A stretch of DNA of 51,617 nucleotides from Actinomycetota bacterium (GTDB lineage Bacteria > Actinomycetota > Actinomycetes > Nanopelagicales > Nanopelagicaceae), in the NCBI GenBank assembly GCA_029977785.1, contig JAPOKG010000004.1:1-51617 (forward strand), given 5' to 3'. The notes under the pieces are model-generated. The model was not told where the DNA came from, did not search any database, and was given only the letters and a program-made list of their open reading frames with translations. Positions 1 through 51,617 of the stretch are shown here, in pieces; position 1 is the stretch's first letter, and the number at the start of each line of letters is the position of its first letter. The translations under genes and the position numbers were made by a program.

Positions 1-1
1 G

Positions 2-706
2 GTAATTCGCGATGCTCGCATCGCCGCGCGCCTTTCTATCGAACAACTCTCTGAATCAACCAGCATTCGCATCGGTCTGCTTACCGAAATGGAAAGTGAC
101 AACTTTGCCCATTGCGGTGGAGATACATATGCGCGAGGACATCTTCGTAATATCGCGAACAAAATTGGTGCGGATCCGCTTGAGCTAATAAACCTTTATA
201 ACGAAGAGCATTCACTAGAAAATCGTGCCATCGGCGACTTGTTAGTTGAGAACAATGTCATGCAAGTGCCTCAGGAGAAGAAGGCGCTCTCGTGGAAGGT
301 TCCTGCATCAATTTCGCTAGCAGTTCTCTTCGGATTTGGAGTCATCCAAATTGTGATGTCAAACCAGAGTTCTGATACCAAACCAACTGTAATGGCATCT
401 GCATCTCCTACTGCTCAGCCCTCTGTCACACCATCACAAGAAGCAACCACCTCTACAGAAGTATCCGATGGCAAAGTGACGCTGACTCTTAACGCAGTTC
501 GCGGAAACTCGTACATCGATGTGATCGTTGATGGAAGAAGGGTCATCAAAGGATCTCTGTTCCAAGGTGATACTAAGAATTTTGAAGGCACTAAAGCAAT
601 TAGCGTTTATTTGAGTAACCCAGCAGGCCTTGATGTGACCGTCGATGGAGAACTTTTGCCTCCATTAGGTGGTCAAAATGAAGAGGTACGTCGAACTTTC
701 CGTTGA
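2..706 (+). CDS. RodZ-like HTH membrane protein (5' end outside window)
   Basis: The reading frame is open from base 2, so the gene begins before the window; the first in-window ATG (89) is inside the domain and is not the start. Visible order: a Xre/HTH_25-type helix-turn-helix (about the first 75 codons), a linker, one membrane segment (about residues 98-119 of the fragment), a Ser/Thr/Pro-rich extracytoplasmic stretch and a C-terminal beta domain like DUF4115. This is the RodZ-type architecture linked to cell shape and the MreB cytoskeleton in other bacteria; in Actinobacteria such proteins often sit near rimO and pgsA, as here. The function is inferred from architecture only. Confidence 0.8.
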   Translation, partial: VIRDARIAARLSIEQLSESTSIRIGLLTEMESDNFAHCGGDTYARGHLRNIANKIGADPLELINLYNEEHSLENRAIGDLLVENNVMQVPQEKKALSWKVPASISLAVLFGFGVIQIVMSNQSSDTKPTVMASASPTAQPSVTPSQEATTSTEVSDGKVTLTLNAVRGNSYIDVIVDGRRVIKGSLFQGDTKNFEGTKAISVYLSNPAGLDVTVDGELLPPLGGQNEEVRRTFR

Positions 707-735
707 AGCAAGAAGAAGTCAATGGGGTAACCCTG

Positions 736-741
736 TAGCAT
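736..741 (+). promoter_or_regulatory. -10 hexamer of a leaderless rimO transcript
   Basis: TAGCAT lies exactly 7 nt before the rimO ATG, with no Shine-Dalgarno sequence between them. The same TANNNT-N7-start layout recurs at eight other genes in the window. Confidence 0.55.
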
Positions 742-748
742 CGCCCCT

Positions 749-2134
749 ATGTCTCGTACAGTAGCAATTGTCACCATGGGCTGTGCGCGTAATGAGGTGG
801 ACTCTGAAGAACTTGCGGGCCGCTTAGCTGCTGATGGCTGGACTCTGGTTGAAGATGTTGAATCAGCTGAGGTAGCAGTTGTAAACACCTGTGGTTTTAT
901 CGAATCTGCCAAGAAAGATTCTGTTGATGCACTTCTTGAGGCTAATTCACTCAAAGGCCACGGCACCACAAAGGCGGTGGTTGCTGTCGGCTGTATGGCA
1001 GAGCGTTACGGAAAAGAGTTGGCCGCGGCCCTTCCTGAAGCTGATGCAATCTTAGGTTTTGATGATTATCAAGATATCTCTGCGCGCCTGCAATCGATTG
1101 TGAGCGGAAACGCACACGCTCCACACACCCCGAGAGATCGTCGTGCTCTACTTCCTATCGCGCCAGTTGATCGCGCAGAAGTGCGAGATGAATCATTTAA
1201 ATCTGCAGTTGGCGCCGGAGGATCACTCTTTCGTAAACGTCTTGGAAGCGCTCCTTGGGCGCCACTCAAGATTGCATCAGGTTGCGACCGTCGCTGTTCT
1301 TTCTGTGCAATCCCATACTTCCGTGGATCCTTTATTTCACGTCGCCCGACTGAAATTTTGCAAGAGGCGCTCTGGCTTGGCCAGAATGGAGTAAGCGAAC
1401 TATTTCTCGTGAGCGAAAATACAACTTCGTATGGCAAAGATTTAGGTGATCTCAAATTGATGGAGAAGATAATCCATGAATTTACGGAGATTCCTGGAAT
1501 TGAACGCGTACGCCTTTCATATCTCCAACCAGCCGAAATGCGCCCAACGTTGCTACAGGCGATGATAGAAACAGAGAAAGTTGCACCTTACTTTGATCTA
1601 TCGTTCCAACATTCCAGCCCATCTGTACTTCGCCGCATGCGCCGCTTCGGAGATTCTGAGAAGTTCCTACATCTGATAACTCAGATTAGGGCGCTATCTC
1701 CTGAGGCAGGGATTCGCTCCAATTTTATTGTGGGATTCCCTGGCGAAACGCAGGGTGATTTTGATGAGTTAGCAAACTTCATTACCGACGCAAAGCTCGA
1801 TGCAATTGGAATCTTTGGATATTCCGATGAAGATAATACTGAGGCTCTCGATCTTGGTGACAAGGTTGCCGAAGAGGTAATTCGTGAACGCGTTGAATCA
1901 CTTTCCTCTCTTGCCGACGAGATGGTCTCTATCCGCGCTGCGGGACGTATAGGCGAGCAGGTGCGAGTTCTCATTGAAGATGAAGAACTTCAAGAGGGTC
2001 GAGCTGCGCATCAAGGACCTGAAGTGGATGGAACGACCTCATTTATCGGCACTAGTTTTGCAGTGGGCGAATATATTGATGCAGTGATTGTCGATTCGAT
2101 GGGCGCTGATCTCGTTGCCGAGGTTATTCGGTAG
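749..2134 (+). CDS. rimO: Ribosomal protein S12 methylthiotransferase RimO
   Basis: This radical-SAM methylthiotransferase adds a methylthio group to the conserved aspartate of ribosomal protein S12. The N-terminal UPF0004 domain carries the three cluster cysteines (C12, C48, C82). The radical-SAM motif is C179-x3-C183-x2-C186, and the C-terminal part is TRAM-like. At 461 aa it has the usual family length. It is told apart from MiaB, encoded at 33.4 kb, by the start ([12 protein letters not shown]) and the residues around the SAM motif ([10 protein letters not shown]). pgsA follows after 5 nt, so the two are probably cotranscribed. Confidence 0.95.
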
Positions 2135-2139
2135 ATTTC

Positions 2140-2682
2140 ATGAAGCTCCCTTCATTTTTTACTCCCAATACTTTGACGCTTACGCGCATCGCACTTATTC
2201 CATTTGGCGTCTATGCTCTTTTTCTCGATGGTGGAGATAATCCGAATTACCAAATAGTCGCCTGGTGCATCTTCTTCATTCTCGGCATGACGGATATTGT
2301 CGATGGCAAATGGGCACGTAGCTCAAATCGGATCACTCCACTGGGAGCTTTTCTTGATCCAGTAGCTGATAAGGCGCTCATCGGAGCTGCCATGATTTCA
2401 CTTTCACTTCTTGATCGTTTTCCTTGGTGGATCACAATCCTTATCTTGACTCGTGAAATTGGAATCACAGTCTTTCGCCTCGTAGTCATCAAGGGTGGAG
2501 TAATTCCAGCAAGTAAGGGAGGAAAGATAAAGACTTTGATGCAGAATTTTGGCGTTGGCTTCTTCATCCTTCCCTTCCCATCTTGGTTGGAATGGTTCCG
2601 CGTCGGCTTTATCTCAATAGCAATCATTCTCACTGTCACCACTGCATATGACTATGTGCGTGCGTGGATGCGCAGCCGCTAG
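2140..2682 (+). CDS. pgsA: CDP-diacylglycerol-glycerol-3-phosphate 3-phosphatidyltransferase
   Basis: This integral membrane enzyme of the CDP-alcohol phosphatidyltransferase family makes phosphatidylglycerophosphate, the precursor of phosphatidylglycerol and cardiolipin. The family motif D-x2-DG-x2-AR-x8-G-x3-D-x3-D is complete (D52, D55, G56, A59, R60, G69, D73, D77). Several hydrophobic segments flank it, and 180 aa is typical. It follows rimO by 5 nt. Related enzymes such as phosphatidylinositol-phosphate synthase share the motif; the rimO-pgsA-cinA context, known from other Actinobacteria, favours PgsA. Confidence 0.88.
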   Translation: MKLPSFFTPNTLTLTRIALIPFGVYALFLDGGDNPNYQIVAWCIFFILGMTDIVDGKWARSSNRITPLGAFLDPVADKALIGAAMISLSLLDRFPWWITILILTREIGITVFRLVVIKGGVIPASKGGKIKTLMQNFGVGFFILPFPSWLEWFRVGFISIAIILTVTTAYDYVRAWMRSR

Positions 2683-2724
2683 CCACCTATGGCGTGGATT
2701 GCAATACACGAGTAACTTTGGCGC

Positions 2725-3219
2725 ATGCCTACCACCGCACATGCTCGCTTAATCGTTGAGCACCTGAAAGAGCGCGGCGAAACTGTTGCGGTAGCAGAAT
2801 CGCTGACAGCTGGTGGCGTAGGTCATGCGCTAACTACGATTCCAGGTGCATCTTCAATCTTTCTTGGAGGAGTGATTTCATATACCTCTGATGTCAAAGT
2901 GAACTTCTTGGGCGTTTTGCAGAAGACAATCGATCAATACAGCGTCGTCAGTGAAGAAGTCGCGAACGAAATGGCGGCGGGGGCACTTAATAAATTTGGA
3001 TCAACATGGGCTATTGCTACAACCGGTATAGCTGGCCCAGGTGATTACATGGGAATCCGCGAAGGCACTGTCTGGATTGCCATTAAGGGGCCAATTTCAC
3101 AGACCTTGCATCTGCAACTCGATAGTGGGCGTGAAGGCGTGCGTACGGGGGCTATATCCAGCGCAATAGGCAACTTTGCCCGTATTCTTAGCTCTAGAGA
3201 AAAAGGGAGTTCGCAATGA
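2725..3219 (+). CDS. cinA: CinA C-terminal domain protein (nicotinamide-nucleotide amidase)
   Basis: The 164-aa protein is only the C-terminal CinA/PncC domain, with the signature [20 protein letters not shown] near residue 25 and TTGIAGPG near residue 95. In characterised members this domain deamidates nicotinamide mononucleotide, feeding the NAD salvage cycle. The N-terminal MoCF-like domain of full-length CinA is absent, which is common in Actinobacteria. A TAACTT hexamer lies 6 nt before the ATG, suggesting a near-leaderless mRNA. The stop overlaps the start of the next regulator in an ATGA junction, indicating translational coupling. Confidence 0.88.
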
Positions 3220-3482
3220 CGCTGTTACGTGAGGCAGTTGGCCACACACTTCGCGACGCGCGCACCTCACAATCTCGCACTTTGCGCGATGTAGCGCGGC
3301 AAGCACGTGTATCACTTGGCTACCTCTCAGAAGTAGAACGTGGTCAAAAAGAGGCATCCTCTGAACTTCTCAATGCAATCTGCGAAGCACTTGGTCTCAC
3401 ACTGTCGTCAGTGATGACAGGCGTTGCCCACGAAATCAAATCTCGTGAAAGCGCAAAGCTCTCCGTTGTCGACGCAGCCTAA
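3216..3482 (+). CDS. clgR: Xre-family regulator, ClgR-like
   Basis: This 88-aa protein is almost entirely a helix-turn-helix domain (about residues 8-70), with [21 protein letters not shown] matching the ClgR family. In other Actinobacteria ClgR activates clp protease and stress genes, and its gene commonly follows pgsA-cinA, as here. The ATGA overlap with cinA supports cotranscription. Assignment rests on family resemblance plus position; regulated genes cannot be seen in this window. Confidence 0.75.
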
Positions 3483-3993
3483 ATATTCTCTGCAAGGCGG
3501 AATTCATCGCCGCACCGAGAGTGCAATTCTTTCGGCAACTAAAAACCTCATCGCTCTTCATGGTGCATCAAATATTTCGATGATTGAAATCGCAGATGCC
3601 TCAGAAGTTTCTCGAGCCACTTTGTATAACCATTACCGTGACAAGAGCGCTGTCTTAATGGCGCTCATAACTGCAGAAGTTGAACGTCTAGTGGAAGCAG
3701 CGCAACGAGCTGGCACTCCTGCAGATGCGCTCGAACTTTTATCGCGCGAAATTTCGTCAGACGCAGCTCTCAAAGCAATGAGAGTTCATGATCAAGAGTT
3801 ATTGATTGAAGTCATGTCACAGGCTCAGAACCCGCTCTATCTTGTTCTTGCGACCTGCATTTATGAAGCGACCAAGTCAGAAGCCGGAACTGGGCTAGCC
3901 ATGCGTTGGTTGTTGGGCCAAGTGGCGCAACCAATTACCCCAAAGCAATCGCGCGATCAAGCAGAGTTGCTAGTTGACCGCACGCTCTTCTGA
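3466..3993 (+). CDS. TetR-family transcriptional regulator
   Basis: The N-terminal DNA-binding helices are clear: [21 protein letters not shown] is the TetR helix-turn-helix. The C-terminal ligand domain is not recognisable. The start is uncertain: no ATG precedes the domain, and TTG (3466), GTG (3445) and TTG (3424) are all in frame and all overlap the 3' end of the clgR-like gene. TTG 3466 was chosen because it gives the normal short leader before the first helix. Its target is unknown; local candidates are its own operon and the hydrolase downstream. Confidence 0.75.
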
Positions 3994-4005
3994 GAGTTTT
4001 CTTAG

Positions 4006-4206
4006 ATGCGCATCTCTGACCTTCGCGAACGCCTGACGCTATCTTTTGGTGAAGCATGGGCGCCATCGTTCTCCCAAGATATTGCGATCAGTGACCTCGG
4101 ATCGCTGACAGTTAATGAAGCGCTCAAAGCTGGACGTGAAGCTGATGAAATCTGGCGTGCAGTGTGTAAACAGTGCCCCTCTGAAACAGAGAAGTACCGA
4201 TATTAA
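4006..4206 (+). CDS. DUF3046 protein
   Basis: This 66-aa protein matches the actinobacterial DUF3046 family, with the start MRISDLRERL, a central VNEALKAG and a terminal IWRAVC. The family has no known activity and is typically encoded just upstream of recA-recX. Here it is separated from recA by the hydrolase and the LexA-box region. It starts 12 nt after the TetR gene and ends 2 nt before the hydrolase, so it is likely in the same transcript. Confidence 0.82.
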   Translation: MRISDLRERLTLSFGEAWAPSFSQDIAISDLGSLTVNEALKAGREADEIWRAVCKQCPSETEKYRY

Positions 4207-4208
4207 AG

Positions 4209-5003
4209 ATGCCTGTCTCAACAGAGGTCATTGCTCCTGCACCGAATAAGCCAGCTCTTGTCTTAATCCATGGGCTCGGTTCAGCGGGAACAATTTGGAA
4301 GTCTCTTTTCTCAGGGCTAGAAGAACACTTTGTTATTTACCCTGTAGATCTTCCGGGCCATGGCAGCGCAGCCTTAAAAGAAGAACCACTTGATCCACAA
4401 ACACTTGCACATGCAATTGCGCAGATGATGGAGCTCGAACATCAGGTGCGTGAATTTCATGTTGCCGGAAATTCTCTGGGAGGATGGATTGCTCTCGAAG
4501 TTGCAGCCGCCTATCCAGAGAGGGTTAAGAGCGTTACTGCGCTTGCACCTGCTGGGCTCTGGTTTGAAGGACCTACGCAGCTTCTGCCGCCGAGTTTATT
4601 CGCTCGCATCTTGGCTAAATGTGCGCAGTATTTTCTACGTCTTGCGTATCACTTGCCGCCGCTCAAGGCGATGGGCTACCGCAAAATTACACATCTATGG
4701 CGCGAACTCTCTTTTGAATCCTGTAAAGATTCAGTATTGGCGATGGCAAAGTCGACTGGTTATATGCCGATGTGGAAGGCGTTACGTGGAAAGAAGTTTG
4801 ATTCGCATATCCCGCCACATGTTCCGGTCAAGATTGTTTTTGGCGATTACGACCTCACGCTGCCGCATCCTCGTGCGCAAGAGAAAGCTGCCGCACCTGC
4901 CCACTCAGAGTGGATTACAGTAGACAATTGTGCACATGTCATTATGTGGAACTATCCAGAGCTCACAATTGATTTCATTGCCAGCCACCTTAAACAGCGA
5001 TAA
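4209..5003 (+). CDS. Alpha/beta hydrolase
   Basis: This 264-aa protein has a standard alpha/beta-hydrolase fold. It shows an oxyanion HG motif (IHGLGSAG, near residue 21), a nucleophile elbow GNSLGG (serine near residue 93), an acid in FGDYD (near residue 216) and a catalytic histidine in NCAHVI (near residue 241). It has no signal peptide, so it is cytoplasmic. The substrate cannot be deduced; esterases, C-C hydrolases and lipases all share this layout. It is the last gene before the recA control region and sits directly behind DUF3046. Confidence 0.85.
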   Translation: MPVSTEVIAPAPNKPALVLIHGLGSAGTIWKSLFSGLEEHFVIYPVDLPGHGSAALKEEPLDPQTLAHAIAQMMELEHQVREFHVAGNSLGGWIALEVAAAYPERVKSVTALAPAGLWFEGPTQLLPPSLFARILAKCAQYFLRLAYHLPPLKAMGYRKITHLWRELSFESCKDSVLAMAKSTGYMPMWKALRGKKFDSHIPPHVPVKIVFGDYDLTLPHPRAQEKAAAPAHSEWITVDNCAHVIMWNYPELTIDFIASHLKQR

Positions 5004-5019
5004 CTTCTAAGCCAAGGTT

Positions 5020-5136
5020 TTACTTGCCCCCAGCTCCCACATGGAACACCCCCTGATACACGGCGATTGCGGGGGTGGGCTTGGTTGTCTCGGCCTTCTT
5101 CTCAGAAGGCGGGAGCAGGATCAGCACGCGACACAC
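5020..5136 (-). pseudogene. Possible decayed YaaA (DUF328/UPF0246) remnant
   Basis: On the minus strand a 38-codon frame starting GTG reads VLILLPPSEKK near its start, which resembles the N-terminal signature of actinobacterial YaaA proteins (LLPPSExK). Then PAIAVYQGV resembles the later PAxxVYTGV segment, and the frame stops soon afterwards. In intact YaaA these two segments are separated by roughly 50 residues and about 150 more follow, so this would be an internally deleted and truncated copy. It lies between the hydrolase stop and the LexA box. The similarity was judged by eye only. Confidence 0.35.
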
Positions 5137-5165
5137 CCTACTTGTCAGTGGCTCCTGCTACCTTT

Positions 5166-5179
5166 CGAACAGATGTTCG
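5166..5179. promoter_or_regulatory. LexA (SOS) box upstream of recA
   Basis: CGAACAGATGTTCG is a perfect match to the Gram-positive/actinobacterial LexA operator CGAAC-N4-GTTCG. It lies about 200 bp upstream of the recA start codon and is the only such site noticed in the window. It predicts DNA-damage induction of recA-recX. Confidence 0.85.
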
Positions 5180-5375
5180 GATACCCTTATCCGTATCACC
5201 TCGCTACCAAGCGCAAGTGATGAGTCAGGAAACTGATTGAACAGCCAGAGCGGTGCTCCACTGTCGCCCACAGCGTCTCCATAACGCTACCGGCCGATGT
5301 AGAGATAGTCCGTACCTTCTGGGCCGAATACCAACGGCTGCGCTCGCAGACGTTCGAAATGAAATGGAGAAGATA
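5180..5375 (+). other. Long untranslated leader of recA
   Basis: This is the remainder of the 372-bp gap between the hydrolase and recA. It contains a CGGATA/TATCCG inverted repeat just after the LexA box (5178-5192), but no convincing gene. The recA frame can be extended upstream to a GTG at 5253, but that extension does not look like RecA. RNase P, tmRNA and SRP RNA signatures were sought on both strands and not found. Confidence 0.4.
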
Positions 5376-6455
5376 GTGGCTACTGAAAAAGCAAAGCCTG
5401 AAGATAAAAACGTATCTGATCGCCAGAAGGCGTTAGATACCGCGCTCGCTCAAATCGAACGACAGTTTGGTAAGGGCTCAGTAATGAAGATGTCAGATCG
5501 TCAAGCACAGGTAATCGAGGTTATTCCCACAGGTTCCATCGCGCTCGACATCGCACTCGGAATTGGCGGCCTTCCACGCGGTCGCATCATCGAAATTTAT
5601 GGACCTGAATCTTCAGGTAAGACAACTCTTACACTGCATGCAATTGCAAATGCACAGAAGGCTGGCGGAATCTGCGCCTTCATCGATGCAGAGCATGCAT
5701 TCGATGCTGAATATGCCAAGAAGCTCGGCGTTGATATCGATGCTCTCCTTGTTTCACAGCCAGATACCGGCGAACAAGCGCTTGAAATCATGGATATGTT
5801 GATCCGCTCAGGTGCGCTCGACCTTGTAGTTGTTGACTCAGTTGCAGCTCTGGTTCCTCGCGCAGAAATCGAAGGCGAGATGGGCGATTCCCATATGGGC
5901 CTTCAAGCTCGCCTCATGTCACAAGCTCTTCGTAAAGTAACTGGAGCGCTCCACCAATCAAAGACAACTGCAATCTTTATCAACCAGCTCCGCGAAAAGA
6001 TTGGCGTCTTCTTCGGATCTCCTGAAACAACAACAGGTGGAAAGGCGCTTAAGTTCTACGCATCTGTTCGCCTCGATATCCGTCGTATCGAAACTCTGAA
6101 GGACGGTACCGAATCAGTCGGTAACCGCACCCGCGTCAAGGTTGTTAAAAATAAGATGGCTCCACCATTTAAGCAGGCAGAGTTTGACATCATCTATGGC
6201 ATTGGTATCTCACGCGAAGGTTCACTTCTCGACATGGGCGTTGAGCTCGGTATCGTCAAGAAGTCTGGCGCTTGGTACACCTACGAAGCTGACCAACTCG
6301 GCCAAGGTAAAGAGAATTCACGCGCATTCCTTATCGATAATCCAGATCTCGCCAACGAGATCGAGAAGAAGATTCGCGAATCCTTTGTGCCCGTTGCCGT
6401 AGATCCAGCGCTAATCGCTGAGATCGATGAAGCAGCAGCAGAGGTTGAGTTCTAA
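5376..6455 (+). CDS. recA: Recombinase RecA
   Basis: RecA is the strand-exchange ATPase and LexA co-protease. From GTG 5376 it is 359 aa. The Walker A motif GPESSGKT is at residues 76-83, Walker B ([10 protein letters not shown]) is near residue 150, and the L2/C-terminal regions are complete. There is no intein, unlike some mycobacterial recA genes. GTG 5376 was chosen because GGAG sits 6 nt before it and the protein then starts like other RecAs; ATG 5364 in the same frame has no such site. It is controlled by the LexA box at 5166, and recX follows with overlapping stop and start. Confidence 0.97.
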
Positions 6456-6961
6456 TTTCTCTCCAATTTGCCAAGGTAGAACGCGGCGAGGGCTCTGACC
6501 CTTACGAAGTTGCTCACACAATCGCGCTCAATGCGCTGGTAACGCGAGCAAAGAGTAAGGGCGAGCTTCTCGCTCACCTTAAGACACGTGGCGTTGAAGA
6601 TGATGTTGCCCAAGCGGTGGTCTTCCGTCTCCAAGAGACTGGGCTGATTAACGATCGCGAATTTGCAGCAGCCTGGGCAACATCTCGCCACAACCATAAG
6701 AAACTATCTAAGCGGATTATCGCCGGCGAACTTCGTCAGAAGGGCGTTCTCCAAGAGCAGATAGATGAAGCTCTCGATGGCATCGATGATGAATCGGAAT
6801 ATCGAGCTGCCTTTAATTTAGCGTTTAAGAAATTTAATACCATGTCGCGCCTCGAGCCTGATGTGCAGATTCGTCGGATTCAATCGCTCTTAGCTCGAAA
6901 AGGTTTTGGATTTTCGGTGATCTCTCGGGTCCTACGTGAACTTGATCTACTAAAGAGTTAA
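6455..6961 (+). CDS. recX: RecA regulator RecX, apparent ATT start
   Basis: RecX binds RecA filaments and restrains RecA activity. The frame encodes the actinobacterial RecX pattern (DPYEVAHTIALNAL, SKGELLAHLKTRGV, later VQIRRIQSLLARKGF). The frame is closed by TGA at 6446, and there is no ATG, GTG or TTG before the conserved DPYEVA segment. The best candidate is ATT at 6455, sharing the last A of the recA TAA and giving a normal-length 168-aa protein. An AGAGG lies about 10 nt upstream. The first ATG-type annotation near 6617 would remove a third of the protein. It ends 1 nt from the convergent IclR gene. Confidence 0.82.
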   Translation: MSLQFAKVERGEGSDPYEVAHTIALNALVTRAKSKGELLAHLKTRGVEDDVAQAVVFRLQETGLINDREFAAAWATSRHNHKKLSKRIIAGELRQKGVLQEQIDEALDGIDDESEYRAAFNLAFKKFNTMSRLEPDVQIRRIQSLLARKGFGFSVISRVLRELDLLKS

Positions 6962-6962
6962 G

Positions 6963-7682
6963 CTACTTTCCAGACTTTAAGTGCTCAGTTAAACGTTCCG
7001 CAGTGGCTACAACAGCTGCTGCATGCAGGCGTCCTGGTTGACGTCCTAAACGCTCAATCGGTCCACTAATTGAAACAGCGGCAATTACCTTGCCATTAGG
7101 TCCGCGAACTGGGGCAGATACTGAGGCAACGCCTGCTTCGCGCTCACCCACTGATTGCGCCCAACCACGACGGCGATCTGCCGCAAGGTGCGCTGCTGTA
7201 AAACGTGCGCTCTTAAGTCCGCGGTGAATTTTTTCAGAATCTTCCCAAGCCATTAAAATTTGCGCCGCAGAACCTGCTTGCATCGTAAGGGATGCGCCAA
7301 CTGGGACAGAGTCACGTAAGCCTGAAAGTCGTTCTGCAACAGCGACGCAGATTCTGATATCTCCTTGGCGACGATAGAGCTGAGCGGATTCACCTGTTGC
7401 ATCTCTCAGTGCTGCTAGAGCTGGAGCTGCTGCTGCAATAAGTCGATCTTCGCCGGCGGCTGCAGCCAACTCACTTGAGCGAGGGCCAATAATGAAGCGC
7501 CCGTTAAGGTCACGCGCCACTAAGCGATGAAATTCAAGTGCGACAGCGAGGCGGTGGGCGGTAGGACGTGCGATGCCTGTTGCTGCCACCAACTCCGCGA
7601 GGGAGTGGGGGCCAGATTCCAGGGTTGCCAGAATCGCTACGGCTTTATCTAATACGCCAACTCCGCTATTCTTCTTATCCAC
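6963..7682 (-). CDS. IclR-family regulator divergent from leuCD (LtbR/NdgR-like)
   Basis: This 239-aa protein has an N-terminal winged helix (about residues 8-65, SLAELVAATGIARPTAHRLAVAL) and a C-terminal IclR effector domain. It is divergent from leuC with only 67 bp between starts. This is the position of LtbR in corynebacteria and NdgR in streptomycetes, which control leucine biosynthesis, so regulation of leuCD is the likely role. The start is GTG, with TAATAT 6 nt before it on the minus strand, suggesting a leaderless message. It converges on recX. Confidence 0.85.
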   Translation of the reverse strand: MDKKNSGVGVLDKAVAILATLESGPHSLAELVAATGIARPTAHRLAVALEFHRLVARDLNGRFIIGPRSSELAAAAGEDRLIAAAAPALAALRDATGESAQLYRRQGDIRICVAVAERLSGLRDSVPVGASLTMQAGSAAQILMAWEDSEKIHRGLKSARFTAAHLAADRRRGWAQSVGEREAGVASVSAPVRGPNGKVIAAVSISGPIERLGRQPGRLHAAAVVATAERLTEHLKSGK

Positions 7683-7688
7683 GAAGTG

Positions 7689-7694
7689 ATATTA
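7689..7694 (-). promoter_or_regulatory. -10 hexamer of the IclR gene
   Basis: On the minus strand TAATAT is followed by 6 nt and then the GTG start, fitting the leaderless layout seen elsewhere. It lies in the 67-bp IclR-leuC divergent region, where binding of the regulator would affect both genes. Confidence 0.5.
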
Positions 7695-7749
7695 GCATCC
7701 CACCTATTGAGATGCCAATTGAATGAGGACGAAGGAGTACACCACCGAA

Positions 7750-9141
7750 ATGGGTAAGACGTTAGCGCAGAAGATTTGGGAAGACCATGTCGTTCGATCT
7801 GCTGAAGGAGAACCAGACCTTCTCTACATCGACTTGCAGCTCATCCATGAAGTGACCAGCGCTCAAGCTTTTGATGGCCTGCGCCTTGCTGGCCGAAAGG
7901 TGCGCCGTCCTGATCTGACGATTGCAACAGAAGATCACAACACTCCAACTATCGATATTTTAAAGCCGATTGCAGACCCGATCTCTAAGTTACAGATCGA
8001 CACTCTGCGCAATAACGCTAAAGAGTTCGGAATTCGCATCCACTCGCTTGGAGATGCTGACCAAGGCGTTGTGCACGTCGTTGGTCCACAACTTGGAATT
8101 ACTCAGCCTGGAATGACCATCGTCTGTGGTGATTCACATACTTCAACACACGGAGCCTTCGGAGCGATTGCATTTGGTATTGGTACCTCGGAAGTTGAAC
8201 ACGTGCTTGCTACTCAGACACTCCCATCTAAACGCCCAAAAACGATGGCAATAAATATTGAAGGAACTCTCAAGACTGGCGTTACCGCTAAAGACATCAT
8301 CTTGGCCATTATCGCCAAGATTGGAACTGGTGGAGGACAGGGTTACATCATTGAATATCGTGGTTCAGCAATCCGCGCCCTTTCAATGGAAGGTCGCATG
8401 ACCATCTGCAATATGTCTATCGAAGCTGGAGCTCGCGCAGGTCTTATCGCACCTGATCAAACAACTTTTGATTACATCAAAGGAAAGCCACATGCTCCTG
8501 AAGATTGGGATGCAGCCCTTACTTACTGGAAGAGCCTCTATACAGACGCCGATGCCAAGTTTGATCTTGAAATCGATCTCAACGCTGACGAACTAGAGCC
8601 ATTTGTTACATGGGGAACTAACCCTGGACAGGGACTTCCACTCAGTGGCGCTGTTCCAAACCCTGCAGATATCTCTGATTCTGAGGAACGAGGAGCCGCT
8701 GAACGCGCGCTGCAATACATGGGGCTAGAAGCTGGCACGCCACTGAAAAAGATAGCGATTGACACTGTCTTCTTAGGCTCTTGCACCAATGGACGAATCG
8801 AAGATCTTCGCGCTGCAGCGGATATCTTGAAGGGTAAGAAAATTGCTCCAAAGCTTCGTATGTTGGTTGTCCCTGGTTCAGAGCGCGTACGTCAGCAAGC
8901 GATGAAGGAAGGGCTCGACAAGGTATTTCTTGATGCTGGAGCAGAGTGGCGTAACGCGGGTTGCTCAATGTGCCTTGGAATGAATCCAGATCAACTTAGC
9001 GTCGGTGAGCGCTCTGCATCAACATCAAACCGTAACTTTGAAGGCCGCCAAGGAAAGGGTGGACGTACCCACTTGGTTAGCCCACTCGTAGCAGCTGCAA
9101 CTGCAATTCGTGGCACCCTTTCATCACCGGCAGATTTGTAA
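7750..9141 (+). CDS. leuC: 3-isopropylmalate dehydratase large subunit
   Basis: LeuC with LeuD isomerises 2- to 3-isopropylmalate in leucine synthesis. The 463-aa protein has the aconitase-family catalytic core and the [4Fe-4S] ligands in GSCTNGR (near bp 8780) and [10 protein letters not shown] (near bp 8965). ATG 7750 was chosen over ATG 7723: the protein then begins [15 protein letters not shown] as in other LeuCs, and a GAAGGAG ribosome site precedes it by 11 nt. leuD follows after 14 nt. The divergent IclR gene is the probable regulator. Confidence 0.95.
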
Positions 9142-9155
9142 AGGAGTAAATGACA

Positions 9156-9755
9156 ATGGAGAAATTTATTAAGCATGTGGGTAGCGGTGTTCCACTTCGC
9201 CGTAGCAATGTAGACACTGACCAGATTATTCCTGCCGTATATCTCAAGCGAGTAACACGTAGCGGTTTTGAAGATGGACTTTTCTCAGCTTGGCGCAATG
9301 ATCCTGATTTTGTTCTTAATCAAGAGGCGTATAAAAAGGGCACCATCCTGGTCGCCGGCCCTGAATTTGGTACCGGGTCATCGCGCGAACACGCAGTCTG
9401 GGCGCTTCAGAATTACGGCTTTAAGGTCGTCATCTCAAGCCGCTTCGCCGATATCTTCCGTGGCAATTCGCTCAAGAGCGGATTACTCACAGTGGTGCTC
9501 CCACAAGAGAGCGTCGAAGCGCTCTGGATTGCCATCGAGGCAGATCCCAGCCTTGAAATCACTGTCGATCTCGATTCACGTACGGTGACCTACTCAGACG
9601 TCACAGTGGCCTTTGAACTCGATGACTACACACGTTGGCGCCTCATGGAAGGTCTCGATGACATCGGATTAACCTTGAAACAGACTGATTTCATCGATGC
9701 CTTTGAGGCAAAGCGCCCTGCTTATAAGCCAAAGACGCTACCAATCCGCATCTAA
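9156..9755 (+). CDS. leuD: 3-isopropylmalate dehydratase small subunit
   Basis: LeuD is the swivelling-domain partner of LeuC. The 199-aa sequence contains [18 protein letters not shown] near the start and the [14 protein letters not shown] substrate loop near residue 70. Two ATGs (9150 and 9156) are in frame. AGGAG at 9142-9146 is 3 nt from the first and 9 nt from the second, so 9156 is preferred, which also gives the usual MEKF start. It ends leuCD and is followed by a terminator hairpin. Confidence 0.94.
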
Positions 9756-9760
9756 CGCCC

Positions 9761-9789
9761 TAAAAATGAGCGTAAAACGCTAATTTTTA
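9761..9789 (+). terminator. Rho-independent terminator after leuD
   Basis: AGCGT-AAA-ACGCT forms a short perfect stem at 9769-9781, flanked by an A-run on the left and ATTTTTA on the right, so the flanks also pair. It begins 6 nt after the leuD stop. Confidence 0.7.
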
Positions 9790-9812
9790 TCATCGGGGTG
9801 AGTAGTAGTTGT

Positions 9813-9843
9813 AAAAGTCTCAACTTTAGAATGAGAGTTTTTT
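9813..9843 (+). terminator. Second terminator-like hairpin between leuD and hupB
   Basis: AAAA-x-TCTCA pairs with TGAGA-x-TTTT around a 9-nt loop and runs into a T tract. It could be a back-up terminator for leuCD or part of the hupB control region. Confidence 0.4.
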
Positions 9844-9970
9844 ACGCATAAAAATGCAAATTTTCGCAGAATATAAAAGTGCGACACGCGTGCGCCAATA
9901 ACGCTCTCACCCCTTAAATAGGTTTAAGTTTTACGTAGTTAAGCAAGCGCTTAATTATTTACGCGTAAAT
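9841..9970. promoter_or_regulatory. Operator-rich hupB upstream region
   Basis: This AT-rich stretch holds a near-palindrome TTTACGCATAAA (9841-9852), an interrupted palindrome TTAAGC-AAGC-GCTTAA (9939-9954) and a perfect 14-bp palindrome ATTTACGCGTAAAT (9957-9970). The first and last share the core TTTACGCRTAAA. This suggests one regulator binding twice upstream of hupB; its identity is unknown. Confidence 0.45.
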
Positions 9971-9993
9971 ACAACAACATTAAGGGGAATTGA

Positions 9994-10443
9994 ATGAATA
10001 AGGCCCAGTTCATCGCTGCGTTGGCCCCACACTTCAACGGCAGCAAGAAAGAAGCAGCTCACGCTGTAGATATCGTGTTCGACACAATCGTGCGTAACAT
10101 GTCAGCAGGCAACGATGTCATGATTAATGATTTCGGTAAGTTTAAGAAGGTAGATCGCAAGGCACGTATGGGACGTAACCCATTCACCGGCGAAACCATC
10201 AAGATCAAGGCTTCAAAGAAGGCTCGCTTCTTACCTGCAAAGGCTCTCAAGGAAGTAATCGCTGGTGATCGTAAGCTCGGTCCAGCTCCAAAGCCAGAGG
10301 TAAAGGCAGCTCCAAAGCCAGCAGCTAAGAAGGCTGCAAAGAAGGCTCCTGCAAAGAAGAAGGCTGTAGCGAAGAAGAAGGTTGCCAAGAAGGCTCCTGC
10401 AAAGCGCAAGCCAGCTAAGAAGGTTGCAAAGAAGAAGAAGTAA
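9994..10443 (+). CDS. hupB: HU-family nucleoid protein with Lys/Ala-rich tail
   Basis: The first 90 residues are a canonical HU/IHF domain that bends and compacts DNA, with GRNPFTGETIKIKASK at the DNA-binding arm. About 55 residues of PAKKA/KKVAKK-type repeats follow, an H1-like tail characteristic of actinobacterial HupB, giving 149 aa. AGGGGAA precedes the ATG. The gene is monocistronic: an operator-rich promoter region is upstream and a strong terminator downstream. Minus-strand open frames across the tail are low-complexity shadows. Confidence 0.95.
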   Translation: MNKAQFIAALAPHFNGSKKEAAHAVDIVFDTIVRNMSAGNDVMINDFGKFKKVDRKARMGRNPFTGETIKIKASKKARFLPAKALKEVIAGDRKLGPAPKPEVKAAPKPAAKKAAKKAPAKKKAVAKKKVAKKAPAKRKPAKKVAKKKK

Positions 10444-10456
10444 ATCTTCATTTCTT

Positions 10457-10496
10457 AAAAATCAGGGTCCGCTACATGCGGGCCCTGATTTTTTTA
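10457..10496 (+). terminator. Strong Rho-independent terminator after hupB
   Basis: ATCAGGG-T-CCGC pairs with GCGG-G-CCCTGAT (one G-U pair) around a 5-nt loop and is followed by a run of T. It is the clearest terminator in the window. Confidence 0.92.
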
Positions 10497-10500
10497 TCGC

Positions 10501-10506
10501 TAGGAT
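10501..10506 (+). promoter_or_regulatory. -10 hexamer of a leaderless plsC transcript
   Basis: TAGGAT sits exactly 7 nt before ATG 10514, immediately after the hupB terminator. It supports ATG 10514 over the longer upstream frame that runs back into hupB. Confidence 0.6.
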
Positions 10507-10513
10507 TCTAGAT

Positions 10514-11293
10514 ATGGCGCAATTTAAGGTCTCTTACGCACCACCTAGCGGATATCCGCTCGGAACTAATCGCGCCTTTAAATTTGGTGCGGGCGTCCTC
10601 ATTCCTATCTTTAACGTAGTGATGAAGCGAGATTGGAAAGGCGCTGAAAATATCCCAGCAACCGGTCGAGTAATTGTTGCCAGCAATCACATGTCCTACC
10701 TCGATGTTCTAGTTTTTACCCACTTCCTCTTTCGCAATGGGCGCGCACCGCGCTATCTTGGGAAATCAGGGGTCTTTAAGGTTCCAGTAATTGGAAAGAT
10801 TCTTTTGGCAGCAGGCCAAGTACCAGTTGAACGCGAGACATCTGATGCTAAGAAGGCGGTGGATCACGCAAAAATTCTGCTGGAGAAAGGCCACATGCTT
10901 GGCGTGTATCCGGAAGGAACTCTCACTCGCGATCCACAACTTTGGCCAATGATTGCAAAGACTGGGTGCGCGCGTCTTGCTCTGGCAACAGATACCCCTG
11001 TCATTCCCATTGCGCAGTGGGGCTCACAACTCATTGTTCCTAACTACACTACAAAGCTCAATCTCTTCCCACGCAAGACAATTGTCATTCGTGCAGGAAA
11101 GCCGGTGGATCTCTCACGCTGGAAGGGCAAGGCCGAAGATCCGCAGGCGTTAATTGAAGCCACTGCTGAGATTATGCGAGCTATTACTGTGCTGCTCGAA
11201 GAAATTCGTGGCGAGAAGCGCCCTGAAGTAATCTTTGACCCTCACACATCTGATTTACCGCGTACCGGTAATTTCAAGAAGAAGAGGAAATGA
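10514..11293 (+). CDS. plsC: 1-acyl-sn-glycerol-3-phosphate acyltransferase
   Basis: This PlsC-type acyltransferase makes phosphatidic acid for membrane lipids. The catalytic motif NH-x4-D is at H59-D64 (NHMSYLD), and the glycerol-phosphate binding motif YPEGT is near residue 137. Length is 259 aa from ATG 10514, placed by the -10 hexamer; a frame extending back to 10382 overlaps hupB and is rejected. The stop overlaps the gpsA start by ATGA, so plsC-gpsA-ddl form one unit joining phospholipid and cell-wall precursor synthesis. Confidence 0.9.
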   Translation: MAQFKVSYAPPSGYPLGTNRAFKFGAGVLIPIFNVVMKRDWKGAENIPATGRVIVASNHMSYLDVLVFTHFLFRNGRAPRYLGKSGVFKVPVIGKILLAAGQVPVERETSDAKKAVDHAKILLEKGHMLGVYPEGTLTRDPQLWPMIAKTGCARLALATDTPVIPIAQWGSQLIVPNYTTKLNLFPRKTIVIRAGKPVDLSRWKGKAEDPQALIEATAEIMRAITVLLEEIRGEKRPEVIFDPHTSDLPRTGNFKKKRK

Positions 11294-12291
11294 GTACAGT
11301 CACCGTTTTCGGAGCAGGCGCATGGGGATCCACCATGGCGCAAGTTCTAAGCGATGCTGGAAATGATGTACTTCTCTGGGGTCGCAGCAAAGATGTAATT
11401 GCTGAGATTAATTCAGTCCATACCAATAAGAAGTACCTAGGTGCGCATGAACTTCCGCATTCGCTACGCGCGACTACAGATTTAGCGCAAGCCTTTGCCC
11501 ATTCACATATCTATGTTTTAGCTATTCCAGCTCAACAACTGCGATTGACACTGCAGGAGTGGAAACCATTCTTCGCTACCGATTCAATAATCGTCAGTAC
11601 CCTCAAAGGTATTGAAATCAGCACTCAGATGCGAATGACTGAGGTCATTGAAGATGTGCTCGGCCCTCGCGCAGTTGCCATTATTACGGGTCCTAATTTG
11701 GCTGATGAACTAGTACTGCGCCAACCCGCGGGCGCGGTCGCAGCTGCTGCAACGCAAGAGTTGGCAGATCACATGAGAGATCTCTTTCGCACTCCTTACT
11801 ATCGTGTCTATACCTCAGTCGATGTAATGGGGTGTGAACTATCTGGCGCTATTAAGAGTGTTATCGCACTTGCGGTTGGAATTTCTATCGGAATGGGTTT
11901 CGGAGAAAATACCCAAGCCATGTTAATTACTCGCGGGCTCAATGAAGTTGCTCGTCTCTGCGCCGCACATGGATCTGATCCGCTCTCTGCTGCTGGCCTT
12001 GCTGGCATGGGTGATTTGGTGGCAAGTTGTGGTTCACCACTCTCTCGTAATCGAACCTTTGGCGAGGTTCTCGGACGCACAGGTTCCATGGCGCAAGCAC
12101 GCGAACAAGTTGCCAAGACAGTCGAAGGTGTGGCCTCTGCAGGCGCGGTTGCTGAAATTGCCCATCGCGTTGGCATAGAAGTGCCTGTCATTGAAGCAGT
12201 TGGAGAGATAGTCAGTGAACAATTGACCCCAGCCGCGGCGCTGCAGAAGCTCATGGAAATCACCACGAAAGCTGAGAATTTCATCCGATGA
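11290..12291 (+). CDS. gpsA: Glycerol-3-phosphate dehydrogenase [NAD(P)+]
   Basis: GpsA reduces dihydroxyacetone phosphate to sn-glycerol-3-phosphate, the backbone acylated by PlsC enzymes. The Rossmann motif GAGAWGS (residues 8-14) opens the protein. The catalytic lysine segment GAIKSVIALAVG (near residue 190) and the C-terminal domain are intact; 333 aa is the usual size. It is coupled by 4-nt overlaps to plsC upstream and ddl downstream. Confidence 0.95.
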   Translation: MSTVTVFGAGAWGSTMAQVLSDAGNDVLLWGRSKDVIAEINSVHTNKKYLGAHELPHSLRATTDLAQAFAHSHIYVLAIPAQQLRLTLQEWKPFFATDSIIVSTLKGIEISTQMRMTEVIEDVLGPRAVAIITGPNLADELVLRQPAGAVAAAATQELADHMRDLFRTPYYRVYTSVDVMGCELSGAIKSVIALAVGISIGMGFGENTQAMLITRGLNEVARLCAAHGSDPLSAAGLAGMGDLVASCGSPLSRNRTFGEVLGRTGSMAQAREQVAKTVEGVASAGAVAEIAHRVGIEVPVIEAVGEIVSEQLTPAAALQKLMEITTKAENFIR

Positions 12292-13355
12292 AAAAACGTG
12301 TTGCCATCATCTGCGGGGGCCGCAGCAGCGAACATGAAATCTCATGCATCTCGGCTGGGGGAGTCCTTGGCGCAATAGATCGCACTCAATTTGAACCGGT
12401 GCTTATTGGAATCACTAAGTCAGGGAAATGGGTTCTCATTCCTGAAGGTCACTCGATGAATATCTCTGGCACAACTCTTCCTAGCGTTCCTGAATCTGCG
12501 CCAACAGTTGTTGCTGATGTAGCAGGATTCACCTCCGGTGGGAAAAACCTGGCAATTGATATCGTCTTTCCACTTTTACATGGACCATTTGGCGAAGATG
12601 GCACTATTCAAGGCTTACTTGAAATTGCTGATATTGCATATGTGGGCTCTGGAGTTTTGGCATCGGCAGTTGCGATGGATAAATCCTTTGCTAAACCAAT
12701 CTTTGCCTCTCATGGAATTGCTACTGCGCCAGGGCTAGTTGTAAAGAAGGGCGATTGGAAGACTCGCAGCGCTGAAATTACCAAAGAAGTCTCATCTCTT
12801 GGCTATCCAGTTTTCGTTAAGCCCGCTCGAGGTGGATCATCGCGTGGCACATCCAAGGTAAAAAGTGAGGGTGATTTGCAAGCCGCTGTTCTTGAAGCTT
12901 TCACTTTTGATCCAAAAATTATGATTGAAAGCGCGATTGTCGGCTCTGAAATTGAATGTGCGGTTCTTGAGATTGATGGTCAGCCCCAGGCATCTATTGC
13001 CGGCAAGATTGTGATTGATTCTAAATTTGAGTTCTATGACTTTGAAGCCAAATACCTTGATGGCGCTACCGATATTGAACTACCCGCTCCCATCACCGCG
13101 ACAGCATCAGAGGCGATCCGTAAGGCAGCGATCGCTGCGTTTAAGGCGCTGGGATGTTCTGGTTTAGCGCGAGTTGATTTCTTCCTCACGCCTTCAGGGC
13201 AAGTAATCATCAATGAACTCAATACGATGCCTGGTTTCACCTCAACATCGGTCTTTCCAAAGATGTGGGCAGCAAGTGGAGTGAGTTATACAGAAGTGAT
13301 TTCACATTTATTGCAGAGCGCACAGGCTCGTACTAATGGACCGTTGGGAAATTAA
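12288..13355 (+). CDS. ddl: D-alanine-D-alanine ligase
   Basis: Ddl joins two D-alanines for the peptidoglycan stem peptide. The ATP-grasp fold is complete: an N-terminal GGRSSEHEIS motif, a central PVFVKPARGGSSRGTSKV ATP-binding segment and a C-terminal metal/substrate motif INELNTMPGFT. At 355 aa it has family length. It overlaps gpsA by ATGA and ends 8 nt from the convergent AsnC-domain gene, with no terminator visible between them. Confidence 0.95.
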   Translation: MKKRVAIICGGRSSEHEISCISAGGVLGAIDRTQFEPVLIGITKSGKWVLIPEGHSMNISGTTLPSVPESAPTVVADVAGFTSGGKNLAIDIVFPLLHGPFGEDGTIQGLLEIADIAYVGSGVLASAVAMDKSFAKPIFASHGIATAPGLVVKKGDWKTRSAEITKEVSSLGYPVFVKPARGGSSRGTSKVKSEGDLQAAVLEAFTFDPKIMIESAIVGSEIECAVLEIDGQPQASIAGKIVIDSKFEFYDFEAKYLDGATDIELPAPITATASEAIRKAAIAAFKALGCSGLARVDFFLTPSGQVIINELNTMPGFTSTSVFPKMWAASGVSYTEVISHLLQSAQARTNGPLGN

Positions 13356-13363
13356 CTACACAA

Positions 13364-13597
13364 TTAATTTGTGACTGGACAGGTCAGCGTGCGAGTAATT
13401 CCAGGAACCGCTTGAACCTTGCTCAATATTGCGCGACCAAACTCTTCCATCGAAGGAGCCTCAGCGCGCATGATGACGTCGTAAGGACCGGTGACGCCTT
13501 CAGCGAGTGAAACCCCAGGGATTGCCTTGATAGCGGCCGCAACAGAGTTTGCTTTTCCAACTTCGGTTTGAATCAAGATGTAGGCCTGTACAGACAT
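13364..13597 (-). CDS. Stand-alone Lrp/AsnC effector (RAM) domain protein
   Basis: At 77 aa, this is only the Lrp/AsnC ligand-binding domain (YILIQTEVGKANSVAAAI, then GPYDVIMRAEA); the DNA-binding helix-turn-helix is missing. Such minimal proteins are common in Actinobacteria beside thiL and may bind amino acids or mix with full-length Lrp proteins, but no role is established here. GGAAA precedes the ATG. It is divergent from thiL and convergent with ddl. Confidence 0.85.
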   Translation of the reverse strand: MSVQAYILIQTEVGKANSVAAAIKAIPGVSLAEGVTGPYDVIMRAEAPSMEEFGRAILSKVQAVPGITRTLTCPVTN

Positions 13598-13638
13598 GTG
13601 AGTTTCCTTTCGCTTCGCCCTAACGCTATCTCATGTCC

Positions 13639-13644
13639 TAGGCT
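13639..13644 (+). promoter_or_regulatory. -10 hexamer of a leaderless thiL transcript
   Basis: TAGGCT is exactly 7 nt before ATG 13652. The other in-frame ATG, at 13646, would fall inside the gap between promoter and transcription start, so 13652 is the better start. Confidence 0.55.
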
Positions 13645-13651
13645 TATGGCT

Positions 13652-14569
13652 ATGGGATTTAGTGAGAGCGATGTTATATCTGTGTTACAAAAGATATTCA
13701 CTACCCAGGATCCACGCATTCACCTTGGAATCGGGGATGATGCCGCTGTCGTTGCAACATCACCACGCTCAGTTGTCAGCTCCGACATGGCGGTGGAGGG
13801 CGTTCACTTTAAGACCGAGTGGTCTTCCGCCTTTGATATCGGTCGAAAGATTACTGCCGCAAATGTTGCCGATATTTTGGCAATGGGTGGTCGTTGTGAT
13901 TATCTGGTAGCGGCAGTGTCGCTCACCGGCACTGAAGAGCTCAGTTGGATAGAAAATTTGGCACGCGGCATGCACCATGAAGCGACTCTGGCTGGCGCTG
14001 TAATTGTTGGTGGGGATATCGCGCGCGCTTCTCAGATTGTTATCGCGATGACAGCAGTGGGAACTGCGCTTCAACCCATTACGCGAAGCGGTGCGCAGGT
14101 GGGTGACTCTATTTATCTCTCTTCCCTTCCAGGTTGGTCTGCCGCAGGCCTGGAACTTCTCACTCGTGAGATTTCACTTAACTCTCTTGCCGCCGATATG
14201 GCGCTCTCACAATTTTCTGCGCCAACGCTGGATTACGCAATCAACTTTTCTGGCGCCTCGGCGATGGTCGATCTCAGTGATTCGCTGATGGTTCAGGGTG
14301 GGCAACTGGCAGCTGCCTCTGGAGTATCTCTTGCACTTAACCAAACCCTCTTCGCACAATCAGATGAATTCGCGGAGCTCAGTAATTTAGCAACTGAGAT
14401 CAACGCTGATGTATGGCAATGGATTTTCGGTGGAGGAGAAGACCATGTTCTTCTAGCCACTGGCAAGAATTTGCCTGGACTTCATATCGGCGAAGTTGTT
14501 GCCGGCTCAGGAATTACCGGCCTAGAAATGGAAATAGCCCCAGTTTCCTGGAGCCATTTTCAACCTTAA
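13652..14569 (+). CDS. thiL: Thiamine-monophosphate kinase
   Basis: ThiL phosphorylates thiamine monophosphate to the active cofactor thiamine pyrophosphate, used by Dxs in this window. The PurM/AIRS-like fold shows GIGDDAAVV near residue 34, SSDMAVEGVHF and ANVADILAMGG. Length is 305 aa from ATG 13652, chosen by the -10 spacing; longer in-frame starts back to 13568 overlap the divergent AsnC-domain gene. It converges with rpmB, 12 nt apart. Confidence 0.9.
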   Translation: MGFSESDVISVLQKIFTTQDPRIHLGIGDDAAVVATSPRSVVSSDMAVEGVHFKTEWSSAFDIGRKITAANVADILAMGGRCDYLVAAVSLTGTEELSWIENLARGMHHEATLAGAVIVGGDIARASQIVIAMTAVGTALQPITRSGAQVGDSIYLSSLPGWSAAGLELLTREISLNSLAADMALSQFSAPTLDYAINFSGASAMVDLSDSLMVQGGQLAAASGVSLALNQTLFAQSDEFAELSNLATEINADVWQWIFGGGEDHVLLATGKNLPGLHIGEVVAGSGITGLEMEIAPVSWSHFQP

Positions 14570-14581
14570 ATAATGCGCGAA

Positions 14582-14767
14582 TTAACGGGTGACTTTCCCA
14601 GCCTTGAGGCATGAAGTACATACATTCTGACGCTTTGCGGTTCCCTTAACGAGAGTCTTCACGCGCTGGATATTTGGATTCCAGCGACGACGTGTCTTCA
14701 CCTGTGAGTGTGAAACGTTGTTACCAAAGCTTGGGCCCTTGCCACAGATGTCGCATGAAGATGCCAT
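14582..14767 (-). CDS. rpmB: 50S ribosomal protein L28
   Basis: This 61-aa L28 has two CxxC pairs (C5/C8 and C50/C53), so it is the zinc-binding form. The core TRRRWNPNIQRVK is conserved. AGGAG lies 8-9 nt before the ATG on the minus strand. It is divergent from recG across 143 bp. The L33 and other partners often encoded next to L28 are not here. Confidence 0.95.
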   Translation of the reverse strand: MASSCDICGKGPSFGNNVSHSQVKTRRRWNPNIQRVKTLVKGTAKRQNVCTSCLKAGKVTR

Positions 14768-14910
14768 GAGAGGTACTCCTTCTAGATAAAAAAGATTCCA
14801 TACTGAAATCAGGGCGTAAGGGTAGCAAGAGGGGGCCAGTTAGAGCGAATCCATGCGTAGCGCAGCGGGATTTACCGAGGGTTCGACCCGTATGTAGAGA
14901 GAATAGGTGC

Positions 14911-17076
14911 ATGGCCACCCTCGACTCGAAACTTGTTGGAGTCGTGGGCGATAGAACAACCAAGGTTCTGCGTGAACTATTTGGCTACACAACTATTTCA
15001 GATCTTCTGCATCACTACCCACGCAGATATTTAGTGCGAGGTGAACTCTCCAATATCTCTGAGCTCATCGAAGGTGATGAAGTCACAATCCTGGCTGAGA
15101 TTTTTAGCGCTACTAGTCGTAGGTTGCATGCGCGCAAGGGAAACATTCTTGAGGTTGTTGTTACTGATGGAACTGCCAAGTTATCGCTGACTTTCTTTAA
15201 TCAGGCTTGGCGTGAGAAAGAACTGAAAGTGGGAAAGCAGGGGCTCTTTGCCGGAAAGGTAGGAGTCTTCAACGGCAAGCGTCAATTGGCACATCCTGAT
15301 TATGAATTGATTGCCGATGGTAGCGATGTCGACTCGGCAGTTGAAGGATTCGCTGGCAAATACCTGCCCATGTACCCAGCAAGTTCGAAGCTGCCATCGT
15401 GGAAGATTTCCCAATGCATTGAATTAGCGATAGGCGCACTTGATGAAGTTCCAGATTTCATGCCGGACTGGGTGCGCGACAAATATGGCTATCCCACTTT
15501 GCACCAAGCGCTAGTGCAACTGCATAACCCTGCAGATCTCGAGAGCGCAGAGAAATCTCGCCAGAGAATAACCTTTGATGAAGCGCTGCTTCTGCAATTA
15601 CTTCTTCTTACTCGCCGGCGTGAACTGAAAGGCCTTGATGCGGTTGCCCGTCCAGTCAAAGTGGGTGGCTTACTCACAGCTTTTGATGCATCGCTGCCTT
15701 TTGAATTAACAGCTGGACAGAAGGCAGTTGCCAAGGAGATTAGCGATGACTTGGCGCAACCTCATCCCATGCACCGATTGCTGCAAGGAGAAGTTGGTTC
15801 AGGTAAGACTGTGGTGGCACTTCGTGCAGCGCTGACTGTTATTGATAATGGTGGACAGGCAGCGCTCCTTGCACCGACTGAAGTTCTTGCAGCACAACAT
15901 CTGCGCACTATCGAAAAACTTCTTGGCCCCCTTTCACAGGGTGGCATGTTGGGTGCGGATGAGAAGGCAACTCAAGTAACTCTTATCACTGGTTCACAAT
16001 CTGCAGCTGCCCGGCGTGACGCACTGGCAAAGGCGGCCTCAGGGGAAGCTGGAATTGTGATCGGTACACATGCGCTCATTGGTGAAAGTGTTGAGTTTAA
16101 AGATTTAGGTTTGATTATTGTTGATGAACAACATCGCTTTGGCGTGGAACAACGAGATGCCCTTAAGAGTAAAGCAGTAAATCCACCACATTTGTTAGTG
16201 ATGACAGCCACTCCTATTCCGCGCACAGTTGCTATGACAGTCTTTGGTGATTTAGATGTTTCAACTCTGCGCGAACTTCCTTTAGGTCGTGCGCCGATCA
16301 CTACACATGTAGTTCCTGTCCTTGAAAAACCGGGCTACTTGGAGCGGGCATGGAGCCGCATTAAGGAAGAGGTAAGCCAAGGACACCAGGCATATATCGT
16401 GGCTCCGCGTATCTCTGCTGCAGTTTCAGAGGATGCCGATATGGAATTTCTGATGGGGGAATCCACAACTGCCATTTCCTCCGTTGAAGAACTCGGTCCG
16501 CAATTGCAAAGTGGACCGCTCAACGGGCTCAAGGTCGCACCTCTACATGGTCGTCTATCGGCGGAGGAGAAAGATGCCACGATGCGCGCCTTCGCAAATA
16601 AAGAGATCGATGTATTGGTCTCCACCACAGTTATTGAAGTGGGAGTAGATGTTCCTAATGCTACGGTCATGGTGATTATGGATGCTGATCGCTTTGGTGT
16701 TTCGCAGCTCCATCAACTACGTGGACGTGTTGGGCGAGGCACATCACCGGGCTTATGTCTTTTAGTGACAAGTGCTGCACCTGAAAGCTCTGCACGCACT
16801 CGACTTGATGCTGTTGCTGCAACTCTTGATGGTTTTGAACTCTCACGAATCGATTTAGAACAACGACGAGAAGGTGATGTGTTGGGTGTTAGCCAATCTG
16901 GTGGCAAATCTCATCTACGACTTCTGCGAGTTCTCCGCGATGAATCGCTTATTGAAGCAGCCCGTGAAGATGCATCTACACTTCTCGACACAGGCATGCA
17001 GAGCTACCCACTTCTAGCGGCAGAACTTGCTCAAGTGCAGGCGGATGCAACTGCAGAATTTATAGACAAGGCGTGA
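14911..17076 (+). CDS. recG: ATP-dependent DNA helicase RecG
   Basis: RecG remodels stalled replication forks and Holliday junctions. The 721-aa protein has the N-terminal wedge/OB domain (about residues 50-130), Walker A GEVGSGKT (293-300), the DEQH box (405-408) with RFGVEQR, and the C-terminal helicase domain with QLRGRVGRG. In Actinobacteria recG classically lies between thiL/rpmB and rsmD-coaD, as here. rsmD starts 3 nt after the stop. No strong Shine-Dalgarno precedes the ATG. Confidence 0.96.
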   Translation: MATLDSKLVGVVGDRTTKVLRELFGYTTISDLLHHYPRRYLVRGELSNISELIEGDEVTILAEIFSATSRRLHARKGNILEVVVTDGTAKLSLTFFNQAWREKELKVGKQGLFAGKVGVFNGKRQLAHPDYELIADGSDVDSAVEGFAGKYLPMYPASSKLPSWKISQCIELAIGALDEVPDFMPDWVRDKYGYPTLHQALVQLHNPADLESAEKSRQRITFDEALLLQLLLLTRRRELKGLDAVARPVKVGGLLTAFDASLPFELTAGQKAVAKEISDDLAQPHPMHRLLQGEVGSGKTVVALRAALTVIDNGGQAALLAPTEVLAAQHLRTIEKLLGPLSQGGMLGADEKATQVTLITGSQSAAARRDALAKAASGEAGIVIGTHALIGESVEFKDLGLIIVDEQHRFGVEQRDALKSKAVNPPHLLVMTATPIPRTVAMTVFGDLDVSTLRELPLGRAPITTHVVPVLEKPGYLERAWSRIKEEVSQGHQAYIVAPRISAAVSEDADMEFLMGESTTAISSVEELGPQLQSGPLNGLKVAPLHGRLSAEEKDATMRAFANKEIDVLVSTTVIEVGVDVPNATVMVIMDADRFGVSQLHQLRGRVGRGTSPGLCLLVTSAAPESSARTRLDAVAATLDGFELSRIDLEQRREGDVLGVSQSGGKSHLRLLRVLRDESLIEAAREDASTLLDTGMQSYPLLAAELAQVQADATAEFIDKA

Positions 17077-17079
17077 TGA

Positions 17080-17667
17080 ATGAGAATAATTGCAGGGCTT
17101 GCTAAGGGGCGACCGCTGGATGCTGTGGGTTCATCAACTCGTCCCACATCTGATCGCGCTCGTGAGGCGCTCTTTTCAACGCTTGCTTCAGAGTTTGGTG
17201 ATTTCGAAGGTTTACGAGTTCTTGATCTCTACGCAGGCACTGGAGCAATCGCACTTGAATCGCTCTCGCGTGGTGCATCTCTTGTTCACGCGGTTGAAAA
17301 AGATGATGCTGCATCTCGAGCAATCACAGCAAATTACGAAAGTATCAAGAGCGCACACTGCCCAGGTACTTTCCATCTTTATACGATGAGTGTTCATCGC
17401 TTCCTGCAAGATAAAGCGCAACAGAGTTATCACTTCATCTACGTTGATCCACCATATGATGTTTCAGATATTGATGTAGTCGAGTCACTTATTTTGCTCC
17501 GTGATGGTGGTTTTATCGACCGACAGGGACTTATTGCAGTAGAGCGCAACAGTCGCGTCAAAGAAATTTCGTGGCCCGAAGGACTCACGCAGATTCGTGA
17601 AAAAAACTATGGTCAGGCAACAATTTTCTATGGGTCTCCCACGCTTACAGATGGTGAGAATGGATAA
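17080..17667 (+). CDS. rsmD: 16S rRNA (guanine(966)-N(2))-methyltransferase RsmD
   Basis: RsmD methylates G966 of 16S rRNA. The SAM-binding region LDLYAGTGAIALES is at residues 48-61 and the catalytic (N/D)PPY is D123-P124-P125-Y126. The opening MRIIAGLAKGR and TSDRAREALFS are diagnostic. It follows recG by 3 nt. coaD comes 29 nt later but appears to have its own promoter. Confidence 0.93.
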   Translation: MRIIAGLAKGRPLDAVGSSTRPTSDRAREALFSTLASEFGDFEGLRVLDLYAGTGAIALESLSRGASLVHAVEKDDAASRAITANYESIKSAHCPGTFHLYTMSVHRFLQDKAQQSYHFIYVDPPYDVSDIDVVESLILLRDGGFIDRQGLIAVERNSRVKEISWPEGLTQIREKNYGQATIFYGSPTLTDGENG

Positions 17668-17683
17668 CAGCCGGATTCATTGC

Positions 17684-17689
17684 TAGCGT
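17684..17689 (+). promoter_or_regulatory. -10 hexamer of a leaderless coaD transcript
   Basis: TAGCGT is exactly 7 nt before the coaD ATG, in the 29-nt gap after rsmD. Confidence 0.5.
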
Positions 17690-17696
17690 TTGCACC

Positions 17697-18179
17697 ATGA
17701 AACGCGCTGTGTGTCCAGGATCCTTTGATCCCATCACCTTTGGCCACCTCGACATCATTGAGCGCGCCAGCCTGCAATTCGATGAGGTTATCGTTGCTGT
17801 CTTCGTTAACCGTAACAAGTCTGGACTTTTCTCTATTGAAGAGCGAATCCAGATGATTAATGAGAATATTAAGAAATTCCCTAACGTTCGCGTTGATTCA
17901 GGGAGCGGATTGCTAGTCGAGTACTGCAAGAAGAATGGCGTACAGGCTATTGTTAAAGGCCTTCGCGCTGTCACAGACTTTGATTACGAGCTTCAGATGG
18001 CACAAGTTCATATCCAAGCCTCCGGTGTTGAGACTATGTTCATGGCCACTTCTCCGACACATTCATTCCTTTCTTCCTCAATTGTGAAAGAGTTGGCTCA
18101 CTACGGGGGAGATGTCTCCTCAATGGTTCCAGCAAATGTCAATACCGCCCTCAAAGCACGAGCAGGAGAATCACGATGA
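17697..18179 (+). CDS. coaD: Phosphopantetheine adenylyltransferase
   Basis: CoaD adenylylates 4'-phosphopantetheine, the penultimate step of coenzyme A synthesis. The nucleotidyltransferase motif (T/H)xGH is T14-F15-G16-H17 after GSFDPIT. The second signature is present as FLSSSIVKEL near residue 125. At 160 aa it is the normal size. The stop overlaps the SepIVA-like gene by ATGA, as in many Actinobacteria where these genes are neighbours. Confidence 0.95.
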   Translation: MKRAVCPGSFDPITFGHLDIIERASLQFDEVIVAVFVNRNKSGLFSIEERIQMINENIKKFPNVRVDSGSGLLVEYCKKNGVQAIVKGLRAVTDFDYELQMAQVHIQASGVETMFMATSPTHSFLSSSIVKELAHYGGDVSSMVPANVNTALKARAGESR

Positions 18180-18664
18180 CCATGGATTCGATTGAAAAGC
18201 TCAATACAGCGATAGCAATCGTTGAAGAAGCTCGCGGCGTTCCGCTCTCTGCTTCCTGTGTCGTGCATCGCGGCGAAATGCTTGAAGTTCTCGAAGGTGC
18301 GCGCGAACTTCTTCCAGCCGATTTCTCACAAGCGGAAGCAATTCTGACTCAACGTGATCAGATCATTGAAGAAGGTCGCTCGAGCGCTGAAGCGATGATT
18401 GCAACGGCACGCGAAGATGTTGCTCGCATGGTTGAACAGACCTCTATCGTTCAGGCAGCTCGTGATGAAGCTAAGCGAATTCTCGATGATGCCCGCGATC
18501 TGGCAGCGCAAGAGCGCGAAGAGGTAGAGGCATATATCGATGGCCGACTAGCCACCCTAGAAGTGATACTCAATAAGACCATGGAGGCAGTTGCCCGTGG
18601 ACGTGAACGTCTCGAGGGAGCAAACGATAAGGATGTTCTCTCACAACTTAACGCCGACGATTAG
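18176..18664 (+). CDS. SepIVA/Rv2927c-like coiled-coil protein, short form
   Basis: The start resembles mycobacterial SepIVA, a DivIVA-like septation protein (IVEEARGVPLSASCVVHRGE against a similar VEEARGVPM...RGD block). The end (AYIDGRLATLEVILNKTMEAVARGRERL) also matches its C-terminus. Between them lies an Ala/Glu/Arg-rich coiled coil of only about 80 residues, so the protein is 162 aa against roughly 245 in mycobacteria. It could superficially be taken for an ATP synthase b subunit, but it lacks a membrane segment. Position between coaD and DUF177 agrees with SepIVA. Role in septal or polar growth is inferred. Confidence 0.75.
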   Translation: MTMDSIEKLNTAIAIVEEARGVPLSASCVVHRGEMLEVLEGARELLPADFSQAEAILTQRDQIIEEGRSSAEAMIATAREDVARMVEQTSIVQAARDEAKRILDDARDLAAQEREEVEAYIDGRLATLEVILNKTMEAVARGRERLEGANDKDVLSQLNADD

Positions 18665-18684
18665 CGCATTCTCAAGGCACATCT

Positions 18685-19272
18685 ATGAAATCAAATCCAT
18701 TCATACTCAATACTCACGATCTCCCGCGCCGTGCAGGCGAAATGAAGGAGTACGAGCTTGATATTGAGGCTCCTGTTCGCATAGGAGTTCCCCTTATTGG
18801 AATTCCAGAGGGTGACATCATTGAAGCAGACGTCCGACTGGAATCTGTTACCGAAGGTGTGCTGCTGAGTGCAGAGATATATGCAGTTGCACACGGTGAA
18901 TGCGCACGTTGCCTAGAACCGCTCGAGCAGGTGATTGAGAGAAAAATCCAAGAGCTCTATCGCTACGAGCCAACAAATGAAAAGGGTCGCAAGAAAAGGC
19001 GCGAGGATGAAGATGTTGATCTAGATGCTGAAGATGAGTTGCAGATGGAAGGCGACCTAATGAATCTAGAGAATCCCATCATCGACGCAATTATTCTCGC
19101 GCTCTCGGTAAATCCGCTCTGTGATGAAGAGTGCATGGGGCTCTGTCCAGATTGCGGTGAAAAGTGGGAGTCCCTACCGGATGGCCATCGCCACGAGGTA
19201 GCCGATGCGCGATGGTCAGGGCTGGCCTCCCTGCTCGAGAAACCTGCCGATTTTGGCAATCAAGAGAAATAA
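18685..19272 (+). CDS. DUF177 (YceD-like) zinc-motif protein
   Basis: This 195-aa protein of the DUF177/YceD family is encoded just before rpmF, the near-universal position of this family. It has two cysteine clusters, C73-x2-C76 (GECARCLEPL) and a later C-x3-C-x3-C-x2-C run (LCDEECMGLCPDCG). A very acidic segment lies between them. In plants and some bacteria relatives affect 23S rRNA maturation; here the role is inferred from neighbours rpmF and rnc. Confidence 0.85.
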   Translation: MKSNPFILNTHDLPRRAGEMKEYELDIEAPVRIGVPLIGIPEGDIIEADVRLESVTEGVLLSAEIYAVAHGECARCLEPLEQVIERKIQELYRYEPTNEKGRKKRREDEDVDLDAEDELQMEGDLMNLENPIIDAIILALSVNPLCDEECMGLCPDCGEKWESLPDGHRHEVADARWSGLASLLEKPADFGNQEK

Positions 19273-19337
19273 GCGATACTTAGCCCCATAACGATTTAGG
19301 GCCCGCTAAGGTCCTTTCAAGATTAAGGACGATTACC

Positions 19338-19511
19338 GTGCCAGTACCAAAGCGAAAGATGTCTCGTTCGAAGACTCGTTCACGTCGCAGCATGTGGAAG
19401 ACAACAGCGGCAGCAATCTCGACTTGCAGCCAATGTCAGCAGCCAAAGCTCAACCATGTAGCGTGCCCAACTTGCGGAACATATAACCGCCGTCAGGTTC
19501 TCGAGGTCTGA
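19338..19511 (+). CDS. rpmF: 50S ribosomal protein L32
   Basis: This 57-aa protein starts GTG-CCA-GTA-CCA-AAG. It begins MPVPKRKMSRSKTRSRRS as L32 does and has a C4 zinc ribbon (C30, C33, C43, C46). AAGGA precedes the start by 8 nt. It is located 65 nt after DUF177 and immediately before rnc, the standard order. Two nt separate its TGA from the proposed rnc start codon. Confidence 0.96.
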   Translation: MPVPKRKMSRSKTRSRRSMWKTTAAAISTCSQCQQPKLNHVACPTCGTYNRRQVLEV

Positions 19512-19512
19512 T

Positions 19513-20193
19513 CTGTACTCAAAACTTCTTGAGCAATTAGGAGTTCAACTCTCTCCTGAACTGCTCGAGTTGGCCTTTACCCATAGGTCCTTCGCCTATG
19601 AAACTGGGATTTCTACCACTAATGAACGTTTGGAATTTCTAGGCGACTCTGTCCTTGGACTAATCGTCACTGAAGAGCTCTATCAAAAGTACCCTGATCT
19701 GGATGAGAGTCGCTTATCTCCGCTGCGCTCAGGAATCGTCAATATGCGCGCGCTCGCTGATATCGCTCGAACTCTGGAATTGGGTCAGTACATCCGCCTG
19801 GGTAAAGGTGAAGAAGTTACCAATGGCCGAGATAAAAACTCACTTTTGGCAGATGCACTCGAGGCCCTCATAGGCGCTATCTATCTCGAATCTGGTTATG
19901 CGCAGACATCAATCGTTGTCAACAATCTCATCAAAGAAACCCTTGAAAGTGCGATGGCTAAGGGCGCAGGTCTTGATGGAAAGACGGCGTTACAGGAGTT
20001 AGTTGCCTCCCTCGGTAAGGGAACGTTGGAATACCACGTCTCTGAAACTGGTCCTGATCATGATAAGAGTTTTACAGCTATCGCAGTTGTAGGTGGAATT
20101 AATATTGCAGAAGGTTCAGGTAAAAGTAAGCGAGAAGCCGAACAATCTGCCGCTCGCGCGTCCTTTGAAATATTACGAAGCGAAATAGAGTAA
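19513..20193 (+). CDS. rnc: Ribonuclease III, apparent CTG start
   Basis: RNase III cleaves double-stranded RNA in rRNA and mRNA processing. The signature NERLEFLGDSVLG (from residue 37) and the C-terminal dsRBD (TALQELVASLGKG to SAARASFEIL) are intact. The frame between TAG 19459 and the RNase III core has no ATG or GTG. TTG 19570 would delete the first helix. CTG 19513 gives a complete 226-aa protein and has GAGG at 19503-19506 with an ideal 6-nt spacer. mutM, often between rnc and smc in Actinobacteria, is absent. Confidence 0.88.
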   Translation: MYSKLLEQLGVQLSPELLELAFTHRSFAYETGISTTNERLEFLGDSVLGLIVTEELYQKYPDLDESRLSPLRSGIVNMRALADIARTLELGQYIRLGKGEEVTNGRDKNSLLADALEALIGAIYLESGYAQTSIVVNNLIKETLESAMAKGAGLDGKTALQELVASLGKGTLEYHVSETGPDHDKSFTAIAVVGGINIAEGSGKSKREAEQSAARASFEILRSEIE

Positions 20194-20248
20194 ACCCTCA
20201 AGTTCAACTTGATACGAGTCGCTTTTATACCAATGGCGCACCTACCGA

Positions 20249-20254
20249 TAGGTT
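20249..20254 (+). promoter_or_regulatory. -10 hexamer of a leaderless smc transcript
   Basis: TAGGTT is exactly 7 nt before the GTG start of smc, with no Shine-Dalgarno sequence. Confidence 0.55.
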
Positions 20255-20261
20255 TAGGCGC

Positions 20262-23200
20262 GTGTACTTGAAGTCGCTCACCTTAAAAGGATTTAAATCC
20301 TTTGCATCAGCGACCACTCTTCGTCTTGAACCCGGCATCACCTGTGTGGTCGGTCCGAACGGTTCTGGAAAATCAAACGTTGTCGATGCGCTCACCTGGG
20401 TCATGGGTGAACAGGGCGCTAAATCGCTACGTGGCGGAAAGATGGAAGATGTCATCTTCGCGGGAACTTCCGGACGTGCGCCACTTGGCCGTGCAGAAGT
20501 TGCAGTCACCATCGATAACACCGATGGCGCTCTTCCAATTGATTACACCGAAGTCACGATCTCGCGCATCCTCTTCCGCAACGGTCAGAGCGAATATCAA
20601 ATTAACGGCGAGGCTTCACGCCTTCTAGATATCCAAGAACTTTTGAGCGATTCAGGTATTGGTCGCGAAATGCACGTCATTGTGGGACAAGGTCAGCTCG
20701 ATGCGATTTTAATGGCAACGCCAGAAGAACGTAGAGGCTTTATCGAAGAAGCAGCTGGGGTTCTTAAGCACCGCAAGCGTAAAGAGAAGGCGATCCGGAA
20801 GTTAGATTCAATGCAGGCTAACTTGGCGCGCATTAACGACCTCACGGTCGAGTTACGTAGACAACTGCGTCCTCTCGGTAAACAGGCTGAGGTTGCAAAG
20901 AAGGCTGCGACAATTCAAGCAGATTTACGTGATGCCAAGTTACGCCTTCTTGCCGATGATTACATCGCACTCTCAAAGACTCTCGATGCAGAAGTTGCAG
21001 ATGAGAATGCGTTGCGCGAACGTAGAGCTATCGTTGAAGCTGAACTTGACTCCGTACGTCGACGCGAAGAAGAACTCGATGCACAATCTGCTTTCGAGAG
21101 CCCACTGCTGATAAAGGCGCAAGAGAACTTCTACTCTCTCAGCGCGCTACGCGAGAAATTCCGCGGAACTCAATCACTTGCGCAAGAACGCTCGCGCTTC
21201 CTAGCGGAAGAGGCTGAAGAGGCGCGTAGCGCTGGTCGTGATCCACAACTGCTAGAAGAAGAAGCAGCAACTCTTCGAGCCGAGGAAGCGCAATTGCGCG
21301 CAGATGTATTGACGGCACAGAACCTATTGCTAAGTTCGAGTAGCTCCTTGGTTGCAGCCGAAGCTGCTTTGAAGGCTGAAGAAGACACCATTGCTGCAGC
21401 TCTACGTGCGCTTGCCGATCAGCGAGAAGGTACTGCTCGTCAAGAGGGGCATATTAAATCTTTGGCTGCCCGGCTAGAAGCTATTACCGAAGAGATTTCT
21501 CGTTTGACCTCAGCTCGCGATGAAGCACAGAGTCGAGTCGATGCTGCAAAGCGAGATTATGCGCAGTTTGAGATGGAGATTGCCAACGCGGATTCTGGAG
21601 AACTTGGCCTGGATTCACATTTCGAAAGTGCGAAGAACGCACTTGAACAAGCCAAGAAAGTCCATGCCGACTTAATCGATGCCGAGCGCGCAGCTGATCG
21701 CGAACGTAACTCCGTAGAATCAAAGTTAGAAGCAATGAAGCTGACATCTAGCTCTCGAGATGGAGCTACTGCCCTCCTTCGTGATTCACGCGGTGTGTCA
21801 ATTCTTGGATCTATTGCATCACTGATTGAAATTGATAAAGGCTGGGAAGCAGCAACTGCGGCTGCTCTTGGACAACTAGCCGATGCCATTGTTGTTCGTG
21901 ATCTCTCTTCTGCTGTCAGCGCTCTGACAGTCCTGCGTAGTGAAAACTTAGGACAAGCAGATGTTCTTGTTTACGAACCAGGGCAGAGCGCAGGCTCATC
22001 GACTCCGGCAGGACTGACTTCGCTCTTAAGCTATGTCCGTTCAACACAAATATCTGATCTTCTCTCAACGCTACTGTCGCAGACCGTGGTTGCGGAAAAC
22101 CCACGAGATGCTCAGAACATCTTGGGTCAGCACCGAGCTGTCACAGTAGTTACTCGTGATGGCGACATCATTACCGCGTCCCGTGCGCGTGGAGGATCTG
22201 CATCTTCAACTTCACTCATTGAGATTCAGGCGTTGATAGCGGATTTAGCGAAGAAGTTAGAAGAACTTACTCATACTTGCGATCGACTTAAGTTCGAGAT
22301 TTCTACAGCTGCGACAGAGCTAGAAAGTAAGCAGAGCAACTTTGATGCAGCTCTTTCTAAACTCAATGAATCCGATGCCCGTATCGCAGCGTTAACCGAA
22401 CAACTTGCCGTATCCGGCCAAAATATTAAATCTGCCACCGCCGAAGTAGAGCGCTTAACGACTGCGATTAATGAGGCAACTTCAGCTAAAGCGCGCGATG
22501 AGAATGAACTTTCTATCGCGTCGAATCAATTGCAGCAGCACGGCGAAATTGCAGAACCGGATCATTCCAAGGCAGAGTCACTTCGCAATCAAGTCTCGAG
22601 CGCACGTACAGCCGAAGTTGAAGCGCGACTTGCCGTGCGCACCTCTGAAGAGCGAGTGGCTTCGATTGCAGCGCGTGCACAAGCGCTAGAAGATTCTGCA
22701 CGAGCAGAACGAGAGGCTTCAGAGCGAGCAGTTTCGCGACGTGGGGCCCGTGCGCGTGGAGCAGTCATCTCACAAGCAATTGCTGAGGCAGCTTATGAGG
22801 CACTTATCCATATCGAACGCTCGATTGCGAAAGCATCAACTGAACGCGCCAGACTGGAAGCCAATCGCACTGAGCGAGAAGGTGAGACCCTCACTGTTCG
22901 CTCACGTAGTCGTGAATTAACTCAAGAGCTAGATCAGCTCACTTCAAGTGTGCATCGAGATGAAATTGCCCGCGCTGAACAACGAATGCGCGTCGAAGCG
23001 TTGCAGACCAAGGCAGTTGAAGAACTTGGCATTGATATTCCAACTCTTATTGGTGAATACGGTCCTGATAAAGATGTTCCGACCTTTATTGAAACTGAGT
23101 CAGGCGAGATAGTTGCAACAGAGTTGATCCCTTATCGTCGCGACCAGCAAGAGAAGCGACTTGCTGCCACAGAACGCTCACTGACTCTTCTTGGAAAGAT

Positions 23201-23798
23201 TAATCCTCTAGCGCTTGAGGAATACAGCGCGTTGGAAGAGCGTCTAAAGTTCTTGGCAGAGCAGCTCGAAGATCTCAAGCGCACCAAGAAAGATCTCCTT
23301 GACATCATCAAGGAAGTTGATGATCGCGTGCAGCAAATCTTCATGGAAGCTTATGAAGATGTAGCAGAGCACTTTAAAGATATCTTTGCGCGCCTATTCC
23401 CAGGCGGAGAAGGAAGGTTGATTCTGACCAATCCAGATGACCTACTCAATACAGGCGTAGATGTAGAAGCCCGCCCTCCTGGCAAGAGAATTAAGCGGCT
23501 ATCGCTGCTCTCTGGTGGAGAGAAATCACTCACGGCAGTTGCCATGTTGGTCGCAATCTTTAAATCTCGTCCAAGCCCCTTCTATGTCCTCGACGAAGTC
23601 GAAGCAGCTCTCGATGATGTGAACTTAGGTCGACTACTGACAATTTTGGAGGAGCTACGCGAGAGCTCTCAGCTCATCATCATCACCCACCAAAAGCGCA
23701 CGATGGAGATCGCAGATGCGCTCTACGGAGTAACGATGCGAGGTGACGGTGTTACTGAAGTAATCTCGCAACGTCTGCGTGAATCTGAAACTGCCTAA
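20262..23798 (+). CDS. smc: Chromosome segregation ATPase SMC
   Basis: The 1178-aa SMC forms the condensin core that organises and segregates the chromosome. It has an N-terminal Walker A GPNGSGKS (31-38) and a first coiled coil (about 165-490). The flexible hinge follows (about 500-650, GVSILGSIASLIEI onwards), then the return coil. C-terminal motifs are LSGGEKSLTAVA and Walker B YVLDEVEAALDD. It starts with GTG on a leaderless promoter. The ScpA/ScpB partners are not in this window. ftsY follows after 14 nt. Confidence 0.97.
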   Translation: MYLKSLTLKGFKSFASATTLRLEPGITCVVGPNGSGKSNVVDALTWVMGEQGAKSLRGGKMEDVIFAGTSGRAPLGRAEVAVTIDNTDGALPIDYTEVTISRILFRNGQSEYQINGEASRLLDIQELLSDSGIGREMHVIVGQGQLDAILMATPEERRGFIEEAAGVLKHRKRKEKAIRKLDSMQANLARINDLTVELRRQLRPLGKQAEVAKKAATIQADLRDAKLRLLADDYIALSKTLDAEVADENALRERRAIVEAELDSVRRREEELDAQSAFESPLLIKAQENFYSLSALREKFRGTQSLAQERSRFLAEEAEEARSAGRDPQLLEEEAATLRAEEAQLRADVLTAQNLLLSSSSSLVAAEAALKAEEDTIAAALRALADQREGTARQEGHIKSLAARLEAITEEISRLTSARDEAQSRVDAAKRDYAQFEMEIANADSGELGLDSHFESAKNALEQAKKVHADLIDAERAADRERNSVESKLEAMKLTSSSRDGATALLRDSRGVSILGSIASLIEIDKGWEAATAAALGQLADAIVVRDLSSAVSALTVLRSENLGQADVLVYEPGQSAGSSTPAGLTSLLSYVRSTQISDLLSTLLSQTVVAENPRDAQNILGQHRAVTVVTRDGDIITASRARGGSASSTSLIEIQALIADLAKKLEELTHTCDRLKFEISTAATELESKQSNFDAALSKLNESDARIAALTEQLAVSGQNIKSATAEVERLTTAINEATSAKARDENELSIASNQLQQHGEIAEPDHSKAESLRNQVSSARTAEVEARLAVRTSEERVASIAARAQALEDSARAEREASERAVSRRGARARGAVISQAIAEAAYEALIHIERSIAKASTERARLEANRTEREGETLTVRSRSRELTQELDQLTSSVHRDEIARAEQRMRVEALQTKAVEELGIDIPTLIGEYGPDKDVPTFIETESGEIVATELIPYRRDQQEKRLAATERSLTLLGKINPLALEEYSALEERLKFLAEQLEDLKRTKKDLLDIIKEVDDRVQQIFMEAYEDVAEHFKDIFARLFPGGEGRLILTNPDDLLNTGVDVEARPPGKRIKRLSLLSGGEKSLTAVAMLVAIFKSRPSPFYVLDEVEAALDDVNLGRLLTILEELRESSQLIIITHQKRTMEIADALYGVTMRGDGVTEVISQRLRESETA

Positions 23799-23812
23799 CC
23801 TTTAGATTTGCC

Positions 23813-24649
23813 ATGGGCCTTTTCAATCGCTTAATCGCCAAAGTACGGGGCACCTCAACTGCATCTGCTCTTGATTGGAAAGAGATTGAAGTCGAACTTC
23901 TCGCCTCTGATTTGGGCCCGAACCTTGTAGGCGAACTTCTGGAAGCTGCCAAGAAGATGCGCGGTGAAGATGCCGAGGGAGCGATTAAAGAGATTCTCCG
24001 CTCTAAACTTTCACAACGTGAACGCGATCTCGTTTCAGGTGGCGGACAGAAAGTTATTTTGGTTGTAGGGGTTAATGGAACAGGAAAGACCACTTCGGTT
24101 GCAAAGTTAGCTGCATCCCTTAAGTCATCAGGCAACTCAGTGATTTTAGGGGCGGCAGATACCTTCCGTGCTGCAGCTGTTGCGCAACTGCAAACCTGGG
24201 GAGCGCGCATCAACGTAGAAGTTGTCAACGGCAAAGAAGGCGCAGAGCCGGCTGCTGTTGCCTTTGATAGCGCAAAGCGTGCTAGTGATGAAAAGTGCGA
24301 TTACCTGATCATTGATACCGCTGGGCGGTTACATAATAAGAATGACTTGATGGCAGAACTCGGCAAAGTTAAACGCGTAGTTGAAAAAGTGCTTCCAATT
24401 ACTGAAGTACTTTTGGTCATCGATGGAACAACTGGTCAAAATGGTTTGGCGCAGGCCAAGATCTTTAGTGAGGCTGTTGAAGTAACAGGCCTTATCGTCA
24501 CGAAACTCGATGGAAGCGCACGAGGGGGAGTTGCCCTTGCCATAGAGAGCGCCCTTGATATTCCCATCAAATTTATTGGTACGGGGGAGGGTGAAGGTGA
24601 CTTCGCCGCTTTTGAGCCCGATGCCTATATAGACGGACTTCTCGCCTAG
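23813..24649 (+). CDS. ftsY: Signal recognition particle receptor FtsY
   Basis: FtsY is the SRP receptor GTPase that docks ribosome-SRP complexes at the membrane. The N domain is followed by the G domain with G1 GVNGTGKT (86-93), DTAGR near residue 170 and TKLDGSARGG near residue 225. At 278 aa it lacks the long acidic A domain of many actinobacterial FtsYs; a short basic N-terminus (MGLFNRLIAKVRG) may serve as the membrane helix. Its partner Ffh is encoded 4 kb downstream. Confidence 0.95.
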   Translation: MGLFNRLIAKVRGTSTASALDWKEIEVELLASDLGPNLVGELLEAAKKMRGEDAEGAIKEILRSKLSQRERDLVSGGGQKVILVVGVNGTGKTTSVAKLAASLKSSGNSVILGAADTFRAAAVAQLQTWGARINVEVVNGKEGAEPAAVAFDSAKRASDEKCDYLIIDTAGRLHNKNDLMAELGKVKRVVEKVLPITEVLLVIDGTTGQNGLAQAKIFSEAVEVTGLIVTKLDGSARGGVALAIESALDIPIKFIGTGEGEGDFAAFEPDAYIDGLLA

Positions 24650-24663
24650 CTGCAGGCTGGGCC

Positions 24664-24732
24664 GTAACTCACTTGTAACAAAGGGCAGCCTTTTGTGACC
24701 ACTTCTTAACCTGCTGCGCTATCGCTTGTAAC
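24664..24732. promoter_or_regulatory. Candidate GlnR operator array upstream of amtB
   Basis: Repeats of a GTNAC-like pentamer occur at helical spacing: GTAAC (24664), GTAAC (24675, 11 bp on), GTGAC (24695), TTAAC (24706, 11 bp on), GTAAC (24728, 22 bp on). The GTNAC-n6-repeat pattern is that of actinobacterial GlnR nitrogen-response boxes. No glnR gene is in the window, so the assignment is by motif only. Confidence 0.45.
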
Positions 24733-24798
24733 TCCATAAGGGCACCTTTACCCCCATCTCAACGGCGAGTTCTGCATGTATCGGGAAAAGGATTAACT

Positions 24799-26438
<1,640 letters not shown>

Positions 26439-26448
26439 AGAAAATAGG

Positions 26449-28734
26449 ATGAGCGCTGTGGGAACCAGGGAAAGACGAGCTCGATCAAATGAGGGCGATC
26501 GACTTCTGTCATCTCTATTCGAAAAAAGTGGCGCTAATCCACTCGAGGTAGCAATCGCCGCGGTCGGAGGTTTCGGCCGCGGCGAACTCTCTCCAGGTTC
26601 TGATTTAGATATTGTCATTATTCACACTGGCTCTTATCGACTGGAAGAGTTATCCGAGATCGTCAATAAAATCCTTTACCCGCTATGGGATAAAAAAATT
26701 TCAGGTCGCGCAATAAAGGTGGACCATGCCGTTCGAACCCGTTCAGAAATGCGAGAAGCTGCAGATTCAGATTTAAAGGTTGCACTTGGTCTTCTTGATA
26801 TACGGCTGATTTGTGGAAGCGCTGAATTAGTTGCAGCCGTTCAGGTAGATTCTTTAGAGTCCTGGCGAAAGAGTTCAAAGCTGCGCTTGCCCCAATTGCG
26901 GGAATCGCTGCTGGAGCGTCATCAGAGAGCTGGCGAGCTGGCTTATCTACTCGAACCAGACTTAAAAGAAGCTCGTGGAGGTTTGCGAGACGTAACAGCA
27001 CTTCGAGCGATTCAACGCTCACAAGCTATCGCCGTTCCGATTGAGAAAATCAGTATTGCCGAATCCTTGTTATCCAACGTTCGCGAAGCCCTCCATACCG
27101 TAAGTGGGCGCGATAAAGACAAATTGTTCTTTCAAGAGCAAGATAAGGTTGCAAAACTATTGGGTTATCAGGATGCAGATCTTTTAATGAGCGAGGTTGC
27201 ACAAGCCGCTCGTACTGTCGACTATATTCTGGATTCCACCTGGTATCGCCTGACGCATAAAGGAAGAGATGGTGGCGGCAGATTCCTTAAAAAAGTTCGC
27301 TCGACAGCGCTTTCTCGGGATATTGCAGTTTCAAATCGCGAAGTAGTAATTGGTCTCGATGCAGATTTTGGATTAGATCCTGTTATCGGGTTACGTGCTG
27401 CTGCCTCTGCTGCGCAGCTTGGGTTGCCAATCTCAATGGATTCGCTAGCGCGTCTTGGCGAAAAATTAAGTAGTGGCATTGGTGCGCTCCCAAACCCCTG
27501 GCCACGTGAAGCGCGTGAAAATCTCATCGCGCTGATTGGCGCAGGCTCTGCCATGGTGCAGATATTTGAAGCGTTAGACCAAGAGGAGATCATTTTCCAT
27601 TGGATTCCAGAGTGGAAAAGCGTTCGTTCGCTGCCACAACGAAATGTCTTACATCGCCACACTGTCGATCGACACATGGTGGAGACGGCAGTGCATGCTG
27701 CCGCTCTCACCCGACAGGTCCACAGGCCTGACATATTGTTGTTCAGCGCACTCTTTCATGACATCGGCAAAGGTAGCGAGGAAGATCATTCCGAACGTGG
27801 TGAAAGACTCATTGCACCGATTGCCGCCCGCATCGGTTTCTCTGATTCAGATATCGCTACAATCAAAATTCTTGTTAAGCAGCACTTACTGCTTTCAGCA
27901 ACTGCCACAAGACGAGATCTTGATGACCCAGCGACAATCGCATCTGTCCTTGATGTTATTCCAGATCTGCAAACTCTGGAACTATTGCATGCTCTAAGCA
28001 TCGCTGATGGTGAGGCCACCGGAAGGGCGGCTTGGACTGATTGGAAAGCATCTCTCGTTGCAGAGCTTGTAGCCAGAGTGACGAGCGCACTGACGGATAA
28101 CACAGTTGCACAACAGCCAGAACTGAGCCCCGAACAGAGAAGTAAGGCCGAACTCGGCGAGCTTGCTGTATCAATTGACGACAGAGGAAGTCTTTATGCG
28201 ATTGAAATTGTGGTCAGTGATAAGCCGGGGCTGCTCTCGACTGTTGCCGGAGTACTCAATCTCCTTCGACTTGATGTGCGTTCTGCGCGGACAAAGTCAC
28301 ACGGGATATCCGCAGTAATGGAATGGATAGTCATTCCCGACCCACATGCTCCGGTCCTCACTGAAAAAATCTTGCATCGCGAACTAGTTGATGCACTCGC
28401 TAGCAAGGATTCACTTGCGCAGAGAATCTCAGATCGCATTGAGGCGTATGCGCAGTTACCGACAATTCCTGTACCAGCGCCAGTTGTTGAGACTTTTCTT
28501 GATGCAGCAACTGATGCCACCATCGTTGAAGTCCGTAGCCACGATAGGCCGGCGCTCCTTTTTGGAATCGGATACACAATCACAAAGAGCAATATCGATA
28601 TCCGCTCAGCAATTGTGACAACGCTTGGGGCGGAAGCTATCGACACCCTGTATGTCACAGAGATTAATGGGGGAGCGCTCACGCCAGAACGGGCTCATGA
28701 GGTAGCAGAGAGATTGCGTTTGGCTCTGAAGTAG
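26449..28734 (+). CDS. glnD: PII-modifying nucleotidyltransferase GlnD
   Basis: GlnD adds and removes a nucleotidyl group on PII in response to glutamine. Domains in order: nucleotidyltransferase (GGFGRGELSPGSDLD, catalytic D52 and D54), PII-uridylyl domain, HD hydrolase (LFHDIGKG, near residue 440) and two C-terminal ACT glutamine sensors (about 585 and 700 onward). ATG 26449 gives 761 aa; an open frame back to 26401 lies inside glnK and is ignored. Completes an amtB-glnK-glnD operon. Confidence 0.93.
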   Translation: MSAVGTRERRARSNEGDRLLSSLFEKSGANPLEVAIAAVGGFGRGELSPGSDLDIVIIHTGSYRLEELSEIVNKILYPLWDKKISGRAIKVDHAVRTRSEMREAADSDLKVALGLLDIRLICGSAELVAAVQVDSLESWRKSSKLRLPQLRESLLERHQRAGELAYLLEPDLKEARGGLRDVTALRAIQRSQAIAVPIEKISIAESLLSNVREALHTVSGRDKDKLFFQEQDKVAKLLGYQDADLLMSEVAQAARTVDYILDSTWYRLTHKGRDGGGRFLKKVRSTALSRDIAVSNREVVIGLDADFGLDPVIGLRAAASAAQLGLPISMDSLARLGEKLSSGIGALPNPWPREARENLIALIGAGSAMVQIFEALDQEEIIFHWIPEWKSVRSLPQRNVLHRHTVDRHMVETAVHAAALTRQVHRPDILLFSALFHDIGKGSEEDHSERGERLIAPIAARIGFSDSDIATIKILVKQHLLLSATATRRDLDDPATIASVLDVIPDLQTLELLHALSIADGEATGRAAWTDWKASLVAELVARVTSALTDNTVAQQPELSPEQRSKAELGELAVSIDDRGSLYAIEIVVSDKPGLLSTVAGVLNLLRLDVRSARTKSHGISAVMEWIVIPDPHAPVLTEKILHRELVDALASKDSLAQRISDRIEAYAQLPTIPVPAPVVETFLDAATDATIVEVRSHDRPALLFGIGYTITKSNIDIRSAIVTTLGAEAIDTLYVTEINGGALTPERAHEVAERLRLALK

Positions 28735-28746
28735 ACTCCGCTTCTT

Positions 28747-30204
28747 ATGTTTGAGTCCCTCTCCAGTAAGTTTGCCGGTGCCTTCGGCGCACTGCGCTCT
28801 CGCGGCAAGATTTCAGCGAAAGATATCGATGCTGCTGTGATCGATATCAGATCTGCCCTTCTGGATGCAGATGTAGCGCTCGAAGTAGTTGAAGAGTTCA
28901 CGCAAAAAGTAGGAGAAAAATCGCTTGCCTTGCTTGCAACTTTGCAGGCAGGTAGCAACCAGGCGCAAGCAATCTTTGATGTTGTAAACCAAGAGCTCAC
29001 TGAAATTCTCGGCGGCGGAGCACGCCGTATCCGCTTTGCAAAGAATCCACCCACAGTCATTATGTTGGCTGGTCTGCAAGGCGCTGGTAAGACAACGCTT
29101 GCCGCCAAGTTAGCTAAGTTCTATAAAGATCAAGGCGAAACACCAATTCTGATTGCCTCAGATTTACAACGACCGAATGCGGTTAATCAACTGCAAGTTG
29201 TTGGGCAATCTGTTGGAGTGCCAGTCTTTGCTCCCGAACCTGGAAATGGTGTCGGAAATCCTGTACGGGTTGCACAGGATGGAATTAAATTTGCGCAGTC
29301 AAAGCTGCACAGCATGGTGATTGTCGATACTGCGGGACGATTAGGCGTTGATCAAGAGTTGATGCAAGAGGCGATTGCTATCCGTGATGCCGTCTCGCCG
29401 CAAGAGATCCTATTTGTGGTCGATGCCATGATTGGTCAAGATGCGGTACGTACTGCGAAAGCCTTCCAAGATGGAGTTGGTTTCGATGGCGTAGTTCTTA
29501 CAAAGCTTGACGGTGATGCACGTGGTGGTGCAGCGCTTTCAATTGCATCCCTGACCGGCAAGCCGATTATGTTCGCATCCACTGGTGAGAAGATTTCTGA
29601 CTTCGATATCTTCTATCCAGAGCGGATGGCCTCTCGAATTTTGGGAATGGGCGATGTTGCCACCTTGGCTGAACAAGCTAAGAAGGCCTTTGATGGCGAC
29701 TCAGCGAAGAAGTTAGAGGATAAGTTTGCAGCAGGTGAAGATTTCACACTCGATGATTTCCTCGAGCAGCTTGAGGCGATGTCGAAGATGGGCTCCATGG
29801 GCAAGTTACTAGGAATGCTTCCAGGAGCTGGAGCGATGAAGAAGCAGATTGATAACTTTGATGAATCAGAAATCACAAGAACAAAAGCAATTGTGCAATC
29901 AATGACACCGCTGGAACGACGCGATCTCAAAGTGCTCAATGGTTCACGACGTGCCCGCATCGCGCTCGGTTCCGGCCGAAAAGTTTCAGAGGTAAATGCC
30001 CTCGCCGATAAATTCACAGCAGCTCAGAAGATGATGAAGCAGATGCGAAATGGTGGGGGCATGCCCAATATGAATATGGCTAAAGGTATGGCTCTTCCTC
30101 CCGGCATGCCTGGGCTGCCGCCAGCTCCCAAGAAAGCAGCTCCGATTCAGAAGAAGAAGTCGAAGTCGGGAAATCCCGCTAAACGAGCGCTAGAGAACGG
30201 CTGA
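28747..30204 (+). CDS. ffh: Signal recognition particle protein Ffh
   Basis: Ffh is the SRP54 GTPase that binds signal peptides on translating ribosomes and pairs with FtsY. The N domain is followed by the G domain with G1 GLQGAGKT (109-116), DTAGR (near 198) and TKLDGDARGG (near 256). The methionine-rich M domain occupies about 325-430, with a Met/Gly/Pro then Lys-rich tail. At 485 aa it is normal size. It starts 12 nt after glnD; a TAGACT 9 nt before the ATG could be its own -10. Confidence 0.96.
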   Translation: MFESLSSKFAGAFGALRSRGKISAKDIDAAVIDIRSALLDADVALEVVEEFTQKVGEKSLALLATLQAGSNQAQAIFDVVNQELTEILGGGARRIRFAKNPPTVIMLAGLQGAGKTTLAAKLAKFYKDQGETPILIASDLQRPNAVNQLQVVGQSVGVPVFAPEPGNGVGNPVRVAQDGIKFAQSKLHSMVIVDTAGRLGVDQELMQEAIAIRDAVSPQEILFVVDAMIGQDAVRTAKAFQDGVGFDGVVLTKLDGDARGGAALSIASLTGKPIMFASTGEKISDFDIFYPERMASRILGMGDVATLAEQAKKAFDGDSAKKLEDKFAAGEDFTLDDFLEQLEAMSKMGSMGKLLGMLPGAGAMKKQIDNFDESEITRTKAIVQSMTPLERRDLKVLNGSRRARIALGSGRKVSEVNALADKFTAAQKMMKQMRNGGGMPNMNMAKGMALPPGMPGLPPAPKKAAPIQKKKSKSGNPAKRALENG

Positions 30205-30354
30205 TTTCCGGATTAGGAGCGTAACTGGCAAGATTAGCCACCTGTTGCAGGGCCCTCTACCCCGGTAACAACCCAATCCACAGTTGGACCTCATCGCTAC
30301 GCACCCCGCTGTAGCAGTTGCGGATCGACACACTTTTTTAGGAGCACTACTTCT
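30205..30354 (+). promoter_or_regulatory. Leader region of the rpsP operon
   Basis: This 150-bp gap contains no gene. It has a GCTAC/GTAGC stem (30296-30315) and an AGGAG ribosome site at 30340 serving the TTG start of rpsP. It probably holds the promoter of rpsP-khpA-rimM-trmD; a specific leader RNA could not be identified. Confidence 0.4.
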
Positions 30355-30984
30355 TTGTCTACAAAAATTCGTTTAATGCGCATGGGAAAAATTCGCACAC
30401 CTTATTTCCGCATTGTCGTCACAGATTCACGCAAGGCTCGCAACGGACTTTCAATCGAAGAGATTGGTCGCTACGTACCAGGGCAAGAACCATCAATCAT
30501 CGAAGTTAACTCAGAGCGCGCTCTGTACTGGCTTGGCGTTGGTGCACAACCTTCAGAGGCTGTAGAGGCTCTTCTTAAGGTGACTGGTGATTGGCAGAAG
30601 CACAAGGGTCTTCCAGGAACAGAAGGCACTCTTAAGGTTGCAGCTCCTAAGCCACATAAGAGCGTTGCCTATGAAGCAGCTGTCAAGGCTGCTGCTGCAG
30701 AACCTGCAGAAGGCGCAACAACTTTGAAGAAGAAGGCGCAAGAGAAGTTGGCTGCGAAGGCGGCACCTGCTGTAGAAACTCCTGTAGTCGCGGAAGCTCC
30801 TGCTGTTACAGAACAAATTGCTGAAGACGCAACTTCAGCTGGAACCTCGGACGAAGCAAGCTCTGTTGCAACTCCGGACACTACAGAAGTAAGTTCTGTA
30901 ACCGAAGAGGTTCCAGCGGTAGATGCGACTACAGAAGATGTCGTAGTTGCAGAAGCAACCAGCGAAGAAACTCCAAGCGCATAA
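30355..30984 (+). CDS. rpsP: 30S ribosomal protein S16 with long acidic tail
   Basis: The first 85 or so residues are a regular S16 ([31 protein letters not shown]). The C-terminal extension is about 120 residues: first Lys/Ala-rich, then Ala/Glu/Thr/Val-rich and strongly acidic from about residue 140. Total length is 209 aa against 80-165 in most bacteria. The start is TTG with AGGAG 10 nt upstream. TAATG overlap with khpA shows coupling. Confidence 0.93.
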
Positions 30985-31223
30985 TGATTGATGAAGCTCT
31001 CGAACATCTCGTAAAGGGAATCGTTGATAACCCTGACGATGTCAATGTGAAGGAGAAGACGCACCGTCGTGGCACCACGCTCGAAGTGCGCGTCAATCCT
31101 GAGGATATCGGCAAGGTAATCGGTCGTAACGGTCGCACAGCAAAGGCGCTTCGCACAGTCGTAAGCGCACTTGCAGGTCGCACCGTCCGCGTCGATCTCA
31201 TCGATACCGACGAGGTTCGCTAA
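30984..31223 (+). CDS. khpA: KH-domain RNA-binding protein KhpA
   Basis: This 79-aa single KH domain has the RNA-contacting GxxG loop as IGRNGRT near residue 46. The gene lies between rpsP and rimM, the conserved position of KhpA (YlqC). In other Gram-positives KhpA pairs with KhpB/Jag to bind RNAs and influence cell growth. The ATG shares the last A of the rpsP stop. Confidence 0.92.
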   Translation: MIDEALEHLVKGIVDNPDDVNVKEKTHRRGTTLEVRVNPEDIGKVIGRNGRTAKALRTVVSALAGRTVRVDLIDTDEVR

Positions 31224-31237
31224 CTTCTCTTCAACCC

Positions 31238-31741
31238 ATGAAATTAAACGTGGGCCGCATCGGTAAAGCTCACGGAATTTTAGGTGAAGCTACTATCGAA
31301 GTCCGGACAGATGAAGCAGAAGATCGCTTTGCCATCGGCGCAGTTCTAGAGACAGAAAGCCACGGAAATCTCACCGTGGCTTCTGCACGTGTGCACAATG
31401 GAATTCTCTTGCTTTCTTTTGATGGCATCGAAGACCGCAACGCAATTGAGGCTCTACGCAATGAGCTTCTCTATGCTGATGTGGATATAGATGCGCCAGG
31501 AGTTGATGAAGATGACTATCACGTTCTCCAACTTATCGGCTGTAAGGCTTATCTAGTCGATGGCGATGAATTTGGAGAAGTCAGCGAAGTACGTAATCTG
31601 CCAGGTCAAGATGTCTTGGTGATTAAGTCAGAATCTGGCGAGACGCTCATTCCATTCGTGCGACAACTTGTTCCGATCGTAGATATTAAGGCCAGACGTA
31701 TGACTGTGATTCCACCTGTCATTGAAGGGCAGATGAAGTGA
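31238..31741 (+). CDS. rimM: Ribosome maturation factor RimM
   Basis: RimM assists 30S head assembly by binding S19. The N-terminal RimM domain (VGRIGKAHGILGEATIEVRT) and the C-terminal PRC-barrel (near residues 93-160, with LIPFVRQLVPIVD) are present; 167 aa is typical. It overlaps trmD by 4 nt (GTGA). Confidence 0.94.
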   Translation: MKLNVGRIGKAHGILGEATIEVRTDEAEDRFAIGAVLETESHGNLTVASARVHNGILLLSFDGIEDRNAIEALRNELLYADVDIDAPGVDEDDYHVLQLIGCKAYLVDGDEFGEVSEVRNLPGQDVLVIKSESGETLIPFVRQLVPIVDIKARRMTVIPPVIEGQMK

Positions 31742-32421
31742 AGATTGACGTCATCTCTATCTTTCCTGAGTATTTAGCGCCGCTTAGCCTCTCACTTCTT
31801 GGCAAGGCGCAAAGCTCAGGAATTGTTGATATCAAAGTTCATAATTTGCGTGATTTCACCAACGATAACCACAACACCGTTGATGACACTCCCTACGGTG
31901 GTGGCGCAGGCATGGTCATGCTTCCTGAAGTCTGGGCACAGGCTATCGATTCCATAATTGAGGATGGGGCAGAGATCATCATCCTGACCCCTGCAGGTAA
32001 GCGTTTCAATCAGAAAATAGCCAGCAACTTCTCATCTTCAACTCAATTGATCTTTGCATGTGGACGATATGAAGGAATAGATGATCGCATCCGCCAGTAT
32101 TACTCACAACAAGAATTTCAAGCACGAAATATCAAAGTGCATGAAATGTCCATCGGTGATTATGTCCTTGGCGGTGGGGAAGTAGCAGCGATGGTGATGA
32201 TTGAGGCAATTACAAGGTTGATTCCAGGTGTTATAGGAAATCCAGAATCACTGGCGGAGGAGTCACATAACAGCGAGGGATATCTCGAATATCCCAACTT
32301 CACCAAACCTCAAGAATGGCGTGGAATCTCAGTTCCCGAGATTTTGCTTAGCGGTAACCACGCTGAAATTGCGAAATGGCGCACAGAGCAGGCTGAAAAG
32401 CGTGCGAAAGATAATTTCTAA
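31738..32421 (+). CDS. trmD: tRNA (guanine(37)-N(1))-methyltransferase TrmD
   Basis: TrmD makes m1G37 in tRNAs and prevents frameshifting. This SPOUT-family knot is recognised by DDTPYGGGAGMVM near residue 50, FACGRYEGIDDRI near residue 107 and SIGDYVLGGGE near residue 137. The start GTG overlaps the rimM stop. rplS, which normally follows trmD, is not next; a desaturase gene is. Confidence 0.95.
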   Translation: MKIDVISIFPEYLAPLSLSLLGKAQSSGIVDIKVHNLRDFTNDNHNTVDDTPYGGGAGMVMLPEVWAQAIDSIIEDGAEIIILTPAGKRFNQKIASNFSSSTQLIFACGRYEGIDDRIRQYYSQQEFQARNIKVHEMSIGDYVLGGGEVAAMVMIEAITRLIPGVIGNPESLAEESHNSEGYLEYPNFTKPQEWRGISVPEILLSGNHAEIAKWRTEQAEKRAKDNF

Positions 32422-32446
32422 CTCGTAAGTAACTAAGTCGCTGCCG

Positions 32447-32452
32447 TACTGT
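32447..32452 (+). promoter_or_regulatory. -10 hexamer of a leaderless desaturase transcript
   Basis: TACTGT is exactly 7 nt before ATG 32460, supporting that start over GTG 32454. Confidence 0.5.
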
Positions 32453-32459
32453 TGTGCGC

Positions 32460-33428
32460 ATGAGCGAAGAGTCAGCACGAATCCAGTCACGTCTGATTCG
32501 AGATCTAGAGCCTGTTGTTGCTGTAGAGCTTGAGCGCCATCTTTCGGTGCAAAAAAATTGGTATCCCCATGAGTATGTCCCTTGGTCCGAGGGCCGTGAT
32601 TATGCAGGTCCACTCAATGGCGATGCTTGGGAAGCTAAAGACTCGCGCCTGACGCCAGTTGCACAGGACTCTCTTGTACTCAATCTGCTTACTGAAGATA
32701 ATTTACCGAGCTATCACACTGAGATTGCCATCTCTATGGGTCGCGATGGTGCATGGGGAAATTGGATTGAACGCTGGACCGCTGAAGAAGCGCGACATGC
32801 AATTGTCATCCGTGATTATTTAATGGCCACCAGGGGAGTAGATCCTTATCAGCTCGAAGATCTACGAATGGCTCACATGTCACTGGGTTACCAAACACCG
32901 TATGAAAACGATATGTTGCACACGATTGCTTACGTTTCTTTCCAGGAACTAGCAACGCGTATTTCACATCGCAATACTGGAAAACTCTCTGACGATCCAA
33001 TAGCCGAGAATATGATGCAACGAGTTGCACTTGATGAAAACCTACATATGCTCTTCTATCGAAATACACTCTCTGCAGCTCTTGATATGGAACCGAATGC
33101 GGCGATGCGTGCGATTGCAGATGTTGTGACTAATTTTGATATGCCCGGTGCAAATATGCCGGGTTTTGGCCGCAAGGCAGTTCAGATTGCTCTAGCTGGC
33201 ATCTATGACCTTCAGCAACATCTAGATGATGTTGTTGCCCCAGTATTGCGTGCGTGGAAAGTTTTTGAACGAGAAGATCTCTCTGGAGATGGCCTCAAAG
33301 CTCGTGATGAACTTAAAGCATTTATGGATGAGACTTACAAGGCCGCTGCAGTCTTTAACGACAAGCGCGAGGTCCATTTCGAGCGTCAAATTGCTCGCGG
33401 TATCGCACCAATTCGCATCACCAACTAG
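32460..33428 (+). CDS. Acyl-ACP (stearoyl-ACP-type) desaturase
   Basis: This soluble diiron fatty-acid desaturase of the FA_desaturase_2 family introduces a double bond into acyl-ACP chains and so tunes membrane fluidity. Diiron ligands are seen in TEDNLPSYH (near residue 83), EEARH (near residue 109) and DENLH (near residue 195). Length is 322 aa, like mycobacterial DesA1/DesA2. It sits alone between trmD and miaB with its own leaderless promoter. Substrate chain length and position of desaturation cannot be read from sequence. Confidence 0.88.
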   Translation: MSEESARIQSRLIRDLEPVVAVELERHLSVQKNWYPHEYVPWSEGRDYAGPLNGDAWEAKDSRLTPVAQDSLVLNLLTEDNLPSYHTEIAISMGRDGAWGNWIERWTAEEARHAIVIRDYLMATRGVDPYQLEDLRMAHMSLGYQTPYENDMLHTIAYVSFQELATRISHRNTGKLSDDPIAENMMQRVALDENLHMLFYRNTLSAALDMEPNAAMRAIADVVTNFDMPGANMPGFGRKAVQIALAGIYDLQQHLDDVVAPVLRAWKVFEREDLSGDGLKARDELKAFMDETYKAAAVFNDKREVHFERQIARGIAPIRITN

Positions 33429-33436
33429 ACCTGAAA

Positions 33437-33442
33437 TAAGAT
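33437..33442 (+). promoter_or_regulatory. -10 hexamer of a leaderless miaB transcript
   Basis: TAAGAT is exactly 7 nt before ATG 33450. The alternative ATG at 33441 overlaps this hexamer, so 33450 is preferred. Confidence 0.5.
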
Positions 33443-33449
33443 GAGTCTT

Positions 33450-34862
33450 ATGACTCGCACATATGTAGTTGAAACCTACGGGTGTCAGATGAATGTGCAC
33501 GATTCTGAGAGAATCGCTGGGCTTTTGGATGAAGCAGGTTATCTTCCCGTCGCAGAAGGAAATCAGGCAGATATTGTTGTCTTTAATACTTGTGCAGTCC
33601 GCGAAAACGCCGATAACAAACTCTATGGAAACTTAAGTTTTCTAGCACCAATCAAGAAGAAGAATCCAGGAATGCAGATTGCAGTCGGTGGATGTCTTGC
33701 CCAGAAGGATCAATCCCTAATCCTTAAGAAGGCACCATATGTGGATGTCGTTTTTGGGACACATAATGTTGGATCACTCCCAGTGCTGTTAGAACGAGCC
33801 CGCATCGAAGAAGAAGCACAGATTGAAATTTTGGAATCTCTTGAGCACTTCCCATCTACCTTGCCAGCGCGCAGATTCTCAGCATTTACATCATGGGTTT
33901 CAATCTCGGTTGGATGCAATAACACCTGCACTTTTTGTATCGTCCCAACTCTGCGTGGAGTTGAAAAAGATCGCCAGCCTGCCGATATTTTGACTGAGAT
34001 GAGAGCGCTAGTTGAACAAGGCGTCATTGAAATTACTCTCCTTGGCCAGAATGTGAATGCCTACGGCGTTGAGTTCGGCGACAGAGGAGCCTTTGGCAAT
34101 CTACTGCGTGAGGCGGGCAAGATCGAAGGCTTGGAGCGAGTCCGCTTTATGTCGCCCCACCCACGTGATTTCACAGATGACGTTATCGAAGCCATGGCAC
34201 AGACGGACAATGTCATGCCACATCTTCATATGCCGCTTCAATCTGGTTCAGATGCAATCCTGCAAAGCATGCGCCGTTCCTATCGCACGGATAAGTACCT
34301 AGGAATTCTTGAGCGAGTACGAGCAGCGATGCCAGAGGCGATGATTACGACAGATATCATCGTTGGATTCCCAGGCGAGACTGAAGAAGATTTTCAGGCA
34401 ACACTCGATCTGACAACTCAAGCAAGGTTTGCCGCTGCTTACACCTACAAATACTCCATTCGCCCAGGGACTCCAGCAGGTGCCATGCCTAATCAAGTAG
34501 CAGAGGAAATTGTTGGCGAACGTTATACGCGACTGCACGAACATCAGCAGAGAATTTCGTTAGCAGTTAACCAATCAGCGGTTGGTAGCGTGCATCGCGC
34601 ACTCGTCTCAGAAGTTGAGGGACGTCGCGATGAAGCACAATCTCGCATGACTGGTAAGACAGAAGATTTCCGCCTGGTCCATTTCGGTGCAGACACTAAT
34701 GCCCGCCCTGGAGATATGGTCGATGTGAAGATCACTCAAGCATCAGCTCACTACCTGTTGGGGGATGCCACATCAGTAACGCGCACTAGGGGAGGCGATG
34801 CGCACCAAGCGCGCACGGCTCCTGCATCCACAACTTTAGGAATGCCAAAAGTTCGCGCCTAA
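33450..34862 (+). CDS. miaB: tRNA-2-methylthio-N6-dimethylallyladenosine synthase MiaB
   Basis: This radical-SAM methylthiotransferase acts on i6A37 of tRNA, the base prepared by MiaA encoded next door. Cluster cysteines are C12, C48 and C82; the radical-SAM triad is C156, C160, C163; a TRAM domain is near residues 375-440. Length is 470 aa from ATG 33450. miaA starts 2 nt after its stop. Confidence 0.95.
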
Positions 34863-34864
34863 GC

Positions 34865-35767
34865 ATGAGTAAAGTCATTGTTATTTGCGGTGCAACCGCA
34901 ACCGGAAAGAGCGATATCGCTCTTGATGTTGCCGAACGGATCGGCGCAGAAATTATCAACGCAGATTCAATGCAGCTCTATCGTGGAATGGATATCGGAA
35001 CCGCAAAATTAAAGGTTTCAGAACGCCGAGAAATACCACACCATTTGCTTGATGTCCTTGATGTCACTGAAGATTCAACTGTCGCTTGGTACCAAGAGCG
35101 GGCCCGTGCCGCCATTGCCGAAATTCATCAAAGAGGACATCACGCCATCATCGTCGGAGGTACTGGTCTGTACATTAAGGCAATACTTGACGATTTGAAT
35201 TTTCCAGAGACAGATCCACAAGTGCGAGCTAATCTTGAAAAATTGGGAGAAGAATTCGGCGCCAACTATCTTTTTGAGCGCTTGCAAGAGTTAGATCCAG
35301 CTGCAGCGCTGGCGATTGACCGCGCCAACATCCGTCGAATCATTAGAGCTCTCGAAGTCATTGAAATTACCGGCAAGCCATTTACTGCGAACTTACCCCG
35401 CGAAGATAGTTCACGTTTTCCAGACGCCCTGCAATTTGGGTTGGTGATGGATCGTGAGCATCTCCGTGATCGTATTGATCTGCGCGTGGATCACATGTGG
35501 CAAGAGGGCTTTGTCGCAGAAGTCGACGAGCTGATTGCACACGGAATTCGTCGCGGTACGACAGCGCAGCGAGCTCTGGGATACGCGCAAATTTTGGCGA
35601 TGCGCGACGGAACTCTCTCCGAAGATGAGGCGAAGGAAGAGACAAAGAGAGCAAGCCGCCAATATGCCAGACGCCAAGAAACCTGGTTTTCGCGTGATCA
35701 AAGAATTCAATGGGTAGCCACACATCAACCTCGACTCGAGACCATCCTGGAAAAGATAAACTCCTAG
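34865..35767 (+). CDS. miaA: tRNA dimethylallyltransferase MiaA
   Basis: MiaA transfers a dimethylallyl group to A37 of UNN-decoding tRNAs, using the isoprenoid precursor that Dxs helps supply. The P-loop GATATGKS is at residues 9-16, then NADSMQLYRGMDIGTAK and, near residue 100, GGTGLYIKAI. At 300 aa it is complete. It forms a tight run with miaB and dapF (2 and 4 nt gaps). Confidence 0.95.
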   Translation: MSKVIVICGATATGKSDIALDVAERIGAEIINADSMQLYRGMDIGTAKLKVSERREIPHHLLDVLDVTEDSTVAWYQERARAAIAEIHQRGHHAIIVGGTGLYIKAILDDLNFPETDPQVRANLEKLGEEFGANYLFERLQELDPAAALAIDRANIRRIIRALEVIEITGKPFTANLPREDSSRFPDALQFGLVMDREHLRDRIDLRVDHMWQEGFVAEVDELIAHGIRRGTTAQRALGYAQILAMRDGTLSEDEAKEETKRASRQYARRQETWFSRDQRIQWVATHQPRLETILEKINS

Positions 35768-35771
35768 CCTG

Positions 35772-36578
35772 ATGAGTTCACCGATAATCGCCACATATGG
35801 CCACGGAACTGAAAATGATTTTGTCATTCTCTTTGATCCTGATTCGCAGTATGTAATTACGCCCGCCCAGATAGCTGCCATCTGCAATCGCAGCTCTGGC
35901 ATCGGTGCCGATGGCTTTATTCGAATAACTAAACCAGATGGAAAATGGTTTATGGATTACAGCAATTCTGATGGCTCCATCGCCGAGATGTGTGGAAACG
36001 GTATCCGCGTAATGGCTCGCTACCTTGTGGCTCGCGGGCATCTACCAGAAGGCATCTTTGCCATTAATACTCGCGCCGGCATCAAGCATCTACGAGTACC
36101 TCTCGAAGGCGATATCTCAGTCAATATGGGTCAAGTAACTGATGAAATGGAAGAAATTGAAGTAACTCAGAATGGAAAGACGTGGGGAGGGCTCAATATC
36201 AGCGTCGGCAATCCTCATGCAGTTGTCTTCCTCGAAAATTTAGAAGAGGTAGGTTCGCTAGAAACGGCTCCAGTTGTTTCGCCGCAATCTTCTTATCCAG
36301 AGGGCGTCAATGTTGAGTTTGTTCAGCTCCTTGCCAAAAATGAAGCTCGTATGCGCGTGCATGAACGCGGTAGCGGCGAGACACGATCATGCGGTACCGG
36401 CACATGTGCTGTTGCGCTGGCTGCAACACTTCATACTCGTGGCAAGTTACCTAGCCGTTGGACCATCTACCCACCAGGCGGACGCTTGATAGTCGATATC
36501 GATGGCCACTCGAATGCAACTTTGATAGGTCCAGCCGAGTTAATTGCAGATCACGACATCTCAAAGTATTTGACGTAA
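35772..36578 (+). CDS. dapF: Diaminopimelate epimerase
   Basis: DapF makes meso-diaminopimelate for lysine and peptidoglycan. The two catalytic cysteines are C74 (AEMCGNGIRV) and C207 (GETRSCGTGTC). Length is 268 aa. It is followed directly by hflX, whose ATG shares the last A of the dapF TAA; the miaA-dapF-hflX order is widespread in Actinobacteria. Confidence 0.95.
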   Translation: MSSPIIATYGHGTENDFVILFDPDSQYVITPAQIAAICNRSSGIGADGFIRITKPDGKWFMDYSNSDGSIAEMCGNGIRVMARYLVARGHLPEGIFAINTRAGIKHLRVPLEGDISVNMGQVTDEMEEIEVTQNGKTWGGLNISVGNPHAVVFLENLEEVGSLETAPVVSPQSSYPEGVNVEFVQLLAKNEARMRVHERGSGETRSCGTGTCAVALAATLHTRGKLPSRWTIYPPGGRLIVDIDGHSNATLIGPAELIADHDISKYLT

Positions 36579-38050
36579 TGACTACCCCCGAAGATAGTTA
36601 CGACAAGTTATTCGATGAACTTCTCCGTGAATCAGCCCGCGCTGCTGCAGACTTTGACGCTAACGAGAGCAGTTACCAAGAAGATTCCCAACAAGAACTG
36701 GTAGATCGCCACGCACTTCGTCGCGTTAAAGGTTTCTCAACCGAGCTACAAGATATTTCAGATGCTGAATATCGCCAGCTGCAATTAGAACGCGTAGTGC
36801 TCGTGGGCGTATGGACCGAGGGCAGTGCTGAGATGGCCGAAAATTCACTCGCAGAACTCAAAGCACTTGCCGAGACCGCGGGTTCGGAAGTTTTGGAAGG
36901 CCTGATTCAACGTAGAGATAAGGCAGATCCTGCGACCTATATCGGTTCAGGAAAAGTTATTGAACTGCGGCAACTTGTAGTTTCTACGGGTGCTGATACG
37001 GTGATTTGTGATGGCGAACTATCTCCTTCACAACTGCGTACTTTGGAAGAGAAGTTGAAGGTGAAAGTGGTCGACCGTGTTGCCCTTATTCTCGATATCT
37101 TCGCTCAGCATGCAAAGAGCAAAGAGGGTAAGGCTCAAGTTGAGTTGGCGCAGATTGCATATTTACTTCCGCGCCTTCGCGGTTGGGGTGATTCACTTTC
37201 GCGTCAGGTAGGTGGCCGCGCGGCTGGTGGTGCCGGTATCGGTGGTCGTGGACCTGGTGAAACAAAAATTGAGACAGATAGACGAAGAATTCGCGACAAG
37301 ATGGCAAAGCTACGTCGCGAGATTGCAGAGATGAAGGTATCTCGAGATACCAAACGCCAAGAGCGCAGACGTAACAACATCCCTTCTGTGGCTATTGCGG
37401 GCTATACCAACGCTGGTAAGTCATCACTTCTCAACGCTCTTACAGGCGCTGGCGTGCTCGTCGAAAACGCACTCTTTGCAACCTTGGATCCCACGGTTCG
37501 CAAATGCGAAACAACTGAAGGACGCGTCTATACGCTCTCTGACACAGTTGGTTTTGTACGCCACCTGCCTCATCAGCTTGTTGATGCCTTTAAATCAACT
37601 CTTGAAGAAGTTTCCGGAGCAGATTTAATTGTGCATGTTGTTGATGGGTCACACCCTGATCCCTTTGAACAGATACGTGCAGTCCGTCAGGTGATTGCTG
37701 AAATCGGAGGGGGAGACATCCCTGAAATTATTGCGATTAACAAAGTTGATATTGCGAGCCCCGATGTTGTCATGGAGATTTTGCGTAAGGAGCCAAATAG
37801 TTACGCCTTTTCCGTCAGATCAGGTTTTGGAATCGATGGCCTTGTTCATGCAATTGAAAAATCGCTGCCGCATCCTGCGATTGAAATCTCAACTGTTATT
37901 CCGTACCACCGTGGCGATTTGGTCAGCGCTATTCACGAAACCGGTGAAATATTGAGTGAGGAGCACTTGGCACACGGCACTGCGATTCATGCCTATGTGG
38001 ATGGCGGATTGGCTAAAGCCATCGAAATTGCGACCTTAAAGGCGGAATAA
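36578..38050 (+). CDS. hflX: GTPase HflX
   Basis: HflX is a ribosome-associated GTPase that splits stalled or heat-damaged ribosomes. It has an N-terminal HflX domain (TYIGSGKVIEL near residue 125), a Gly-rich linker GPGETKIETDRRRI, and a G domain with GYTNAGKS (near residue 272), DTVGF and NKVD. The 490-aa protein starts at ATG 36578; frames extending to 36458 lie inside dapF. Its acidic N-terminal 60 residues are typical of actinobacterial HflX. Confidence 0.95.
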   Translation: MTTPEDSYDKLFDELLRESARAAADFDANESSYQEDSQQELVDRHALRRVKGFSTELQDISDAEYRQLQLERVVLVGVWTEGSAEMAENSLAELKALAETAGSEVLEGLIQRRDKADPATYIGSGKVIELRQLVVSTGADTVICDGELSPSQLRTLEEKLKVKVVDRVALILDIFAQHAKSKEGKAQVELAQIAYLLPRLRGWGDSLSRQVGGRAAGGAGIGGRGPGETKIETDRRRIRDKMAKLRREIAEMKVSRDTKRQERRRNNIPSVAIAGYTNAGKSSLLNALTGAGVLVENALFATLDPTVRKCETTEGRVYTLSDTVGFVRHLPHQLVDAFKSTLEEVSGADLIVHVVDGSHPDPFEQIRAVRQVIAEIGGGDIPEIIAINKVDIASPDVVMEILRKEPNSYAFSVRSGFGIDGLVHAIEKSLPHPAIEISTVIPYHRGDLVSAIHETGEILSEEHLAHGTAIHAYVDGGLAKAIEIATLKAE

Positions 38051-38062
38051 AAGCGACACGCC

Positions 38063-38110
38063 GAGGGTTGTAACCTCCATAGAGCCACTCTATGCGCGAC
38101 TATTCGCGCA
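38063..38110 (+). other. Three consecutive hairpins between hflX and the DUF4193 gene
   Basis: The 96-bp gap contains GAGG-g-TT/AACCTC (38063-38077), ATAGAG-cca-CTCTAT (38079-38093) and TGCGCG-actatt-CGCGCA (38093-38110). No T-run follows, so it is not a standard terminator; it may be an mRNA leader or an operator cluster for the DUF4193 gene. Confidence 0.4.
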
Positions 38111-38146
38111 GGTTAAGGCACAAGTAATGGAAGCGAGGTGAGAGCA

Positions 38147-38443
38147 GTGGCAACAGATTACGACACACCCAGAAAGACCGATGAGGAACTTCATGAGGAA
38201 TCGCTAGAAGAACTCAAGGCTAAGCGAGTAGATGCGCAATCAGGCCAGATTGATGTGGATGAAGCAGAAGCTGCAGAAAATCTTGAACTTCCAGGTGCGG
38301 ATTTATCAGGCGAACAACTTGCAGTCAGAGTTGTTCCAGTTCAAGTTGATGAATTTACATGTTCACGTTGTTTCTTGATCCATCACATCACACAACTTGC
38401 TAAGGGCGAAGGCGCTAAAGCAGTTTGTAAAGAGTGCGCGTAA
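38147..38443 (+). CDS. DUF4193 protein
   Basis: This 98-aa member of the actinobacterial DUF4193 family begins MATDYDTPRKTDEE. A very acidic middle is followed by a C-terminal C-x2-C ... C-x2-C zinc-ribbon-like end (CSRCF, CKEC). GTG 38147 is preferred over GTG 38138: GAGG lies 8 nt upstream and the start then matches the family. Function is unknown. Its last 29 nt overlap the convergent DUF3093 gene. Confidence 0.82.
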   Translation: MATDYDTPRKTDEELHEESLEELKAKRVDAQSGQIDVDEAEAAENLELPGADLSGEQLAVRVVPVQVDEFTCSRCFLIHHITQLAKGEGAKAVCKECA

Positions 38444-38873
38444 GTTCTTCATTTTTTCTCACGCTTATTAACCAATAGGGAACGCTATCCCTGTCATCAT
38501 TTATTACAACTTTTACGCCTGCCGGAATCCAGAATGCCAGAGCCAGAAAAGCAGCTGGGTCAGCATCGCGAGTTCGCAATAGGCGCATCTCTTGCGCGTT
38601 GAGCGCACTTACCTCTTTGAGATACCTAAGCTCTATATGAGCTCGACCAACGTGTAATTCTTTGTTATCGAGAGTGATTTCAGTCCGCCAACGTAGGGCG
38701 ATAGCGATAATTCCAAGAGTTGCTGCAATCCAAGAGATGAGAGCGCTGCGATTATCCAGAGCAGCCCAGATTGCAATCACGAGAGAGAGAAACATGAAGT
38801 AGATGAAGGTCAGCACCCAGAGCGGGGGACGGATCACTTCACGGAAGACCATACGCGCTAGGTTATCTTGCAA
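38415..38873 (-). CDS. DUF3093 membrane protein
   Basis: This 152-aa protein has two adjacent N-terminal membrane segments (about residues 17-39 and 45-61) and a soluble C-terminal half, matching actinobacterial DUF3093. Function is unknown; the gene is habitually near dut and DUF4193, as here. The start is probably TTG with GGAG just upstream; an in-frame ATG lies 7 codons later at 38852. It is convergent with DUF4193 and divergent from the thioesterase. Confidence 0.8.
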   Translation of the reverse strand: MQDNLARMVFREVIRPPLWVLTFIYFMFLSLVIAIWAALDNRSALISWIAATLGIIAIALRWRTEITLDNKELHVGRAHIELRYLKEVSALNAQEMRLLRTRDADPAAFLALAFWIPAGVKVVINDDRDSVPYWLISVRKNEELTRTLYKLL

Positions 38874-38910
38874 TTCTCTCCTTCAGCGATTCATGAAGTA
38901 ACCTTGCTAC

Positions 38911-39495
38911 ATGAGTCGCGTTCCAAGTACAACGCCTCCTGAAGGGGCGCTCATTCCAGAGCGACACCCACAATCGCCTCAAACTGGAACTCAAATTCCA
39001 TCTCATTTCAAACATTGCTTTGGTTGTGGAGAGCTTCACCCCACTGGGCTTCATCTGGTAGCGCGCGTTGGGGAAGGCGCAGATATCACAGCAGAATTTA
39101 TCGTTACTGAAAATCATCAAGGCGCTCCTGGGTTAGCCCATGGCGGACTTTTGTCACTCGCCTTTGATGAAGCCCTAGGAAAGCTGATGTGGTTGCTACG
39201 TGCACCTGCAGTTACCGCTCGTTTAGAAACTGATTTTCTCAAACCAGTTCCAATCGGAACGCGCCTTCACATTACAGCGCGCATTACGGGACAAGTAAAT
39301 CGCAAGGTGTACTCCGAGGCAGAGGGCAGAATCGGAGGTCCGGATGGTGAAATAGCAGTACGTGCTGCCTCGCTCTTTGTGATCGTGCCTATGAAGCACT
39401 TCCTTGAGAATGCACCCGCTGAATATTTAGAGACAATGCGCAAGAACCCAGAGTTGCTCTCCTTTGTTGATCCAGAGTTTGATATCAATCCATGA
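38911..39495 (+). CDS. PaaI-type hotdog-fold thioesterase
   Basis: This 194-aa protein has a hotdog domain over about residues 35-160. Family-like features are CFGCGELHPTGLHL and GAPGLAHGGLLSLAFDEALG, which contain the catalytic-type HGG segment and helix. It probably hydrolyses acyl-CoA thioesters; the substrate is not deducible. A TAACCT lies 6 nt before ATG. Its stop overlaps dut by ATGA. Confidence 0.82.
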   Translation: MSRVPSTTPPEGALIPERHPQSPQTGTQIPSHFKHCFGCGELHPTGLHLVARVGEGADITAEFIVTENHQGAPGLAHGGLLSLAFDEALGKLMWLLRAPAVTARLETDFLKPVPIGTRLHITARITGQVNRKVYSEAEGRIGGPDGEIAVRAASLFVIVPMKHFLENAPAEYLETMRKNPELLSFVDPEFDINP

Positions 39496-39935
39496 GCTCT
39501 CTACAAGTTTTGATTACGCGACTTGATCCAGAACTTCCTCTGCCGCAATATTCCAAAGGGGGAGATGCTGGTGCTGATATCGTCTCTCGCATTGATATTA
39601 CGTTGGCGCCCGGTGAACGCGCACTCGTTCCAACAGGAATATCTATCGCTCTACCCGATGGCTATGTAGCTCTTGTGCATCCGCGATCAGGTCTTGCAAT
39701 TAAGCATGGCGTCACTATGGTCAATGCACCTGGCACCGTTGATGCTGGCTTTCGTGGAGAGCTGCAGTGCATCATGATTAATCACGACCCACAAGAGAGC
39801 ATCACATTTAAGCGTGGTGACCGCATTGCACAATTGGTCTTCCAAAAAGTTGAGCGCGCTGAATTTATCGAAGTACAAGAGCTACCTGGCTCGGGCCGTG
39901 GCACTGGTGGCTTTGGTTCAACGGGGCGCGCATGA
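39492..39935 (+). CDS. dut: dUTP diphosphatase
   Basis: This trimeric dUTPase keeps uracil out of DNA. Conserved motifs appear in order: DAGADIVS, PRSGLAIKHGV, NAPGTVDAGFRGEL, GDRIAQLVFQKV and the Gly-rich C-terminal arm GRGTGGFGSTG that closes the active site. It is 147 aa, complete. Four-nt overlaps join it to the thioesterase and to DUF3159. Confidence 0.96.
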   Translation: MSSLQVLITRLDPELPLPQYSKGGDAGADIVSRIDITLAPGERALVPTGISIALPDGYVALVHPRSGLAIKHGVTMVNAPGTVDAGFRGELQCIMINHDPQESITFKRGDRIAQLVFQKVERAEFIEVQELPGSGRGTGGFGSTGRA

Positions 39936-40564
39936 GTCAACATGAAGATCGCGAGAAGGTGCTAAGCGCCTTTGGGGGGAAGAAGGGGCTGATTGATTCA
40001 GGAATCCCAACAATCATCTTTCTCATCGTCTTCAATCTGACGGATGAACTGCAGAGTGCGCTCTTTGCATCGATTGCAGTTTCAGCGGTACTCACTATTA
40101 CGCGCTTGGCCATGCGCGATACTGTGCAACATGCTGTCAGCGGATTCATTGGAGTCTTGATTTGTGCTTGGTTTGCCAATCGAACCGGTAACGCCAGCGA
40201 TCTTTATATCCCAAAACTTCTGACCAACTTGGGTTATGGCACTGTTTATCTCATAGCGAATTTAGCTGGCTGGCCGATTCTCGGTCTCTTGCTCGGTCCA
40301 ATTCTCGGCGAGAATCTAAAATGGCGTAACCATCCAGAGCGAAAGCGCGCTTACATTCTGGCAAGCTGGCTCTGGGTTGCCATGTTCTTTGCTCGAATTG
40401 CTGTGCAGTATCCGATTTATCGAACTGGAAATGTAAATCTCCTAGGAACTGTGAACTTAGCGATGGGTTATCCGCTCTTTCTGGCGACTGCATATGGTTC
40501 GTGGCAGATTATTAAGAATGCACCAGCTATTCCAGCTGAGAACACAGATACTACTGAGCGATAA
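39932..40564 (+). CDS. DUF3159 integral membrane protein
   Basis: This 210-aa actinobacterial DUF3159 protein begins FGGKKGLIDSGIPTIIFLIVFNLT and has about five to six predicted membrane segments. Function is unknown; the family is regularly encoded downstream of dut. Two other genes common between dut and DUF3159 in Actinobacteria (DUF3710 and an OB-fold protein) are missing here. Its last 14 nt overlap the convergent TrkA gene. Confidence 0.83.
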   Translation: MSQHEDREKVLSAFGGKKGLIDSGIPTIIFLIVFNLTDELQSALFASIAVSAVLTITRLAMRDTVQHAVSGFIGVLICAWFANRTGNASDLYIPKLLTNLGYGTVYLIANLAGWPILGLLLGPILGENLKWRNHPERKRAYILASWLWVAMFFARIAVQYPIYRTGNVNLLGTVNLAMGYPLFLATAYGSWQIIKNAPAIPAENTDTTER

Positions 40565-41210
40565 AACAGCCCTTGATTTGATCCTCAGCTGCAGCTGAGG
40601 CAACGAAAAGTAGTTCATCTCCGGCGGTAAAGACATCACTAGCAGTTGGTGCAATAACACGACCGTCGCGGACAATCGCCGCTAGGGATGCGTCATCAGG
40701 AAGCGTTACCTCTTCTACAGTCTTTCCGATACAGATTGAGTTATCGGGAAGAGTAATTTCAACTAGATTTGCTTGGCCTCGTCTAAATGAGAATAGACGC
40801 ACAACATCTCCAACGCTGACGGCTTCTTCCACGAGCGCTGCAATAATACGAGGAGTAGATACAGCGACATCAACGCCCCAAGATTGATCAAAGAGCCACT
40901 CATTCTTTGGGTGATTAATTCGAGCAACAACGCGAGGCACGCCATATTCCGTCTTTCCTAGTAGCGCTGTTACAAGATTGACCTTGTCATCACCGGTTGC
41001 AGCAACCAAGACTTGGCACTTATTGAGTTGAGCATTATCAAGAGCTGCAATCTCACAGGCATCTGCCATCAACCACTCTGCATCCGGGACAGAATCAATC
41101 TTGAGCGCCTTTGGATCACGATCAATCAGTAGCACTTGATGGCCATTATCGAGAAGTTCGCGAGCGATAGCGCGGCCCACATTTCCAGCTCCAGCAATTG
41201 CGATTCTCAT
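40551..41210 (-). CDS. TrkA/RCK potassium-uptake regulatory protein (second copy)
   Basis: This 219-aa cytosolic regulator has an N-terminal Rossmann RCK_N domain (IAGAGNVGRAIARELL) and a C-terminal RCK_C domain (about residues 140-215). Such subunits bind nucleotides and gate K+ transporters. It lies 3 nt after the first TrkA copy in the same transcript. The mycobacterial pair CeoC/CeoB is the closest organisational parallel. No potassium transporter gene is adjacent. Confidence 0.88.
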   Translation of the reverse strand: MRIAIAGAGNVGRAIARELLDNGHQVLLIDRDPKALKIDSVPDAEWLMADACEIAALDNAQLNKCQVLVAATGDDKVNLVTALLGKTEYGVPRVVARINHPKNEWLFDQSWGVDVAVSTPRIIAALVEEAVSVGDVVRLFSFRRGQANLVEITLPDNSICIGKTVEEVTLPDDASLAAIVRDGRVIAPTASDVFTAGDELLFVASAAAEDQIKGCFIAQ

Positions 41211-41213
41211 AGG

Positions 41214-41873
41214 TTAATTCCCTGGCCCTTGTGTAAGTGCGCTTTCAGCAATCGCCATCTTGTCATCTTGAATTGTCATATGAATTAAATCGCCATCTTG
41301 CAGAACGGTATGCGCCTCTGGAATAAGCCCCTCACCAAGGCGAGTAAGAAACGCTACGCGGGCTTCTGTCGCTGCTTCAAGCTCTGTGATGGGGCGCCCG
41401 TACCAATTAAGGTGAGGATGTACTTCAAGAAGTTGCACAGTTCCGGTGGCATCGCGCCATTCAGAGCGTGCACCACCTGGCGCAATACGACGCAATATTT
41501 GATCCGTTGCCCAGATAACAGTTGCAACAGTTGGAATTCCGAGGCGCTGATAAATTTCTGCGCGACCTGGGTCGTAAATACGAGCCACCACATTGGTAAC
41601 GCCGTAGCTTTCACGAGCCACACGCGCTGCCAAAATATTTGAGTTGTCGCCATTACTTACCGCCGCAAATGCTTCTGCACCTTCAATGCCCGCTTCGAGC
41701 AAAGTATCCCGGTCAAAACCAACGCCGACCACAGTGCGACCCTTAAAGTCCGGGCCGAGGCGGCGGAATGCTTCTTTTGATTGGTCGATGACTGCAACTG
41801 AATGTCCGGCCGCTTCTAGCTCGATTGCGAGTGAGGATCCCACTCGACCGCAACCCATGATGACTACGTGCAC
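41214..41873 (-). CDS. TrkA/RCK potassium-uptake regulatory protein (first copy)
   Basis: This 219-aa RCK protein has an N-terminal nucleotide-binding domain (MGCGRVGSSLAIELEAAGH, then GVGFDRDTL) and a C-terminal RCK_C domain. It is paralogous to the gene that follows it; the two probably form a hetero-oligomeric gating ring. The GTG start has TAAGTT 6 nt upstream on the minus strand. It diverges from the RNA methyltransferase with only 29 bp between start codons. Confidence 0.88.
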   Translation of the reverse strand: MHVVIMGCGRVGSSLAIELEAAGHSVAVIDQSKEAFRRLGPDFKGRTVVGVGFDRDTLLEAGIEGAEAFAAVSNGDNSNILAARVARESYGVTNVVARIYDPGRAEIYQRLGIPTVATVIWATDQILRRIAPGGARSEWRDATGTVQLLEVHPHLNWYGRPITELEAATEARVAFLTRLGEGLIPEAHTVLQDGDLIHMTIQDDKMAIAESALTQGPGN

Positions 41874-41879
41874 GGGACT

Positions 41880-41895
41880 AACTTACTACTAGGCT
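41880..41895. promoter_or_regulatory. Overlapping divergent leaderless promoters
   Basis: Minus-strand TAAGTT (41880-41885, N6 before the trkA GTG) and plus-strand TAGGCT (41890-41895, N7 before the methyltransferase ATG) are only 4 bp apart. Each -35 region would lie inside the opposite gene. Confidence 0.5.
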
Positions 41896-41902
41896 AGCCA
41901 TT

Positions 41903-43117
41903 ATGTCTCCACACAGTCGAAAAGCTTTATCTGTGGGAGACCGCATTAGCGTCACAATTGAAAAAATTGCTCATGGTGGCCACTTTATTGCGCGCCACGA
42001 AGGTGCTGTCATTTTTGTGCGGCATGCAATCCCAGATGAGGTCTGCACCATTGAAATTACCAGCGTAGGAACTTCATTTAACCGCGCGGATGTCATCTCA
42101 GTAGAGAGCACATCTTCCGATCGAGTAAGCGCTCCCTGCAGATATGCGCATCGCCAGGGCTGCGGAGGGTGCGATTTTCAACATATAAGGCCCGCACGGC
42201 AACGTGAGCTCAAAAGTGATGTCATCACAGAGCAGTTCGCTCGCATCGCAAAGATGGAGATTTCTGTTGAAGTAGAGGAAGTTTCAGCTCCACTCGGTTG
42301 GCGCACTCGATGCGCGGCTGTCACCACCAAGGCTGGTGCGCTGGGTTTCTATCAATCACGAAGTCACTCAATAGTTCCGGTAGATGACTGTCGAATTCTT
42401 GTCCCTGAAATGAAGTTTGCAGAGCTTTCAGCGCGGGGCGCAAAGGCAGATCAACGAATTGAAATCTCTCTTTCCAATACTGGCGAACGAACGATTGCAT
42501 CTGCCAACACCCGTGAAGAGACTCCAGTGCGAACTTCTGATGGTCCAGATGTAGCTCACTATGAAATCGCCGGAAGAGTTTTGGAGGTAAGTCAAAAGTC
42601 ATTTTGGCAAAGCCATAAAGATGCGCCTCGAGTTTTAACAGAAGTTGTTAAAGAGTTTGCCCAAGTACTTCCGGGAGACCATGTGCTTGATCTGTATGGG
42701 GGAGTAGGACTATTTACTGCAGCCCTTCTTACCGAGGTTGGTAGCGAAGGCACCATCAATCTGGTCGAAGGTAGTAAGAGCGCAACTGCTGATGCGCGGA
42801 GAAACTTTGCGCAAGATCCAAATGTTTCGGTTCATACGGGAGATGTCACAAAGATTCTGCCGCGTTTTAGCCAGGCCAACGTGGTTGTCCTTGATCCGCC
42901 GCGAGAGGGTGCGGGTAAAGAAGTTATTGCTGAGTGTGCTCGCTTGTTGCCACGAACGATTGTCTACGTCGCCTGTGACCCGGCGGCGCTGGCGCGCGAT
43001 GTTTCGTACCTGCGTGAATACGGTTATGCGCTCCAGCAGCTACGCTCCTTCGATCTCTTTCCTATGACACATCACATCGAATGTGTTGCGCTCTTGACTT
43101 TAGATAAGGTATCTTGA
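41903..43117 (+). CDS. TRAM/SPOUT-independent RNA uridine methyltransferase (TrmA/RlmD family)
   Basis: This 404-aa SAM-dependent m5U methyltransferase has an N-terminal TRAM domain (ISVTIEKIAHGGHFIAR), a [4Fe-4S] cysteine cluster (CRYAHRQGCGGCDFQH), and the SAM loop DLYGGVGLFTAAL. The catalytic region has LDPPREGAGKEV and YVACDPAALARD with the nucleophilic cysteine. It could methylate 23S rRNA (RlmC/RlmD-like) or tRNA; specificity is unclear. It lies upstream of acnA, whose palindromic site overlaps this gene's stop codon. Confidence 0.87.
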   Translation: MSPHSRKALSVGDRISVTIEKIAHGGHFIARHEGAVIFVRHAIPDEVCTIEITSVGTSFNRADVISVESTSSDRVSAPCRYAHRQGCGGCDFQHIRPARQRELKSDVITEQFARIAKMEISVEVEEVSAPLGWRTRCAAVTTKAGALGFYQSRSHSIVPVDDCRILVPEMKFAELSARGAKADQRIEISLSNTGERTIASANTREETPVRTSDGPDVAHYEIAGRVLEVSQKSFWQSHKDAPRVLTEVVKEFAQVLPGDHVLDLYGGVGLFTAALLTEVGSEGTINLVEGSKSATADARRNFAQDPNVSVHTGDVTKILPRFSQANVVVLDPPREGAGKEVIAECARLLPRTIVYVACDPAALARDVSYLREYGYALQQLRSFDLFPMTHHIECVALLTLDKVS

Positions 43118-43128
43118 CGTCAAGATAC
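43109..43128. promoter_or_regulatory. 20-bp perfect palindrome upstream of acnA
   Basis: GTATCTTGACGTCAAGATAC is a perfect palindrome 19 nt before the acnA ATG, and it includes the stop codon of the preceding methyltransferase gene. Symmetry without a T-run suggests a dimeric regulator's operator. Confidence 0.65.
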
Positions 43129-43147
43129 TTATGAAAGAAGGCTCGGG

Positions 43148-45805
43148 ATGAGTAAGAACTCCCTCGGTACCAAAAAGAACCTCACTGTTGCAGGTAAAGA
43201 TTATGAAATTTTTGATATCTCCACGTTGGCAGCAGCAAAGGACCTTCCGTTCTCACTCAAGATCCTTTTAGAAAATCTTTTGCGCACCGAAGACGGTGCC
43301 AACATCACTGTCGATCACATCAAGGCGCTTGCCGAATGGGATCCATCCATTGAGCCAGATACTGAAATTCAATTTACTCCCGCCCGTGTTGTTATGCAGG
43401 ACTTCACCGGCGTTCCTTGCGTCGTTGATTTAGCGACGATGCGTGAGGCAATTGTTGAGCTAGGCGGAGATCCGGCAAAGGTCAATCCACTTGCTCCAGC
43501 AGAACTCGTCATCGACCACTCAGTGATTGCAGATGTATTTGGTACAAAGGATTCTTTCGAAAAGAACACTGATATTGAGTACGAGCGAAATCGCGAACGT
43601 TATCGCTTCTTGCGTTGGGGTCAAGGAGCCTTTGATGAATTTAAAGTCGTTCCACCAGGCACCGGCATTGTGCACCAGGTAAATATCGAATACTTAGCAC
43701 GTGTAGTTATGACTCGTACCGTTGGAGGCGTTCTTCGCGCTTATCCAGATACCGTTGTTGGTACAGATTCGCATACAACGATGGTCAACGGGCTTGGTGT
43801 TCTCGGTTGGGGAGTTGGCGGAATCGAGGCTGAAGCTGCGCTTTTGGGTCAGCCAGTTTCTATGCTCATCCCACGTGTGGTCGGATTTAAACTCTCGGGA
43901 GAACTTCCGGTCGGAACAACAGCCACAGATATGGCGCTAACAATTACCGAAATGTTGCGCAAGCATGGTGTCGTCGGCAAATTTGTTGAGTTCTACGGCC
44001 CAGGAGTTGTCTCGGTTCCTATGGCAAACCGAACAACAATCGGAAATATGTCTCCCGAATATGGTTCTACCTGCGCCATTTTCCCAATTGATGAAGAGAC
44101 ACTTCGTTATCTTCGCCTTACAGGTCGCACTGAAGATCAAGTAGCACTTGTTGAAATGTATGCGAAGGCGCAGGGAATGTGGCATGACCCAGCAGCCTCA
44201 CCTCGTTTCTCTGAACATATCGAGCTCGATCTCTCTACCGTTGTCTCTTCCATCGCCGGACCAAAGCGTCCGCAAGATCGCATCTCACTGACTGCATCAA
44301 AGAGCGCATTTGAGAAGGTGTTGCCCTCTTACTTTTCCGAGAAGACTGGAAAGAGCGCATACCCAGTAAAAGTGGGAGAGAAGGCAACGACCATCAAGAA
44401 CGGCGATGTTGTCATCGCTTCAATTACCTCCTGTACCAATACCTCTAATCCATCCGTAATGATTGGCGCAGCGCTTCTTGCTAAGAAGGCGGTAGAAAAA
44501 GGACTTACCTCTAAGCCTTGGGTAAAGACCACGCTCGCTCCAGGATCTAAGGTTGTCACCGATTATTACGATCGCGCTCAGCTCACTCCTTATATGGAAG
44601 CGCTCGGCTTTAACTTGGTCGGCTACGGATGCGTTACCTGTATTGGTAACTCTGGGCCGCTACCGATTGAGATTAGCAAAGCGGTCAATGAGAATGATTT
44701 AGCTGTTACGGCAGTACTTTCTGGAAACCGTAACTTTGAAGGAAGAATTAGCCCAGATGTAAAAATGAACTATTTGGCCTCACCTCCTTTAGTAGTTGCT
44801 TACGCCCTTGCTGGCACCATGGATCACGATTTTGAGAAGGATTCACTTGGCAACGATAAGGATGGCAACCCTGTTCTTCTCAAAGATATTTGGCCATCAG
44901 CTGCTGAAATTCAAGCAGTCATTGATTCATCAATCTCTTCTGAGATGTTCACGAAGGATTACGCAACTGTCTTCGAAGGCGATCACCGTTGGAAATCACT
45001 TGATACCCCAACTGGAAAAACTTTTGAATGGGATCCGAAATCTACGTATGTCCGTAAACCGCCTTATTTTGAGGGAATGCCAGCACAACCAGAAGCTGTA
45101 AAGGATATTTCTGGTGCACGTGTATTGGCGATTCTTGGAGATTCCGTTACGACAGACCACATCTCACCTGCCGGGAATATTAAGGCTGATTCACCAGCTG
45201 GAAAGTATCTAGAGGCGCACGGAGTAGATCGCAAGGACTTTAACTCTTATGGTTCACGCCGTGGAAATCACGAAGTGATGATTCGCGGTACCTTTGCGAA
45301 TATTCGCCTTAAGAATCTTTTGCTTGATGGTGTCGAAGGTGGCTTTACACGAAACTTCTTGAGTAATGGAGATCAGAGCACAATTTATGATGCCTCTGTT
45401 GCATATCAGGCAGCTGGTGTTCCACTCGTGATTCTCGCTGGAAAAGAGTACGGATCAGGTTCATCCCGCGACTGGGCCGCCAAAGGAACTGCACTTCTTG
45501 GCGTACGTGCCGTAATCGCAGAGAGTTTTGAACGTATTCATCGCTCTAACTTGATTGGAATGGGCGTTCTGCCATTGCAATTTGTAAACGGTGAGACGGC
45601 ACAATCACTTGGACTCAAGGGCGATGAAGTGTTTTCAATTGCGGGAGTAACTGCTCTCAATAGCGGCGTAATCCCTAAAGAGGTCACTGTGACCGCAGGA
45701 GGCAAGACTTTCGCAGCCAAGGTACGTATCGATACGCCAGGCGAAGCGGATTACTATCGCCACGGCGGAATCATGCAGTACGTACTGCGCCAGCTGCGTG
45801 GTTAA
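43148..45805 (+). CDS. acnA: Aconitate hydratase A
   Basis: AcnA interconverts citrate and isocitrate in the TCA cycle. The 885-aa enzyme has the [4Fe-4S] ligands in [12 protein letters not shown] (near residue 430) and [13 protein letters not shown] (near residue 500), and the swivel domain with [16 protein letters not shown] near residue 770. GAAGG lies 6 nt before ATG. A six-codon ATG frame (43131-43151) overlaps the start by ATGA. The palindrome at 43109 is the likely control site. Confidence 0.96.
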
Positions 45806-45807
45806 TC

Positions 45808-45813
45808 TAGACT
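45808..45813 (+). promoter_or_regulatory. -10 hexamer of a leaderless dxs transcript
   Basis: TAGACT is exactly 7 nt before the dxs ATG, directly after the acnA stop codon. Confidence 0.55.
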
Positions 45814-45820
45814 CATCCCT

Positions 45821-47737
45821 ATGCTGGAATCTGTCAAAGGACCTGATGATCTGCGCGGGCTTACCCCCGGACAGCTCAATGAGTTATCGGAGGAGATCCG
45901 GCAATTTCTCATCACTAAGGTCTCAAAGACAGGGGGCCATCTAGGTCCTAACTTGGGCGTAGTCGAATTAACTATTGCTCTCCATCGCATCTTTGACTCT
46001 CCAAAAGATGTCATTCTCTTCGATACAGGACATCAGTCCTACGTTCACAAAATTATTACTGGCCGCGCTGATCAGTTTGATGGGTTGCGGCAACGGGGTG
46101 GTATTGCGGGATATCCAAACCGCCGCGAGAGCGAACACGATGTTATCGAGAATTCTCATGCCTCAACTGCGCTTTCGTGGGGAGATGGAATCTCTCGCGG
46201 ATTTACCCTGACAGGTCAGACTGATCGACACGTTGTTGTCGTAGTTGGCGATGGCGCTCTTACTGGTGGAATGTCATGGGAGGCGCTCAATAACATTGCA
46301 GCTGTTGAAGATCGAAATTTGATGATTGTCGTCAACGATAATGAACGTTCGTATTCACCAACTATTGGCGGGCTAGCAACCTACCTTTCAACGCTGCGCG
46401 TTACCCAAGGTTATGAGCGTTTCTTAGATTGGGGCAAGGAGGTTCTTTCAAAGACTCCCGTTGTTGGCGCACCTATTTATGAGACTCTCCACGGCATGAA
46501 GAAGGGGATCAAAGACATCGTTGCCACGCAGGGAATGTTTGAGGATCTTGGACTTAAATATGTTGGCCCAATTGATGGACATGACATTGTCGCAATGGAG
46601 CGAGCATTCACCCAAGCAAAAGAATTTGGTGAACCAGTTCTTGTACATGTCATCACTGAAAAGGGACGTGGCCATAAGCCAGCAGTCGCTGATGAAGCGG
46701 AGAAGTTCCACGCAGTTGGCGTAGTCGATCCTGAGACAGGAACACCACTTGCCAAATCTGCTACCAGTTGGACTAGCGTCTTTGCTGACGAACTAGTTGC
46801 TGTAGGACGTGCCCGTAAAGATATTGTAGCCATCACCGCTGCGATGTTGGGACCCACTGGCCTTGATAAATTTGAGAAAGAGTTCCCAGAGCGCACTATC
46901 GATGTCGGTATCGCTGAACAACATGCTGTCACTAGCGCAGCTGGACTTGCTTTTGCTGGTTTGCATCCTGTTGTTGCCGTCTATTCCACATTCCTTAATC
47001 GTGCGTTCGATCAATTACTTCTCGATGTTGCATTGCATAAGGCTGGCGTTACCTTTGTCTTAGACCGTGCTGGAATTACTGGGGATGACGGTCCTTCACA
47101 CCACGGTATTTGGGATTTAGCGCTTACCGGAATTGTTCCAACGCTGCACGTTGCAGCACCTCGTGATGCTGCACGTCTGCGCGAAACGCTTCGCGAATCT
47201 TTAGAGATTAGCGATGCACCATCTCTTATCCGTTTCCCAAAGGGTGCGGTGCAAAGTGACATCCCTGCATTTGAAAGACGAGATGGAATAGATGTCCTCT
47301 ATCGTGGCGAGAGTGCAGATGTACTTCTCATCAGCGTGGGCTCGATGGCAGCTATTGCTGTCGAAGCTGCATCTCAGGCTTACCGCGAGGGCGTAGGAGT
47401 AACTGTGATTGATCCACGCTGGGTAAAGCCGCTTCCGCAGACCTTGGTATCAATGGCGCAGCGTTACAAGAGCGTCGTTGTCCTAGAAGATGGAATACGT
47501 CACGCAGGAATAGCTAGCTCAATCTCAGAGCTATTCCGTGAAGCAGGGCTCAATGTCGCTCTTCACAGCATCGGCGTTCCACTTGAATTTATCGAGCACT
47601 CAAAGCGCGCTGAAATCCTGGAGGACCTTGGGATTACAGCTCAGAAGATTTCACGCGATATCGTCGAGTGGAGTTCTACTGTGGAAGAGATGCAATTCCC
47701 GGCGCATGAAAACGCTGACCACAAACAGACTCGCTAA
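45821..47737 (+). CDS. dxs: 1-deoxy-D-xylulose-5-phosphate synthase
   Basis: Dxs condenses pyruvate and glyceraldehyde-3-phosphate, the first step of the MEP isoprenoid pathway. The thiamine pyrophosphate site [16 protein letters not shown] (near residue 145), the pyrimidine domain with [15 protein letters not shown] (near residue 365) and the C-terminal transketolase domain are intact. Length is 638 aa. The acnA-dxs adjacency is common in Actinobacteria. Its last 62 nt overlap the convergent fadB gene. Confidence 0.96.
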
Positions 47738-49787
47738 TTCCTTCGCGATCTAAGTACGGCAAGATTCCGCCGAGATGCATCGGCCAACCGGCGCCCATCA
47801 ACATGCAGAGATCAATTTCTGCTGGCGTTGAGACGACTCCTTCATCGAGCATCATGCGCGCTTCTTCTGCAAGTGCTTTGAGTGCACGTGCACGCACTTG
47901 CTCTGCAGTTGAAGGAGTAGTTCCTTTATGAACCAATGCGAGTGCTGCAGGGTTAGGGCCAAAGCTGCCATCTTCATTTTTGATATAGAAGGTCTTGACG
48001 CCTTCCTTTACCATTGCTTGCATCGTAGGGGAGATTCGATAGCGCGGACCAAGATTTTCGTGCAGCGTTTCCGCGACATGGAGCGCAACGCCTGGTCCAA
48101 CTAAGCCAAGAAGTTCAAATGGAGACATCGGGAATCCGATAGAGCGCATCGCGTTATCAGCAGTGGCTGGATCTGTTCCTTCATCAACGGCATCAGTAAT
48201 TTCACCCATAAAGCGAGTGAGAAGTCGATTCACGACAAAACCAGGTGCATCTTTACAGATAATCATGGTCTTCTTAAGTTCTTTACCGATATTTACAGCT
48301 GTTGCCGTTGTTGCATCATCCGTCTTTGAAGTGCGGGCAATTTCAAGAAGCGGCATGACAGCAACGGGATTGAAGAAGTGGAATCCAACAACGCGTTCTG
48401 GATGCTCTAGCCCCTCGCTCATCCGTTCAACAGAGAGTGATGAGGTATTTGTGGCCAAGATACATTCTGGTCCCACGATCTTTTCAAGTTTCTTAAAGAG
48501 TTCTTGCTTAAGAGATAGCTCTTCGAAGATGGCTTCAATGATGAAGTCACATCCTGCAAATGAGTTTTGATCTGCGCTACCGCTAACAAGGAGAGCGAGG
48601 CGATCCGCTGATTCTGCGCTCATCCGCTTCTTCTCAACTAATTTTGTGAGTTCATTGCGAACCCACGCAACGCCTTTGTCGGCGCGATCTTGGTCGATAT
48701 CAGTCATGACAACTGGACACTTGAGATTACGCACAAGAAGGAGTGCAAGTTGCGAAGCCATCAGACCGGCCCCTACAACGCCAACTCGTGCAACCTTGCG
48801 AGCAAGGGCAGGTTTTGGAGCACCCTCTACTTTTTTACGCTTCTTCTGAATTAGATTAAAGGCATAGAGAGATGCGCGTAGTGGATCTGACATTGTGAGA
48901 TCTGCCAGAGTTGCATCTTCGGCATCAAAACCCTCGCCTTTAGTATTTTTCTGGGCAGCCTTGATTAACTCAAGGGCTTTCATCGGTGAGGCGATTTCTG
49001 CGCCACCATACTTTTTCAGCGCAGCAGCGCGTCCTGCAGCAAGGGCGCTCTCCCAAGCAGGATCGTTTGAGTAATCCTTACGTTCAATCTTTGTACTTCC
49101 ACTTAGTACTGATGCAACGAAGGCGACAGATTTTTCAAGAAAATCAGCAGGTTCATAGACTGCGTCCACTACGCCAAGTGCAAGTGCCTCCTTTGCTTTC
49201 ATCATGGTGTTGTTGTTGAGTGCGTTATGGATAATTACTTGCACTGCTCGTTCTGGTCCAATTAGTTTTGGCAAGATTGTGGCCCCACCCCACCCTGGGA
49301 CAAGCCCTAAGAAAACTTCTGGAAGAGCGGTGAAGGCGGTGGTTGCTAAGGTGCGATAGTTGCAGTGAAGTCCAACTTCTAGCCCTCCACCTAGGGCAAG
49401 TCCATTGATGAAAGCGAAGGTTGGAATTCCGATTTCATCAAGACGTCTAAAGACATCATGTCCAAGTTTTCCAATTGCGAGAGCTTGTTCGCGCTTGGCT
49501 AAATAGGAGAGAGCTGATAAGTCAGCACCAGCTGCAAAGATAAAGGGTTTTCCAGTAATTGCGATTGCTGCCGGTTTACGGGAAGCCGCATCTGTAATTG
49601 CTGCATCGAGGGCCGCAACAGATTGTGGCCCAAAGGTATTTGGACGGGTGTGATCTAGTCCGTTATCGAGAGTGATGAGAGCAAGTGAGCCCTTGCCTCC
49701 AAAAGGAGTCAGATCGACATCGCGTACAAGTGCGTGAGTGATTACTTCTTCAGGAGCGCCATCTGGAAGTGTGATTGCAGTCGTCAT
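47676..49787 (-). CDS. fadB: FadB-like trifunctional beta-oxidation enzyme alpha subunit
   Basis: The N-terminal enoyl-CoA hydratase domain has [12 protein letters not shown] near residue 80. The 3-hydroxyacyl-CoA dehydrogenase NAD domain follows ([16 protein letters not shown], near residue 335), then a C-terminal dehydrogenase domain with [18 protein letters not shown]. Length is 703 aa from ATG 49787; frames extending to 49856 lie inside the thiolase gene. The ATG overlaps the thiolase stop by 1 nt (TAATG). With the thiolase it can complete a beta-oxidation cycle. The C-terminus overlaps dxs by 62 nt. Confidence 0.92.
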
Positions 49788-50986
49788 TACTTCTTTCCTC
49801 CTGTGTAATGAGGGTTTTCCCAAATAACCGTTCCGCCCATACCGAGACCGATACACATGGTGGTAATGCCATAACGCACTTCAGGCTTCTCTTCAAAGGT
49901 ACGCGCCAAGTTAAGCATCAGGCGCACACCAGAGGAAGCTAGAGGATGGCCAACAGCGATTGCTCCACCATAAGGATTAACACGAGGATCATCATCGGCA
50001 ATTCCAAAGTAATCAAGGAAAGCTAAAACTTGTACGGCAAATGCTTCATTTACTTCAAATGCGCCAATATCTTCAATTTTCAGCCCAGCTTTTGCCAGCG
50101 CTTTAATCGTTGCCGGAACTGGTCCGTAACCCATGACTTCAGGTTCTACGCCGGCGAAGGCGAAGGTCACAAGACGCGCTTTGATTGTTAAGCCAAGTTC
50201 TTTCGCCTTATCTTCACTTGCCAGCAACGCCGCAGTTGCGCCGTCATTGAGTCCTGATGAATTTCCAGCCGTCACGCGTCCTGCGGGACGAAATGGCGTC
50301 TTAAGACCTGCCAGGCCTTCCATTGTTGTTGTAGGACGGGGACTTTCATCAACAGTTGCCACGCCCCAACCAAGCTCTGCGCTACGTGCGGCAGTGGGAA
50401 TCAAATCACGTTGTAACTTTCCATCAGCATATGCCTTAGCTGTCTTCATCTGCGAGTTATAGGCATAACGATCTGCTCGCTCTTTAGTTAAGTGCGGAAA
50501 ACGATCATGTAAGCGTTCGGCAGTTGCACCCATGGCGAGCGCATCTTGTTCGACTAACTTCTCTGCCAAGTACCGGGGATTGGGATCCATAAGCTCGCCC
50601 ATGGGATGGTTTCCCATATGTTCAACGCCACCTGCAATAGCGATATCAATTGCGCCCATCGCAATTGCACCTGCGATAGTTGTCGTTGCAGTCATTGCAC
50701 CTGCGCACCAACGATCGATTGAATAACCGGGAACGCTCTTTGGTAGTCCAGCCAAGAGCGTTGCGCTACGACCGATATTCATACCTTGATCGCCAGTTTG
50801 AGTCGCAGCAGCGATTGCAACATCTTCAATCGCATCCGGTGCAACTTTGGGGTTGCGCTCGAGGAGTCCACGCATGGCACGGACCATCAGATCATCGGCG
50901 CGCGTTCCGGCGTACATGCTGCCGGCTTTTCCGAAAGGAGTGCGAACTGCATCAACTAGAACGACTGATCGAAGAGCGTTTGACAT
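49787..50986 (-). CDS. fadA: Acetyl-CoA acyltransferase (thiolase, FadA-like)
   Basis: This 399-aa thiolase starts MSNALRSVVLVDAVRTPFGKAG. The acylated cysteine is in DRWCAGAMTA (near residue 90), followed by NEAFAVQ, GGAIAVGHPLASSG and the second catalytic cysteine in TMCIGLGMGG. It cleaves 3-ketoacyl-CoA, the last step of beta-oxidation. ATG 50986 was chosen because upstream in-frame codons to 51040 do not resemble thiolase. It is the first gene of a fadA-fadB operon. Confidence 0.92.
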   Translation of the reverse strand: MSNALRSVVLVDAVRTPFGKAGSMYAGTRADDLMVRAMRGLLERNPKVAPDAIEDVAIAAATQTGDQGMNIGRSATLLAGLPKSVPGYSIDRWCAGAMTATTTIAGAIAMGAIDIAIAGGVEHMGNHPMGELMDPNPRYLAEKLVEQDALAMGATAERLHDRFPHLTKERADRYAYNSQMKTAKAYADGKLQRDLIPTAARSAELGWGVATVDESPRPTTTMEGLAGLKTPFRPAGRVTAGNSSGLNDGATAALLASEDKAKELGLTIKARLVTFAFAGVEPEVMGYGPVPATIKALAKAGLKIEDIGAFEVNEAFAVQVLAFLDYFGIADDDPRVNPYGGAIAVGHPLASSGVRLMLNLARTFEEKPEVRYGITTMCIGLGMGGTVIWENPHYTGGKK

Positions 50987-51063
50987 AAGAAAGGGCCTCT
51001 TTCGGTAGTGATGTTTCAAGGTTACTTGCCAGTAGCCCACTTTGTCACCACCAGTAATGTGAC

Positions 51064-51093
51064 GAATTACGCAACATATTTGTTGCGTAATTC
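51064..51093. promoter_or_regulatory. 30-bp near-perfect palindrome between thiolase and ABC gene
   Basis: Arms GAATTACGCAACA and TGTTGCGTAATTC (13 bp, perfect complements) flank a 4-nt centre TATT. It lies 77 bp from the thiolase start and 57 bp from the ABC gene start, in the divergent control region. Such length and symmetry point to a TetR-type or similar dimeric operator. Confidence 0.7.
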
Positions 51094-51150
51094 CTAGCCC
51101 TCAGTTAGCCTGCTCTTACTGCGAAGCCGTATTCACATTAGGGGAGTTCA

Positions 51151-51617
51151 TTGAAGAAGTTTTTTATTGCCTTTGGAGTCATTGTTGGTGCGCTTGTGAT
51201 TGGTGGCGCAGTATTGGGTGGAATGGGTTCTGATAACGCCACTGATGAGGTTAAAGAGCTCACCATTTACTCTGGCAGGTCGGAAGAGTTTATCGCCCCA
51301 TTTTTTGACCAGTGGGAGCAAGAATCAGGTATCAAGCTCAATATCCGTTATGGCGACTCCGCCGAACTTGCGGCCCAGATTCTGGAAGAGGGGAAGAACT
51401 CACCAGCTGATCTCTTTCTATCCCAGGATGCGGGTTCACTCGGCGCAGTTTCAGCAGCTGGGCTCTTCAAGGAGCTTCCTAACTCGGTAGCAAAGCAGAT
51501 TGAGAACAAATACATCGCAGGCGATAGCACATGGGTAGGAGTTACAGGTCGCGCTCGCGTCTTTGCCTATCGCCCAGGAGCCGTGACAACACTTCCACAA
51601 TCTGTTGCCGATCTGAC
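51151..51617 (+). CDS. Iron(III)-type ABC transporter substrate-binding protein (3' end outside window)
   Basis: The frame runs off the right edge. TTG 51151 follows GGGGAG by 4 nt. The start is a basic N-terminus and a long hydrophobic segment (about residues 5-24) with no lipobox cysteine, so it is membrane-anchored or secreted. The mature part (LTIYSGRSEEFIAPFFDQWE, later ADLFLSQDAGSLGAV) matches FbpA/FutA-type ferric-iron binding proteins of the bacterial binding protein 1/Fbp family. The iron-ligand tyrosines would lie beyond the window, so the metal specificity is provisional. Confidence 0.83.
   Translation, partial: MKKFFIAFGVIVGALVIGGAVLGGMGSDNATDEVKELTIYSGRSEEFIAPFFDQWEQESGIKLNIRYGDSAELAAQILEEGKNSPADLFLSQDAGSLGAVSAAGLFKELPNSVAKQIENKYIAGDSTWVGVTGRARVFAYRPGAVTTLPQSVADL

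Follow-up and report, generated by a model that had tools for sequence, protein, structure and literature searches.

The right-hand end of the window (the whole stretch of 51,617 nucleotides that was analysed) carries two beta-oxidation genes, a divergently oriented gene for a ferric-iron binding protein and, in the control region between them, a long palindrome that is predicted here to be the operator of an iron-sulfur-cluster repressor. The features of this region are as follows.

47676–49790, minus strand: enoyl-CoA hydratase / 3-hydroxyacyl-CoA dehydrogenase gene (fadB-like), from the gene call.
49787–50986, minus strand: thiolase gene (acetyl-CoA acyltransferase, fadA-like), the divergent neighbour, with its ATG at 50986, from the gene call.
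51064–51093, no strand assigned: 30-bp perfect palindrome with 13-bp arms and a TATT centre, predicted SufR operator, from the inverted-repeat search, resampling and recurrence in relatives.
51067–51090, no strand assigned: conserved core TTACGCAAC-N6-GTTGCGTAA, from pattern scans of this genome and its relatives.
51072–51085, no strand assigned: CAAC-N6-GTTG inside the core, from the sequence and the published SufR operator consensus.
51083–51088, plus strand: predicted -35 hexamer TTGCGT within the right arm, from its spacing to TANNNT.
51106–51111, plus strand: predicted -10 hexamer TAGCCT, 17 nt past the -35, from the sequence and promoter comparison.
51151–51615, plus strand: fbp, the 5' part of a ferric-iron binding protein gene with a TTG start that leaves the window, from its translation and a relative's protein.

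The two arms of the palindrome (51064–51076 and 51081–51093) are each 13 nt long and 100% complementary, flanking a 4-nt TATT loop (51077–51080), exactly as an earlier note on this DNA had described. Ranked there among the most symmetric sites in the window, it in fact stands alone: no other pair in the window is perfect with arms of 13 nt or more and a loop of at most 20 nt, and no equivalent pair arises in 30 first-order Markov resamplings of the window. Its reported placement between beta-oxidation genes and a ferric-type binding protein gene also holds, with the thiolase on the minus strand and the 5' part of fbp on the plus strand; the counterpart of this fbp in a relative (G002) is 90% identical and matches solved ferric-iron binding proteins (best E 2e-66). 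Elsewhere in the window, at 10457–10493, an inverted repeat with 16-nt arms (94%), a 5-nt loop and a T run at its end has a terminator-like appearance.

The earlier note proposed scanning the genome for TTACGCAAC-N6-GTTGCGTAA, on the view that the company kept by the pattern would suggest the type of its regulator. In this genome (G000, 77% complete) the scan finds a single place at zero to two mismatches, and allowing three mismatches adds one more, against two matches per strand for a reversed control pattern; in relatives, the pattern keeps company with iron genes and not with fatty-acid genes. Specifically, the core, with up to two mismatches, is present in 21 of 25 genomes of the genus (G001 has a second match, at two mismatches) and in none of 16 genomes from other genera of the class. 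The four genus genomes in which no site was found are 57–83% complete; many of the genomes are incomplete MAGs, while G014 and G015 each consist of one contig, at 99% completeness. Sixteen of the 21 genus sites stand ahead of efeU (FTR1 family) and four ahead of fbp (G000, G002, G016 and G021). The remaining site, in G020, lies at a contig that ends within the leader, its promoter and first codons resembling those of the fbp of L130 and its readable side carrying lexA. The earlier note's suggestion of a regulator's site controlling iron uptake is supported by 20 of 21 sites that face an iron importer and one fbp-like leader at a contig edge.

Profile searches of 16 genus genomes detect efeU in 14 and fbp in both efeU-less genomes; G012 has an additional marginal fbp-like match (E 9e-4), its efeU match begins at profile position 37, and no promoter was read there. 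The same fadAB-side chromosomal place is seen to hold either efeU, on the fadAB strand, or fbp with ABC-type partners, divergent from fadAB (L023–L042 and 47676–51615 of the window). FecCD-type importer matches, some of them weak, are found in 7 of the 16 genus genomes, and the palindrome was not found at these importers, so not every ABC importer of that class is under the site. Three of this kind, ABC importers that come with a binding protein and lack any palindrome match, lie in L271 (G014), L272 (G013) and L273 (G010), and in L271 a cobinamide-kinase-like gene, judged by eye, follows downstream. On comparative grounds, the palindrome is a conserved DNA switch placed before iron-import genes in a group of common freshwater bacteria, and the operator shared by efeU and fbp beside fadAB is, by the same comparison, the mark of an importer exchange in which the switch was kept.

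An exact scan for the core across species genomes returned at least 119 stretches, to be compared with about 4 chance occurrences in 257 billion bases by our own arithmetic, which assumes even base composition. The 119 matches listed have exact arms by construction and include 8 genus sites already counted; the site regions of L069 and G013 are identical, as are those of L126 and G009. Among the 119 matches listed, 85 lie ahead of efeU, 22 ahead of fbp and 5 ahead of other uptake genes, which places 112 ahead of an iron-uptake gene, five of them by our own reading, with one further contig-edge case (L075). The other uptake genes are feoAB in Timonella (L133), a FecCD permease gene in Demequina (L105), an ABC ATPase gene in Arthrobacter with a general ABC-ATPase match only (L066), and genes for periplasmic-binding proteins of the siderophore/B12 class in Arthrobacter (L137) and at L078. 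The iron role of L066, L137 and L078 is assigned by family resemblance, the family of L137 and L078 also serving B12, and a neighbouring DtxR-like box is a further basis for it at L066 and L137. No adjacent iron gene was recognised at L065, L102, L121, L122, L135 and L165 among the 119 matches listed, the first five of which come, going by their titles, from other groups or are unclassified. Several further motif-bearing records are labelled Candidatus Planktophila. Five stretches labelled as Bifidobacterium breve MAGs (L085, L109, L116, L124 and L130) carry Nanopelagicales-like iron loci, and the site region of L116 is identical to that of G002; these labels look wrong.

The position of the palindrome relative to the promoter is equally constrained. 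At 104 of 107 efeU/fbp sites, TTGCGT of the right arm is followed by TANNNT at a spacing of 17 nt (75 sites) or 18 nt (29 sites), and no TANNNT at 13–16 or 19–27 nt was found among the 107. Conservation continues beyond the 18 letters searched, with a flanking A in 105 of 112 and a mirror T in 108 of 112, which extends the site to about 30 bp. Any protein seated at this site would occlude the -35 box, and repression is the natural reading of this geometry.

A looser pattern, TTACGNNAC-N6-GTTGNGNAA with at most one mismatch, was searched genome-wide in 16 genus and 9 other-genus genomes. It recurs at two places in the genus genomes, namely the importer site and the sufR promoter, where it occurs in register in all 13 genus genomes in which sufR was detected and in 5 of the 9 from other genera; the 25 genomes contain 5 matches that lie at neither place, and the reversed control yields 19. 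In this genome, the sufR promoter carries the same motif as TTAAGACAC-N6-GTTGTGAAA, one mismatch from the shared pattern and with GACAC as its inner left arm. When sufR promoters were scored against the importer consensus, 31 of 35 could be anchored (the exceptions being L198, L200, L202 and L211), with a best match of p <= 0.02 in 30 and p = 0.08 in G044, these values being relative to resampled sequence and the genus rows being related rather than independent. The sufR promoters of L204 and L209 read GAATTACGCAAC-N6-GTTGTG and are identical to importer sites through the core, whereas most sufR sites have the inner left arm GACAC instead of GCAAC, so that one protein must accept both. The sufR sites are weakly symmetric, and those of the genus adjoin a GTG, from which translation would begin without a leader. 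Their placement in the promoter is that of Streptomyces avermitilis, in which, according to passages of a Corynebacterium glutamicum paper, PMC11995493, CAAC-N6-GTTG overlaps the sufR -10 and its last G falls at the start site. Passages of two reviews (PMC8593673, PMC13421787) give the SufR operator as CAAC-N6-GTTG, the inverted repeat that the window palindrome contains at 51072–51085.

Searches for SufR-like proteins gave a match in 13 of 16 genus genomes and in every one of the nine from other genera. At 10 of the 11 genus loci that were read, a SufB-like frame adjoins the gene for this protein, and a contig end truncates the remaining locus; SufB was identified from its sequence, without a profile search. 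In this genome, the regulator gene stands beside sufB and heads the suf operon (see also L265). Three cysteines, at alignment columns 184, 197 and 225, are conserved in 32, 32 and 31 of 32 proteins, the one miss being L193, which is cut by a contig end, and L198, L200 and L202 not having been parsed into the alignment. Their spacing of 13 and 28 equals that of C203/C216/C244 of Rv1460, a protein that requires these three residues according to part of PMC6034842. Against TIGR02702 (SufR_cyano), a model named for cyanobacteria, the genus proteins score 65–77 bits relative to an equivalog cut-off of 178.8 that is reached in none of the 25 genomes; TIGR02702 is nonetheless the best family match of the G002 protein, at 75 bits over profile positions 1–205 of 208. 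These scores place the proteins outside that equivalog but leave them SufR-like, of an actinobacterial kind. No solved structure was related to SufR by sequence at E <= 0.01.

Collectively, the palindrome is probably, at roughly 0.78, the operator that lets [4Fe-4S] SufR repress iron import in times of cluster abundance. In the proposed mechanism, the regulator would be SufR, a repressor with a [4Fe-4S] cluster whose gene heads the suf operon. With Fe-S clusters in good supply, a holo-SufR dimer would occupy the -35 region of the importer promoter (fbp here, efeU in most relatives) and block RNA polymerase. A shortage of iron or clusters, or damage to clusters, would make apo-SufR leave the operator, and its release would switch on the SUF machinery and the iron importer together. 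We infer SufR binding at the importer, repression and the nature of the signal from features at the level of sequence: the conserved site at importers, its -35/-10 overlap, the in-register motif at sufR, the SufR cysteines, and the lack of any DtxR, or of any Rrf2 protein over cut-off, in the genus genomes searched. The importer palindrome, at up to two mismatches, was not found in any of the nine other-genus genomes, all of which have SufR-like proteins; SufR alone therefore does not predict the site, and the part that changed is the site rather than the protein. Counted against SufR as the reader is the second Fur-family protein encoded in the complete genomes.

DtxR/IdeR is the usual iron-uptake repressor in actinobacteria. 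It was not found in any of the 16 genus genomes and is present in all nine other-genus genomes; a test of 50 more genomes that bear the site (50 of the 119 loci listed) found it in six and not in the other 44. Scored against a TTAGGTTAGGCTAACCTAA-like sequence, which we take to be the DtxR box consensus, 107 of the 119 listed sites reach at most 11/19, which is the random level (median p 0.69). The palindrome was accordingly rejected as a DtxR box. The earlier note had offered a metal regulator as one outcome; a DtxR-type metal repressor is probably not the reader, since that family was not found in the 16 genus genomes, and the iron-sulfur-cluster repressor SufR is the probable one. Rrf2 regulators (RirA, IscR) gave no match over cut-off in the 16 genus genomes and one weak match, in G013, and a RirA/IscR-type site was rejected on this basis.

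Iron importers are classic Fur targets, and the foremost alternative, albeit an unlikely one, is that an Fe2+-sensing Fur, the second, non-Zur member of that family in the genus, uses the palindrome to repress iron import. G014 and G015 encode two Fur-family proteins each. Read by eye, one of the fur genes lies beside a ZIP-like transporter gene (Zur-like; L260, L262 and L264, thus also in G000) and the other beside a ygfZ-like gene (L261 and L263), near which no zinc gene was recognised. Against a role for this second protein, the palindrome motif does not look like a Fur box, and the five 8-kb stretches around Fur genes in G014, G015 and G000 contain best operator matches of only 14–17 of 24. 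The match of 17 (L261:1537–1566, G014) is located away from fur, where it covers the start of a thioredoxin-like gene that looks leaderless, and may be due to chance, the L263 stretch of G015 having none above 14. Fur would also leave the motif at sufR promoters unexplained, a position at which SufR binding is published for other species.

Less likely again is that some other regulator, for instance one of general iron stress, reads both the importer and the sufR promoters while SufR is not the reader at the importer. Such a regulator is allowed for by the derivation of SufR binding from motif sharing alone and by the lack of identity between sufR and importer sites; published SufR sites, however, occupy the same position in the sufR promoter, and the usual candidates, DtxR and Rrf2 proteins, were not found in the genus.

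The earlier note had left room for control of fatty-acid use, by a FadR/TetR regulator acting on fadAB, and this is highly improbable. The fadAB genes do adjoin the site in 17 of 21 genus genomes, the window included, and in the 15 efeU genomes with adjacent fadAB they lie downstream of efeU on the same strand, so that read-through into fadAB is possible there. The site is nevertheless retained at an iron importer with no fadAB alongside in G013, G016 and G021, the readable side in G020 carries lexA, and elsewhere among the actinobacteria the site stands ahead of feoAB, FecCD, binding-protein and fbp genes. With efeU or fbp ahead of it in 20 of 21 genus genomes and fadAB missing beside it in three, the site tracks the importer rather than beta-oxidation, and in the window its promoter geometry points to the iron gene; fadAB control is contradicted by these comparisons, and a FadR/TetR regulator finds no support in them. 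A transcription terminator, which the earlier note had named as a refutation, or an RNA hairpin element is just as improbable: although RNA copied from the region would form a strong hairpin (z = -4.2), no terminator-like site is called there, the site lies upstream of two divergent genes, the predicted start about 25 nt downstream would leave the hairpin outside the fbp mRNA, and the arms are letter-perfect at 18 of 21 genus sites in a scan that allowed two mismatches, the centre varying, with a motif common to the weakly symmetric sufR sites.

With SufR as the probable reader, a subset of sites points to a second input. In L066, L104, L105, L133, L137 and L172, a DtxR-box-like sequence (13–15/19) lies within about 35 nt of the palindrome; all six come from DtxR-bearing genomes and have the palindrome ahead of uptake genes, and the seventh outlier, L078, has neither a DtxR-box-like sequence nor a detected DtxR. 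The association of box proximity with DtxR presence (Fisher p = 6e-8 over 50 genomes; 5/6 at a threshold of >=14) is indicative only, because the consensus was an assumed one, the threshold of >=13/19 was chosen after the scores had been seen, and L116 and L163 also reach 13. By eye, four of five other-genus efeU promoters contain a DtxR-box-like sequence. In L241, the efeU promoter of G026, an imperfect SufR-like AATTACGGCAC...TTTGCCTAAT seems, also by eye, to lie upstream of a DtxR-box-like sequence. The adjacent boxes suggest that some actinobacteria may be under double control by DtxR and SufR, with SufR alone remaining in Nanopelagicales; if so, adjacent DtxR and SufR sites would mean that uptake genes there respond to both iron and clusters, a dual sensing so far overlooked.

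For the Nanopelagicales, a very abundant freshwater order, the evidence leans towards SufR as the present main iron regulator: an ancestral double control, with DtxR sensing Fe2+ and SufR sensing clusters, would have been reduced to SufR alone after the loss of DtxR, the operator would have been kept through the exchange of efeU and fbp, and import would be set by Fe-S status, in convergence with RirA. If SufR also governs iron import, these streamlined freshwater bacteria would set iron homeostasis by cluster status and not by free Fe2+, through a regulon that spans about two operons, and would offer a clean case of a regulator swap during genome reduction. Among the open-licence papers listed, no title or opening of an abstract states SufR control of iron uptake, prior art elsewhere being possible, and SufR and EfeU were not found together in any paper; the SufR passages that came from PMC6034842, PMC11995493, PMC10848736, PMC13421787, PMC8593673, PMC6701010 and PMC2807442 name no such control. 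Literal uses of TTACGCAAC in that literature look unrelated by title among the matches listed.

Three known systems are closest. DtxR/IdeR resembles the present case in that DtxR-box-like sequences adjoin the palindrome in six DtxR-bearing genomes, and, according to a passage of PMC6701010, sufR has been placed in a proposed DtxR network of Corynebacterium pseudotuberculosis; it differs in that the palindrome is not a DtxR box and the protein went undetected in 16 genus genomes and in 44 others that bear the site. The SufR systems of cyanobacteria, Streptomyces avermitilis, Mycobacterium tuberculosis (Rv1460) and Corynebacterium glutamicum share with the present one the regulator type, the place beside sufB, the cysteine spacing of Rv1460, the CAAC-N6-GTTG core and the location over the sufR promoter. 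Their targets, as far as the passages at hand list them, are the suf locus, cyanobacterial ftrC and four non-importer ChIP targets of Rv1460, and a passage of one review calls SufR dedicated to the suf locus (PMC8593673), whereas the most symmetric site here is at an iron importer. Rhizobial RirA is likewise described, in part of PMC5863699, as a [4Fe-4S] repressor of iron uptake and suf genes that serves in the Fur/DtxR role. RirA belongs to the Rrf2 family, however, and both its protein family and its operator differ from those of SufR, so that the likeness between the two would be one of convergence.
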